50,034 nucleotides of DNA from Acidobacteriaceae bacterium (GTDB taxonomy: Bacteria > Acidobacteriota > Terriglobia > Terriglobales > Acidobacteriaceae): contig DAHVZT010000088.1 of the NCBI GenBank assembly GCA_027323885.1, positions 1 to 50,034 of the forward strand, read 5' to 3'. Of this stretch, positions 1 through 50,034 are shown piece after piece (the first letter of the stretch is position 1; each line of letters starts with the position of its first letter). A model generated the notes under the pieces. It saw only the letters and a program-made list of their open reading frames with translations. It did no database searches and was not told the DNA's origin. The position numbers were made by a program, and so were the translations under genes.

Positions 1-50
1 AGAACCGTTCTCCGCGACCAAACTGTTCGGGACCAGAACAGGAGAACAAC

Positions 51-1292
51 ATGGCAATGGTCTATCAGAAAGGCACCGTGTATCCGATGGGGTCACGGGA
101 GAAAAAGTGGTATGGAAAATTTCGTGTATACCTGCGAGACCGGGAGGGAAAGGAGGTTGAAAAAACACGCAAGGTGGTGCTCGGATTGAAATCGAAACTG
201 CGAAAGTGGGAAGCAGAAGAGATTTTGCAGCAGATTATCCGACGCGAAAATGCTGGCGGCGGTGAAGCGAACACTCAACATCAACCCCATGACGAGTCTG
301 TAACATTCGGTTGGTTTGTCGAGGAACGCTATTTAGCTATGCGGCGCGGACTCTGGAGACCCGCAACCCGGAGAAGTGCGGAGTTTGAGATTCGTCGCCA
401 TCTTGTGGCCCGTTTCAAAGACACCCCACTGCGAAAGATCTCTGGATTTGATTTCCAGATGACCTTGAACGATCTTGCGAGACAGTATGCAGCCTCGACG
501 GTGAAACACATCTATGTCTATAGCAAGGCGATCATGCGCCAAGCCAGAAAGCTGAAGTTCATCACGGAAAATCCAACAGAGGACCTTGCGCTGCCAGACT
601 TGAAGCCAGTTTCAAGACCGACGTTGCAACCGGAACAGATCATGGCATTGCTGAACTCAATTCATGACCCGCATGACCGGTGTCTGATGTACGTTGCGCT
701 ATTTTGCGGCACACGTACCAGCGAGACACTCGGTTTGCAGTGGAAGTGCTTCACGGGAGATCGACTCATCCCGTGTGGCACAGCCTATGAAGGGGTCTTT
801 TACGAGGGCAAATTGAAGACTGCAAGAAGTGGTGATTCGATTCCGGTTCCAGCATCCGTCAGAAGGGTGATAGATGCATGGCGAGTGGTTTGCACGAATG
901 CATCTTCGGAGGCATTGATGTTTCCGGTGATGGGGAAAAGAAATCGAGCGGGCCAGATGGTTCCGCGCGATGGCAATAATTTCCTGCGGACCCGCATTCA
1001 CCCGATTGCAGAGCGGCTCGGCATTCCCAAGCGTCTGGTTACCTTCCAGGTAATGCGACGCACGTTGGGAACCGATTTGCAGCAACACGGGAGCATCAAA
1101 GATGCTCAGCGAATCTTACGGCATGCCGACATCCAGACCACTGGCAATGTTTATATGCAGGAGATTCCACAGAGCGTGGTGGAGGCTTTGGAAAGCAGAA
1201 CGCAGGCAATCCTGTGCACAGACTTCAAACCTCAGAACACAACGGTTCCAAACGGTTCCAAGTGCATCGTTTCTGATCCTCTAAGGTGTTGA
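51..1292 (+). CDS. Tyrosine recombinase / site-specific integrase
   Basis: A 413-aa integrase of the lambda-type tyrosine recombinase family, which would insert or excise a mobile element at a tRNA gene. The N-terminal basic region (about 1-70) looks like an arm-binding domain, about 85-180 is the SAM-like core-binding domain and about 190-385 is the catalytic domain. Visible catalytic residues are Arg222 (in CGTRTSE), Lys256, Arg336, His358 (LRHADIQTT) and nucleophile Tyr368 (NVYMQ). The first His of the usual HxxR box is Gln333 (QVMR). The ATG is preceded by AGGAGAACAAC, a good ribosome-binding site. The gene reads toward tRNA-Lys and stops 7 bp before that gene's CCA end, so the element should lie to the left of the window. 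The frame is intact, so the gene is probably functional. Confidence 0.93.
   Translation: MAMVYQKGTVYPMGSREKKWYGKFRVYLRDREGKEVEKTRKVVLGLKSKLRKWEAEEILQQIIRRENAGGGEANTQHQPHDESVTFGWFVEERYLAMRRGLWRPATRRSAEFEIRRHLVARFKDTPLRKISGFDFQMTLNDLARQYAASTVKHIYVYSKAIMRQARKLKFITENPTEDLALPDLKPVSRPTLQPEQIMALLNSIHDPHDRCLMYVALFCGTRTSETLGLQWKCFTGDRLIPCGTAYEGVFYEGKLKTARSGDSIPVPASVRRVIDAWRVVCTNASSEALMFPVMGKRNRAGQMVPRDGNNFLRTRIHPIAERLGIPKRLVTFQVMRRTLGTDLQQHGSIKDAQRILRHADIQTTGNVYMQEIPQSVVEALESRTQAILCTDFKPQNTTVPNGSKCIVSDPLRC
1241..1260. repeat. Tandem 10-bp direct repeat at the integrase 3' end
   Basis: AACGGTTCCA occurs twice head to tail inside the last codons of the integrase. An inverted copy of the AACGGTTC core sits at positions 2-9, just upstream of the integrase start. 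Repeats flanking an integrase gene can be arm-type or excisionase sites. The repeat is directly visible; its function is a guess. Confidence 0.55.
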
Positions 1293-1298
1293 AAGGAT

Positions 1299-1325
1299 TG
1301 GTGGACGCGGAAGGAATCGAACCTT
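1299..1325. other. Candidate attachment (att) site at the tRNA-Lys 3' end
   Basis: Tyrosine recombinases next to tRNA genes normally recombine in the T arm/3' end of the tRNA, which their element carries as a duplicate. The integrase stop at 1292 lies 7 bp from the CCA end. The second att copy is not in the window, so the exact core and its right edge are inferred. Confidence 0.4.
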
Positions 1326-1374
1326 CAACCTGTCGATTAAGAGTCGAATGCTCTGCCAGTTGAGCTACGCGTCC
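1299..1374 (-). tRNA. tRNA-Lys (anticodon CUU)
   Basis: On the minus strand the sequence folds as a full cloverleaf. The acceptor stem GGACGCG pairs perfectly with CGCGTCC, followed by discriminator A and an encoded CCA. U8-A9, the D arm GCTC...GAGC, anticodon loop CTCTTAA (CUU, lysine) and T arm GAAGG-TTCGATT-CCTTC are all present. The anticodon stem has four clear pairs. The 3' end faces the integrase, making this the likely insertion target. Confidence 0.95.
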
Positions 1375-1480
1375 AGGAGGGTGCAACGGTGGGAAGAGGA
1401 AGGTGCGGATACTGCTTTGCTCAATTGCTCCAACCAAGAATATCACAGGCCGGGCAAGGATCGATTCTCCACGTCATCCC

Positions 1481-3199
1481 TCAAAAAGAAAATGCCAGGC
1501 CGCCGGTTACCAGCCGAGGCGCCTGCGCGAAATAAAGCGTTTGGCCCGCCACCACATAGATGGGACGATATCCCTGCGCGAGCATGTTCTGCATCGCGAA
1601 CTCGAGTTCCAGCTTGTCCGGTGAAGAGTTTAGCGAAGCTATCGGCTGGTGCAGAGTGATGCTCAGGAACGGTGCATTCAGACCCGTGTCAAACGGATCG
1701 ACGGCCGTAATTGTCGCCTCCGGCTGCCAGCGATAACCCGCATCCCAGGCTGTGCCGGCACCCAGGACGCGGCCATGCATGCTGAGCAGGACCGATTGGG
1801 TGCGCGTTGCGCCGACTCCTGTCAGTGCCTCCACATAGGATGTTCCCGGAAGAGTGTTGGCCGCCGGCAGACTAAGGACCGGACCCTCGGCGTACTCCAA
1901 AGCTGTCCAGAGGTTTCCCTTTACTTGCCGTGTCGCCAGAATGCGAAACCCTCCGCCAGCATAATTGGGACCGGCTGAGCGGAAGGCTCCGGTAATGGGA
2001 TCGAGCAGCACATCTCCAGAGGCAAATTCCGCAGCACTGACATCTCCGTATCCATTCAGGACGGGATCGATCAGGTGGTCGTAAAAGTAGGCTGCTTCCA
2101 TTTGCAGGCCTGCGACTTTGCGGCGAATGGAAAATTCCTGATGCAGGCCGTGAGTGATCTGCAGGTTTCCGTTCTGCATGGCCAGCGCCGGCACATCTCC
2201 AGCGGAACCGAGATCGGTCAACTGCTGGAGATCGGTGCTGGTGGCGAGGCGGTACGTGATCTCATTGCCATCCTGATGCAGATGGACCGCCATAAAGGGA
2301 AGGGCAGCGGTGACGGTTTGTCCCGACTGGACAGCTTCGGTTTCCGCACCAAACTGCGCCAGCAGTTCATCGCTCAAGGCAAGTTGTTCGCCTCCGCGAA
2401 ACTGCAGAATCTGCAACGGCCCGACTCCTGAACCGGAGTTTACCGGCAGAGTCCGGAAGCTTCCCGCAGCCCGAAAGGAATCCCCCGGAGACGGATCTCT
2501 TTCTACGCCAGCCGCGACGAAGGCTGCACCGGATGTGGAGGTCCGCAGGTGCATCATGGCTTCGCCCGCCTGACTCTGCATCAGGCGAAGAAACGCCTCT
2601 TCCTGGACTCCTCCTTGGCCAAATTGCTGCGAACCGGCAGTCACAGCCCCATGGAGAGAAACCGGGTGGCTTAGATTGCGACGCGAAGTATCTCCAACCG
2701 GCTTAACTATGGTCGCATCGGATCCTTGCATCGCATCGCCGGGTCCAATCCAGCGAAGGATCGGGCGATCGACAGCGGAACGGAGAGTCCAGGTCCAGTC
2801 GTCCGACGGTTCATCGCCAGGGCGGGAGACAGCGGGAAACCATTGAGACATGCCAAACAGGGAAACCATCGTAAGGTCGACCACTGTGTGCGTGCTGGTG
2901 TCCACACGGATATTTTTTCTCTGAGCCGGCGCAAAATACGCTTGCACAACTTTCACTCGATAGCTGCCGGGTGCAAGGTTGGAGAAGCGGTATCGTCCGT
3001 AGATGTCGGTAAAAGCGGTCAGCAGCGGGATGGCGCTGGAGCCAAATAACTCGACGACCGCGCCCATCATTGGGGTATGGTCTGTGTCCAGCACCACCCC
3101 GGTCAGCGTGGATGCGGGTGTGGGGCCACTCTGCGCCAACGTAGGAAACGCCAGCGCCAGAAACAGCAATAGCCCGAATTGAGACCTGGATCGACTCAC
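1481..3199 (-). CDS. Exported protein with carboxypeptidase-regulatory-like domain, probable outer-membrane barrel
   Basis: A 572-aa protein with a signal peptide (about residues 1-22, ending in TLAQ). A carboxypeptidase-regulatory-like beta-sandwich follows (about 30-112; features GVVLDTDHTPMMGAVVEL and FTDIYGRYRFSNLAPGSYRV). The remainder is rich in alternating polar and hydrophobic residues and ends in Phe, as outer-membrane barrels handled by the Bam machinery do. The layout recalls acidobacterial TonB-dependent-transporter-like proteins, but I see no TonB box or clear plug domain, and the length is well below the usual 900-1200 aa. Its substrate is unknown. It shares a strand with the upstream GWxTD gene but is separated from it by a 115-bp gap containing a hairpin. 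Confidence 0.75.
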   Translation of the reverse strand: MSRSRSQFGLLLFLALAFPTLAQSGPTPASTLTGVVLDTDHTPMMGAVVELFGSSAIPLLTAFTDIYGRYRFSNLAPGSYRVKVVQAYFAPAQRKNIRVDTSTHTVVDLTMVSLFGMSQWFPAVSRPGDEPSDDWTWTLRSAVDRPILRWIGPGDAMQGSDATIVKPVGDTSRRNLSHPVSLHGAVTAGSQQFGQGGVQEEAFLRLMQSQAGEAMMHLRTSTSGAAFVAAGVERDPSPGDSFRAAGSFRTLPVNSGSGVGPLQILQFRGGEQLALSDELLAQFGAETEAVQSGQTVTAALPFMAVHLHQDGNEITYRLATSTDLQQLTDLGSAGDVPALAMQNGNLQITHGLHQEFSIRRKVAGLQMEAAYFYDHLIDPVLNGYGDVSAAEFASGDVLLDPITGAFRSAGPNYAGGGFRILATRQVKGNLWTALEYAEGPVLSLPAANTLPGTSYVEALTGVGATRTQSVLLSMHGRVLGAGTAWDAGYRWQPEATITAVDPFDTGLNAPFLSITLHQPIASLNSSPDKLELEFAMQNMLAQGYRPIYVVAGQTLYFAQAPRLVTGGLAFSF

Positions 3200-3237
3200 C
3201 CGATTATTGCGTTATTCACGCGAATGCCCTTTTCCTG

Positions 3238-3273
3238 CCATGGAAGGCCGAACGGGGGATCAGCCCTCCATGG
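3238..3273 (-). other. Inverted repeat/hairpin upstream of the barrel-protein gene
   Basis: CCATGGA and TCCATGG form a perfect 7-bp stem that extends by about 4 more pairs with one G.U. It lies about 40 nt upstream of the start at 3199 and downstream of the GWxTD gene. No U-run follows on the minus strand, so it is not a standard intrinsic terminator. It could be an attenuator, an mRNA-processing hairpin or chance. Confidence 0.35.
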
Positions 3274-3314
3274 GAGAGATTCCACGATATCTCCGCGTTA
3301 GAACGGCGGAGGTT

Positions 3315-5042
3315 CTACTGCGTCACCTCAAAGGGGGCGGATTGTGCCAATTGCTGTTTGGATACTCCGTCATTTACGCTGACGGTGATTTTATACTTGC
3401 CCGGTTGAAGTCCGGCGAGCGGCATCGACTTTTCCAATGTCACCTGATCGGAGTTTGGATTCAGTTTGGCTGCCGCCTCCGTTGCGTCGAACAGGGTCTT
3501 GTTCGTTCCCAGGTCGACGACGCGGTACTCCACCGTGGCCTCATTCTGCTTCGTCTTAGGATTGATCTTCAGGTTATAGATTTGCATCCAGAAGTCCAGA
3601 TCCTGATTGCGAGTGTAACTCACCGGCTGCGTTGCCGTTCCGCTGACTCGCGGCCGTATATAAGTGTTGCCAATCACAAATTTACCGGTGCCAATGTCTT
3701 TCGAGGGCACTTGGCGCATTTTGTCGGCCAGAATCAGCGAGGAGGCGGCGAGCTTCTCATCGTCATATTCAGGAACGATGAAAGCGCGTGCATAGGTGCC
3801 CACATGATCGGGGTTGTTCACGTCCTTGATCACAATATCCAGACGATAATGTCCGGGACGCAGGGGCAGCGCCTTCCAGTAGACCGACTTGCTGTTGAGC
3901 GACTTCGGAAGCAGTTCCGCAGGTTGGTCAACTTCCACGGTGTCTTCAAACGTCTGGGCGATACGTCCCGTGATCGTTGAGACGCGACCCAGAATATTGA
4001 CGACGCCGCGGGAAACTCCCTGCTTTGTGTTGTAAGTTATGTCGCGATTGCGAATCTGCAGCGTGATCGGGACCAGAACGGTATCGTCGGTCACGCGGAC
4101 AAAATCCGTTCGCACGTCGAAAGGGAAAAAGGGTCCGGTCAGTACCTTGTGGCTGGTAATAAACTCCTGCAGGTCTTTAAATTTGACCAGGGGAGCAGCC
4201 TGCAGCTTGGCGTATGTATCGAGCCGGTCGAACTCCTTGCTGCCTTGCATGCTGGACAGCGGCCCGGTGCCCAGTTGTTCCAGTCCACCGCGGAACCGGT
4301 CCGCTTTTTTGGCCTGGCCCATCTCTTCCCATTGCGTGGCGCCGGCTCCGGGTACGTGGAGCAGCGCGTCTTTTTCGGCGCGGTTCAGCGTCATGTGGTA
4401 GTCGCCGCACATGCAGCTGTCGACAAATTCGATATCGATGTTATCGCCCACTCCGTCCAGATGCCTGTAATGCCACGTCTCGAAGGGAAACGTCTGCGTC
4501 TGGCCGCCGCCTTCCTCTTCCGGACGAACATACTGGCCGCCCGACGGATGAGAATCTTTGGAGTCCGGAGGGCCCCAGGCAATGTACATGTGTCCACGGT
4601 CCGTCATCCAGCCGGGTTTGCCTGCGGCAAAATGCTCGTTTGCATACGCGATTCTGCGGTAGATCTCCTCGCGATAGCTGTTGTCTTCCGACTGCGGATC
4701 CGGATTGCGCCTGCGCCAGAACTGCTCAATGAACGCATCGCGCTCCTCGTCGTTCGACAATCCAAGAAACGCCGTCCTTTCATGGTCGCTGATGATCCAG
4801 CGAACGTCCTGATCCAGCCATTTTTTGTACGGACCCTTCAACTCCTGGCGCAGGGCCTTTTGCTGAGCGCGAATTTCCCTGTCGGACAGCTTGCGTTTGA
4901 GCGGGTTGGCTTGGGCGGGGTTGGAAGGAGCAGCTTGTGACACCTCACCGGACTGGGCATCCTGTGCGCCGGCAAAGTGTGCTGAACACCCCGCCACGGC
5001 GGCAAGCATTGCAAGGGTGATCGTGAAGCGTTTGCGGGACAT
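3315..5042 (-). CDS. GWxTD domain-containing secreted protein
   Basis: A 575-aa exported protein. The N-terminus is either a lipoprotein signal (VAGC, Cys19) or an ordinary signal peptide ending at about residue 26 (FAGAQ). The GWxTD domain occupies about residues 70-220; its name motif reads GWMTD, followed by GHMYIAWGPPD. It starts with the family-typical DVRWIISDHERTAFLGL and EERDAFIEQFWRRRNPDP. The C-terminal half is predicted beta-rich. GWxTD proteins are frequent in Acidobacteriota and Bacteroidota, and their biochemical role is not established. No partner gene is evident. Confidence 0.88.
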   Translation of the reverse strand: MSRKRFTITLAMLAAVAGCSAHFAGAQDAQSGEVSQAAPSNPAQANPLKRKLSDREIRAQQKALRQELKGPYKKWLDQDVRWIISDHERTAFLGLSNDEERDAFIEQFWRRRNPDPQSEDNSYREEIYRRIAYANEHFAAGKPGWMTDRGHMYIAWGPPDSKDSHPSGGQYVRPEEEGGGQTQTFPFETWHYRHLDGVGDNIDIEFVDSCMCGDYHMTLNRAEKDALLHVPGAGATQWEEMGQAKKADRFRGGLEQLGTGPLSSMQGSKEFDRLDTYAKLQAAPLVKFKDLQEFITSHKVLTGPFFPFDVRTDFVRVTDDTVLVPITLQIRNRDITYNTKQGVSRGVVNILGRVSTITGRIAQTFEDTVEVDQPAELLPKSLNSKSVYWKALPLRPGHYRLDIVIKDVNNPDHVGTYARAFIVPEYDDEKLAASSLILADKMRQVPSKDIGTGKFVIGNTYIRPRVSGTATQPVSYTRNQDLDFWMQIYNLKINPKTKQNEATVEYRVVDLGTNKTLFDATEAAAKLNPNSDQVTLEKSMPLAGLQPGKYKITVSVNDGVSKQQLAQSAPFEVTQ

Positions 5043-5299
5043 GGACGAAACCTCGGATTTCTGTACACCGATTGTATGGCGTTTGCAACAGGACTTTCAA
5101 GCGGCAGGCTCCTGAATAGGCCAGGCTGCGCATCTTAGGTGTCTCTAAAGTGGCTTCGGTTGGCATTGGAGTAAATCGCAGGCCGTCAAAAAGGTCGATG
5201 GAACTTTTGTTTCTGCATTATCGTAAGTAGAGACATCCGAAAACCCTCGGCATTGCAAGTGCCTGCCGTAGCTCGTGCCGGACGGAAGAGACGTGCCGA

Positions 5300-6682
5300 A
5301 TGAAGATGAATAAAAAAACTGTCTTAATCGTGGTAGGGATTGTTGTCGTATGTGCTGCCGTCGTAGGAGTAACCATCTATCGCAGCCGCGCGGATGCGCA
5401 AAAGGTGCTGACGGCTAAGGTCACCAGAGAAAACCTTGTCAGTATCGTGAGCGGTACCGGTGAGATCAAGCCAAAAGTGTATGTAAACGTTGGCGCACTG
5501 GTGATGGGCCGGGTGACCCACCTTTATGCGAAGGAGGGAGCCCGTGTGCACAAGGGCCAAATTGTCGCGACCATCGAAAGCACGCCGCAGTCCTCCAGCG
5601 TGGATGCGCAAAAGGCCACGATCAGTTCCTCGCAAAAAGACATCGCGGCCGATGTAGCGGCGGAACGAGCTGCTGAAGCCAAAGTCCAGACTGAAAAGGC
5701 GGACCTGGAGCAGAAAAAGTTCGATTATGAGCGAGCGCAGCAGCTCTATAAGGACCAGTTGATCGCCAAGCAGGACTTCGACTCGAAAAAGGCGGCCTAC
5801 GAGACCGATGTGGCCACGCTTGCGGAAGACGAGGCCTCCCTCATCCAGGCCCGGGCACAAACCGAGTCGGCACGCGCCAAATACACATCCAACGTTGCCA
5901 CCCTGCGCGGGCAAACCGACGCCCTGGACCGTACCATCAGCATTGCTCCCTTTGACGGAATCGTGACGAATGAACCGGTCCGGGAAGGCGAAACGGTCGT
6001 GCCCGGCATTCAGAATACAGAGGGAAGTACGCTGATGACGCTGGCGGATATGTCGGTCATCACAGCGGAAGTGAAGGTGGACGAAACGGACATTTCCGGC
6101 GTAAAGGTGGGACAATCCGCCGATGTCACAGTGGACGCGCTGCCTGGCAAGGTTTTCAAAGGGCATGTAACGGAAGTGGGCGATCAGGCACTGCTGCGCT
6201 CCAGCGGGGCCTCGACCAGCCAGAGCACGACCGGAACCGAAGAAGCCAAGGACTTCAAAGTTGTGGTTACGCTGGATGGTCCCGCGCCCGACTTGCGGCC
6301 CGGACTGTCGGCCACGGCAAAGATCGACACCGCGCACAAAGACAACGTCATCGCCATTCCGCTGCAGGCGCTCGCCATGAATGTGCCGGGTTCCGGAAAG
6401 AAGAACAAGAAGGCGCATAAGGTGGACGCGAGCCTGTCGAATGCGCCCAAACATCCGCCGGTTCAAGGCGTCTTCGTTCTGCGCAAAATCGATGGCAAGC
6501 TGCGTGCCGTGTTCGTGCCCGTGCAGACCGGCATCACGGGTGCTTCGGACATCGAAGTCACCAGTGGACTGCAGCCCGGCGAAGAGATCGTGGTCGGACC
6601 CTATCGCGTGCTGCGAAAGCTGAAAGACGATGCTGTGGTCAAGCGCGACACGACCACGGAAACCGAGAATGCATCGTCCTGA
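5300..6682 (+). CDS. Efflux periplasmic adaptor (HlyD/MacA family)
   Basis: A 460-aa membrane-fusion protein linking an inner-membrane pump to an outer-membrane channel. One N-terminal membrane anchor (about 7-26) is followed by a split biotinyl-lipoyl barrel (starting near GTGEIKPKVYVNVG and resuming at ISIAPFDGIVTNEPVREGE). A long charged coiled-coil hairpin (about 100-210), a beta-barrel (about 250-350) and a membrane-proximal domain complete it. A Lys-rich insertion lies near 370-385 (GSGKKNKKAHK). GGAAGAGA precedes the ATG. The next gene encodes the matching ATPase, as in macAB-type operons, but the FtsX/MacB permease is absent. It could serve macrolide, peptide or lipid export; the substrate cannot be read from the sequence. 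Confidence 0.9.
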   Translation: MKMNKKTVLIVVGIVVVCAAVVGVTIYRSRADAQKVLTAKVTRENLVSIVSGTGEIKPKVYVNVGALVMGRVTHLYAKEGARVHKGQIVATIESTPQSSSVDAQKATISSSQKDIAADVAAERAAEAKVQTEKADLEQKKFDYERAQQLYKDQLIAKQDFDSKKAAYETDVATLAEDEASLIQARAQTESARAKYTSNVATLRGQTDALDRTISIAPFDGIVTNEPVREGETVVPGIQNTEGSTLMTLADMSVITAEVKVDETDISGVKVGQSADVTVDALPGKVFKGHVTEVGDQALLRSSGASTSQSTTGTEEAKDFKVVVTLDGPAPDLRPGLSATAKIDTAHKDNVIAIPLQALAMNVPGSGKKNKKAHKVDASLSNAPKHPPVQGVFVLRKIDGKLRAVFVPVQTGITGASDIEVTSGLQPGEEIVVGPYRVLRKLKDDAVVKRDTTTETENASS

Positions 6683-6685
6683 GTC

Positions 6686-6739
6686 GCGTCTGAGCTAAGC
6701 GGAGCGTCTGAGCGTGACGCGGACATCTCCGCAGGAGAT
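6686..6739. repeat. Direct repeats and hairpin between adaptor and ATPase genes
   Basis: GCGTCTGAGC occurs at 6686-6695 and again at 6704-6713 (18-bp period). A perfect 6-bp hairpin, ATCTCC-GCA-GGAGAT, follows at 6725-6739. No U-run is present, so it is more likely an mRNA stability or attenuation element than a terminator, or it may be incidental. Confidence 0.35.
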
Positions 6740-6808
6740 CAGCCCAGGCTGCTAGGCTAAGGAGTAACTGGAACCGCACATTTGCGCGTGCGCCAGCAGG
6801 AGAAATAG

Positions 6809-7573
6809 ATGGCATCTGAGACTCTGACAAAGGCCGCACCCGACCAACCGGCGTCCGGGCGCGGCCCCGAGCCTGACGAGGTCATCGTAGTGGACAATCT
6901 TTGGAAGACCTACGACATGGGCTCCGAGCAGCAGGTGCACGCCCTGCGCGGAGTCAACCTGCGCATCCGCCACAACGAATACGTCGCCATCATGGGGCCC
7001 TCCGGCTCCGGCAAATCGACGCTTATGAACCTGATCGGGTGCCTGGATACGCCGTCCCAGGGACAGTATTGGCTGAATGGCCACCAGGTCAGCGAACTCA
7101 CGGACGATGAGCTCGCCCGGATTCGCAACAAGGAAATCGGCTTCGTTTTCCAGACTTTCAATCTGCTGGCCCGGGCCACAGCGTTGCACAATGTTGAACT
7201 GCCGCTTATCTACAACGGAACTCCTGCGGAGGAGCGCCTGGAGCGAGCCAAGGCCGCACTCGCGACCGTCAACCTGGAAAAACGCATGTACCACAAACCC
7301 AACGAGCTCTCCGGCGGTCAGCGCCAGCGCGTCGCCATCGCCCGCGCACTGATCAATCACCCGTCCATCATCCTGGCGGACGAGCCTACCGGCAATCTTG
7401 ACTCGAAAACCGGCGTCGAGATCATGGCGCTCGTCGATGAACTGCACGCCAAAGGCAACACCATCATCGTCGTCACCCACGAACCCGACATCGCCGAATA
7501 CGCCCACCGGATCGTTCATATCCGTGACGGTCAAATTGCTTCGGATGAGCCTTCCCGCCGGGTGCGAAGCTAG
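6809..7573 (+). CDS. ABC transporter ATP-binding protein (LolD/MacB type)
   Basis: A 254-aa nucleotide-binding subunit that powers export through a permease. Walker [10 protein letters not shown] (63-71), Q-loop VFQ (113-115), signature LSGGQRQR (167-174), Walker [14 protein letters not shown] (187-199) and H-loop His224 are all intact, so it should hydrolyse ATP. The LNRATA-like region ([15 protein letters not shown]) and NLDSKTG are typical of the MacB/LolD subfamily. The ATG has a strong AGGAGAAAT site. It lies 126 bp after the adaptor. No FtsX-type permease follows: the next 147 bp are non-coding and then an unrelated exported protein begins. The permease must be encoded elsewhere. Confidence 0.95.
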
Positions 7574-7720
7574 CGGCCACAAATTGGTGTCCGGCCAGTT
7601 CGCAAATTGGAGCGGATGGGGCAATTGCGTTAGGCTTGAAGTGGCGCGGACGGACTGCGACGCGTCAGAAATTCCGGTGAACCGGCAATTCAATTCTGAT
7701 CAAAGTTGGGCCCTCCTGCA

Positions 7721-8467
7721 TTGAGATTTCTCTCCTGGTTCGCTCTCCTCGGCTGCTTTTTGCTACCCCTGAAAGCGCGCGCCTTTCAGCCTGATCCGCT
7801 ACCGGATGCTCCTTTGCCGCATCAGAAATCGGACCCGGACACCCAAAAGAAAGATGTCACGCAAACTTCCGCCGGTCGAGTCTACGCTCCGCGGTATGAT
7901 CGAGTGGTTTTCCCGGGGGAACTCGCTCATCGGCTGACGGTCCGGGACAAATTTATTTTCGCGGCGCGGCAGACGATCGAACCCATTAACCTTACGCCAG
8001 CGATCATCTCAGCAGGGTATGGCGAGTACTCCAATGGCGATCCCAAGTATGGGACAGGCTCGGGCGCCTTTGCGGAACGCTTTGGCGCCGCCGTCCTGCG
8101 CCAAGACAGTTACCGGCTGCTCGCGGACGGGTTTATGCCGATTCTCCTCCGCGAAGACCCTCGATACTACCGCCTGGGAGAGGGAACGCTCGCTAGACGG
8201 TTTTTCTACGCCGTGGGCCAGGCATTTATGACGCGGACCGACAGCGGCCGGACGGTGCCGAACTATGCTGGCCTGCTGGGACGCGGAATTGCATCGAGCC
8301 TGACCTACACGTATTACCCGGCCCCCAGCGCGAATGCGCGCGTGGTCCTTGACACCTTCGGAACTTCCGTTGCCGGTGACGCCGGACTCAACATCCTCCG
8401 GGAACTGACGCCAGAAGAGGTCTTCAAAAGGCTGAAACAGCTCCACCTCCGTGTAACCGGGGAGTGA
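7721..8467 (+). CDS. Exported protein of unknown function (tandem paralogue 1)
   Basis: A 248-aa protein from a TTG start. A TTG at 7706 is in frame and would add five residues, but starting at 7721 gives a clean signal peptide (RFLSWFALLGCFLLPLKARA). A proline-rich stretch with PDAP (LPDAPLP) follows the cleavage site. The core (about 80-220) contains AGYGEYSNGDPKYGTGSGAFAERF split around a YG motif, EDPRYYR, and NYAGLLGRGIASSLTY. These align by eye with QDPHYHR and NYANVFGGIA in the next gene, so the two are tandem paralogues. The glycine/tyrosine-rich core hints at an envelope protein. I recognise no enzyme motif. Confidence 0.72.
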   Translation: MRFLSWFALLGCFLLPLKARAFQPDPLPDAPLPHQKSDPDTQKKDVTQTSAGRVYAPRYDRVVFPGELAHRLTVRDKFIFAARQTIEPINLTPAIISAGYGEYSNGDPKYGTGSGAFAERFGAAVLRQDSYRLLADGFMPILLREDPRYYRLGEGTLARRFFYAVGQAFMTRTDSGRTVPNYAGLLGRGIASSLTYTYYPAPSANARVVLDTFGTSVAGDAGLNILRELTPEEVFKRLKQLHLRVTGE

Positions 8468-8627
8468 GGATGACCGGCCAACCGGGGCGGCGGGAGCGTG
8501 CTCCCGCGGAGCTTGACTTGAACGATTGCGCGGCCCGGCGAGTTCGATCTGCGCGTGTTGGATTTGCAGGCCAATCTTCGGCCTGCTCACTGGGATCAGC
8601 GCGGCTGGCCGGGAACTTTGGAAGAGC

Positions 8628-9650
8628 ATGATAGGCAAAGCACTGGCCACCACCGGATTCATTGCGCTGGCGTTGCTGATGCCTGGCAGCACGCGGGCGC
8701 AGTTGCCGGACGCGCCTTCCGCAGTGGAGTTCGGGGTGGGCTCTTCGCCGGTGTTCGATCTGACCACGCGATGGGACGTTTCGCCGGCGGTGGATTTCGA
8801 TCGGGCGCTTTCCTCTTCCCGCCGGGCTCCTGAAACTCTCGCGTCGCTGATCGGGGATGCTCCACAGGGCCAGCAATCCCTCTACACTCCGCGAAAACAG
8901 ACCATTCCCGGACCCCAGCTTTCCTCCACTTATTCGAGCACCCGGCCCATTCCGGGCGAAAGCCCGCAGTTGCGGAATGCCTGCCCGAAAGATAGCTGTT
9001 CGCCAGCACAGGGCATCATGTGTTGCGGGCGTGTACCGTCGCCGTTTGCCCGGTACCTCAAAAATCCTCTGGCGGTTCCCATCACGGCGCAAGATAACCT
9101 CCGCTCCGCCCTTAAGGACATCATCGATCCTTTCAACCTGCTCACCATCTTGGGCGACTCGGCATTCGGCATAGGCACGGATTCCCATACTCCCTACGGT
9201 CCCGGTGTGCGCGGAATCTCGAAATATGCCGGGGTGAGCCTAACCGAAGACATGACGGGTGAATTCTTCGGAACTTATCTGGTTCCGTCCCTAGTGCATC
9301 AGGACCCGCACTATCATCGGGAGCCTTTCATGCCGATCCCTCATCGCATTCTTCATGCCATTACCCAGATTCTCTGGACCCAGAGCTATACCGGAAAACC
9401 GATATTCAACTATGCCAACGTATTTGGCGGCATCGCCACCGCGGTTGTGAGCAACACATTTGTACCAGGGCCAGGACGGCAGGGATGGGCCAACACCGCG
9501 CAAAGGCTGTCCGTCGCTTTTGCCACAAGTCCTTCCGGCAACCTGATTACGGAGTTTGTGCCCGACCTCGCCAGCCATATCAATCTGCGCGTCGTCATCT
9601 TCCAGCGCATTCTGAACACGGTCAGCAACGAGGAGGGCGGCGGACCATGA
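8628..9650 (+). CDS. Exported protein of unknown function (tandem paralogue 2)
   Basis: A 340-aa protein. The reading frame opens at 8526, but the ATG at 8628 is preferred because it follows GGAAGAG and starts a good signal peptide (MIGKALATTGFIALALLM, cleavage near TRAQ). LPDAPSA follows at once. The N-terminal third is low-complexity and Ser/Pro-rich with two Cys pairs near CPKDSCSPAQGIMCC. The C-terminal two thirds match the preceding gene: IIDPFNLLTIL, YGPGVRG, QDPHYHR, FNYANVFGGIATAVVSN. Function is unknown. Conserved paired copies suggest that the products act together or in the same envelope process. Confidence 0.72.
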   Translation: MIGKALATTGFIALALLMPGSTRAQLPDAPSAVEFGVGSSPVFDLTTRWDVSPAVDFDRALSSSRRAPETLASLIGDAPQGQQSLYTPRKQTIPGPQLSSTYSSTRPIPGESPQLRNACPKDSCSPAQGIMCCGRVPSPFARYLKNPLAVPITAQDNLRSALKDIIDPFNLLTILGDSAFGIGTDSHTPYGPGVRGISKYAGVSLTEDMTGEFFGTYLVPSLVHQDPHYHREPFMPIPHRILHAITQILWTQSYTGKPIFNYANVFGGIATAVVSNTFVPGPGRQGWANTAQRLSVAFATSPSGNLITEFVPDLASHINLRVVIFQRILNTVSNEEGGGP

Positions 9651-9951
9651 GGGTTGGAAAGGAATGCCATTAAGGAGGTTGGAATTACAGGTCAACGCTG
9701 GAAAGATGCCGTTGGCTGAAACTGATTTTCAATGCCCTCGAAATGGTGCGTAATCTAATTGGTGGCGGGCATAACGCCTTGCGTCAGTTTGTGGACCTCG
9801 ACGCGTATCATGCCATCTAAAAGAAGAGGGATGTTTGCAGCGCATTGGTCATTGTGGACTGTGAAAGATTCGATCCGGACCGTCTCCCAGCGCAGCTTGA
9901 GACGCTCAGCGGGCCAGAAACGCCAACCATGAACTTCAGGAGAGCGATGTA
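9651..9951. other. Intergenic region, no gene seen
   Basis: About 300 bp between the second unknown exported protein and the radical SAM gene. I find no convincing ORF, tRNA, hairpin terminator or clear -35/-10 pair. Its last bases hold AGGAGAGCGATGTA, the ribosome-binding site of the next gene. Confidence 0.5.
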
Positions 9952-12063
9952 ATGCCGAAAACAAGCAAATTCGCAGAAAAGGCCATCACCCGGACGGCGC
10001 AAGGCGCGTGGGTTGTTTTTGAGAAGCTCAACAATTTCCGTCCCAATAAATCGTTTACGCCGAAATGGTCGGACAAGCCTCTGCTCAAGTCTTATCAGAA
10101 AGAGAAGCCGCCGCTTGGATGGCCTCGCACCACGGACTCGCTCTGCCCGAAATGCGTTCCTGAGATCCGCCAGCAGATTTTGGACGGCAAGCTGCCGCAC
10201 GAGGTGCTGCTGAACGAAAAGATCGGCGAAATCAAGGCCCAGATCATTGAACGGGACGGACGCATCCTGATGGTGAAGGATTGTCCGCAGCATGGCCATT
10301 TTGAAGATGTGATGTCCATCGATACGGCATTCTTCCGCCACCTGGAAGAGGTCTTTCCCGGTCGCGACATCCGCGCCCATAACGATGAAAAACTGCACGA
10401 TCACGGGACGTCCACCATCACCCACGGCCGCGGTTCGGTGCTGACCATCGATCTGACAAACCGCTGCAACATGATGTGCGACCCATGTTTCATGGATGCC
10501 AACCAGGTCGGCTTTGTCCATGAACTCACCTGGGACGAAATCAAGACCATGCTGGACAACGCGATTTCCATCAAGCCTCGCCGCCAGATGTCGGTCCAGT
10601 TTTCCGGGGGTGAGCCAACGCTTTCGCCCTACTTCCTGGATGCAGTGGCGTACGCCCGTAAGGTGGGTTACAACTCCGTGCAGGCCGCGACCAACGGAAT
10701 CGAATTTGCCAAGAGCAAGGAATTCTCAAGGGCCGCAGCGGAAGCAGGCCTGCGATATGCGTACCTTCAATTCGATGGAATCGGCAATGCGGCGAATTCG
10801 CACCGCAAAGTCGGAAACCTGTTCGACGTGAAACTGCAGGCAATCCACAACCTGCACGAGGCGGGCGTTGACATCGTTCCTGTGACGACGATTATCAACG
10901 GCATCAATAACGAGCAGGTCGGGCACATCATCGAATTTGCATTGAACAATCCGAAAACCATCAATTTCCTCAGCTTCCAGCCGGTGTCGTTCACTGGCCG
11001 TGATGAGGACATCAGCGACGAGCGTCGCACGGCGCAACGCTATACTCTGTCGCATCTGGCGCACGACGTGAAAAGCCAGACCGGACTGGGCGAACCCACT
11101 CGCGACTGGTTCCCGATCAGCTTTATGAGCACGTTCTCCGATTGGGCGGACCTGGTGCATGGCCCGAATAACGAGTGGGGCCAGCTCTCCTGCGGATGTC
11201 ACCCGAACTGCGGAATTGGCATGGCGTTGATGATCGACAAAGAGACCAAGGAAGCGGTGCCGGTGACTGCGTTCCTGAATGCGGATCGCCTTGCGAAGGA
11301 CGTTGCCAAGGTGAATGACGCGGCGCGCGGCAAGTTCCTGTCCATTCTGGGCGTGTCACTGGCGCTGCTGCGCAATTACAATCCGGTAAATGCTCCCAGC
11401 AATTTCCGCATCCTGGATTTGTTACAGAAATTCGACAAATGCTTCGGAGCGACCGGGCGCGATTATGGTAAGGTGACCGGCGACCGCACGATGGATGACA
11501 TCAAGAAGCGCCGCGCCGACCGCTGGAACTTCCTGTTTATTGCCGGCATGTGGTTCCAGGACCTTTTCAACTACGACTTCCGGCGCACCGAGCAGTGCAT
11601 TATCCCCTACGCTACCCAGGAAGGCGAAATCAGCTTCTGCGCCTACAACACAGGAGTGGGCTGGCGGAACATCATTGAAAAGATGCATATGACTGCAACG
11701 CTCACCAAGTGGTATGAAGAGCATGGCCGTCATGAAATCTTTGCCGGCGGCCGTAAAGTTGGCATGGGGGATGCCCAGCACACACTGCAGCTGAACGAAG
11801 TGCATGTGCAGGCAGCCGCCAATGACACGCTCGACAAACTCGGAATCGCGAAAAACTCGCGCGAGGAAAAGATTCGCGCCCGCGACGGCAAAATCAAGCA
11901 GGATGCGGAGAACGCAAGAATGGCGCGTCTCTACCGCGAGCACGTCCTGGGTGAGAAGCCGAAGGAAAACTTCATTGCGATCGACACTCTGCTGACCTCC
12001 GTGCCTAAGAACACGGGTGTGCAGGCGACCGAAAAGGCTGAAGAGCCTGTCATGGGCGACTAG
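9952..12063 (+). CDS. Radical SAM enzyme of the MJ0619 / tetraether lipid synthase (Tes)-like family
   Basis: A 703-aa radical SAM protein. The S-adenosylmethionine cluster motif CX3CX2C is Cys172, Cys176, Cys179 (RCNMMCDPC), with GGEPT at 219-223. Extra cysteines suggest auxiliary iron-sulfur or rubredoxin-like sites: CPKC at 65-68, DCPQHG (Cys111), CGCHPNC at 414-420, Cys549 and Cys563. Cys549 and Cys563 lie in CIIPYAT and ISFCAYNTG, a C-terminal pattern I associate with the MJ0619 family. Archaeal members (Tes) join lipid tails carbon to carbon to form membrane-spanning tetraethers. Acidobacteria make membrane-spanning iso-diabolic acid and branched tetraether lipids, so such a role is plausible here but unproven. 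It stands alone, has an AGGAGA site and ends in a strong terminator. Confidence 0.8.
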   Translation: MPKTSKFAEKAITRTAQGAWVVFEKLNNFRPNKSFTPKWSDKPLLKSYQKEKPPLGWPRTTDSLCPKCVPEIRQQILDGKLPHEVLLNEKIGEIKAQIIERDGRILMVKDCPQHGHFEDVMSIDTAFFRHLEEVFPGRDIRAHNDEKLHDHGTSTITHGRGSVLTIDLTNRCNMMCDPCFMDANQVGFVHELTWDEIKTMLDNAISIKPRRQMSVQFSGGEPTLSPYFLDAVAYARKVGYNSVQAATNGIEFAKSKEFSRAAAEAGLRYAYLQFDGIGNAANSHRKVGNLFDVKLQAIHNLHEAGVDIVPVTTIINGINNEQVGHIIEFALNNPKTINFLSFQPVSFTGRDEDISDERRTAQRYTLSHLAHDVKSQTGLGEPTRDWFPISFMSTFSDWADLVHGPNNEWGQLSCGCHPNCGIGMALMIDKETKEAVPVTAFLNADRLAKDVAKVNDAARGKFLSILGVSLALLRNYNPVNAPSNFRILDLLQKFDKCFGATGRDYGKVTGDRTMDDIKKRRADRWNFLFIAGMWFQDLFNYDFRRTEQCIIPYATQEGEISFCAYNTGVGWRNIIEKMHMTATLTKWYEEHGRHEIFAGGRKVGMGDAQHTLQLNEVHVQAAANDTLDKLGIAKNSREEKIRARDGKIKQDAENARMARLYREHVLGEKPKENFIAIDTLLTSVPKNTGVQATEKAEEPVMGD

Positions 12064-12094
12064 CAGAAGTTTCGCCGCCTCAATCCATTACAGA

Positions 12095-12128
12095 AGCCGT
12101 CCGGCGCGAACCGGGCGGCTTTCGTTTA
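12095..12128 (+). terminator. Rho-independent terminator after the radical SAM gene
   Basis: AGCCGTCCGG and CCGGGCGGCT form a 10-bp GC-rich stem (one G.U) around a CGCGAA loop. TTTCGTTTA follows. It starts 32 bp after the radical SAM stop. Confidence 0.8.
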
Positions 12129-12185
12129 TCTCGCGCACCCCCGCGTAAACCGGGCAGGTTGCTGCCTGATGCTATAACCGAACAT

Positions 12186-13292
12186 ATGACGCGCATGAAG
12201 CGGCTGCGTGCCGCGATGCAATCGCAGTTTCCTTCCTTGGATGCCCTCCTGCTCACCCACCCGCCCGATGTGCGGTATCTGACGGGATTTACCGGCTCGA
12301 ACGCCGCCGTGGTGCTGCCCATCTCCGGCGCTCCGGCGCGCAGGAAAACCTCCGCCGTCTTGTTCACCGATGGAAGGTATATCGAGCAGGCGCAGCGCCA
12401 GACACAGGACGCAACCGTCGTGATAGCGCAAGGCCCGGTACTTCGGGAGGCCTGCGCCTGGATGCGGAGGAAGAACATTCGCTCTTGCGGCTTCGATGCC
12501 GAACATACCACCGTTGCCACTTTGGACACTCTACGCAATTCCATGGGGCACAGAGACCGGAGGAAATTCTTCCACCCGGTCCCGCCGGTGGTGGCATTTC
12601 AGAGGCAGGTCAAATCGGCAGAAGAGATTGCGAAGATGCGCGCGGCAGCACAGTTGGGATGCGCTCTGTTTGAGAAGGTGCTTACGGTGCTTGAGCCCGG
12701 TAAGCGGGAGACAGAAGTCGCGGCGCACCTTGAATTTGCCGCGCGCATGGCCGGGGCGGAAGCCATGTCGTTTGCAACGATCGTTGCCAGCGGCCGGCGT
12801 TCCGCCCTGCCGCACGGTCACGCAAGCACCCAGCGGCTTCCGCGGCGCGGGTTCGTGGTACTCGATTTTGGTGTTATGCTCAGTGGTTATTGTTCAGACA
12901 TGACCCGCACGGTGCATTTGGGACCGGCGACTGGCTCGGAGCGCTCGGCTTATGACGCAGTCCTGGAGGCGCAAATGGCCGCCGTCGCGGCAGTACGGGA
13001 TGGGGTGACGTGCGCGGCGGTCGACGAAGCGGCGCGCAGCGTTCTGCGGCGGAGCAAGCTGGCAGAGCACTTCACGCATTCCACGGGTCACGGTCTGGGC
13101 CTGGAGATCCATGAAGGGCCGCGCATCGCAGCCGGTCAGGAGCAGCGGCTCCAGGCGGGCATGGTTGTAACCATTGAACCCGGTGTCTACCTACCGGGGC
13201 GCTTTGGAATACGTATTGAAGATACCGTTGTGGTGACTGCGGAGAAGCCGCGGATGTTGACCCCGGTCACCAAGGCGTGGATCGAGCTCTAG
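12186..13292 (+). CDS. Xaa-Pro aminopeptidase/dipeptidase (M24B)
   Basis: A 368-aa metallopeptidase removing residues next to proline. The N-terminal creatinase-like domain spans about 1-125 (DVRYLTGFTGSNAAVVL). The C-terminal pita-bread domain carries the five metal ligands, visible in LDFGVMLSGYCSDMTRT (two Asp), STGHGLGLEIHEGP (His), EPGVYLPG (Glu) and GIRIEDTVVV (Glu). The frame is open from a TTG at 12159, but the ATGs at 12186 or 12195 fit the family N-terminus better. A peptidase of this type upstream of accB-accC is a common bacterial arrangement; here the usual efp gene between them is missing. Confidence 0.92.
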   Translation: MTRMKRLRAAMQSQFPSLDALLLTHPPDVRYLTGFTGSNAAVVLPISGAPARRKTSAVLFTDGRYIEQAQRQTQDATVVIAQGPVLREACAWMRRKNIRSCGFDAEHTTVATLDTLRNSMGHRDRRKFFHPVPPVVAFQRQVKSAEEIAKMRAAAQLGCALFEKVLTVLEPGKRETEVAAHLEFAARMAGAEAMSFATIVASGRRSALPHGHASTQRLPRRGFVVLDFGVMLSGYCSDMTRTVHLGPATGSERSAYDAVLEAQMAAVAAVRDGVTCAAVDEAARSVLRRSKLAEHFTHSTGHGLGLEIHEGPRIAAGQEQRLQAGMVVTIEPGVYLPGRFGIRIEDTVVVTAEKPRMLTPVTKAWIEL

Positions 13293-13382
13293 CTGCGGAA
13301 AACCGTGGTTAGCGTGCATCACACTATACTTACAGGTGTTACACAGATTGGCTGAATCGCTGTTGAGGAGCACGTCGAAGTT

Positions 13383-13931
13383 ATGAATGCAGGACAATTA
13401 CAGACCCTGAAAGACCTGATCGAGTTCCTGAAACAGCAGGAAGTTGGCGAGTTTGAGTTGGAGCAGGAGGAGCTGAAAGTCCATCTCACCTTCGCCGCTC
13501 ATCACGCCGCCGCGGCCCAGGCCAACGCGCAGAGCAGTGTCGACCTTGGACAACTGGCCCGCTTGATGCAGGCAGCACCGGCGGCATCGCATGCCGCAGC
13601 GCCAGCCGCACCGTCTCCAGCTGCTCCTGCGCAAACTACCGGCATCAGTACCGCCGGACAATCACCCTCCTCCAGCAGTGAAGAGGCCGGCCTGCACATC
13701 GTCAAGTCTCCCATTGTAGGGACATTTTATGAAGCGCCGTCACCAGGCGCCGAGCCGTTCGTGAAGGTCGGAGACCGGGTCGAGTCCGGCCAGGTCCTAT
13801 GCATCGTCGAGGCAATGAAGCTGATGAATGAAATCGAGTGCGATGCGACTGGCGAGATCGTCCAGAAACTGGCCAACGGCGGACAGCCCGTCGAATATGG
13901 TCAGCCATTGTTCGCCATTCGTGTCAAGTAG
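13383..13931 (+). CDS. accB: Acetyl-CoA carboxylase biotin carboxyl carrier protein
   Basis: A 182-aa carrier that holds biotin for carboxylation in the first step of fatty-acid synthesis. The N-terminal helix-forming segment (LKDLIEFLKQQEVGEFELEQ) is followed by an Ala/Pro-rich linker (about 40-100). The C-terminal biotinyl domain contains the modification site Lys in EAMKLMNE and the family-typical SPIVGTFYEAPSPGAEPFVKVG. The gap to accC is about 48 bp, consistent with one operon. A -10-like TATACT lies at 13325-13330, about 50 bp upstream, but without a good -35. Confidence 0.97.
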   Translation: MNAGQLQTLKDLIEFLKQQEVGEFELEQEELKVHLTFAAHHAAAAQANAQSSVDLGQLARLMQAAPAASHAAAPAAPSPAAPAQTTGISTAGQSPSSSSEEAGLHIVKSPIVGTFYEAPSPGAEPFVKVGDRVESGQVLCIVEAMKLMNEIECDATGEIVQKLANGGQPVEYGQPLFAIRVK

Positions 13932-13979
13932 CTGCTTCGCCGCTTCACGATCCAAGTTCATTCCACCGAGTTGAGGATT

Positions 13980-15350
13980 ATGTTTCGAAAAGTTCTCATC
14001 GCCAACCGTGGCGAAATTGCCCTGCGCATCATCAGCGCCTGTAAGGAAATGGGCATCCGGACTGTCGCAGTCTACAGCGAAGCGGACCGCAATTCGCTGC
14101 ACGTCCGCTTCGCGGATGAAGCGATCTGCATCGGCCCGCCACGCTCCGCTGAAAGCTATCTCAATGTTCCCGCGGTCATCAGTGCTGCGGAAATCGCCGA
14201 CGTGGACGCCATTCATCCGGGCTACGGCCTGCTGAGCGAGAACGCGAATTTTGCCGAGGTCTGCCGCGCTTCCAATATCAAGTTCATCGGGCCTCCCCCG
14301 GAAGTGACACGGCTGATGGGAGAAAAAGAGAAAGCTCGCATGGCCATGAAGAGGGCCAGGGTGCCTATCCTGCCCGGCTCCGAAGGCGTGATTCAGAGCG
14401 AAGAAGAAGCGCTCGATTGGGCGCGGCACACCGGTTATCCCGTCATTTTGAAAGCTTCTGCCGGCGGCGGCGGCCGCGGCATGCGTGTGGTGCGCGGGCC
14501 GGACGAGTTGCCCAATTTTTTCCGGGCGGCGCGCACGGAGGCGCAGAACGCCTTTGGTAACGGTGACTTGTACATGGAAAAGTTCATCGAGCGCCCGCGC
14601 CATATCGAATTCCAGGTGCTGGCCGATGAGCACGGCAACGTCGTTTCGCTCGGCGAGCGGGAATGCTCTATCCAGCGCCGTCATCAGAAGCTGATCGAAG
14701 AAGCGCCATCCCTGCAGGTCACGCCGAAGATGCGCGAGGAGATTGGCGCGACCCTGAAGAGGTGTCTGGAAAGCATCGGCTACATGAATGCCGGGACGGT
14801 TGAGTTTCTGATGGACGAAGACGGCAAGCTTTACTTCATCGAGATGAACACTCGCATCCAGGTGGAACACCCCGTCACCGAGATGGTAACCGGCGTGGAT
14901 CTTGTAAAGGCTCAGTTCCGTATCGCCGCCGGAGAAAAGCTCAGCGATATTCTTCCCAGGTCCATCGAGATTCGCGGCCACGCGATTGAGTGCCGGATCA
15001 ACGCGGAGCATCCGGAAAAATTCACGCCTTCCGCGGGAAAGATTACCGTTTACAATCTTCCCGGCGGCAATGGCGTTCGCGTGGACACGGCCCAGTACGC
15101 GGAAGGGGTTGTTCCGCCCTATTATGACTCGCTGATTGCCAAGCTGATTGTGCATGGAAAAGATCGCAAGGAGGCCATTGCCCGGATGCAGCGGGCGCTT
15201 GGCATGTTTGTGGTGGAAGGCATTCACACGACTATCCCGCTGCACCAGCGAATCTTCGCGGATGAAGACTTTCGCGTGGGTGCATTTGATACCAATTTCA
15301 TGGAGCGATTCTTCGAGCGCGAAAAGCTGCGCAAAGAAGCTGCTCATTAG
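13980..15350 (+). CDS. accC: Acetyl-CoA carboxylase, biotin carboxylase subunit
   Basis: A 456-aa ATP-grasp enzyme that carboxylates biotin on AccB. The start ATG gives the standard N-terminus [21 protein letters not shown] nine bases upstream is in frame but less likely, and GAGG lies just before it. The glycine-rich ATP loop ([12 protein letters not shown]), the [11 protein letters not shown] and [19 protein letters not shown] segments and the catalytic [14 protein letters not shown] are intact. Length matches the family. The gene precedes thiE by 3 bp. Confidence 0.98.
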
Positions 15351-15353
15351 CCC

Positions 15354-15998
15354 GTGAATTTTCCTCGCCTGTACGCGATCGCGGATGCGGACCTGCTGGC
15401 CACGCAATCTTTGTCTCTCGACTTGTTCGTGTCCGAGCTTGTTTCGGCTGGTGTGCGCCTTGTGCAATATCGCAACAAGCAGGGCAGCGCACGCCATGTG
15501 CTTGAAGACGCCCGGCGGCTGTGCGGTCTTTGCTCCGATTCTTCCGTCAAGCTCATTCTGAATGACCGCGCGGACCTGGCGCGTCTGGCCCATTGCGATG
15601 GCGTGCATGTGGGCCAGAATGACCTGGCCGTCGAGGACGCGCGCTCAATCGTCGGCCGGGAGCACTGGGTAGGTGTTTCTACACACACTACGGAACAGGT
15701 GATGGAAGCGGACCAGACCAGTTGCGATTACATCGCTTTCGGACCGATTTTCGCGACATTGAGCAAGAACAATCCAGACCCCGTGGTGGGACTTGCGGGT
15801 TTGCACCAGGCACGCGCATCGACACGCAAACCGCTGGTCGCGATCGGTGGCATCACTCGGGAGAATTGCGGGGCAGTCATCGACGCCGGTGCGGACTCTG
15901 TCGCCGTCATCTCGGCACTGCTGCCGGGTTCGCGTGATCCGAACGCTGCAGTCCGCGACACCGCCGGGGAGTTTCTCGCGCTGCTCCAGCGAGAATGA
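15354..15998 (+). CDS. thiE: Thiamine-phosphate synthase
   Basis: A 214-aa TIM-barrel enzyme joining HMP-pyrophosphate and the thiazole phosphate to give thiamine phosphate. Family features are VQYRNKQ (phosphate/pyrimidine binding), LILNDRADLA, DGVHVGQNDL, GVSTHT, DYIAFGPIFAT and VAIGGIT. It begins with GTG 3 bp after the accC stop and is probably translationally coupled to it. No TPP riboswitch can be expected or seen in that gap, so its expression may follow fatty-acid synthesis rather than thiamine supply. Other thi genes are not in the window. Confidence 0.95.
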   Translation: MNFPRLYAIADADLLATQSLSLDLFVSELVSAGVRLVQYRNKQGSARHVLEDARRLCGLCSDSSVKLILNDRADLARLAHCDGVHVGQNDLAVEDARSIVGREHWVGVSTHTTEQVMEADQTSCDYIAFGPIFATLSKNNPDPVVGLAGLHQARASTRKPLVAIGGITRENCGAVIDAGADSVAVISALLPGSRDPNAAVRDTAGEFLALLQRE

Positions 15999-16158
15999 TT
16001 CGGAACGTAGCCCGGAACCCTGCAACACATCGCCAAACCAAAAGCGCCCGAAATGCTATAGGCTATCCGTTGACTCGCAGAGGGTCTGTCCATGGATCAG
16101 CCTGGACTGATTTGCACGACGGATTCGAAGCGTACTCGCACGGGGAGAAGATTCGTAG

Positions 16159-17688
16159 ATGGCAAAACTTGGGGCTGTAAAGCCTATGTCAACGCTGATG
16201 AACGAGGCGCGGGAAGAAGGCGAACACGCACTCAAGCGCGCTCTTGGCCCGGTCAATTTGATTACGCTCGGAATTGGTGCGGTGATCGGAGCTGGCATTT
16301 TTGTCCTGACCGGCCAGGCCGCTGCGCTGCACGCTGGGCCGGCCGTCGCGCTTAGCTTCGTTCTGGCGGGCGTCACCTGCGCGTTCGCCGGTCTTTGTTA
16401 CGCGGAGTTTGCTGCGCTGATCCCGATTGCCGGCTCGGCCTACACCTACGGGTATGCGACCCTTGGCGAATTTGTGGCCTGGATGATCGGGTGGGACCTC
16501 GTTCTGGAATACGCCTTTGGCGCGGCCACAGTGGCCTCCGGATGGAGCGGATATCTGGTCAGCCTGCTGCAGGATTTTCATATCTACATACCACCCCAGT
16601 TCACCACTACCTATGGCGATGTGCTCTACAAGTATCACGCCCACTGGATGCCAGCCGGTTCTTTGCCAGCTGGCGTGAGCACCGCCGGATTACCTCACGT
16701 GACAGGGATTTTCAATCTGGTTGCGTTCCTTGCGATTCTGGCAGTCACTGTGGTTCTGGTCGTCGGCATCGAGGAGTCCGCCACACTGAACACAACGATG
16801 GTGATGATCAAACTCTCCGTAGTCGCTGTCTTTCTGGTCATCGGCATAGCGTTTCTGATCCGTCATCCTCACCTGACACAGGTGAACTGGCATCCGTTTG
16901 TTCCGCCCGCGGAAGGGCCGGGCAAGTATGGGTGGGGAGGTATCAGCGCAGGAGCGGCGTCGATTTTCTTTGCGTATATCGGTTTCGATGCAGTCTCGAC
17001 AGCCGCGCAGGAAGCCAAAAACCCGCAGCGCGACATGCCGATCGGCATTCTGGGCACGCTGGTAATCTGCACGCTGCTGTACATCGCGGTTTCCATGGTG
17101 CTGACCGGACTTGTCAACTTTCGTGCCCTGGACGTGGCCGATCCCATTGCGCTTGGCATTGACGCGACCGGTGTGCGGTGGGGCAGTGTCCTGGTCAAAA
17201 TTGGAGCGGTGTTCGGTCTGGCGACGGTCATGCTGGTCATGCTGTTTGCCCAAAGCCGAATTTTCTTTTCCATGTCGCGTGACGGTCTGCTGTGGAGGTG
17301 GGCCGGGAAGATTCATCCGCGCTTCCGCACACCTTATCTGTCGAACATAGTTGTCGGCTGCATTGTCGCGTTTCTGCCCGCATTGTTTCCCATCAACAGG
17401 CTGGCGGAGTTGGTCAATATGGGAACGCTGCTGGCCTTCGCGATTGTTTGCGGCGGCGTGTGGATCTTGCGCCGCAGGCTTCCTCATCTGCATCGCCCGT
17501 TCAAAACGCCGCTGGTGCCGCTGGTCCCCATTCTCGGGATCGTGACCGCGCTGTATCTCATCTGGAGTCTTCCGGCACTGACGAAGGAAGTGGTCCTCGT
17601 CTGGTTGATTGTCGGCCTGGGAATTTATTTTACTTACAGTGTGAGACACAGCAAGGTGCAGATTTCGCTCGGTACGGAACGGAAATAA
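16159..17688 (+). CDS. APC-family amino acid permease (cationic amino acid transporter-like)
   Basis: A 509-aa inner-membrane transporter with about 12 hydrophobic segments. It starts with the family-typical LGPVNLITLGIGAVIGAGIFVLTG. Further signatures are CYAEFAALIPIAGSAYTYGYATLGEFVAWMIGWDL (read in pieces) and FFAYIGFDAVSTAAQEAKNPQRD, strong marks of the CAT/YfnA branch. It probably imports amino acids with protons; the substrate is not determinable. The ATG at 16159 follows GGGGAGAAG at a slightly long distance. An ATG at 16186 is an alternative start. The gene is not obviously part of an operon. Confidence 0.93.
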   Translation: MAKLGAVKPMSTLMNEAREEGEHALKRALGPVNLITLGIGAVIGAGIFVLTGQAAALHAGPAVALSFVLAGVTCAFAGLCYAEFAALIPIAGSAYTYGYATLGEFVAWMIGWDLVLEYAFGAATVASGWSGYLVSLLQDFHIYIPPQFTTTYGDVLYKYHAHWMPAGSLPAGVSTAGLPHVTGIFNLVAFLAILAVTVVLVVGIEESATLNTTMVMIKLSVVAVFLVIGIAFLIRHPHLTQVNWHPFVPPAEGPGKYGWGGISAGAASIFFAYIGFDAVSTAAQEAKNPQRDMPIGILGTLVICTLLYIAVSMVLTGLVNFRALDVADPIALGIDATGVRWGSVLVKIGAVFGLATVMLVMLFAQSRIFFSMSRDGLLWRWAGKIHPRFRTPYLSNIVVGCIVAFLPALFPINRLAELVNMGTLLAFAIVCGGVWILRRRLPHLHRPFKTPLVPLVPILGIVTALYLIWSLPALTKEVVLVWLIVGLGIYFTYSVRHSKVQISLGTERK

Positions 17689-17709
17689 TTGCAAGCGTAA
17701 GACCCCACG

Positions 17710-18213
17710 ATGAGGCAGGGAATGGGTGTCCAAACCACCGTCGCGGATGCGGGAGATCCCGATCGATTAAGCATTCATCAAGGCGTGCGCACAGCATTGG
17801 CCGCGGGTCTCTCCTTCTGGATTGCGCAATTGCTTCACCTGCCCGGCGATTATTGGGCGGCGATCAGTGCAATTGTGGTGATGCAATCGGAGATGGGAGC
17901 TACTAGGACCGCCGCTCGCGATCGCCTGGCGGGAACGGCAATCGGAGCTGTTGCCGGATGGTTGACCGCGATCGTATGGCACCATTATGTCGTGATTTTC
18001 GCAATGAGCGTTCTCCTCGTGATGGTGCTTTGCACCGTTCTGCACTTCAAAAATGCGGGGCGTCTAGGCGGCGTTACGGTCGCGGTCATCGTTCTGATTC
18101 CGCATGCTGGACCGGTTTCTCACATCGCCCTCGAACGTTTTGTGGAAGTTTCCTTCGGGATTTGCGTTTCACTCGCGATTGCTACTCTGTGGCCGAAAGC
18201 TCAAAGGCCCTAG
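17710..18213 (+). CDS. Small FUSC-family membrane protein
   Basis: A 167-aa protein with about five membrane segments (from about residue 30 to 162). The segments HLPGDYWAAISAIVVMQSE and RDRLAGTAIGAVAGWL are typical of the N-terminal half of FUSC/aromatic-acid exporter proteins. Such proteins usually have 350-700 residues with a second repeat and a cytoplasmic domain; this one holds only the single membrane unit. It may form oligomers. The frame is clean, with no sign of a broken second half. It lies 21 bp after the permease gene, so the two may be co-transcribed. Confidence 0.82.
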   Translation: MRQGMGVQTTVADAGDPDRLSIHQGVRTALAAGLSFWIAQLLHLPGDYWAAISAIVVMQSEMGATRTAARDRLAGTAIGAVAGWLTAIVWHHYVVIFAMSVLLVMVLCTVLHFKNAGRLGGVTVAVIVLIPHAGPVSHIALERFVEVSFGICVSLAIATLWPKAQRP

Positions 18214-18322
18214 CAGGCCGTCTTGCCCTGCAATCTTCGTGGGATTGGCTGCGGTATTATCTGGAGATCGTTACGCGGGTGAAGGTTTACAAATTTTAGC
18301 TAAGCGGAGAATTGCGATTGTG

Positions 18323-19786
18323 ATGAGCTCAAAAAGGATGCGTACGTTGCTTTCTTCTGCGTTATGCGTGGCCCTGATTGGCAGCGCAGCGGCGCAGATG
18401 GATAATCGCAGTTTCGGAAAACCGATTACGCCCGCTCCAGCCGATCCACAGATTCAGGCAGCAATTCAAAAGATTTCGGCGCAGCGCATTCAGCAGGACA
18501 TCACCACGCTGGTAGGTTTTCACAATCGCAGCACGCTCTCCAGCAACGACAAGGATCTGCCGAAGGGCCAGGGCGTTTTGGCAGCGGCGGACTGGATAGA
18601 GCAGCAGTTTCGGGCCTATTCCGCAGCATGCGGGGGATGTCTGGCGGTCAAACGCGACACATTCACCCAGCAACCCGGCTCGCGGGTCAAGCAGCCAACC
18701 GTCATCAACAACATCTACGCGGTTTTGCGCGGCAGCGATCCAGCGCAGGCCTCGCGGATGTATCTCGTGACCGGCCATTACGACTCACGCGACAGCAGCA
18801 ATGAAGATACTCGCGGAACTGCGCCCGGAGCCAATGACGATGCCAGCGGTGTCGCGGTCAGCCTGGAAAGTGCGCGCGTCCTAAGCAAACTGCATTTTCC
18901 CGCCACTCTCGTGTTTGCAGCAGTCGCAGGCGAGGAACAGGGCCTGTATGGAAGTCGTCATCTGGCGGACTACGCAAAGCAGCAGGGATGGAACCTGGAA
19001 GGTGTGCTGAACAACGACATTGTAGGGGGAAATACGACGCCAGGAGATACTCTGCAAAACAAGAATGTCGTCCGCGTTTTTTCAGAAGGCATTCCGTCCA
19101 CGGCCTCCGAACAACAGATCCGCATGATTCGCATGCTCGGTGGAGAAAGCGATTCTCCATCGCGTGAACTGGCGCGCGAAATCGCCGGTGTAGACCGTAC
19201 GTATTTTCCGGCTCCCGCTGGCGAACCGAATACACAAGTCTTTCATCCTGTGATGGAGTTCCGGCTGGATCGCTATTTACGTGGCGGCGATCACTATTCC
19301 TTCAATCTTGCGGGGTTTCCGGCAGTTCGCTTCACCGAGTGGCGAGAGGATTTCAACCATCAGCACCAGAACGTGCGAGTCGAGAACGGCATCCAGTACG
19401 GAGATTTGCCGCAATATGTCGATTTCAAATACGTCGCCCATGTCGCACAACTGAACGCCGCAACCCTTGCTACCCTGGCATCCGCGCCGGGCACTCCGGT
19501 CAATGCTCGTATCATCACTCAAAAGCTGGATAACAATACGGAACTTGCCTGGGATGCTCCGGCGGGAGCGCCTGCCGGGACAAGATACCAGATCGTGTGG
19601 CGTGACACGGCCGCGCCGGACTGGCAGTTCTCTCACACTGTCGAGAACGGGACGCATGCCACTCTTCCGGTTTCAAAAGATAACGTCATCTTCGGTGTGC
19701 GCTCTGTCGATGCAGCCGGACACAGAAGTCCCGCTGCATTTCCTTTCCCGGCTCGCTTTCTCACACCTCCACTGCCCAAAAAATAA
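18323..19786 (+). CDS. Secreted M28-family zinc peptidase with C-terminal Fn3-like domain
   Basis: A 487-aa exported aminopeptidase. Signal peptide: about residues 1-24 (LLSSALCVALIGSAAAQ). The M28 domain has zinc ligands in VTGHYDSRDS (His, Asp), PGANDDASGVAV (bridging Asp), AGEEQGLYGS (catalytic Glu pair) and GGDHYSFN (last His). A fibronectin-like beta domain covers about 385-480 (NTELAWDAP, YQIVWRDTA, FGVRSVDAAGHRSP). The open frame extends back to 18104 into the FUSC gene, but the ATG at 18323 (or GTG at 18320) follows AGCGGAG and starts the signal peptide. It likely degrades extracellular peptides. Confidence 0.93.
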   Translation: MSSKRMRTLLSSALCVALIGSAAAQMDNRSFGKPITPAPADPQIQAAIQKISAQRIQQDITTLVGFHNRSTLSSNDKDLPKGQGVLAAADWIEQQFRAYSAACGGCLAVKRDTFTQQPGSRVKQPTVINNIYAVLRGSDPAQASRMYLVTGHYDSRDSSNEDTRGTAPGANDDASGVAVSLESARVLSKLHFPATLVFAAVAGEEQGLYGSRHLADYAKQQGWNLEGVLNNDIVGGNTTPGDTLQNKNVVRVFSEGIPSTASEQQIRMIRMLGGESDSPSRELAREIAGVDRTYFPAPAGEPNTQVFHPVMEFRLDRYLRGGDHYSFNLAGFPAVRFTEWREDFNHQHQNVRVENGIQYGDLPQYVDFKYVAHVAQLNAATLATLASAPGTPVNARIITQKLDNNTELAWDAPAGAPAGTRYQIVWRDTAAPDWQFSHTVENGTHATLPVSKDNVIFGVRSVDAAGHRSPAAFPFPARFLTPPLPKK

Positions 19787-19848
19787 CAGGCTCCAGGAAT
19801 TCCGGTTCACTGGATACAGCCGCTTCTCCTCGCTTCCATCCTGGCTTG

Positions 19849-20649
19849 TCAGTAGCGTTTGTACGCCTGGTTGAATTTGGGTCTGGGCATGGAGTGAATA
19901 TAGGCGCTGACATCGTACGCCTCCTGTGGCGTCAGCGTTCCCGGACTGTTTTGCGGCATATTGTGAATCACGAAAGCAGCCATCTTGTTCACCTTGTCCA
20001 TGCCTGCGCCATCGTTGTAGGAATTTGGGCCCCACACCGGCGGCAATACAGGAGGGGTTCCCGCGCCGTCCTTACCATGGCAGTCGGCGCATTGGTCCAG
20101 GTAGATTCTTTTGCCGTTCGAGACATTCCCCGTCAGTTCCGGCAGTTTTACAAGACCACGGCCCGGGTATGGCTTTCCTTTCGCTCCATCTCGTGACAGC
20201 CAGTTGACATACGCGGTCAAAGCTCTGATTTCCGGGCTGCCGGGTGGCGGCGGTGTACCGTTTTCGCTCCGGGTAAAGCACTCGATGAAGCGTTCCTGCA
20301 GCGAAATAACACGGCCGGCGCGCCGGTTGTACCGGGGGAAAATATTGGCCAGGTCGATCATCGGGGCAGAATACGAGGCCAGCCCGCTATTGAGGTGACA
20401 ATCGCTGCACGAGAGTTGATTGCCGACATAGGCGTGGGCGTATTTCGGAGTGTCGTCGAAGATTTGTCTGCCGAGCCGAATCTCATCGCCAGCCTGACCT
20501 GGCGGGATGGCTGACTTTTTGTACTTAGCCAGCGGAGAAGCGGGACGGGCAACGGGAGTGGGTTGCGGGCCTGCGCAGGCCGCGAGCATGGCTGCAATCA
20601 CCAGCATCATGGAATTCAAAGCTGACCGATTCCAGATTGGGTCCTTCAT
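19849..20649 (-). CDS. TsdA-like dihaem cytochrome c lipoprotein
   Basis: A 266-aa protein and last gene of the oxidase operon. Its lipoprotein signal ends at LAAC (Cys25). Two haem-c sites are present: CSDCH (81-85) and CADCH (187-191). The segment after haem 1 (APMIDLANIFPRYNRRAG, VISLQERFIECFTRS, PEIRALTAYVNWLS) resembles thiosulfate dehydrogenase TsdA. Cys124, 39 residues after the haem-1 His, is placed where TsdA has the Cys ligand of its active-site haem. It could oxidise thiosulfate or a related compound and pass electrons to the fused oxidase; this is inference. The ATG overlaps the previous stop as ATGA, and a longer frame back to 20748 is rejected. Confidence 0.85.
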   Translation of the reverse strand: MKDPIWNRSALNSMMLVIAAMLAACAGPQPTPVARPASPLAKYKKSAIPPGQAGDEIRLGRQIFDDTPKYAHAYVGNQLSCSDCHLNSGLASYSAPMIDLANIFPRYNRRAGRVISLQERFIECFTRSENGTPPPPGSPEIRALTAYVNWLSRDGAKGKPYPGRGLVKLPELTGNVSNGKRIYLDQCADCHGKDGAGTPPVLPPVWGPNSYNDGAGMDKVNKMAAFVIHNMPQNSPGTLTPQEAYDVSAYIHSMPRPKFNQAYKRY

Positions 20650-21641
20650 GGCTTTTGCGCTCCGGCGCTCTCGCCAGCAGGGACAGACTTGAAGCCGAAC
20701 TGGCGGTACACAGCTTGCGCTTCCGCAGTTTTCAAATAGGCCAGCCACGCCGCCGCCGCTTCAGGATGCGGCGCGTCCGCCATCATTCCCGCTGCATAAA
20801 TTGCCGTTACATTCTGCGCATCGGGAATTTGGACGCCTTCGATGGGATTCCCTATTTTCTTCTGAAACTGAACCTCGGAAGCCCACGTGACACCTGCGTC
20901 CGCCTTCCCCTGCATAATGCGCATCGGCGTTTGGCGGTGATGGATCTCCGTCAACTCGGTCATTCCGTTCGCCGCTTTTGCCTGATACACCTGATGAAAA
21001 AGCTGCTCTCCGCCTGCTTTGCGCAGAGCGGCGGCGATCTGGTTGGCGACGCCTTCCCACTGCGGGTTTGGCATGGAAAGCTTGATGTTAGGCCGGCCCA
21101 GATCGATCAAGGAACGGATTTGCCTTGGGTTTCCGGCGGCGATCATGATCTCCAGCGTGTTGGTCGCATAGGTGACCACGTTCTTGACCTGACCTTGTCG
21201 CTTCATCGTATTCAGCACGCGGGCACCGGCTTCATACACATCCGGCTTTGCCTGCACGGTCAGGTTGCCCAGCGTCAGCGTATCGTCCGCGCCGATCTGC
21301 TTGCGCAGAATGCCGGGCGGCAGCGTCTCGTAATAGATGTGTCCCTCCAGTTCCGGGTGCTGCTTTACGAATCCGGCAATCAGTTGAGGCAGCACAAAGA
21401 ACTGGTTGCCGCCAATAAAGAGGACCAACTTCGCATCGGCAGGGTTGCCGTGCAGATCCGGTACGTTGTCCACGTCCGGCACATCGAAAGCATAGCCTTT
21501 GCTGGCCGCCGGATCGTTCGCCCCGCCACTCCATGGCGGAGTGATATGTGGCTTGTTCTGCGCATTCGCTTTTTGCATAAAAGGCGATCCCAATGTCGCG
21601 AAGATCAAAATTGAAATGCCAACGTTACGATGCATTTTCAT
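20646..21641 (-). CDS. ModA-like periplasmic substrate-binding protein without transporter
   Basis: A 331-aa exported protein with a signal peptide (ends near KANAQ). Its two-lobed binding-protein fold is recognisable from LVLFIGGNQFFVLPQLIAGF, YATNTLEIMIAAGNP, KADAGVTWASEV and HPEAAAAWLAYLKTAEAQAVYRQFGF, the last two typical of molybdate/sulfate-type binding proteins. No ABC permease or ATPase is nearby. It lies inside a respiratory operon, overlapping the cytochrome gene by 4 bp, so it may sense or deliver a ligand (an oxyanion or metal, for example) rather than feed an importer. The start may be either Met1 or Met3. Confidence 0.85.
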   Translation of the reverse strand: MKMHRNVGISILIFATLGSPFMQKANAQNKPHITPPWSGGANDPAASKGYAFDVPDVDNVPDLHGNPADAKLVLFIGGNQFFVLPQLIAGFVKQHPELEGHIYYETLPPGILRKQIGADDTLTLGNLTVQAKPDVYEAGARVLNTMKRQGQVKNVVTYATNTLEIMIAAGNPRQIRSLIDLGRPNIKLSMPNPQWEGVANQIAAALRKAGGEQLFHQVYQAKAANGMTELTEIHHRQTPMRIMQGKADAGVTWASEVQFQKKIGNPIEGVQIPDAQNVTAIYAAGMMADAPHPEAAAAWLAYLKTAEAQAVYRQFGFKSVPAGESAGAQKP

Positions 21642-21661
21642 GGACTGCTTCCCTCAAAAGA

Positions 21662-22381
21662 TCAGCCAACGGTGATGTACGTGTAATGGCCCTCCGCCTG
21701 CAGCAGCGCGATGGCAGCGACCATGGAAGCCACAACCAGAACGCCAGGAAGCGTGTGAGCCATCATTTCCTTTACGATCTGCTCCGGGTCCTGCGACAGA
21801 TGGTCATGCGCAATCAGGGCGCGAGCCTGCTCCTCTGTCGCAGTGTGGCAGCTTAGGAATTGAGCTCCGCGACGTTGCAGCGCCTGGATGCTTGTGTCCT
21901 GATAGATGGACTTGCGGCTGTCCGGGTTGGTGGAGGCGTATTTAAGCTCGGGTCCCGCTTTGCTGGCGTAAAAAGGATTCTTCGTTGCGGGCTGACCTGT
22001 GGCGGGGTCGTTCACCTTCAACCAGTCGCCGATCTTGTACTTGTTCCAAATAAAGTCGTCGTAGTTGAGCATGTTCGTGGGGCCATGCAGCGCGGCGACA
22101 ATCTTGATCTGGTCAGCCGGAACCCCGAACCCGAACCGGAGACCGTTCAGAGAATTTTTGATGTTGTTGAGAAATTTGCCATCGCCAATCGGAATCACAT
22201 CGTAAACCTGCTTGATGCGAGCGGGATCGTTGACGATTCTATTGAAGTCGGAAACCTTCCAGTCCGACGTTGTGTATACCAGTTGAGCCTCGGCTGCCGG
22301 TTGCGCGGCTGCCAAAGCTCCTATTGCTGCCATTCCTGCCGCGGTGCTGCTCATAAAGGATCTACGACTGATGCTCTTCAT
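21662..22381 (-). CDS. Tat-exported DsrE-fold protein
   Basis: A 239-aa protein with a twin-arginine signal (SRRSFMSSTAAGMAAIGALAAA). The rest reads as a DsrE/DsrF-like fold: QIKIVAALHGPTNM, then RRGAQFLSCHTATEEQARAL with Cys178 where DsrE-type proteins keep their sulfur-carrying Cys, and the ending LPGVLVVASMVAAIALLQAEGHYTYI. Cytoplasmic DsrE/TusD proteins carry persulfide sulfur; this exported version would work in the periplasm. The start at 22381 has AAAGGGA upstream, and a longer frame to 22459 lacks such support. It overlaps the preceding small membrane gene by 20 bp and stops 20 bp before the binding-protein gene. Function is inferred. Confidence 0.78.
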   Translation of the reverse strand: MKSISRRSFMSSTAAGMAAIGALAAAQPAAEAQLVYTTSDWKVSDFNRIVNDPARIKQVYDVIPIGDGKFLNNIKNSLNGLRFGFGVPADQIKIVAALHGPTNMLNYDDFIWNKYKIGDWLKVNDPATGQPATKNPFYASKAGPELKYASTNPDSRKSIYQDTSIQALQRRGAQFLSCHTATEEQARALIAHDHLSQDPEQIVKEMMAHTLPGVLVVASMVAAIALLQAEGHYTYITVG

Positions 22382-22580
22382 CGGTCCCTTTCTCTGGTTC
22401 AGGTTCATGTTCATGTTTGGAGGGGTCGGAATCGGAAAGGGAAGCGGTTCCCAATCCAAGGTTCGCCAGGACTTGAAATTTCGGTTGCTCGCTGCGCCGG
22501 TAGAACTCCCGTGAGACGCGGCGACACACGATCAAGACAAGCAGAATGAGAGTGGCGGCGCCCAGAATGATCGCTGTCAT
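22362..22580 (-). CDS. Small membrane protein of the oxidase operon (CcoQ-like position)
   Basis: A 72-aa protein: one N-terminal membrane helix (about 2-19, AIILGAATLILLVLIV), then a basic stretch (CRRVSREFYRR) and an acidic His/Glu-rich tail. Its ATG overlaps the oxidase stop as ATGA. In cbb3 operons the small subunit CcoQ is placed next to the catalytic subunits and has the same topology; sequence identity to CcoQ cannot be judged at this length. It probably stabilises the oxidase. Confidence 0.7.
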   Translation of the reverse strand: MTAIILGAATLILLVLIVCRRVSREFYRRSEQPKFQVLANLGLGTASLSDSDPSKHEHEPEPEKGTDEEHQS

Positions 22581-25180
22581 TGCGATGCCTCCGCCGCTGT
22601 GGAAGCTGCTCCCCCGGTAAGCGGCTCCCGGGTTTTCGGGCCAGCGTAGAAGGAGCGCACATAGTAGGTGACTGCCTGAACTTCCCGCGTGGTCAGCAAC
22701 GGCCAGGCCAGCATTCCGCTGCCCGGAACGCCATGGCGAAGAATATAAGCCGCAGCAGGATAGCTCGGCATCATCTCGTGGAAATTCGCCGGTCTGGGCA
22801 GCATCTTCAGGCCGTCTGGTCCATCGCCAGCTCCATCTGCTCCATGGCAGCGCTGGCAGTGGGTCACAAAAACACGACGGCCAGCATCCAGCAGTGTGGC
22901 AGCGGGTGCCTGCCGTTCACTGGCGGTCAGTTCCTTGGCCTGTCCGATCGACGCCACATAATCGGCTACGGCCTGGAAATCGGTGCTGGGCAGCTCGTTC
23001 CAGGATGGCATGGAGGACCCCGGCACACCGGTCTGCAAGACCCGCCAGATGAGATCGTCTGATAAACGAAAGCCCACCAGATTGAACGCGACTGGCCGCA
23101 ACGCTTGCCCGCCGACAGATTTGCCGTCCGCGTCGACTCCATGACAGCCGGCGCAATTCGCCAGAAAAACCTGACGGCCTTCGGCAAGGTCGCTGGTCTG
23201 TACCGCAACGGGGCGCACAACCATCGCGGGTGCGGGCGCGGGAGTGAGCTTGGCTTGCGCCCTGCCCAGCGTGTTCAGGTAGGCAACGAGATCTCGCGCG
23301 TTCCGCGTCGGCCGGTCTGGTCCTCCGTCAAACAGCCACGGGTACGATGGCATGACGGAGTCCGGCACAAGATAACGAGGATCATAAAGGTGCACCAACT
23401 GCCAATCGTCAGGGTGCTTTCCGAACTCGCGCGCCAGGTCCGGTCCAATGCGCCGGGTACCCCACATCTGCGGAAATTCCTGTTGCGTCTCCCACGCTTG
23501 CGTGGGCAATCCAAAACGCCACCGGTCGCTCGCTGTAAAGCGCACCTGCATGGAGTGGCAGTACGCGCATCCATCGATGGCGTACAGTTTGCCGCCGTGC
23601 TGTTCCGCGGCGGTGAGCACAAGCTGAGCACCGCCGGGAGTACTGCGCTGGATCCGTTTTTTCAAGCTCATTGCCGGATAGACTCCAAGCGCAAGGAAGG
23701 AAATGAAGAAGAACAGGACGCCCGCGCCGAACGTCGAGGCATAAGCGGTCGTGAACCAATAGCTGGCGCGTCCTTCACAGGGAACGGCCTGCGTTTCCGT
23801 TCCCAGCCTGACGCCCAGAAACTTGTCCGGGTTGCGAGGGCCGGTAATGAAGCTCAGCCCGAACACCAGGAAACCCGCCAGCAGAATGATTCCGTCGATG
23901 CTTCGAAATACCCAGTAAGGCCGCGCGGCCTGCACAGAATCAATCCACGGCAAATGTCGTTGCCAGAGTGTTGCTTCGACCAGACCCGCGATGGTAAGGT
24001 CCACCACCATCAGGCCAAGTCCGGTGATCAGCAGCCAATATGACCAGGCCATCGCACGGCGATTGTGGCGCACCCCTGGAATTCGCTGCCAGATGTGCCC
24101 TAGTCCGCCCATCGCTGCGAAAGAGGCGAAGCCGATCATCGCCAGGTGGGAGTGGCCGATCACCCAGTCGCTGAAATGGATGAAGCGGTTGAACGACATG
24201 ACGGCCTGCACGGAACCCTGAATGCTGACGATCAGGTACAGCACAATGCTGGTCCAGACAAACCGCAGCGGCACGTCGCGCAGCACAGATCCTTCGCTTG
24301 CCAGACCGATCGACAGCAGAAGATTCGTCACCACCACGATGACATCAATTCCCTGGTAAATCGATGCGGCCTCCGAGACATGCTGCGCTCCCATAGGCAG
24401 GGAAGAAAAAATGTAGTGATGAATTCCGTTGAGAGGATAGACGAGAAACAGCAGCCAGAACCCAACCATGGAATAAAAATGGCTGTAGATCGGCCTCCGG
24501 GTGGCTGCGGTAATGACAAAATATTCCACCGCGACCGCCAGCGGAGTGACAAAGATTCCGACCGCGTCATGGATCCAGAGGCCGCTGAACGCAGCTCCCA
24601 TCGCTCCCGGCAGCGCATGGGGCACAATATTTCCCAACGGATACCCCAGGAACGTGAACGTCAGCCCTCCCAGCAGATACCAGCCCGATACAAACAGCTC
24701 CGAAGCGCCGCACCTCAAGAGCGGCAGACAGAATTGGACGATCATCAGCGCGAAGCATGTCTCGATGACCGCGGCGATGACCAGTGGAAACTCCGCCCAT
24801 TCCAGCGGCTGGAGCACGCCGGAAAGAACCAGCGTCCAGCCTCCCAGGACGGCGACAAAGTTATAGACAAAGAACATTGCCCAGCCAAGACGTTCGCTGG
24901 TGACAGTGCGCCGGGACAGAAAGGGAACTGCATAGTAGAGGAACGCGAGAAAGGCATTTCCCAGCCATGCGTAGAGAATCCCCTGCGTGTGGTCATAGCG
25001 CAGGCGGCCCCAGGTCAACGCGCTGTGGCCGGTAAGAAATTCCGGTACGTGGAATTTGATGGAAACGGCAAGCCCAAACAGGGCGGAGAGCATCAGGCCC
25101 ACAAAGGCGGCATAGGTGTGGGCACGCACCAGCTTGCTCGCTACAGGAACAAGTCCCCGCTCTGGCTGTGCCGTTATCAT
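22577..25180 (-). CDS. Single-chain cbb3-type cytochrome c oxidase (CcoN-CcoO-cytochrome c fusion)
   Basis: An 867-aa haem-copper oxidase that would reduce O2 at the inner membrane. Residues 1-500 are CcoN with about 12-13 membrane helices: His64 (low-spin haem), His204 (CuB, LWIHDAVG), Tyr232 (RPIYS, cross-linked Tyr position), His254-His255 (CuB) and His343/His345 (IGHSHLAMIG, haems). Residues 500-640 are CcoO-like: DGCAYCHSMQVRF (haem c, 538-542), RIGPDLAREFGKHPDDW, VMPSYPWLF (axial Met610). Two more haem-c domains follow: CAGCH (676-680, Met724) and CQRCH (775-779, Met823), replacing CcoP. Normally these are three proteins. There is no frameshift. NO-reductase is unlikely because the CcoN/CcoO signatures are clear. 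It is flanked by two small membrane genes with 4-bp overlaps. Confidence 0.92.
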   Translation of the reverse strand: MITAQPERGLVPVASKLVRAHTYAAFVGLMLSALFGLAVSIKFHVPEFLTGHSALTWGRLRYDHTQGILYAWLGNAFLAFLYYAVPFLSRRTVTSERLGWAMFFVYNFVAVLGGWTLVLSGVLQPLEWAEFPLVIAAVIETCFALMIVQFCLPLLRCGASELFVSGWYLLGGLTFTFLGYPLGNIVPHALPGAMGAAFSGLWIHDAVGIFVTPLAVAVEYFVITAATRRPIYSHFYSMVGFWLLFLVYPLNGIHHYIFSSLPMGAQHVSEAASIYQGIDVIVVVTNLLLSIGLASEGSVLRDVPLRFVWTSIVLYLIVSIQGSVQAVMSFNRFIHFSDWVIGHSHLAMIGFASFAAMGGLGHIWQRIPGVRHNRRAMAWSYWLLITGLGLMVVDLTIAGLVEATLWQRHLPWIDSVQAARPYWVFRSIDGIILLAGFLVFGLSFITGPRNPDKFLGVRLGTETQAVPCEGRASYWFTTAYASTFGAGVLFFFISFLALGVYPAMSLKKRIQRSTPGGAQLVLTAAEQHGGKLYAIDGCAYCHSMQVRFTASDRWRFGLPTQAWETQQEFPQMWGTRRIGPDLAREFGKHPDDWQLVHLYDPRYLVPDSVMPSYPWLFDGGPDRPTRNARDLVAYLNTLGRAQAKLTPAPAPAMVVRPVAVQTSDLAEGRQVFLANCAGCHGVDADGKSVGGQALRPVAFNLVGFRLSDDLIWRVLQTGVPGSSMPSWNELPSTDFQAVADYVASIGQAKELTASERQAPAATLLDAGRRVFVTHCQRCHGADGAGDGPDGLKMLPRPANFHEMMPSYPAAAYILRHGVPGSGMLAWPLLTTREVQAVTYYVRSFYAGPKTREPLTGGAASTAAEASQ

Positions 25181-25347
25181 GGACGCGCGCCTGGAAATTC
25201 CCGGTGAACTGTTCCCGCAGACTGCCGCGCAGGTTTTCTGTGCGGGCTTTCCAGGTAGAGCGATCCTAAGGCGAGTAGTGTGCCGAGCAGTAGAAGCAGT
25301 ACAACGAATGCCCGCTCCTTATGCACATGACGGCCTTGCTGTTTCAC
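25177..25347 (-). CDS. Small membrane protein, first gene of the oxidase operon
   Basis: A 56-aa protein starting at GTG. GGGAGGGA lies 6 nt upstream, a near-perfect ribosome-binding site. A basic N-terminus (KQQGRHVHKER) is followed by one strong membrane helix (AFVVLLLLLGTLLALGSLYL) and a short polar tail. The TGA stop overlaps the oxidase ATG (ATGA), so translation is coupled. It is probably an accessory or assembly subunit of the fused oxidase. An earlier GTG at 25371 is possible but would place the ribosome-binding site inside the gene. Confidence 0.7.
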   Translation of the reverse strand: MKQQGRHVHKERAFVVLLLLLGTLLALGSLYLESPHRKPARQSAGTVHREFPGARP

Positions 25348-25601
25348 GAGCGCTCCCTCCCCTGGGACCACACTCTTCCATCTTCCATCCCTGCCGCTTG
25401 CCTGTCCAAGCAGAAAGAGTTATCAGGCATAAGCAAGCCGTTTGATGATGTCCCCTTCATCCGGACGCAATGGCCGGCTCCAACTTGAGCCGCCTTGCGC
25501 TTCGGCGAAAGATGCGAGAGAGCAAGGGTGTCTGTAAAATCGACAACGATGCAATTGCTTTCTCTTATACTGTTCAGTCTTCCACGTACGGAGTACAAAC
25601 C

Positions 25602-26771
25602 ATGAGCGATTCCAGAGTGAGTTCCGTCGCCGCGATGCACCGCAAACAATTTGGCGCGGGGGCGCAGCTCTATCAGGCTCCGGGACGCGTCAATCTGATT
25701 GGTGAGCACACAGACACCAGTGAAGGATACGTGATGCCCGCCGCGCTCGATCTGCGAACTCTTTCAGTTCTGAGCCCTCGCGCCGACCTCACGGCAAACA
25801 TCTACTCGGCCAACTTCCATCAGCAGGTCTCCGTCGATTTGAGCCAGATGCCATCGGCCGCGCGCGGGCATTGGAGCGATTATCCCGTCAGCGTTTTATG
25901 GAGCCTGCAGCGGCGTGGGATCCATTGCCGCGGTTTCGACATGACCCTTGCCGGAAACGTGCCGATTGGCTCCGGCCTGAGCTCCTCCGCTTCAATTGAG
26001 GTCGCGGTGGCTGTCGCGGTCCTGGACTACGCCCAGACAACTCTGGCCAAACCGGAGATCGCGAAGATTTGCCAAATTGCCGAGAATCAATTCGTCGGGG
26101 CGCAAAGCGGAATTATGGACCCCTTTGCTTCCTGCTGCGGAGTCAAAGATCATGCCATCCTGCTCGACTGCCGTTCGCTTCAATATGAGCCACTGCCTCT
26201 TCCGGAACAGGTCGCGGTGGTGATCTGCAACTCCATGGTGAAGCATTCTCATTCCGATGGCCGGGAGTATAACCAGCGCCGTTCGGAGTTTGAGGAAGGA
26301 ATGCGTACCCTGCGAAGCAGATATCCAAAGATGCAGACGCTGCGCGATATCGGGGAGCAGGAACTGAGCGACTGCGCCGAGTTGATGCCGGACCACATCT
26401 TCCGGCGCTGCTGGCACGTGGTGTCCGAAAACCGGCGCGTGCTGCAAGCTGCGGCCGCGTTGCGCGAAGGGGATTTCGTTCGGTTTGGCGAACTGATGGT
26501 GCAGGCCCACTACAGTATGCGAGACAACTACGAAGCAAGCTGCGTGGAGGTCGACATTCTTGTGGAACTGGCGATGCTGCAGACCGGATGTTTTGGGGCG
26601 CGCATCACTGGAGGTGGGTTCGGCGGCTGCACTGTCAATCTGGTCGCGAGCAAAAACGCAGACGCTTTCGTGGAGAACGTTCGGAGGGACTATCGCGAGA
26701 AGACCGGGATTGAAGCCGAAATCTATCTGTCCTATCCCTCGGATGGCGCCGGGCCGGTGCCGGAGGCGTAG
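25602..26771 (+). CDS. galK: Galactokinase
   Basis: A 389-aa GHMP kinase that phosphorylates galactose at C1 (Leloir pathway). It has the galactokinase signature PGRVNLIGEHTDTSEGYVMP near the N-terminus, the GHMP ATP loop PIGSGLSSSASIEVA, IMDPFASCCG (catalytic region) and the C-terminal ITGGGFGGCTVNL. The ATG at 25602 has GGAG 8 nt upstream; the frame is open back to 25470 but without a better start. A -10-like TATACT lies at 25566-25571. It is divergent from the oxidase operon across a roughly 250-bp region, and no other gal gene is nearby. Confidence 0.96.
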   Translation: MSDSRVSSVAAMHRKQFGAGAQLYQAPGRVNLIGEHTDTSEGYVMPAALDLRTLSVLSPRADLTANIYSANFHQQVSVDLSQMPSAARGHWSDYPVSVLWSLQRRGIHCRGFDMTLAGNVPIGSGLSSSASIEVAVAVAVLDYAQTTLAKPEIAKICQIAENQFVGAQSGIMDPFASCCGVKDHAILLDCRSLQYEPLPLPEQVAVVICNSMVKHSHSDGREYNQRRSEFEEGMRTLRSRYPKMQTLRDIGEQELSDCAELMPDHIFRRCWHVVSENRRVLQAAAALREGDFVRFGELMVQAHYSMRDNYEASCVEVDILVELAMLQTGCFGARITGGGFGGCTVNLVASKNADAFVENVRRDYREKTGIEAEIYLSYPSDGAGPVPEA

Positions 26772-26825
26772 CGAACGGCGGCACGCACTGCCCATCCTCT
26801 CCATTGGCCCGGTGAGCCGGTGCGC

Positions 26826-27845
26826 CTAGCTGTCATGTGTCAGGTGCGGAGACGGCTGCGGCGCGCCCCGTGATACCAGGCAACAATCCGTAGTCAGCAG
26901 AACCAGCGAGATCCAGAACAGGTCCGCGCCCAGAAGATGCACAATCTGGATCCAGGTGGGTGCGAGAAGAAGCACATCGAAAACGCCCAGCACGATTTGC
27001 AGGCTCAATGTGCTCAGGACGGCGAGGCCCAGCGTTCGCGTTCGCGCTGCTGCGCCAGGCTTGAAAGACTGCACCAGCAGCCAGGAAATGAATGCTGCGG
27101 CAATCACGGCGCAGGCCGGATGCACCCACCGCAGACGCAGCAGCAGGCTGCTCGTGGAGGAAAAATCACTGTGGAATGCCCCCGCCAGCGAGGTTGAGGG
27201 AAACAGCGTGTCTCCCAGGGCCGCAAGTGAACCCGTGACGCCCACGAACAGCGTTGCGAAAATGCCCAGAACCGGGAAACCAAGTCTCCCATGGCGAACG
27301 CCGGTGTTCGCGCGGCCGCGGGGCCGGCTCAGAAATTCGGCGGCAAGCGTGAGCGCGGCCAGCAGCAGCAGTGTGTTTGCAAAGTGGAAGGCCAGATATA
27401 CACCGCGCGCGGCTGACTGGTTATGCTCCACTAAGCGCAACAAGACCAGCAACGCGCCCAGCAGAGCCTCATTCACAGTAAGCACCGCGGCAGCGACGGC
27501 TGCCCACCGTGCAAAGTCGCCGCGCGCCGTCGCCCGCCAGGCCCAGACCATCAGCACAGCGACCAGCAAAAGAGAACCACCGCTCATCAGCCTGTGCGTG
27601 AACTCCACAATGGTATGGAACTGGGGCGAAACCGGCACCACGACTCCGTTGCATAGCGGCCAGTGATCGCCGCAGCCCCCGCCCGAGCCCGTGGCCCGCA
27701 CAACGGCGCCCCACAATACGACCAGCACGTTATAACCGAGCACGAACCAGGCGAAGCGGCGGAGCGCCGCGGAAATCGGCGCTCTTACGCGGCCAGAGGA
27801 GTGGGGCAGGGAAGCGTCGAAAGACAGGCTACTGCTCGTCATCAA
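26826..27845 (-). CDS. ctaA: Heme A synthase (COX15/CtaA)
   Basis: A 339-aa inner-membrane enzyme oxidising the methyl group of haem O to haem A for aa3-type oxidases. About eight membrane helices are visible. Haem-binding His motifs are EFTHRLMSG and, later, FHFANTLLLL within HNQSAARGVYLAFHF. The N-terminal VVRATGSGGGCGDHWPLCNG is a family signature and contains the Cys pair seen in many bacterial CtaA proteins. The matching ctaB and aa3 oxidase genes are not in the window. The nearby fused cbb3 enzyme should not need haem A, so the proximity may be incidental. Confidence 0.93.
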   Translation of the reverse strand: MMTSSSLSFDASLPHSSGRVRAPISAALRRFAWFVLGYNVLVVLWGAVVRATGSGGGCGDHWPLCNGVVVPVSPQFHTIVEFTHRLMSGGSLLLVAVLMVWAWRATARGDFARWAAVAAAVLTVNEALLGALLVLLRLVEHNQSAARGVYLAFHFANTLLLLAALTLAAEFLSRPRGRANTGVRHGRLGFPVLGIFATLFVGVTGSLAALGDTLFPSTSLAGAFHSDFSSTSSLLLRLRWVHPACAVIAAAFISWLLVQSFKPGAAARTRTLGLAVLSTLSLQIVLGVFDVLLLAPTWIQIVHLLGADLFWISLVLLTTDCCLVSRGAPQPSPHLTHDS

Positions 27846-27929
27846 GGGAACTCCAGTTTCATTGTAGGACGAGAATTCCTGCCGAGGGCGGCCGCGTCAA
27901 AGCCTCTGGGGTTCCAGATTCAGGATGTA

Positions 27930-27961
27930 AAACGACAGAGCGTGACCCTAAGGCCACGCTC
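27930..27961 (-). terminator. Rho-independent terminator after rpsP
   Basis: On the minus strand, GAGCGTGGCC-TTAG-GGTCACGCTC forms a 10-bp stem (one G.U) around a four-base loop. TGTCGTTTT follows. It lies 20 bp beyond the rpsP stop. Confidence 0.65.
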
Positions 27962-27981
27962 ACTTTCGAAAATAAAATCGG

Positions 27982-28230
27982 CTAGACCGCTGCGGGCGCC
28001 GCTTTGGCGGCATTGGCAGCAAGCTTATGGACGCGTTCGGACAATTGCGCTCCCTTGCTGGTCCAGTACTCGATGCGATCCTGCTTCAGGGAAACGGTGG
28101 CCGGATTGGTGCGGGGATTGTAGGTCCCGATCACTTCCAGAGAGCGGCCATCGCGGGCGCGGTCCTTCTCAATGACTACGACGCGGTAGTAGGGCTTCTT
28201 GCGGGCGCCTACGCGCGACAGGCGGATCAT
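27982..28230 (-). CDS. rpsP: 30S ribosomal protein S16
   Basis: An 82-aa ribosomal protein needed for small-subunit assembly. The sequence is diagnostic: MIRLSRVGARKKPYYRVVV, then DGRSLEVIGTYNPRTNP and ALKQDRIEYW-type SLKQDRIEYWTSKGAQLS. The frame is open upstream to 28359, but S16 length and an AAAGGA site support the ATG at 28230. In many bacteria rpsP leads an operon with rimM-trmD-rplS; here none of those follows, and a terminator comes directly after. Confidence 0.97.
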   Translation of the reverse strand: MIRLSRVGARKKPYYRVVVIEKDRARDGRSLEVIGTYNPRTNPATVSLKQDRIEYWTSKGAQLSERVHKLAANAAKAAPAAV

Positions 28231-28404
28231 CAACACAGTGTATATTCCTTTCTTTAGGGCAGGAGGCGAGGCAGATGGGTCCTGCTCACTTGCAGGCTCG
28301 AAAAGCCGTGACCTCCAGTATCCCGAATTCCGGCACGAAATGCAAGAAAACCCGAGCATTTCCGAACGGAACCGGGATGGAATTTAAGTTGAGAGGACCC
28401 GTTT

Positions 28405-29691
28405 ATTAAGCTCCCCGCGCAGCAGCAAGTTGCAGGCCGTCGCCGATGGCGAATCCCCTGGCTGCTGGGCCTTGGCGTCCTGATCAGCTACATGGATCGC
28501 GTCAACATTTCCGTTGGGCAGCAGGCGCTGCATCATTCCTTCGGACTCAGCACGGTTTCCTATGGCTATCTTCTGGGCGCCTATAGCTGGACGTATGCGC
28601 TGCTGCAACTGCCGTCGGGCGTGCTGCTGGACAAATTCGGTCTGCGGCGCGTGGGCGGAGTCAGTTCCTTCCTGTGGGCCATCGCATCTTTGGCCACTGC
28701 GGCCGCTACTGGCGTCGTAAGCCTTTTCAGTTCGCGACTGCTGCTTGGTGTCGGAGAAGCCTCCATTTTCCCCCTGAACGCGAAAGCGATCGGCTCCTGG
28801 TTTCCGGAACGGGAGCGCGGCCTGCCGACGGCGTTCTTCGATTCCGCGGCGAAATTCAGTCCGGCGATCGGTGTTCCGCTTGTTGGATTATTGTTGCTGC
28901 ACTTCGGCTGGCGCATCAGCTTCGCGTTTACCGGGGTACTCAGCTTCTTATACTTTCTGCTGTTTATCTGGGTATATCGCGATCCAGCCAACGACCCGCA
29001 CCTGTCCGCCAGCGAGCGGGCTTACATTGAGGACAGACCGGCAACAGAAGAGACAGAAGCTTTCCGCGAGGAGTCTGCCTCGATGACAATGCCGTATCTG
29101 ATTCGCCAGCGAAAAATCATCGGCCTCACGATCGGATTCGCCACCTACAACTACAGCTTTTATCTTTTGCTGACCTGGCTGCCCAGTTATATGGCCGCAG
29201 GCCTGCACCTGAGTCCGGTAGCTGCCGTTTGGGCGGCAAGCATCCCGTGGTTTTTTGCGGGCTTTCTTGAGCTTCTGATTGGGGGATGGATGGTCGACGC
29301 ACTGATCCGCCGCGGACATGCTTCCGGACGCGTGCGCCAGGGCGTTCTGCTCACCGGAATGATATTCGGCCTGGGAGTGGTCGGCCCCGTAATCACGCAG
29401 AAGCCAGCTCTTGCCCTGATCGCGCTTTCCCTCGGACTGGGCGGCCTTTCCGTCGCCGCTCCCGTAGGCTGGTCGCTGCCGAGCATTCTGGTGCCCGTCA
29501 ACAGCACGGGCCGGGTTGGTGGAATTATGAATTTCGGCAGCCAGTTCGCGGCAATTTCCGCGCCGATCATTACAGGCTATCTCATCCACTGGAGCCATTC
29601 GTACGCTCCGGCATTCGGGCTGGCGGGGATCCTGATTGTGGTCGGAATGACGAGTTATCTCGTGCTGCTGGGGAAGATCGAACGCATATAA
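28405..29691 (+). CDS. MFS transporter (anion:cation symporter-like), apparently ATT start
   Basis: A 12-helix major-facilitator transporter resembling the ACS branch (sugar-acid/anion uptake): DRVNISVGQQAL, GYLLGAYSWTYALLQLPSGVLLDKFGLRR, GVGEASIFPLNAKAIGSWFP. The first ATG (28492, Met in SYMDRVNIS) would cut off most of helix 1, because the codons before it encode IPWLLGLGVLISY. The frame is open back to a TGA at 28390-28392. Between that stop and 28492 there is no ATG, GTG or TTG. ATT at 28405, 7 nt after GAGAGG, is the best candidate and gives 428 aa. A sequencing error or mutation of an ATG is the alternative. It converges with the next gene, with 3 bp between stops. Confidence 0.85.
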   Translation: MKLPAQQQVAGRRRWRIPWLLGLGVLISYMDRVNISVGQQALHHSFGLSTVSYGYLLGAYSWTYALLQLPSGVLLDKFGLRRVGGVSSFLWAIASLATAAATGVVSLFSSRLLLGVGEASIFPLNAKAIGSWFPERERGLPTAFFDSAAKFSPAIGVPLVGLLLLHFGWRISFAFTGVLSFLYFLLFIWVYRDPANDPHLSASERAYIEDRPATEETEAFREESASMTMPYLIRQRKIIGLTIGFATYNYSFYLLLTWLPSYMAAGLHLSPVAAVWAASIPWFFAGFLELLIGGWMVDALIRRGHASGRVRQGVLLTGMIFGLGVVGPVITQKPALALIALSLGLGGLSVAAPVGWSLPSILVPVNSTGRVGGIMNFGSQFAAISAPIITGYLIHWSHSYAPAFGLAGILIVVGMTSYLVLLGKIERI

Positions 29692-29694
29692 AAC

Positions 29695-31041
29695 CTAGTC
29701 AGCCGTGCTTTCCGCAAATGCAGCTTGGACGTCCGGTGGCAGAATGCCCAATTCGCGGTAAACCGGGCGAATGTGTTTCCTGATGGTGGGAAGTTGCGTC
29801 ACGTACCAGGCAGATCCGGCGATGCAGAAGCCGCCGCTGATCATGATGGTAGCCGGCGCTCCCAGAAGGTGCGCCAGGCCTCCGGCAAGCAGGCTGCCAA
29901 AAGGCGCCATTCCGACGAAGGCCATCGTGTAATAGCTCATCACGCGGCCCCGTTTGTCCTGCGGTACGACAGTTTGGATGATCGTGTTGCTGGCGGCCAT
30001 GCCCTGCATAAATCCAAAGCCCGTGATGGTCATCAGGACGAGCGACAACGGCAGCCAACGGGACATTCCGAAGCTGATGAGTCCTGCGCCAAAAATGGCC
30101 GCTGAGATGGCAATCATGCGGCCAAGACCCAGAACTGACTTGCGAAATGCAAGCGAAATTGCCGATCCGAGAGCCCCGATTCCGACAGCTCCCATGAGAA
30201 AGCCGAGAGTATGCGGCCCGCCGTGCAGAATTTTTGCGGCGAAGATCGGCATGAGCACGGTGAAAGGCATTCCCATTAAACTGATTGCCGCAAACAGCAA
30301 CAGGATCGTCCGCACCGGCGCGAATCCCGAGACGTAGGCCCAGCCTTCTTTCAGTTGCGCCAGCATTGGAGTGACGGCGCGTTCGATCCGGGACCTATTC
30401 AGGCGCATCATCAGCAGGGAAGCGATCACGGCTAGATAGCTGACGCCATCGATGAGAAAGCAGTAACCCTCCCCGAATCCGGCGATGACGAGACCCGCAA
30501 GCGAAGGCCCGGCCAGCCGCGCCATATTGACCATGGATGAATTGAGGGCGATGGCGTTTCCAAGATCCTGGCGATCATCGAGCATTTCGAGCATGAATGC
30601 CTGACGCCCCGGCATGTCAAAGGCGTTGATCATTCCCTGACAAACACTTAGCCAGAGAATTTCGCTGACTGTGATTCTGTGGCTCAACGTGAGCACGGCC
30701 AGCGCGAGGGACTGAAGCATAGCCAATGTTTGCGTGATGACCAGAACATGCTGGCGGTTCAGGCGGTCAACCCACACTCCGGCGAAGGGCGCGAGCAGAA
30801 AGGTCGGGATTTGTCCCGCAAAACCGATGACGCCCAGTAGCCATGCCGAGCCGGTCAACCGGTAAACGAGCCAGCTTGTCGCAAGCCGGGTCATCCAGGA
30901 ACCGATCAGCGAAATACTTTGGCCGCCAAAAAACAATCGAAAATTGCGATGGCGCAACGCACGCCACGCTCGGGACAAGCCGGAGCTTGCAGGTTCCTGG
31001 ATTGTAGTGGTGTTTCCGTTGCGAGCTCGAGTGTCTATCAT
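29695..31041 (-). CDS. MFS exporter (MFS_3/EntS-like)
   Basis: A 448-aa, 12-helix major-facilitator protein. The opening RALRHRNFRLFFGGQSISLIGSWM and the loop APFAGVWVDRLNRQHVL are hallmarks of the MFS_3 (EntS/multidrug-like) subgroup, which exports siderophores or drugs. The substrate is unknown. It faces away from dnaE, with about 220 bp between the two starts available for promoters. It is not related at subgroup level to the neighbouring convergent MFS transporter. Confidence 0.92.
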   Translation of the reverse strand: MIDTRARNGNTTTIQEPASSGLSRAWRALRHRNFRLFFGGQSISLIGSWMTRLATSWLVYRLTGSAWLLGVIGFAGQIPTFLLAPFAGVWVDRLNRQHVLVITQTLAMLQSLALAVLTLSHRITVSEILWLSVCQGMINAFDMPGRQAFMLEMLDDRQDLGNAIALNSSMVNMARLAGPSLAGLVIAGFGEGYCFLIDGVSYLAVIASLLMMRLNRSRIERAVTPMLAQLKEGWAYVSGFAPVRTILLLFAAISLMGMPFTVLMPIFAAKILHGGPHTLGFLMGAVGIGALGSAISLAFRKSVLGLGRMIAISAAIFGAGLISFGMSRWLPLSLVLMTITGFGFMQGMAASNTIIQTVVPQDKRGRVMSYYTMAFVGMAPFGSLLAGGLAHLLGAPATIMISGGFCIAGSAWYVTQLPTIRKHIRPVYRELGILPPDVQAAFAESTAD

Positions 31042-31265
31042 GGTCGTTCAAATCCAGGGCGCTTTTGATTTAGATGCTGCTCATTTTCCATCGATTCCTG
31101 GAGGGCGCTATTCATCCCGTCCAGCAGTCAGAAGGTGGCCAGAGCGGGGATTTCGGCATAAAGGATCAGATTCCCTCCGCGGATCGACTACAGCATGGCG
31201 ATGGAGAGTTTTGTCCTCGATTTCCTCAGTCTGTCCGGCGGGCCACACAGCGGCAGCCCGATAAA

Positions 31266-34200
31266 ATGGAAAAAGAAATCATGGCTGAATTTACCCATCT
31301 CCATTTGCATACAGATTATTCGCTGCTTGACGGGGCATGCGATGTTGAGAAGCTCGTCAAGCACGTTAAGGGAATGGGTCAAAAGGCCGTAGCCATGACC
31401 GACCATGGCAACATCTATGGCGCGGTGCAGTTTTTCGACACGGCAAAAAAGTACGACATCAATCCGATTTTAGGGTGCGAGCTCTACATCTGCCAAAAGG
31501 ATGATCATCGCGCCGATCCGCAAGGGGACCAGTATCATCATCTGCTTGTCATTGCGGAAAGCGACGAGGGCTATCGCAATCTTGTCCGCATCACGTCGGA
31601 GGCGTCGCTGCATGGCTTCTATCGCAAGCCGCGCATCAGCAAAAAGTTTCTGGCCGAACATTCCAAAGGGCTGATCGGGTTCTCCGGCTGTCTGGCGGGC
31701 GAGTTGTGCGGCCATTTAATGAAGAACAATTACGACGCCGCGCGCACAACGGCCAAGCAATATGAAGAGATCTTTGGACGCGGCAATTTTTTTCTGGAGA
31801 TCCAGGACCAGGGGCTGGAGCTGGAAAAAAAGATCCACGCGGACCTGTTCCGGCTGGAAAAAGACCTGGACATTCCGCTGATTGCAACCAACGACAGCCA
31901 CTACATCGGCCATGACGACCATCATGCGCACGACGTTCTGTTGTGCGTCCAGACGGGCAGCACCATCCATGACGAAAAGCGATTTCGGTTCGATGGCGAC
32001 CAGTTTTATGTGAAATCTGCCGAAGAGATGCTGCAGGTCTTTTCCCAGACACCAGAGGTAGTGGCGCGCACCATGCAATTCGCCGAGCGCTGCCACGTGA
32101 AGATCAATAAGATTACAGACCCGTTTCCGCAGTTCGATGTGCCGCCGGGCTTCACCATCGACAGCTATTTTGAGAAGGTGTGCCGCGAAGGATTCCGCCG
32201 CCGGTTGGAGACCACGGTGCTGCACCTGCGCGACAGCGGGAAATTGCGTCACACGACGGAGGAATACGAACAGCGGCTGCAACGCGAAATTGACTGCATC
32301 CAGCAGATGAAGTTTTCCGGCTACTTTCTCATCGTCTGGGACTTCATCCGCTACGCGAAGGAACAGGACATACCGGTGGGACCGGGACGCGGTTCGGCGG
32401 CAGGATCGCTTGTCTCCTACGTGATGGGAATTACCGACGTCGATCCATTGCAGGGAGATCTGTTGTTCGAGCGCTTCCTGAACCCGGAACGCGTATCCAT
32501 GCCCGATATCGACATCGATTTCTGCATGAACCGGCGCAGTGAAGTTATCGACTACGTGACTCGCAAGTACGGGCGCGAGCAGGTGGCGCAGATCATCACG
32601 TTCAACACCATGGCGGCCAAAGCTGCGATCAAAGACGTGGGCCGCGCGATGGCCATCCCTTACGGTGAGGTCGACAAAATTGCCAAGCTGATCCCGGCGA
32701 CCATCGGCATGACCATTGACGATGCGCTGAAGGAATCGGAACCGCTGCGGCAGCTTTACGAGAGCGACAAGCAGGTAAGGGAAGTCATCGATGTGGCGCG
32801 CAGGCTGGAGGGGCTGGCTCGCGGGGCGGGCGTGCATGCCGCGGGCGTGGTGATCGCTCCGGAACCGCTGACCAATCTGGTGCCCCTGAGCCGCAACAAG
32901 AACGACGAAATTGTGACCGCGTACGACATGAAAGCGGTTGAGAAGATTGGTCTGCTGAAGATGGATTTCCTGGGCCTGACCACGCTCACCGTAATTCATG
33001 AAGCTCTGCGTCTGATCCGCGTGAATCGCGGAATCGAGCTGAACATGGAGACTGTGCCGCTGGATGACAAGCGCACGTATGAGCAGGTTTTTCACCGCGC
33101 GCTGACCTCTGGGGTGTTTCAGTTTGAATCCAGCGGAATGCGCGACGTGCTGCGCCGTTACAAACCCGACTCTATTGCCGATCTCACCGCTCTGAATGCG
33201 TTGTATCGTCCAGGTCCAATCCAGGGCGGCATGATCGATCTGTTCGTGGATTACAAGTGGGGCCGCAAGCCCATTGAGTACAAGTTGCCTGAACTTGAAG
33301 GCCTGTTGAAGGAGACTCTTGGGGTCATTCTTTATCAGGAACAGGTCATGCAGATCGCCAATGTGCTCGCTGGCTACTCCTTGGGCGAAGCCGACCTGCT
33401 GCGCCGGGCGATGGGCAAAAAGAACCCGGAGGAAATGGCGAAGCAGCGAGATCGCTTCGTGGAGGGCGCGGTCGAGCGAAAGTATCCAAGAAAGATTATC
33501 GAGAGCATCTTCGATCTGATGGAGCAGTTCGCCGGGTACGGATTCAACAAGTCCCACTCGGCTGCGTACGCGCTATTGGCTTACCAGACGGCTTACCTGA
33601 AGACGCATTACCCGCGCGAGTTTATGGCTGCGCTGCTGACCTCTGAAGTAAGCAAGCCCGACAACGTGGTGAAGTACATCAAAGAGTGCCGCGAAATGGG
33701 AATCGCCGTCGAACCGCCGGATGTGCGCACGAGCGACGCGGATTTCACGCCGCGCGGAGAGGCGATCCACTTTGGACTTGCCGGCGTCAAGAATGTGGGG
33801 CGCAATGCGATCGACTCCATTCTGCAGGCGCGTGCCGCGGTGGAAGTGGACTGTGGCTCCTTCAAATCGTTCTGGCATTTTTGTGAATGCATCGATCTGC
33901 GGGTGATGAACAAGCGCGTGCTCGAATCCTTGATCAAAAGCGGAGCGCTCGATTGTTTCGGTCCGCGCGCCGCTCTGATGGCTGCCGTGGACAAGGCGAT
34001 CGAAAGGGCGCAGAAGTCGCAGCGCGATGTTGCAGCCGGTCAGCATGGTTTATTTGGGCTGTTCAACGACGGGCCTGCGAATCCCGCAACCACAAAACAG
34101 GAAGAACTGCCGAACGTGCCAGATTGGGACGAATCGCAGCGGCTGCAGCATGAAAAAGATGTGCTTGGATTCTATGTCTCGGGCCATCCACTGGGCAGAT

Positions 34201-34802
34201 ATGAGGACAAGCTGCGCAACCTGCCCGGGGTGGTCGACACGCAGACGGCGCTGGAGATGACACCCGCGCCGAGTACAGGAAGGCGCGACCAGCAGAACGA
34301 AAATGAAATCTCCGTTGCCGGGATCATCGTCGGGCTCCGGGTGGCCAAGTCTCGCAAAGGGGATCTGTATGCCCAGGCGGCATTGGAGGACCTGACTGGA
34401 AAGATCGAACTGATCTGCTTTCCGGAGGCCTACAAAAAGCTTGCCGACAAGCTGAAGATTGACGTGCCGGTGCTGGTCCGCGGGGTATTGCGCGGCGAAG
34501 AGGACGCAGCGCCGAAGCTGGCCGTCAACAGCATCACTGCGCTGGAAGATGTCAAGGTGAAGCTGCCATCGAGCATGCGCATCCGTATTCCGCTGGACCG
34601 GTCGAGCGAGGCTTCACTCACGCAATTGCATGCGATGATCGTGGCAAAGCCGGGGCCTGGGAAGATTCTTCTGGATTTTGAACAGGTGGACGATTTTCTG
34701 GTGGTGCTGGAACCCGAAGGTCTTTCCGTTGCCGCAGACAAGGGCTTTGTGGAGCGCGTGGAAGAACTGGTCGGACGTGGCGCGGTGCGCGTCATCGAAT
34801 AG
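31266..34802 (+). CDS. dnaE: DNA polymerase III alpha subunit
   Basis: An 1178-aa replicative polymerase. The N-terminal PHP domain appears to keep its metal-binding residues (HLHLHTDYS, MTDHGN, GCELYI, HHLLVIAES, NDSHY), so a PHP-linked proofreading activity is possible. The polymerase core shows GPGRGSAAGSLVSY and the catalytic PDIDIDFC, followed by GVHAAGVVI, LYRPGPIQGGMID and FNKSHSAAYALLAYQTAYLK. An OB-fold (ISVAGIIVGLRVAKSRKGDLYAQAALEDLTG, read in pieces) and a C-terminal domain complete it. ATG at 31281 (MAEFTHLH) is an equally good start; the frame is open to 31074. Confidence 0.97.
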   Translation: MEKEIMAEFTHLHLHTDYSLLDGACDVEKLVKHVKGMGQKAVAMTDHGNIYGAVQFFDTAKKYDINPILGCELYICQKDDHRADPQGDQYHHLLVIAESDEGYRNLVRITSEASLHGFYRKPRISKKFLAEHSKGLIGFSGCLAGELCGHLMKNNYDAARTTAKQYEEIFGRGNFFLEIQDQGLELEKKIHADLFRLEKDLDIPLIATNDSHYIGHDDHHAHDVLLCVQTGSTIHDEKRFRFDGDQFYVKSAEEMLQVFSQTPEVVARTMQFAERCHVKINKITDPFPQFDVPPGFTIDSYFEKVCREGFRRRLETTVLHLRDSGKLRHTTEEYEQRLQREIDCIQQMKFSGYFLIVWDFIRYAKEQDIPVGPGRGSAAGSLVSYVMGITDVDPLQGDLLFERFLNPERVSMPDIDIDFCMNRRSEVIDYVTRKYGREQVAQIITFNTMAAKAAIKDVGRAMAIPYGEVDKIAKLIPATIGMTIDDALKESEPLRQLYESDKQVREVIDVARRLEGLARGAGVHAAGVVIAPEPLTNLVPLSRNKNDEIVTAYDMKAVEKIGLLKMDFLGLTTLTVIHEALRLIRVNRGIELNMETVPLDDKRTYEQVFHRALTSGVFQFESSGMRDVLRRYKPDSIADLTALNALYRPGPIQGGMIDLFVDYKWGRKPIEYKLPELEGLLKETLGVILYQEQVMQIANVLAGYSLGEADLLRRAMGKKNPEEMAKQRDRFVEGAVERKYPRKIIESIFDLMEQFAGYGFNKSHSAAYALLAYQTAYLKTHYPREFMAALLTSEVSKPDNVVKYIKECREMGIAVEPPDVRTSDADFTPRGEAIHFGLAGVKNVGRNAIDSILQARAAVEVDCGSFKSFWHFCECIDLRVMNKRVLESLIKSGALDCFGPRAALMAAVDKAIERAQKSQRDVAAGQHGLFGLFNDGPANPATTKQEELPNVPDWDESQRLQHEKDVLGFYVSGHPLGRYEDKLRNLPGVVDTQTALEMTPAPSTGRRDQQNENEISVAGIIVGLRVAKSRKGDLYAQAALEDLTGKIELICFPEAYKKLADKLKIDVPVLVRGVLRGEEDAAPKLAVNSITALEDVKVKLPSSMRIRIPLDRSSEASLTQLHAMIVAKPGPGKILLDFEQVDDFLVVLEPEGLSVAADKGFVERVEELVGRGAVRVIE

Positions 34803-35048
34803 CTACGTTGTCGATTGAGAAGACCCTGCGCGCGGTCTGGATGGTTTTCCGGTTGTCGTCGCCACGCATCGGTCAGAGACGCGCACTGGATTTGAGACCT
34901 GTCCGGCGGCGGCGCGTGTAAAGGCTCGATAGAGTTTGCCGACATCCACCCTGCCCTGGCGCAATTCCCGCTCCACAGCGGCGTGCATGGCGCCCAGCAG
35001 TTCGTCACGGAGTTCATTCAAAACCTTATCGATGTAGATGTATGGCAT
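34803..35048 (-). CDS. Small hypothetical protein
   Basis: An 81-aa protein converging on dnaE; its stop codon directly abuts the dnaE stop. GGAGG lies just before the ATG (short spacing). The N-terminal half (YIYIDKVLNELRDELLGAMHAAV) looks like a soluble amphipathic helical protein; the C-terminal half is polar, Ser/Thr/Arg-rich and probably disordered. No known domain is recognised. The well-placed ribosome-binding site and protein-like start make it more credible than a chance frame. Confidence 0.6.
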   Translation of the reverse strand: MPYIYIDKVLNELRDELLGAMHAAVERELRQGRVDVGKLYRAFTRAAAGQVSNPVRVSDRCVATTTGKPSRPRAGSSQSTT

Positions 35049-35232
35049 GGTCCTCCAAGGCCGAAGCTTGAGCGGAGTGCAGCTCCAGGGGCAGGAGCGC
35101 CTTCAGGAACTCAGACACCATACTAGCCTGCCGCAGTCCGGAGTTCGCCAGAACTGCATGGCTCCGTTATTGTTGAGACACTAGCGCGCACGTGGATGCG
35201 TTGTCTCCGCATCGCGCGCGGTAAGCCCCAGA

Positions 35233-36174
35233 ATGGAAAACTTTCGGCTCAAAGTATTTCGCATCGTGGCCCATCATCTGAACTTTCGCCGGGCGGCGGA
35301 TGAACTCTCTCTGACCCAGCCCGCGGTCACCCAGCAGATCAAGGCATTGGAGGATGAATACGGCGTACCGCTGTTCGACCGCGCGGGAGGTAGAATCGTT
35401 TTGACTGCGGCGGGCCGGACGCTTTTGCCGTTCGCGGAGCAAATCAAGCAGATTTCCAACGAGGCGTTTGAGGCAGTCGCAAAAGTGTCCGGCACCCATG
35501 CCGGAAAGCTCACGATCGGAGCTTCGCAGACCATTGGACAGTATCTGCTGCCGAACTTCATCGCGGAGTTTTTGCGGCAATATCCCAGGGTCGAAATTAC
35601 CGCGGTCAGCCGCAACACGGATGATGTTGTGGAATCTCTCAGCCAGCAGAAAATCCAACTTGCACTGGTGGAGGGGCCGACCCTGCGCAAAGACATCAAA
35701 TCGGAACCTTTCATGGAAGACCGCATGGTACTGGTCGTTCCGGCGGGGCATGAATGGGCAGAACACGAGATCGAAGTCTCCGATTTGAAGAGTGCGGCGC
35801 TGCTGACAAGGGAGCTTGGATCCGGGTCCCGCCGGGTAGTTGAACTGGCGCTTGCAAAGGCAGGCCTGAGCAAAAAGGAATTGCGACCGACCATGGAACT
35901 TGATTCCACAGAAGGACTGTTGAGCGCTGTGGAAGCTGGCTTGGGTGTGACGTTCGTTTCCCGCTGGGCTGTTCGCAATCAGATCGCTTTGGGCACGTTG
36001 CGCGTCGTCAGGATCCGTGGACTGAAACTTTCCAGGATGTTTTCAATTGCGTATGCCTCCGGGCCTGTCCCCGGCGGCAATGCCGGAGCTTTCAGAAGGT
36101 TCATTATGGCGCGATCTCAGAATCTGCTGCCTCGGGCAACCGCCTCAACCGGAAAAGCAAAGCCGGCGCTATGA
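35233..36174 (+). CDS. LysR-family transcriptional regulator
   Basis: A 313-aa regulator. The N-terminal winged helix-turn-helix is typical (FRIVAHHLNFRRAADELSLTQPAVTQQIKALEDEYGVPLFDR, read in pieces). The effector-binding domain begins near GKLTIGASQTIGQYLLP and contains EAGLGVTFVSRWAV. It resembles the CysB/CysL-type branch, but the effector is unknown. The start ATG is supported by the standard domain length; the upstream 180 bp are free for autoregulation. Neighbours dnaE and mutY give no clear target. Confidence 0.94.
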   Translation: MENFRLKVFRIVAHHLNFRRAADELSLTQPAVTQQIKALEDEYGVPLFDRAGGRIVLTAAGRTLLPFAEQIKQISNEAFEAVAKVSGTHAGKLTIGASQTIGQYLLPNFIAEFLRQYPRVEITAVSRNTDDVVESLSQQKIQLALVEGPTLRKDIKSEPFMEDRMVLVVPAGHEWAEHEIEVSDLKSAALLTRELGSGSRRVVELALAKAGLSKKELRPTMELDSTEGLLSAVEAGLGVTFVSRWAVRNQIALGTLRVVRIRGLKLSRMFSIAYASGPVPGGNAGAFRRFIMARSQNLLPRATASTGKAKPAL

Positions 36175-36285
36175 GCAGGCCGGCCACCCATTCTCGCGGT
36201 GCTGAGAGCTACGCCAGATCGAGCCAATTGCCGCCATCTCAAGAAAGCTGCGGACCTGGCGATGCTCGCGGTTAGAATCGCAGCT

Positions 36286-37371
36286 ATGGAACCTGCGGGC
36301 TTGACGGACGAGAATATTCCGGCTTTTCGTGCGGATCTGCTCGCCTGGTTTGCGCAGAACGCGCGCGACCTCCCATGGCGAAGCACGCGGGATCCGTACC
36401 GCATCTGGGTTTCCGAGGTCATGCTGCAACAGACGCGGGTGGCTGCTGTGATCGGGCGGTACAAGAGTTTTATCGAGCGGTTTCCGTCCGTGGTGGCGCT
36501 CGCGCTGGCAAGTGAACCGGAGGTCCTGACCGGGTGGAGCGGTCTGGGATATTACCGGCGCGCCCGCCTACTCCATGACGCGGCGCAGCTGCTGGTCCGC
36601 GAGCACGGCGGTTCGCTGCCGGGTTCCTGCATGGAATTGCGAAGACTTCCCGGCGTGGGCGACTACACAGCCGCGGCGATAGCCAGCATTGCGCATGGGG
36701 AAGCCGTAGCGGTGGTGGATGGAAATGTCGAACGAGTGTTGATGCGGCTCTTCGGCAAGGGCGCAGCCGAGCGACGACTTTCGGCAGCGCACCTGAAAGC
36801 CCACGCCTCGCGGCTGCTCGATCCGGAACTTCCGGGAGCTTTCAACCAGGCAATGATGGAACTCGGAGCTACGGTTTGTCTGCCGCGCCTGCCCACCTGT
36901 GCAAAGTGTCCGGTTCGTCCGTACTGCCAAACCCGTGGCGAACATCCATCCAAATCGCGCAAGCAGATGTTGAGCCGGAAAGTGGCGTACGCACTGATAC
37001 GGAAACCGGTGGATGGGAGTCCAACCGCAGTCTCGGTATTGCTGGTCCAGAGAACGAAAGAATCGTCGTTGATGCCGGGCATGTGGGAATTGCCGATGCT
37101 TCCTCCCCAGGCGGAAGATTTGCAGCCTCTTCTGCGAGTTCGTCACTCCATCACGAACACGAATTACTACGTAAGCGTGTATGGAGTGCCGGAAGAGGCG
37201 GTGGTGCTTGCCGACGGTATCGCTCGGGACTGGAAATCGAGTGTTGATCTGGGAGAAATTCCCTTGACGGGACTGGCAAGAAAGATTCTGATGCGAGTGG
37301 GTGTATTTGCCAGACCGAAAGAGATTCGGAGAGGGAAAGCGCTGCCTGGGGCGGAGAGCGTTTTCCTTTAA
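36286..37371 (+). CDS. mutY: A/G-specific adenine glycosylase
   Basis: A 361-aa base-excision repair enzyme removing adenine opposite 8-oxoguanine. The HhH-GPD domain shows RDLPWRSTRDPYRIWVSEVMLQQTRV (read in pieces; catalytic Glu in SEVMLQQT) and the hairpin LPGVGDYTAAAIASIA with the catalytic Asp in VVDGNVERV. The [4Fe-4S] loop has four Cys in spacing CX6CX2CX5C (CLPRLPTCAKCPVRPYC). The C-terminal NUDIX-like domain (about 240-345) recognises the oxidised base. ATG at 36286 fits the family; the frame extends to 36199 without support. Confidence 0.96.
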   Translation: MEPAGLTDENIPAFRADLLAWFAQNARDLPWRSTRDPYRIWVSEVMLQQTRVAAVIGRYKSFIERFPSVVALALASEPEVLTGWSGLGYYRRARLLHDAAQLLVREHGGSLPGSCMELRRLPGVGDYTAAAIASIAHGEAVAVVDGNVERVLMRLFGKGAAERRLSAAHLKAHASRLLDPELPGAFNQAMMELGATVCLPRLPTCAKCPVRPYCQTRGEHPSKSRKQMLSRKVAYALIRKPVDGSPTAVSVLLVQRTKESSLMPGMWELPMLPPQAEDLQPLLRVRHSITNTNYYVSVYGVPEEAVVLADGIARDWKSSVDLGEIPLTGLARKILMRVGVFARPKEIRRGKALPGAESVFL

Positions 37372-37395
37372 GGTCTGGAACCCGGAAAGGCGTCC

Positions 37396-38025
37396 ATGCG
37401 CTCCCGTCGACCAGAACGCACCGCGACTGCGTCAGCATGCACGGTCTATGCCTGCTTCAGCGTTCGCCTCGTCTTTGTATGTTGCGTGTTTGCGGCGGGG
37501 GCTGCAGCTAGTTTTGCGTTAGCAGCGCAGCCCAACCTGCTGCAACAGGTCACCGCTCCCAGCCTGCACACGCGCTCTCAGGCGGGCAATGCTGAGTCTC
37601 CGGACGATCCAAGCGCGAGCGACCCGGACGGCCAAATTTCGACGCTGCCGAAAGACGTTTCGGGAGCTTATGGGTTTGACCATCTGAATGAATCGATCGA
37701 GTTGGAGATCCAGCGCAAGAAGATAAGCGGATATATCACCCGTCTTGGAGACGCGGAAACGGACCGCAACACTCCGCTTACATTCTTCTTCGACCATGCG
37801 TCCGTGCAGGGTTCCCAGTTGCAGTTCCAGACTCGCGTTGTGCATGGCATCTGGTATTCCTTCCGGGGTACTATTCTTCGCGGCAAGGGCCGGACCCGCG
37901 ACGACGAGGGTTATTACGTTCTGCACGGGGTTTTGCAGGAACACCATCCGGAAGATCAGGACGAGAAATCCGCGAACGAGACGGTCCTTCGCCGTACCGT
38001 CAACTTCAGGTCACTAGGTCAGTAA
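37396..38025 (+). CDS. Exported protein of unknown function
   Basis: A 209-aa protein, 24 bp after mutY. The N-terminus is basic (RSRRPERT) with a hydrophobic stretch (about 20-43, VRLVFVCCVFAAGAAASFAL) ending at LAAQ, a likely signal peptide. A polar linker follows. The region from about 95 onward (ELEIQRKKISGYITRLG, LTFFFDHASVQGSQLQFQTRVVHGIWYSFRG) reads as a small beta-barrel or beta-sandwich. No known family is recognised. Codon style matches its neighbours. Confidence 0.72.
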   Translation: MRSRRPERTATASACTVYACFSVRLVFVCCVFAAGAAASFALAAQPNLLQQVTAPSLHTRSQAGNAESPDDPSASDPDGQISTLPKDVSGAYGFDHLNESIELEIQRKKISGYITRLGDAETDRNTPLTFFFDHASVQGSQLQFQTRVVHGIWYSFRGTILRGKGRTRDDEGYYVLHGVLQEHHPEDQDEKSANETVLRRTVNFRSLGQ

Positions 38026-38099
38026 CGGAGAGACGGTTTGACCTGCCATTCTTCGGCGCATCCAGAATGACTCCTGTTGATCCAGTAAAATGAACGCTT

Positions 38100-39383
38100 A
38101 TGCTTGATTTGCGTCTGGTGAGGGAAAATCTGGCCGAGATCCAGCGGAGGCTCGCTCTGCGCGGACCGGATGCGGGAGCTATTCTCTCGGACTTCAAAGA
38201 AGTCGACGAGCGGCGCCGCGATGCCATTACCCGGTCGGAGGCGCTGAAGGCGGAGCGAAATGCGCTCTCTGCCCAGGTGGCGCAGCTTAAAAAGAGCGGT
38301 ACGCCCGCGGAAGAACAGATGCAGCGGACCCGCTCTCTGAAGGACGAAATCGAACGATGCCAGGCGGAGGTCTTGCAGAGCGAGCAGCAGATGCAAAACT
38401 TGCTGCAGCAGGTTCCCAATGTGCCCCACGCAAGTGTCCCGCACGGAACAAGCGCCGAAGACAACGTTGAGGTTCGCCGCTGGGGTACGCCACGCAATTT
38501 CGAGTTTTCGCCTAAGCCGCATTGGGAGATAGGCGAGCGCCTGGGCGTCCTGGACTTTGAACGCGCAGCCAAAATCTCCGGCGCCAGGTTCGCTGTGTAT
38601 TGGGACGAGGGCGCGCGCCTGGAACGCGCGCTGGCGAATTTCATGCTCGACACCCATACGCGCGAGCATGGATACAGGGAAGTTTTGCCGCCGTTCATGG
38701 TGAATGCAACGTCCCTGTTCGGCACCGGGCAGCTGCCTAAATTCCAGGAAGATCTGTTTCGCTGCGAAGGAAGCGATCATTGGCTGATTCCGACAGCGGA
38801 AGTGCCCGTGACCAATCTTTTTCGTGACGAGGTGTTGGAGGAAAGCCAGCTTCCGATCTCTCTGGTTGCCTATACGCCGTGCTTTCGCGCGGAGGCTGGT
38901 TCGCACGGGAAGGATGTCCGAGGATTGATTCGGCAGCATCAATTCCAGAAGGTGGAACTGGTAAAGTTTTCAAGGCCAGAGGACTCGTATGAAGAGCATG
39001 AAAGGCTGACCGGGCATGCCGAGGCAATTCTGCAGGCCTTGAACTTGCCGTACCGCGTGGTGAGCTTATGCGCCGGCGATCTCGGGTTTTCAGCCGCGAA
39101 AACTTATGATCTGGAAGTCTGGCTGCCAGGGCAGAACGTGTACCGGGAAATCTCCTCCTGTTCGAATTTCGAGTCGTTCCAGGCGCGGCGCGCCAGCATC
39201 CGGTTCCGGCCGGAGGGACAGAAAAAAATTGAATTCGTGCATACACTGAATGGCAGCGGCCTGGCGGTGGGCCGGACCTGGCTGGCCGTCATGGAGAACT
39301 ACCAGCAGGCGGATGGAAGCGTAAGAATTCCTGATGTTCTTGTGCCGTACATGAACGGAGAAACTGCGATCAGGCCCCGCTAG
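38100..39383 (+). CDS. serS: Seryl-tRNA synthetase
   Basis: A 427-aa class II aminoacyl-tRNA synthetase. The N-terminal coiled coil (about 28-105, tRNA binding) precedes the catalytic core: motif 2 ([22 protein letters not shown], read in pieces), [20 protein letters not shown] and motif 3 ([20 protein letters not shown]). Length matches the family. Confidence 0.98.
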
Positions 39384-39420
39384 GGCGAGACTTGGCATCG
39401 TACATTTTTGAGAGGCAGTC

Positions 39421-39786
39421 TTGAAAAGAATTCTTCGTAATTACATTCTATGGACGTATCAGCGCGGCAGCGTGCACTACGACGTGATGGTGACGTTGAT
39501 TCTACTGTTCATTTTCATCTCTCCGCATGTCATCAACTTCAACGACAAGCCTGTGGAGCGGATCGTTCCACCAAGTCAGGTCCTGGTCCAGAGTGACGGT
39601 CGCAGCGGCCTCACCTATGAAATCGACGCGGCTACGGTAGCTTCTTTCCGGGACGGAGGAGACTTGAAATCGCAACTGCAGGCTGTCATTCAGCCTATTT
39701 CAGGAGATGTCGCGATCGTTCGTTACCAAGCCATCAAGTCGCCCAGCGGCAAAATCATCGCCTATCGCGTATGGGCGCACCGATAA
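39421..39786 (+). CDS. Small single-span membrane protein of unknown function
   Basis: A 121-aa protein starting at TTG, with GAGAGG upstream. The N-terminus is basic and aromatic, and one membrane helix covers about 23-38 (VMVTLILLFIFISPHV). The remainder (about 45-121), predicted periplasmic, is a small alpha/beta region (YEIDAATVASFRDGG, VAIVRYQAIKSPSGKIIAYRVWAHR). The next gene begins directly after its stop. A LolA-like partner suggests an envelope lipid or lipoprotein role. Confidence 0.75.
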   Translation: MKRILRNYILWTYQRGSVHYDVMVTLILLFIFISPHVINFNDKPVERIVPPSQVLVQSDGRSGLTYEIDAATVASFRDGGDLKSQLQAVIQPISGDVAIVRYQAIKSPSGKIIAYRVWAHR

Positions 39787-39801
39787 GTGAGGGAATCTAC
39801 C

Positions 39802-40536
39802 ATGCGGATACAAAAATCCTGGGCGGCTGCGGGCTGCCGAATTTTTTCGGTGCTGTTTGCCCTGGTTCTATTGGTGAACCTGAATCAGGCGCAGGCGCAG
39901 TCTGCAGGCAACGCAGCGCTCGACAAAGTTCTGGCGCAAATGGACAAAGCCGCGGCGAACTTCCATTCGGCGCAGGCAGACTTCCAGTGGGACCAGTTTG
40001 AGCGCGTGGTCAGCAGTACCGATACGCAGACGGGAGTCATTTACTTTCTGCGCTCCGGAACAGCCACGCAAATGGCCGCCAGGATTCTTACGTATGACGG
40101 CCAACCCGCCAAAAAAACGGTCGTGTTTCGGGATGGTGTGTTGAAGTTTTACCAGCCGCAGATCGATCAGATGACTGTGATTCATGCGGGCGAGAAGAAA
40201 GATCAGTTTGAGAGCTATCTTGCGCTGGGTTTCGGTGCCAGCGGCAGCGATTTGAAAAAGAGCTGGGACATCACGTATCAAGGGATGGAAACGATTGACG
40301 GCATGCAGACGGCCAAGCTGGATTTAGTAAGCAAGGTCGCCGCGGACCGCAATACGATCTCACACCTGACGATCTGGGTCGATCCGGCCCGGGCGATCTC
40401 CTTGAAGCAGATCATGTTCGAAACTTCTGGAGATTCGCGGACCGCATACTATCGCAACATCCAATACAACAAGAAAATTCCATCTTCCGTGTTCAACTTC
40501 AAGACGGACTCCAAGACCCAGGTGGTGCAGAAGTAG
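39802..40536 (+). CDS. LolA-like outer-membrane lipoprotein carrier
   Basis: A 244-aa periplasmic protein with a signal peptide (about 1-33, ends AQAQS). The open-barrel fold of LolA/LolA-like proteins is recognisable: FHSAQADFQWDQFERV, TGVIYFLRSGTATQMAARIL, FRDGVLKFYQPQIDQM, HLTIWVDPARAISLKQIMFETSGD. It would carry lipoproteins or lipids across the periplasm. It starts 15 nt after the previous gene's stop; ATG 39802 has GAGGGA, while a GTG at 39787 adds five residues. Its last 38 bp overlap the convergent glycosyltransferase gene. Divergent from E. coli LolA, so no symbol is given. Confidence 0.85.
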   Translation: MRIQKSWAAAGCRIFSVLFALVLLVNLNQAQAQSAGNAALDKVLAQMDKAAANFHSAQADFQWDQFERVVSSTDTQTGVIYFLRSGTATQMAARILTYDGQPAKKTVVFRDGVLKFYQPQIDQMTVIHAGEKKDQFESYLALGFGASGSDLKKSWDITYQGMETIDGMQTAKLDLVSKVAADRNTISHLTIWVDPARAISLKQIMFETSGDSRTAYYRNIQYNKKIPSSVFNFKTDSKTQVVQK

Positions 40537-41890
40537 GTTGGTCGCGATGTCCGGGCCCTCCGAGCGCGGCTCCGGCGAAAATGAAGATGATCGGGAAGCA
40601 TTCCAGCGTATAGCGAGATTCCGGAGTTTCCAGAGTCAGCAGCAACAGGCATCGGGCGACAACATAGCCGAGCATCACCGGCGCGAACGCGACTTTTCGG
40701 CGAATGCCCCAGGCTGCGAGGAGCAGGTAGATCAGATTGAGGGCGCCGTAGCACCAGGAAAAAATTGTCTCCGCAGGATGATGCCCGTACTCCCACCAGC
40801 GCAGCTCGATCCACAGGGCCTCGGTGCGCGGGCGCAGCCACATATCCGCCAAACGCAGGAGTGGCAGTTCCACATAGAAACGCAAAGGGCTGTGCTGTAT
40901 CCGTTGCTGCGCGAGCCTTCCGAATCCCTTGCTCAGCGTGGGCGACATCACTTGGGTCTTGTTGTACTCGGCAAAAAGCCTCGAGGTTTCCAGCTTTTGC
41001 TGAGGGTCATCGAAGGCACGGGAAGGAAGCAGATTTGGATCGATGGGGGCGCCATTGACGTTCCAGTAAATCTCAGCCGTGGAGGCGTAATCCGCAGACC
41101 AGCTTTGCACCCAACGAATCCATCCGCGTGGAATATATTCATTGGGATCGTTGGCATACCTGGGGGCGAGCGGCTGAAAAACGTGCATGGTGATCGCGTT
41201 GCGGACCGTCCAGACGAAGAACGGAACAAGGGTCAGCAGAGTGCAAGCCAGCGCCATCTTCAGGCTCCTGGATGGGGAAATGCGGGGCGCTGCATACCAA
41301 AACATAGCGGGCACGAGCACCAGTCCCAAAAGCGCCCCATCGGGCCGAAGCATGGCCGCATAGCTGATGCTGAAAACCAGCGCCCAGAACCAGCCGTTAT
41401 ACGCCGGCGTTTCCGCGTAACGGAGGAGGGCGTACAGGCCAAGGGCGATGCAGAACAGAGTGGGAGTTTCCGTTAACGGCGAAGCAACGTAGTTCGCGGT
41501 GAAGGGACACAACGCCGCCAGATAAAGTGTTGCAATGCCGGCGCGTCTCCCCATGGCGCGAGCTGAGAAACCAGCCAACAGCAGGCATGTGGCAAGGTCG
41601 AGGATTGCCTGTAAGGCAAGAACAGGACCGTAGTGGCCGACACCGAAAATGGAGAAGCAGATTGCGAGAAGCAGAGGATAGCCCGGCAGCCGGATCAGTG
41701 TAGGATGAATCCCGGTGGCGCGGGTAAATCCGTAAATATGGTTCCAGAACCAGTTGCGCGCGAGTTCTCCATAGACCAGAGAATCGCCCTCCACCACCGG
41801 ATAATAATGGATGAACCATAGCCGCAACAGGAAACCTGCCGCAAGTGCGAGGATTACGTGCCTGGAGGCGTGGCGCAGCAGATATAGCAT
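40499..41890 (-). CDS. GT39/ArnT-like membrane glycosyltransferase
   Basis: A 463-aa integral membrane protein with about 10-11 helices in the N-terminal part. The acidic residues early in the first periplasmic loop (YYPVVEGDSLVYGELARNW) and the pattern HPTLIRLPGYPLLLA are typical of polyprenyl-phosphate-sugar-dependent mannosyl-/arabinosyltransferases (PMT_2/GT39). It would transfer a sugar from a lipid carrier in the periplasm. The start ATG at 41890 leaves 102 bp to the divergent GH18-NodB-GT2 gene; the frame reaches 41992 only through a GTG abutting the divergent start. Its 3' end overlaps the lolA-like gene. Confidence 0.85.
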   Translation of the reverse strand: MLYLLRHASRHVILALAAGFLLRLWFIHYYPVVEGDSLVYGELARNWFWNHIYGFTRATGIHPTLIRLPGYPLLLAICFSIFGVGHYGPVLALQAILDLATCLLLAGFSARAMGRRAGIATLYLAALCPFTANYVASPLTETPTLFCIALGLYALLRYAETPAYNGWFWALVFSISYAAMLRPDGALLGLVLVPAMFWYAAPRISPSRSLKMALACTLLTLVPFFVWTVRNAITMHVFQPLAPRYANDPNEYIPRGWIRWVQSWSADYASTAEIYWNVNGAPIDPNLLPSRAFDDPQQKLETSRLFAEYNKTQVMSPTLSKGFGRLAQQRIQHSPLRFYVELPLLRLADMWLRPRTEALWIELRWWEYGHHPAETIFSWCYGALNLIYLLLAAWGIRRKVAFAPVMLGYVVARCLLLLTLETPESRYTLECFPIIFIFAGAALGGPGHRDQPTSAPPGSWSPS

Positions 41891-41992
41891 CAATGGATGA
41901 ATGATACTAGCTGCTCGATCCGATTTTGGAGATAGGATGACTCTGAACGGCGTGACCGGTGTCGCGCCGGATGAGCTGCTCAGTTCAACCAC

Positions 41993-44900
41993 ATGAAGCC
42001 AATTTTCTATGATCCGGGCCGGAAACGATGGAAGCGGTTGCGCCGCGTCTTTGACGTGCTCGCCGTCCTGTCCACGATCGTGCTGATCGCGTTTGGCATC
42101 AATGTTTTGCGGCGGGAAAAGCTGCCTGAGCTGTTGCTGCCGACCCCCAAGCGGAATTACAAGCCGCTGCCCTATGTTTCCGGGAAAAAATCCAAATCAA
42201 GCCAGCGCGCTTTGCGTCTCAAACGCCACCGCCGTCCGTCGGACATTCCTTTCAATTCCGGCGTGGGCCTGCGTGCGGCCTATTACGTCGATTATGACGC
42301 GGCCAGCTATACGTCTTTAAAGCACCACATGCATGACATCGACCTGCTGTTTACGGACTGGCTGCATGTGATCACGCCGGATGGAAAACTGACCGCCTTT
42401 ACCTTCGACAATCACCCCTACGCGGTGGTCGACGGCAAGGGCGTTCACAACATCGATCAGGAGAACAAGGTCGCGCGCGCCATTGCCGATGCGCATGAAG
42501 ATACGGAAGTGTTCCCGCTGGTCAACAACTTCAACCAGATTACGGATGGTTTCCGCTCCGACACTGTACAGAAATTTCTTCTGAACCCCGCAGCCCGGGC
42601 AACATTCGAGCAGCAGGTAATGGCTCTGCTGGCGGCGAATCCGCGCTACCACGGGATTTCCCTCGATTTCGAAGCCATTCCGTCCGTCGCCCAGCCAGCG
42701 TATCGGACTATGGTGGCTGACCTGTACGCGCAGATGCACGCGCGACACCTGCGTCTCTACATCAACGTTCCTGTCGATGATGACGATTGGGATTTCAAGT
42801 TCTACGCCGACCACACCGACGGCATCATTCTGATGAACTATGACCAGCATGAGGCCGGCGGTAAACCGGGCCCCATCGCTGGCCAGGAGTGGTTCGTCCG
42901 CAATCTTCAGCAGGCGGTGAAGGTGGTTCCGCGCAGCAAACTGATTTGCAGCATCGGGGACTACGGGTATGACTGGACGCTCTCGCTTCCTACAAAGAAA
43001 CATCACAGGACCGTCCCCGGCAAGGTGCTGGATTCGGCCGATCTTGCGATTCAGGATGCCTGGCAGGAGGCCTCCGATTCCGAAGCCGCTCCTGTAATGG
43101 ACACTGATTCGCTGAACATGCACTTTGCATACGATGACGAGGACGCACATACGCGCCACGAGGTCTGGTACCTGGATGCTGTGACGGCGCTGAACGAGAT
43201 GCGCGCAGCGCGCGAGCTGGGCATCCAGACCTTCGCCCTGTGGCGCCTGGGCAGCGAAGACCCCACACTCTGGAGGATATGGAACACGCCGATGGATGCC
43301 AACGCGGCGCAGTCGCTGGCCGTCATACCGCCCGGCGCGGACGTTAACACCGAAGGCGATGGCGACGTGCTGAAAGTGATTGGGCGTCCGCACGACGGCA
43401 AGCGGTTGGTCCAGATCGACGCCGATTCCAATCTCGCCGTCGGTGAGCAGATGCAGGTCTTTCCCCAGTCCTATACGGTGCAGCAATACGGCTATCGGCC
43501 CAACGAACTGGCCTTGACCTTCGACGACGGTCCCGACCCGACCTGGACGCCAAAGATCCTGGACGTGCTGAAGCGCGAGCATGTCTCCGCCACGTTTATG
43601 GTGATTGGCGAAGAGGCACAGGACAACATCGGCCTGCTGAAACGCTACTACCGGGAGGGGCATGAGATTGGCAATCACACCTTCACCCACCCCGATATCA
43701 GCCAGATCTCCACCCGGCAGCTATCGTTTGAACTGAATTTGACGGAGCGGCTTTTTGCCGCGGAATTGGGTGTACAGCCGCTATATTTCCGGCCACCCTA
43801 TTCGATCGATCAGGAACCGGACACCAACGACCAGGCTGCGCCCGTCGATCACGTGGAGCAGATGGGATACATCATCATCGGGGACAAGATCGACACGGAC
43901 GACTGGAATGAGCATCCGCGCAAAACACCGCAGCAGATTACCCAGGCGGTGCTGAGCCAGTTGAAAATGATGAAGACCAAGCCGCAGTTCCGCGGCAGCA
44001 TCATTCTGCTGCACGACGGCGGCGGCGACCGGTCGGTGACGGTTGCGGCGCTGCCGCTGCTGATCGACACCCTGCGTGCCAACGGCTACAAAATTGTTCC
44101 GGTTTCGGAACTTCTTGGCAAGACGCGCGATCAGGTGATGCCGCCGGTTCCGCCGGCGCAGCGGTGGCGGGCGCGGGTCGATGCGATCGCATTCCGCCTG
44201 ATTGCGTTTTTCAACCACACTGTCATTCTTATCTTCTTTGTGGGCGACATTCTGATGACGGGCAGGTTGATTGTCGTCGGCATCTTCGCCATCATCGATC
44301 GGCTCCGCAAGCGCAGACTCTATCCCGGCGCGATGGAATATCTTCCACAGGTCGCCGTCCTGATTCCGGCATACAACGAGGAAAAAGTAATTGCGCGAAC
44401 CATTCGATCCGTGCTCGGGTCGGACTATCCGCACCTCCGTGTCATCGTCATTGACGACGGTTCTTCCGACTCCACGCTGGAAGCAGCTCAAAACGCAGTG
44501 CCGGACGCCATCGCTTCCGGACGGCTGCTGGTGCTGACCAAACCGAATGGCGGCAAAGCCGAAGCGCTGAATTTTGGTCTGCAACACGTAACGGAAGAGA
44601 TTTACGTAGGTATCGATGCGGACACGGTCATTGCGCCGGACGCGATTTCACGGTTGATTCCGCGCATGGCGGACCCGTCGGTAGGAGCTGTGGCGGGGAA
44701 CGCGAAGGTGGGCAATCGCATCAATCTCTGGACGCGCTGGCAGGCGCTGGAATATATCACCAGCCAGAATTTTGAGCGGCGCGCTCTCGATCTGTTCAAC
44801 GTAGTCACGGTTGTTCCGGGCGCAATTGGCGCGTGGCGCACTGCGGCGGTCAAGGCTGCGGAAGGGTACCACGTCAACACGGTTGCGGAAGATGCCGATT

Positions 44901-45499
44901 TGACAATGAATCTGCTGCAGCAAGGCCTCAAGGTCGTGTATGAGGATCGTGCTCTGGCGTTTACGGAAGCACCCGATAATATGAGGGGGCTTATGCGCCA
45001 GCGCTTCCGCTGGTCATTCGGAATTCTACAGGCAGTCGCGAAACATCGCGGCTCCTTTCTGAGGAACCGCGCGCTTGGTCTGTTCGCGTTGCCCAATATG
45101 ATCGTGTTTCAGATCATCTTGCCTCTGTTTTCGCCGTTTATTGACCTGATGTTTGTTGCTGGCGTGGTGCATTATCTGGTGGATCATTATTTCCATCCAG
45201 AGGCGGCCAGCACCGCCAGCTTCGAAAAGCTGATCGTCTATTTTCTCGCTTTTATTACGGTCGATTTTTTCGCGTCCACCATTGCGTTTCTGCTGGAGCC
45301 GCGCCACGCTGCCAACAAAGGTGATGGCTGGCTGCTCTTCCACATCTGGATTCAGCGCTTCACCTATCGCCAGGTGTTTTCGTTGGTTCTGCTCAAGACA
45401 ATCAAGCGGGCCATTGACGGCCGCCCCTTCGCGTGGGAGAAACAGGAGCGTACCGCAAAGCTTTCCGCCAGCACGGAGCGAGCGACTGTCGGTAGATAA
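41993..45499 (+). CDS. Three-domain polysaccharide enzyme: GH18-like hydrolase, NodB deacetylase, GT2 synthase
   Basis: An 1168-aa membrane protein. A membrane anchor (about 22-38) leads to a GH18/YaaH-like hydrolase (about 90-440; YHGISLDFEAIP, catalytic Glu227). A NodB deacetylase follows (about 500-710): TFDDGPDP (Asp511/512), HTFTH (His562, His566), RPPY (600-603), LLHDGGG (672-678). Two helices lie at about 735-768. A processive GT2 synthase (about 785-1020) has IPAYNEE, DDGSSD, DADT (875-878), EDAD (966-969) and QRFRW (1003-1007), then C-terminal helices. Together these would polymerise an N-acetylglucosamine-like polymer on the cytoplasmic side and deacetylate or cut it outside, the jobs split between PgaC and PgaB in E. 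coli. Product identity is inferred. Confidence 0.93.
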   Translation: MKPIFYDPGRKRWKRLRRVFDVLAVLSTIVLIAFGINVLRREKLPELLLPTPKRNYKPLPYVSGKKSKSSQRALRLKRHRRPSDIPFNSGVGLRAAYYVDYDAASYTSLKHHMHDIDLLFTDWLHVITPDGKLTAFTFDNHPYAVVDGKGVHNIDQENKVARAIADAHEDTEVFPLVNNFNQITDGFRSDTVQKFLLNPAARATFEQQVMALLAANPRYHGISLDFEAIPSVAQPAYRTMVADLYAQMHARHLRLYINVPVDDDDWDFKFYADHTDGIILMNYDQHEAGGKPGPIAGQEWFVRNLQQAVKVVPRSKLICSIGDYGYDWTLSLPTKKHHRTVPGKVLDSADLAIQDAWQEASDSEAAPVMDTDSLNMHFAYDDEDAHTRHEVWYLDAVTALNEMRAARELGIQTFALWRLGSEDPTLWRIWNTPMDANAAQSLAVIPPGADVNTEGDGDVLKVIGRPHDGKRLVQIDADSNLAVGEQMQVFPQSYTVQQYGYRPNELALTFDDGPDPTWTPKILDVLKREHVSATFMVIGEEAQDNIGLLKRYYREGHEIGNHTFTHPDISQISTRQLSFELNLTERLFAAELGVQPLYFRPPYSIDQEPDTNDQAAPVDHVEQMGYIIIGDKIDTDDWNEHPRKTPQQITQAVLSQLKMMKTKPQFRGSIILLHDGGGDRSVTVAALPLLIDTLRANGYKIVPVSELLGKTRDQVMPPVPPAQRWRARVDAIAFRLIAFFNHTVILIFFVGDILMTGRLIVVGIFAIIDRLRKRRLYPGAMEYLPQVAVLIPAYNEEKVIARTIRSVLGSDYPHLRVIVIDDGSSDSTLEAAQNAVPDAIASGRLLVLTKPNGGKAEALNFGLQHVTEEIYVGIDADTVIAPDAISRLIPRMADPSVGAVAGNAKVGNRINLWTRWQALEYITSQNFERRALDLFNVVTVVPGAIGAWRTAAVKAAEGYHVNTVAEDADLTMNLLQQGLKVVYEDRALAFTEAPDNMRGLMRQRFRWSFGILQAVAKHRGSFLRNRALGLFALPNMIVFQIILPLFSPFIDLMFVAGVVHYLVDHYFHPEAASTASFEKLIVYFLAFITVDFFASTIAFLLEPRHAANKGDGWLLFHIWIQRFTYRQVFSLVLLKTIKRAIDGRPFAWEKQERTAKLSASTERATVGR

Positions 45500-45552
45500 A
45501 ATTTCTGGGAGAAGCCGCACGATGGGTGGGATTGTGGCTGATGGTCTACAGT

Positions 45553-46548
45553 TCAGGCGCTTGCGAACGTCTCCGCGATGCCATCTTCCAGCGTCGTAAA
45601 GGCTCGCGTGTAGCCACCCTGTTGCTGCAGCATCGTGATGTCGGCCTGGGTAAAGTGCTGGTAGCGCCCTGCAAGATCCGCAGGAAACGGGACGTATTCA
45701 ATCGTGGCGTCACCTGTGCGCGGCCCGTTCAACTGGATCAAGGCTCTTGCGACATCATTGAAGCTGCGGCTGTTCGCTGTTCCGGCGTTGAAGATTCCTT
45801 GATACGTTTCCTGCAGGCGTCCCATAGAAGCGCGCTTGCTCTCGTCGCCGAGTCCAGCGAAGAAAAGATTCATGCGGCAAATGTCGCGGACGTAGACGAA
45901 GTCGCGGCGCTGTTCTCCGTCCCCATATCCGCCGGAGCCTTGAAAGATTCGGATCACGCCCGTAGCTTTCAGCTGCGCGTTGAAGTGGTGCATCACGGAA
46001 GACATGCGTCCCATGTGCTGCTCGCGCCTGCCATAGACGTTGAAATAGCGGAGCCCCACCACTGTGCTTTCGATGGTCGGCAGCAAGCGCCGAACGTAAT
46101 TGTCAAACACAAGCTTGGAGAAGCCGTACACGTTCAGGGGGCGCTCGTTCTCCGGTTCGGGCCTGAAGCGCTGGCTCAGGCCATAGACGGCGGCGGTCGA
46201 GGCGTACACGAAAGGGATGCGGTTTTGCAGCGCGAAGTGGAGCAACTCCTTCGAGTAGGTAAAGTTGTTGTCCATCATGTAGGCGCCGTCGTCTTCCAGC
46301 GTGTTGGAGCAGGCCCCCTGATGCAGAATGGCGCGAATGCGTCTGGCGGACAGAGAGCGGGAGGCTATGGCGCGGCGAAACTCGGCCTTGTCCATGTAGT
46401 CACTGAAGACCGCTTCCTGAAGATTGAGAAATTTGCCGCTGTTGTTGCGCAGGTTATCGACGCAGAAGATTTCGTTTTCTCCGGCGCGGTTCAGTTCATG
46501 GATCAGGTTGCTGCCGATGAAACCCGCTCCGCCGGTTACGATGATCAT
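45553..46548 (-). CDS. hldD: ADP-L-glycero-D-manno-heptose 6-epimerase
   Basis: A 331-aa short-chain dehydrogenase-type epimerase making the L-glycero form of ADP-heptose for lipopolysaccharide core. The NADP-binding motif is TGGAGFIGSN. QGACSNT and YASTAAVYG are family features, with the catalytic Tyr-Lys in NVYGFSK. Its ATG overlaps the hldE stop (ATGA), and AGGAGA precedes it. The gene supports a Gram-negative-type outer membrane with heptose. Confidence 0.95.
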   Translation of the reverse strand: MIIVTGGAGFIGSNLIHELNRAGENEIFCVDNLRNNSGKFLNLQEAVFSDYMDKAEFRRAIASRSLSARRIRAILHQGACSNTLEDDGAYMMDNNFTYSKELLHFALQNRIPFVYASTAAVYGLSQRFRPEPENERPLNVYGFSKLVFDNYVRRLLPTIESTVVGLRYFNVYGRREQHMGRMSSVMHHFNAQLKATGVIRIFQGSGGYGDGEQRRDFVYVRDICRMNLFFAGLGDESKRASMGRLQETYQGIFNAGTANSRSFNDVARALIQLNGPRTGDATIEYVPFPADLAGRYQHFTQADITMLQQQGGYTRAFTTLEDGIAETFASA

Positions 46549-48041
46549 GCTTTCTCCTGAGTTCTTAACTCGTTGCCAGCCATTTTCTTGACGATATTGG
46601 TGGTACTGAAACCCGCCACCGTGGGAACAATCGCGATCCGGCCGCCCCAACTGCGGACCAGTTCCGCGCCGACAACCCTGGCCTCAGTGTAGTCGCCGCC
46701 TTTCACGAGTACATCCGGACGCAGCGTCTCTATCGTTTCAAACGGCGTATCCTCCTCAAAGATCACAATCGCGTCTGTCGAAGCAAGCGCGGCCAGAATG
46801 CGGGCCCGCTCGTGCTGCCCGACAATAGGACGCGCAGGCCCTTTGAGCCGTTGTACAGACGCATCACTGTTAATGCCCAGCACAAGGCGATCGCCCATCC
46901 GGCGAGCATCTTCCAGCAGAGTGATGTGTCCGACGTGCAGCAGGTCAAAGCAGCCGTTGGTGAAAACAATTTTCTCTCCACGGCTGCGCCACTGGGCCGC
47001 TCGTTCCGCCAGAATCGACCGGTCGACGATTTTCTCATTTGTGCTCTGCGTCACCTCAGTCGATAAAGAAGCCTGCAGGTCGGCGCGACCGATTGGCACC
47101 GTTCCAACGCGGCCCACGACGATACCGGCCGCAAGGTTTGCCAGTTGGATTGTGCTTTCCAGATCCAGTTTTGCAGCGGCGCAGGCGGCCAGCGTCGCGA
47201 TGACGGTATCACCGGCACCGGAAACGTCATAAACCTCCCGCGCCTGCGCGGACGCCTGCAGGTCCCGCTCCGGGTTTTTGTGGAGCACGCGGATGCCGCG
47301 TTCGCTCATGGTTACCGTCAGATATTCAAGCGCCAGGGATTCGACCAGGTCACGGCCTGCGGACATCAGAGCCCCGGTTTCCTGAATTGGCAAATTGGTG
47401 CACGCGGAAAGCTCATGCAGGTTGGGGCAGATCGTTGTGGCGCCTCGATATTTGGAAAAGTCATTGCCCTTGGGGTCCACCAGCACGGGAATGTTCCGCG
47501 ACTGCGCTTGCGCGATGGCATATTGGCAAACGCGCTCGGGCAGCGCCCCTTTCGCGTAGTCGGAGAGAATGACGCTTCCAACACCGTCAATCTGCGATTG
47601 GATGCGTTCCAGCAAGTCGTCTATCTCCGCAAGGCTGGGATTTGTGGGAGTCTCCACATCGAGACGCATCAATTGCTGCCGGCCCGCCATGATCCGCGTC
47701 TTGGAAATGGTGGGACGCTGCCAGCGACACACGGAATCCGTGGATATCCCCGACAATGCGAGCAGGTCGCGCAAGGTGCTTCCTACCTCGTCATTTCCGG
47801 AAAATCCTGCAAGGTATACTTGAACTCCAAGCCCCGCAAGGTTCATTGCCACATTGGCCGCGCCGCCGGGTACATGGCTGCGGCGAACGGACCGCAGCAC
47901 CGGTACGGGCGCTTCCGGCGAAATGCGGCTCACCTCACCCCAGACGTAGGTATCCAGCATCAGATCGCCGACCACCAGGACCCTGTGACGCTGAAAGCCG
48001 GAACCGACCAGTTCGAGAACGCGATGAAGGTTGCTGACCAT
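46545..48041 (-). CDS. hldE: Bifunctional heptose-7-phosphate kinase / heptose-1-phosphate adenylyltransferase
   Basis: A 498-aa two-domain enzyme. The N-terminal ribokinase domain (about 1-330) starts VLVVGDLMLDTYVWGEVSRISPEAPVP (read in pieces) and has the catalytic Asp in VSGAGDTVIA. The C-terminal nucleotidyltransferase domain (about 355-490) has FTNGCFDLLHVGHI with HxGH. These are the kinase and adenylyltransferase steps toward ADP-heptose; the isomerase gmhA and phosphatase gmhB are not nearby. ATG 48041 is chosen for the domain start; the frame opens at 48080. Confidence 0.96.
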   Translation of the reverse strand: MVSNLHRVLELVGSGFQRHRVLVVGDLMLDTYVWGEVSRISPEAPVPVLRSVRRSHVPGGAANVAMNLAGLGVQVYLAGFSGNDEVGSTLRDLLALSGISTDSVCRWQRPTISKTRIMAGRQQLMRLDVETPTNPSLAEIDDLLERIQSQIDGVGSVILSDYAKGALPERVCQYAIAQAQSRNIPVLVDPKGNDFSKYRGATTICPNLHELSACTNLPIQETGALMSAGRDLVESLALEYLTVTMSERGIRVLHKNPERDLQASAQAREVYDVSGAGDTVIATLAACAAAKLDLESTIQLANLAAGIVVGRVGTVPIGRADLQASLSTEVTQSTNEKIVDRSILAERAAQWRSRGEKIVFTNGCFDLLHVGHITLLEDARRMGDRLVLGINSDASVQRLKGPARPIVGQHERARILAALASTDAIVIFEEDTPFETIETLRPDVLVKGGDYTEARVVGAELVRSWGGRIAIVPTVAGFSTTNIVKKMAGNELRTQEKA

Positions 48042-48218
48042 AGAAGGCTTCTTTCGTATCTTAAACGCCGCTGACCGCAACGGCCTCGCGGATGCAGACG
48101 AGTTCCATCTCGCTGCAGCGAAATCGCTGGCAAGCTTCTATGGAACAGATTGTGAAACAATCTGGCAGTGCGGCCGCCTGCGGTTCGGCCATTTCGCAAC
48201 TTCTTGTTGAACACACTT

Positions 48219-49673
48219 ATGAAAATGAACCGTTACCGTTCGGCTTTTGTGGCAACAGGAGTGGCAATCCTTTGGTCCGCGGTGTCGCTCGCCCAACTGC
48301 CCGCACCCTTGCGCCCTGTTCCCGGACGCGTCGTGCAGACCGTTACTGCTCCGGGTTTTTTCAGTGAGCCCTCGGTTGCGGTGAATCCACGGAACCCGCA
48401 GCAGGTCGTCGTCGCATATCAGGTCCCCGCCAGCATTCTCTATTCCCAGGACGGCGGGAAGCACTGGTCGCACGCAGCGGGGGTAGCCCCTGACAACTTC
48501 AAAACATCCGGCGATGTGTCCGTCACATTTGACAACCAGGGCCACGCGATCCTTTGCTACATCGCGTTCAATAAGCTGGGAACTTACAACTATTGGGGCC
48601 ATGCTGCCAATACAAACGGCATTTTTGTGCGGCGATCGCTGGATGGAGGAAAGACGTGGGATGAACCTGCTGTCGCCGTGTCAGTCCAGCAGCAGGAGCC
48701 CGGCATCCCCATGGAAGACAAGCCGTATGTCGTAGCGGACACGAGTCATGGGCCACATGCGGGCAATCTCTACATTGCGTGGACCCGATGGAGTCTCGCC
48801 GATTCCCGCATGGTGCTTTCGCGTTCTACCGACGACGGAAAAACCTGGACCCGGCCCATGGAAATCGACCAAAGTCCAGGGCTTCCCCGCGACGACAATG
48901 GAGCGCTGGAGGGGTTCGATGGGGCAGTGGGCGCGGACAGCACCTTGTACGCAGTCTGGTCGAAGGGCAATCACATCCAGTTCACAACCTCCCGCGACGG
49001 TGGAAAGTCGTTCTCCCGCGTCGCAAACATTCTTCATACCGCGCCCATCATGTTCGCGGTCCAGGACTTTGAGCGCGCCAACGGCTTTCCGCAGATCGGC
49101 GTCGATCCACGAAGCGGAGATTTCCGCCACGCTCGCCTGTACGTCACCTGGAGCGATTACCGCTACGGGGACATTGACGTGTTCTGTTCCCGTTCAACCG
49201 ATGGTGGTCAGACCTGGGGTGCGCCTGTGCGGGTGAACGACGACCCGATCCACGATGGAAGCGATCAGTTTTTTCAATGGTCGGCGCTCGATCCAGTGAG
49301 TGGCGCCTTTTCTGTCATCTTTTATGATCGCCGGGGAGATCCGGATGACCACAAGACCGTGGTCACGCTGGCGCGTTCCACAGACGGGGGTAAGAGCTTC
49401 GCGAACTACGCCTGGAGCCATACGCCCTTCGTGGCTGCGGGAGATTTTATGGGGGATTACAGCGGAATCGCATCCTACAACGGCCGCGTTTATGGAGCGT
49501 GGACTGAAGAGACGGCGGCGAAAGGACCCCCTGTGAAGGCCGCCGATCCCGCCGCGAAGCGGAGCAACGCCCACACAGTGATTCGGGTCGGTGTCGCGGA
49601 TTTCAGCGAACCGGACAGCCGGCACAACGAGGGAATGCCGGGTGGAGGAATGAAGCCAGGCTCCGGGCTATGA
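48219..49673 (+). CDS. Secreted BNR/Asp-box repeat sialidase-like protein
   Basis: A 484-aa exported beta-propeller. Signal peptide: about 1-26 (FVATGVAILWSAVSLAQ). At least six Asp-box repeats of the S-x-D-x-G-x-x-W type can be read: SQDGGKHW, SLDGGKTW, STDDGKTW, SRDGGKSF, STDGGQTW, STDGGKSF. No clear FRIP motif or full catalytic set of true sialidases is seen, so it may bind or cut another glycan or simply be structural. The start may be Met1 (48219) or Met3 (48225). It is divergent from hldE across about 180 bp. Confidence 0.85.
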   Translation: MKMNRYRSAFVATGVAILWSAVSLAQLPAPLRPVPGRVVQTVTAPGFFSEPSVAVNPRNPQQVVVAYQVPASILYSQDGGKHWSHAAGVAPDNFKTSGDVSVTFDNQGHAILCYIAFNKLGTYNYWGHAANTNGIFVRRSLDGGKTWDEPAVAVSVQQQEPGIPMEDKPYVVADTSHGPHAGNLYIAWTRWSLADSRMVLSRSTDDGKTWTRPMEIDQSPGLPRDDNGALEGFDGAVGADSTLYAVWSKGNHIQFTTSRDGGKSFSRVANILHTAPIMFAVQDFERANGFPQIGVDPRSGDFRHARLYVTWSDYRYGDIDVFCSRSTDGGQTWGAPVRVNDDPIHDGSDQFFQWSALDPVSGAFSVIFYDRRGDPDDHKTVVTLARSTDGGKSFANYAWSHTPFVAAGDFMGDYSGIASYNGRVYGAWTEETAAKGPPVKAADPAAKRSNAHTVIRVGVADFSEPDSRHNEGMPGGGMKPGSGL

Positions 49674-49687
49674 ATCGGGCTATGAAT
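49664..49687. repeat. Tandem 12-bp repeat at the sialidase-like stop codon
   Basis: CGGGCTATGAAT occurs twice in a row; the first copy contains the TGA stop. It looks like a recent slippage duplication with no effect on the protein. Confidence 0.7.
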
Positions 49688-49919
49688 TCTGACCTGGTCT
49701 CCCCGGCTGGAATGCCGGAATTGTCCGCTTATGGGCTAGAATGCAGCAGGGGCCAATGAAACAGGAACGCTCCGGCATTGCCGATGGACGGGCTTTCAGT
49801 GGTTCGGCGGGACTGGCCTTCCCGTTACGCTGTGCGCAGTTTTCAGTTAAACTTTAGTTTCTACTTGCACAATTTCTGTCTGGTCGTTCCCCAAACCTCA
49901 GTTACAAAGGAAGAACACT

Positions 49920-50034
49920 GTGAAGCCGAAGATCCTGGTCGTGGATGACGAGCGCGTAATTGCCGACACCCTGGTTATCATTCTGAACCGAAATGGTTTT
50001 GAAGCCACTGCCGCATACAGTGGAGAGAGTGCAG
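49920..50034 (+). CDS. Response regulator receiver domain (5' end only)
   Basis: The first 38 codons of a gene cut by the window edge. GTG start with AAAGGAAG upstream. The translation KPKILVVDDERVIADTLVIIL then NRNGFEATAAYSGESA is a typical receiver-domain N-terminus with its acidic Asp pair; the phosphorylated Asp and any output domain lie outside. A -10-like TTAAACT lies near 49848. Confidence 0.85.
   Translation, partial: MKPKILVVDDERVIADTLVIILNRNGFEATAAYSGESA

Follow-up and report, generated by a model that had tools for sequence, protein, structure and literature searches.

Our results suggest that six closely packed genes of an Acidobacteriaceae bacterium probably constitute a dedicated respiratory module that passes electrons from thiosulfate to oxygen. 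Substrate, product, complex, and direction are inferred; what was computed is a conserved gene set and order, the protein families, catalytic residues and folds, and an association with other thiosulfate enzymes. The genes lie in a window of 50,034 nucleotides (the whole stretch of DNA analysed) and are listed here with their parts and the two genes that bound them.

25177-25347, minus strand: g1, small protein with a single transmembrane (TM) segment, first gene (open reading frame; 4-bp overlap with g2)
22577-25180, minus strand: g2, single-chain cbb3-type oxidase, 867 aa (Pfam domains)
about 25180-23831, minus strand: CcoN part of g2 (PF00115, 169.7 bits)
about 23686-23315, minus strand: CcoO/FixO haem c part of g2 (PF02433, 106.5 bits)
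about 23191-22955 and 22891-22631, minus strand: two further cytochrome c domains of g2 (PF13442, 81.2 bits)
22362-22580, minus strand: g3, small single-TM protein, 72 aa (open reading frame)
21662-22381, minus strand: g4, Tat-type exported DsrE-fold protein with Cys178 (predicted structure; NF052225 below cut-off)
20646-21641, minus strand: g5, periplasmic solute-binding protein of molybdate/sulfate type (SBP_bac_11; Foldseek)
19849-20649, minus strand: g6, TsdA-type dihaem cytochrome c with a lipobox-like N-terminus (PDB match; catalytic residues)
25470-26771, plus strand: galactokinase-like gene, divergent, bounding the array (open reading frame and domain search)
18104-19786, plus strand: M28 peptidase gene, convergent, bounding the array (open reading frame and domain search)

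The six minus-strand reading frames span 19849-25347. Three junctions are 4-bp ATGA overlaps (g1/g2, 25177-25180; g2/g3, 22577-22580; g5/g6, 20646-20649); g3 and g4 share 20 bp (22362-22381), and 20 bp separate g4 from g5 (21642-21661). All junctions are exactly as described in the initial annotation, and the domains agree with the identities it gave (COX1, FixO, and cytochromes; SBP_bac_11; SoxA-TsdA cytochrome). Scans for promoters and terminators gave no excess over shuffled sequences. Among the flanking genes of relatives, there is a LysR gene near seven loci and one synteny block among close relatives; apart from these, only shadow frames appeared as conserved flanks.

By comparison of loci, the gene set is a conserved module, in an order beyond chance. 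Relatives were collected with the binding protein; of the 437 confirmed, the best 80 were kept (50 acidobacterial loci and 30 others), so that the counts lean to close relatives; their genes were found by homology against all frames, and start codons are therefore approximate. Among the 50 acidobacterial loci of these best 80, a DsrE gene lies upstream in 47 and a TsdA gene downstream in 44; one locus (L087) has no TsdA despite 10 kb of downstream sequence. An oxidase is found upstream in 16 of the 50, full or nearly full in 15 and cut by a contig end in one. Of the 35 with 4 kb of upstream sequence, 21 are without a complete oxidase, 19 having none and 2 its last domains; only the last cytochrome domains remain in L092 and L119, and only an N-terminal remnant is kept in L084/L195. 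The order oxidase, small TM protein, DsrE, binding protein, TsdA recurs in other genomes, and Acidipila rosea DSM 103428 has all six genes in order. Loss of this order in relatives had been set beforehand as a refutation, which did not occur.

A search from the oxidase side gives a similar association. The branch to which g2 belongs occurs in 11 of 396 acidobacterial genomes, in 10 of which DsrE and TsdA genes lie within about 2 kb, whereas DsrE was found in none of 10 lower-scoring cbb3 loci examined (0/6 by profile and, for L051-L054, 0/4 by single-sequence search). The binding protein is present in only 2 of the 11 genomes; at the loci of the other nine, a search at E 1 gave none. In L047, L048, L201, and L202, the stretch between DsrE and CcoN was searched for a divergent binding protein, without success; L047 and L202 carry a 363-aa protein of another kind at this place.

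The cytochrome g6 is, on its residues, a TsdA protein with a Cys-ligated catalytic haem; conversion of thiosulfate to tetrathionate is inferred from this. It matches PDB 4wqc (4.8e-43), and two CxxCH motifs, the Cys ligand, and the equivalents of Ser127 and Met209 are kept in 74 of 74 TsdA sequences. These comprise 47 from the acidobacterial binding-protein loci, the window, and L055, and 27 others, six of them also acidobacterial; the neighbouring Arg is kept in 47/47 and 18/27, respectively. SoxA is matched only partly (42.9 bits; cut-off, 110). The match and the catalytic residues uphold the TsdA likeness noted initially, and no family with an unrelated role emerged.

On present evidence, g4 is a relative of the Acidithiobacillus thiosulfate dehydrogenase TSD that falls under the family cut-off (NF052225, 94 bits; cut-off, 300). 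The homologue of L060 scores 369 bits against this model, and 10 of 10 tested DsrE homologues from outside Acidobacteriota score 355 to 418 bits, all above the cut-off, the short DsrE proteins of L071, L073, and L074 having been left out; 9 of these 10 adjoin the same binding protein. Among 43 aligned relatives of g4, 3 do not match NF052225 at E 0.001. Cys178 is the sole Cys of g4 and is invariant in 85 of 85 homologues. No Pfam DsrE match was obtained for g4, and Foldseek alone gave no DsrE match below 0.001 (best, 0.003). The predicted structure (pLDDT, 88.3) aligns with 2pd2 (107 residues at an rmsd of 1.3; Z 13.7), 1l1s (Z 13.6), chain C of DsrEFH (2hy5_C; Z 9.4), and entries named DsrE/F (Z 8.7 to 9.4). 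The model supports a DsrE/DsrF fold, as had been claimed, though this fold is invisible in Pfam; the role of sulfur carrier is an inference. Matches to g4 were found in 11 places in 247 genomes, 6 of them without a nearby binding protein, TsdA, or oxidase; stand-alone relatives are those of L056-L059, L062, and L063. A Methylocella DsrE (L072) also has none of these three annotated near it, and a second DsrE in the genome of the window (C120; 44% identical) adjoins MurJ and not an oxidase. With the L060 DsrE as query, viral contigs gave no match. Such solitary DsrE relatives, and the lack of the oxidase from half of the acidobacterial loci, are observations that speak against reading the genes as a thiosulfate:oxygen module.

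The binding protein g5 meets the SBP_bac_11 family (150 bits) and has the ModA/SubI fold (Foldseek, 2.5e-14 to 7tav and 9.3e-14 to SubI 6ddn); the ModA model TIGR01256 is not met (27.8 bits; cut-off, 62.5). It is 43 to 75% identical to 36 relatives, with HHRQ and PNP..EG invariant. Among the 30 loci of the best 80 of 437 that lie beyond the acidobacterial 50, the partner is TsdA in 18, DoxD in 8 (about 7 kb away in one, L142), and neither in 4. The 18 TsdA loci comprise 11 with a five-haem form, 3 TsdB-TsdA pairs, and 4 in which TsdA is fused to the binding protein; this fusion is seen in the sequence of all four Planctomycetota-type loci and is also detected by Pfam in the single locus that was scanned. 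Within the five-haem loci of the same best 80, 9 of 11 are without a DsrE above 95 bits, although a weak DsrE-like frame (25 to 36 bits) on the same strand is present in six. Uptake of molybdate is not our preferred role for g5, because no ABC transporter gene is present among the six operon genes and because 26 of these 30 loci pair it with TsdA or DoxD. The ModA-like protein, left unexplained in the initial annotation, looks like a constant thiosulfate-side partner.

It is also possible, if rather unlikely, that the module oxidises a different sulfur oxyanion or a thiosulfonate (sulfite, polythionate, or an organic thiosulfonate), its TsdA and DsrE proteins being adapted relatives. The eleventh branch oxidase (genome G329, L198) adjoins genes for a SorAB-like sulfite dehydrogenase (SorA-like, 445 bits against a cut-off of 600 and 9.2e-100 to PDB 2blf; SorB-like, 71 bits against 93), so that other sulfur donors are possible partners of the oxidase, and the divergence of g4 from TSD would fit as well. 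However, the TsdA catalytic residues are kept throughout, and at the 8 loci above DoxD accompanies the same binding protein; the one DoxD-type protein scanned has DoxD and DoxA domains.

The oxidase g2 meets the criteria of a cbb3-type (C-family) enzyme: six His ligands, the helix-VII Tyr, and a CcoO haem c. Aligned to CcoN chains of known structure, it has matching His ligands and Tyr248; the Tyr and five His are kept in 22 of 22 aligned oxidases and the sixth His in 20 of 20 that are ungapped. The roles we give these residues are presumed. O2 reductases are distinguished from NO reductases by this Tyr and the CuB ligands; as g2 retains the active-site Tyr and the His residues that bind metal, it is taken as an O2 reductase, and a role as NO reductase is rejected. 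Like CcoNOP, it has the CcoN metal ligands and Tyr, a CcoO haem c, and CcoP-like cytochrome domains, but these lie in one 867-aa chain that scores far under the curated cut-offs (ccoN equivalog TIGR00780, 131.9 bits against 583; fused subunit I/II model NF011053, 250 against 1080). In the tree, a branch supported at 100/100 sets the 22 module oxidases apart from 25 other acidobacterial cbb3 oxidases, and by this phylogeny the module oxidases form a separate clade. Neither Pfam nor NCBIfam has a match for g1; in 8 of the 11 loci checked, a small TM frame ends within a few bases of where the oxidase begins. After the oxidase, a TM frame of 55 to 73 aa starts in a 4-bp overlap (ATGA, GTGA, or TTGA) in 16 of 16 loci examined, including L194, which is probably the same contig as L088. 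In the window this frame is g3, which carries a conserved PKFxFL-type motif and which we take to be CcoQ-like from its place and shape. PF13746, presumably the CcoG family, had no match in the genome of the window (73.6% complete).

Could the sulfur genes detoxify thiosulfate or persulfide, or reduce tetrathionate, the oxidase being merely co-transcribed? Haem 2 of g6 has Asn-Met, as in the Campylobacter jejuni enzyme, which is described as a tetrathionate reductase in vivo (PMC5146829); the sequence therefore leaves the direction undetermined, and the DsrE relatives alone in 6 of 11 places also fit this reading. It seems very unlikely to us, however, as the oxidase branch is its own clade and has neighbouring DsrE and TsdA genes in 10 of its 11 genomes, 4-bp overlaps join the oxidase to g3, and a reductase would hardly be expected beside an O2 oxidase. 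An ordinary cbb3 oxidase fed by the general cytochrome c pool, with the sulfur genes as passengers, would account for the acidobacterial loci without a complete oxidase (21/35 with room, of the best 80 of 437) and for the remnants in L084/L195, but seems extremely unlikely given the DsrE and TsdA genes beside 10 of 11 branch oxidases (and SorAB beside the eleventh) against DsrE at 0/10 lower-scoring loci, and the plasmid records described below.

We prefer a thiosulfate:oxygen module, in which the binding protein, DsrE, and TsdA form a front end that, on comparative grounds, probably oxidises thiosulfate with tetrathionate as product. In the periplasm, g5 would bind thiosulfate and, without an adjoining transporter, pass it to the oxidising enzyme. 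The Cys-ligated haem of g6 would oxidise it via a Cys-S-thiosulfonate, and exported g4 may hold or exchange the thiosulfonate on Cys178, tetrathionate being released as product. Electrons would exit through haem 2 of g6 and enter g2 at its tethered c haems; g2 would then reduce O2, with g1 and g3 as its small membrane subunits. The exact roles of the DsrE and binding proteins are inferred only, and there are no biochemical data. The drop from an Em of +198 mV to O2 is large; this is the value for thiosulfate/tetrathionate in the part of PMC9562282 that was accessible. Electron donation from thiosulfate or another reduced sulfur compound to O2, proposed initially, is supported by the gene order, the TsdA residues, and the TSD-related DsrE, all of it comparative evidence. 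In the genome of the window (73.6% complete), RuBisCO was not found, nor was DoxD in a search without a positive control.

Several parts of this system are known, namely TsdA and the tsd-sbp-doxDA genes of Acidithiobacillus. As in TsdA/TsdBA (e.g., of Allochromatium vinosum), g6 is a dihaem cytochrome with a Cys-ligated catalytic haem and Met at haem 2, whereas the operon adds a single-chain oxidase, a DsrE/TSD relative, and a solute-binding protein and contains no TsdB gene. TsdB has been discussed as a protein that takes up electrons from TsdA and may pass them on to cbb3 oxidases (PMC9237845, citing Kurth 2016; partial text). In A. ferrooxidans, as far as the available part of PMC6335251 goes, tsd (AFE_0042) is clustered with sbp and doxDA; the cluster shares with ours a TSD gene, a sulfate/molybdate-binding protein, and a thiosulfate-oxidising partner, but that partner is DoxDA and TsdA homologues are absent, whereas the window has TsdA and a cbb3-type oxidase. 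According to the same source, this TSD fails to reduce either ubiquinone or horse cytochrome c, which leaves its acceptor unidentified. The resemblance to SoxAX-SoxYZ is one of functional analogy, a SoxA-type Cys-haem enzyme with a protein whose Cys is putatively reactive, but DsrE is not SoxYZ; SoxX and SoxB had no match among the operon proteins, and SoxY had none in the genome of the window, but its control was silent too. The initial statement that no such system had been described holds insofar as the combined operon was not found in literature titles and the starts of abstracts, a search that left subscription literature mostly uncovered and cannot show absence in print; it does not hold for the gene set as a whole, since tsd-sbp-doxDA is already known.

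The module may also be mobile. Matches to the CcoN part were found in 388 plasmid records; among the 40 matches listed, 7 are at about 55% identity and the other 33 at ≤34.4%, and all 7 of the former are also in the match list of the binding protein. On a 26-kb plasmid of Komagataeibacter xylinus, the module occurs in a version with a split oxidase. Tentatively, and with doubts outweighing our confidence, we suggest that a branch of haem-copper oxidases may be dedicated to sulfur oxyanions, in one complex with the dehydrogenase; that a transporter-less binding protein may feed a joint DsrE-TsdA enzyme; that TSD and TsdA, hitherto regarded as distinct thiosulfate dehydrogenases, could be halves of one machine, TsdA-type cytochromes or DoxDA being the missing acceptors of TSD; and that the module may spread across phyla, in part on plasmids, as a portable form of lithotrophy.

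In summary, an operon with a TSD relative beside TsdA and an oxidase names an assayable candidate acceptor for TSD and offers a possible role for a solute-binding protein that has no transporter. Since Acidipila rosea DSM 103428 has the operon and the K. xylinus plasmid a version of it, tests are practical. The comparison delimits a branch of cbb3 oxidases linked to sulfur, and it suggests that heterotrophic-looking Acidobacteriota and acetic acid bacteria may respire thiosulfate.

The six minus-strand frames that the initial annotation had placed at 25347-19849 were found as described, and the junctions it reported were all confirmed: ATGA overlaps of 4 bp at three of them, an overlap of 20 bp at a fourth and a gap of 20 bp at the fifth. 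Pfam matches were as follows.

25180-22577, minus strand: g2, COX1 and FixO joined in one chain to two cytochrome c stretches
21641-20646, minus strand: g5, SBP_bac_11 solute-binding protein
20649-19849, minus strand: g6, SoxA/TsdA-type cytochrome

By sequence comparison, g2 is a divergent cbb3-type oxidase, not a ccoN equivalog according to NCBIfam, and g6 is filed as TsdA; the binding protein, g5, is not filed as ModA. All conclusions on the function of the six genes rest on comparison. A COX15/CtaA haem A synthase-like gene lies near the operon (26826-27845, minus strand); haem A should not be needed by a cbb3-type oxidase.

The initial annotation had proposed looking for the same gene order in other Acidobacteriota, and there it recurs. 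A binding-protein profile scan of named genomes confirmed 437 loci; among the best 80 of these, the 50 with acidobacterial titles have DsrE upstream in 47 and TsdA downstream in 44. The three without DsrE (L086, L112 and L122) each start within ~130 bases of the binding-protein gene, and five of the six without TsdA end within ~260 bases of it, L087 being the only acidobacterial locus with room downstream yet no TsdA. Oxidase-like sequence lies upstream in 18 of the 50: in 15 the chain is complete or almost so (756-957 aa), in L082 the contig end cuts it, and in L092 and L119 it is partial. Where 4 kb or more of upstream sequence is present (35 loci), the oxidase is a full chain in 14, partial in 2 and absent in 19. 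A 55-73-aa frame with a transmembrane segment starts in a 4-bp overlap after the oxidase at 16/16 loci (one probably a duplicate), and a small transmembrane frame ends at the oxidase start at 8 of 11 loci checked. Genes outside this module of oxidase, small membrane protein, DsrE, binding protein and TsdA are hardly conserved across loci. An N-terminal oxidase remnant just ahead of DsrE (L195:7428-7784 and L084:8715-9071, probably one same contig) suggests that the rest of the gene was lost, likely by deletion. Of the oxidase, L092:2553-3026 and L119:8549-9127 keep just the final cytochrome domains ahead of DsrE. At L047:7427-8518 and L202:4905-5996, a 363-aa exported-looking protein with two similar halves replaces the binding protein between DsrE and CcoN.

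Aligned to solved CcoN chains, g2 has the residues that we take to be the His ligands of CcoN and its helix-VII Tyr; they are kept across 22 module oxidases, with a gap at one His in two. A tree of 47 CcoN proteins (midpoint root; the program warned about long branches) has a branch, supported at 100/100, that separates these 22 from the others. An oxidase profile scored at least 690 bits in 11 of 396 acidobacterial genomes, the next best being 399, and DsrE and TsdA lie within ~2 kb of the oxidase in 10 of the 11 (the window's genome, G134, G151, G107, G191, G388, G289, G309, G391 and G333). In the eleventh, G329, the fused oxidase directly follows a SorA-like gene (445 bits, NCBIfam cut-off 600; PDB 2blf, 9.2e-100) and a SorB-like gene (71 bits, cut-off 93), which might serve this oxidase as a second sulfur donor. 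These sulfite dehydrogenase-like genes and the same-branch oxidase occupy L198:4375-8806. Profile searches found DsrE absent from all six lower-scoring cbb3 loci examined in this way (L203-L208), of which two are on contigs or stretches below 15 kb (e.g., the 6.4-kb L204) and two carry dihaem cytochromes that score weakly with the TsdA profile (46 and 54); single-sequence searches found none at four more (L051-L054). The binding protein was found in 7 of 396 acidobacterial genomes and in only 2 of the 11 oxidase-branch genomes, and was not found at E 1 in nine other oxidase-branch loci or in L061.

Of the other 30 of the best 80 of 437 binding-protein loci, which include one from an unidentified bacterium (L120), 11 have a five-haem TsdA, 8 DoxD, 3 a TsdB-TsdA pair and 4 a fusion of binding protein and TsdA (titled Planctomycetota or Phycisphaera). 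The remaining 4 have neither TsdA nor DoxD; one of them, L147, goes no further than the end of the gene. In the fusion proteins the binding-protein domain precedes a TsdA domain retaining the Cys ligand, plain in the sequence.

L131:2326-4197, fusion gene
L139:9839-11686, fusion gene
L140:5806-7707, fusion gene
L152:9791-11692, fusion gene

DsrE scores >95 bits at 19 of the 30; some of the other 11 have weak DsrE-like frames (25-47 bits), several directly adjoining the binding protein. At L132:7838-9886 and ten similar proteobacterial loci (e.g., Sideroxydans), the five-haem cytochrome adjoins the binding protein and has its TsdA domain C-terminal; the L132 protein additionally gave a borderline MtrC/MtrF-like match. 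The Gluconobacter order is DsrE, binding protein, DoxD, and related mixtures occur in Paraburkholderia, Methylobacterium, Bradyrhizobium, Bosea and Hymenobacter; no module-type neighbour is annotated near DsrE in Methylocella.

The CcoN part matched 388 plasmid records; among the 40 listed, 7 match at ~55%, all also binding-protein matches, and the remaining 33 at <=34.4%. Acetobacter and Komagataeibacter plasmids have the order DsrE, binding protein, second binding protein, cytochrome, TsdA, CcoN, CcoO, small protein. This split-oxidase module lies beside transposase genes on small mobilizable plasmids (L209, Komagataeibacter xylinus pGX3; L074, Acetobacter ascendens). On a Methylobacterium plasmid (L069:5112-11862), DsrE, the binding protein and a TsdB-TsdA pair adjoin COX2 and COX1 of another oxidase type; the oxidase partner can therefore change.

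The DsrE-fold protein, g4, had no Pfam match except a sub-threshold Tat-like one. Its predicted structure (pLDDT 88.3) aligns to the DsrE-fold structures 2pd2 (Z 13.7) and 1l1s (Z 13.6) and to DsrEFH chain C (2hy5_C, Z 9.4). Cys178, its sole cysteine, is invariant in 85/85 relatives scoring >95 bits, 80 of which have an N-terminal-region RR motif. With NF052225, the NCBIfam model of the Acidithiobacillus thiosulfate dehydrogenase (TSD), g4 scores 94 bits, short of the cut-off of 300, so it is not filed as TSD. That cut-off is passed by 10/10 tested DsrE proteins from outside Acidobacteriota and by one acidobacterial DsrE (G002, L060; 369 bits), which adjoins the same binding protein and TsdA. 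DsrE relatives also occur outside the module, and this counts against the module reading: g4 matched 11 places in 247 genomes, with module partners at five (the window, G130, G002, G237 and G107) and none in the stretch examined at six (L056-L059, L062 and L063). A second paralogue in the window's own genome (L056:9025-9741, contig C120), 44% identical to g4, adjoins a MurJ gene. Tandem DsrE pairs precede the binding protein at L085:8191-9908 and L089:8359-9915. In the window's genome, which is 73.6% complete in 152 contigs, PF13746, DoxD and RuBisCO had no match; nor had SoxY, for which the search control was equally silent.

The cytochrome g6 aligns to Allochromatium vinosum TsdA at 4.8e-43. 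Both CxxCH motifs, the haem 1 Cys ligand, Ser127 and Met209 are invariant in 74 relatives scoring >110 bits (47 from the acidobacterial set and 27 others, six of these acidobacterial). The Lys208 position is mostly Asn (39/47 and 20/27), as in C. jejuni TsdA (PMC5146829). The TsdA mechanism goes via a Cys S-thiosulfonate (PMC4423706).

Judged from sequence and without binding data, the binding protein is best read as the substrate-side subunit for thiosulfate, because it stays constant while the electron acceptor paired with it changes (TsdA, TsdBA, five-haem TsdA or DoxD) and, in one group, forms a single protein with TsdA. In the window, electrons would pass from g6 to the three tethered c haems of g2, ending at the operon's own oxidase. 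By inference, tetrathionate would be the product of thiosulfate oxidation, the DsrE protein may carry a thiosulfonate, and the module proteins may assemble as one complex. TSD and TsdA have so far been treated as separate thiosulfate dehydrogenases (PMC6335251); in the window, relatives of both sit in one operon.
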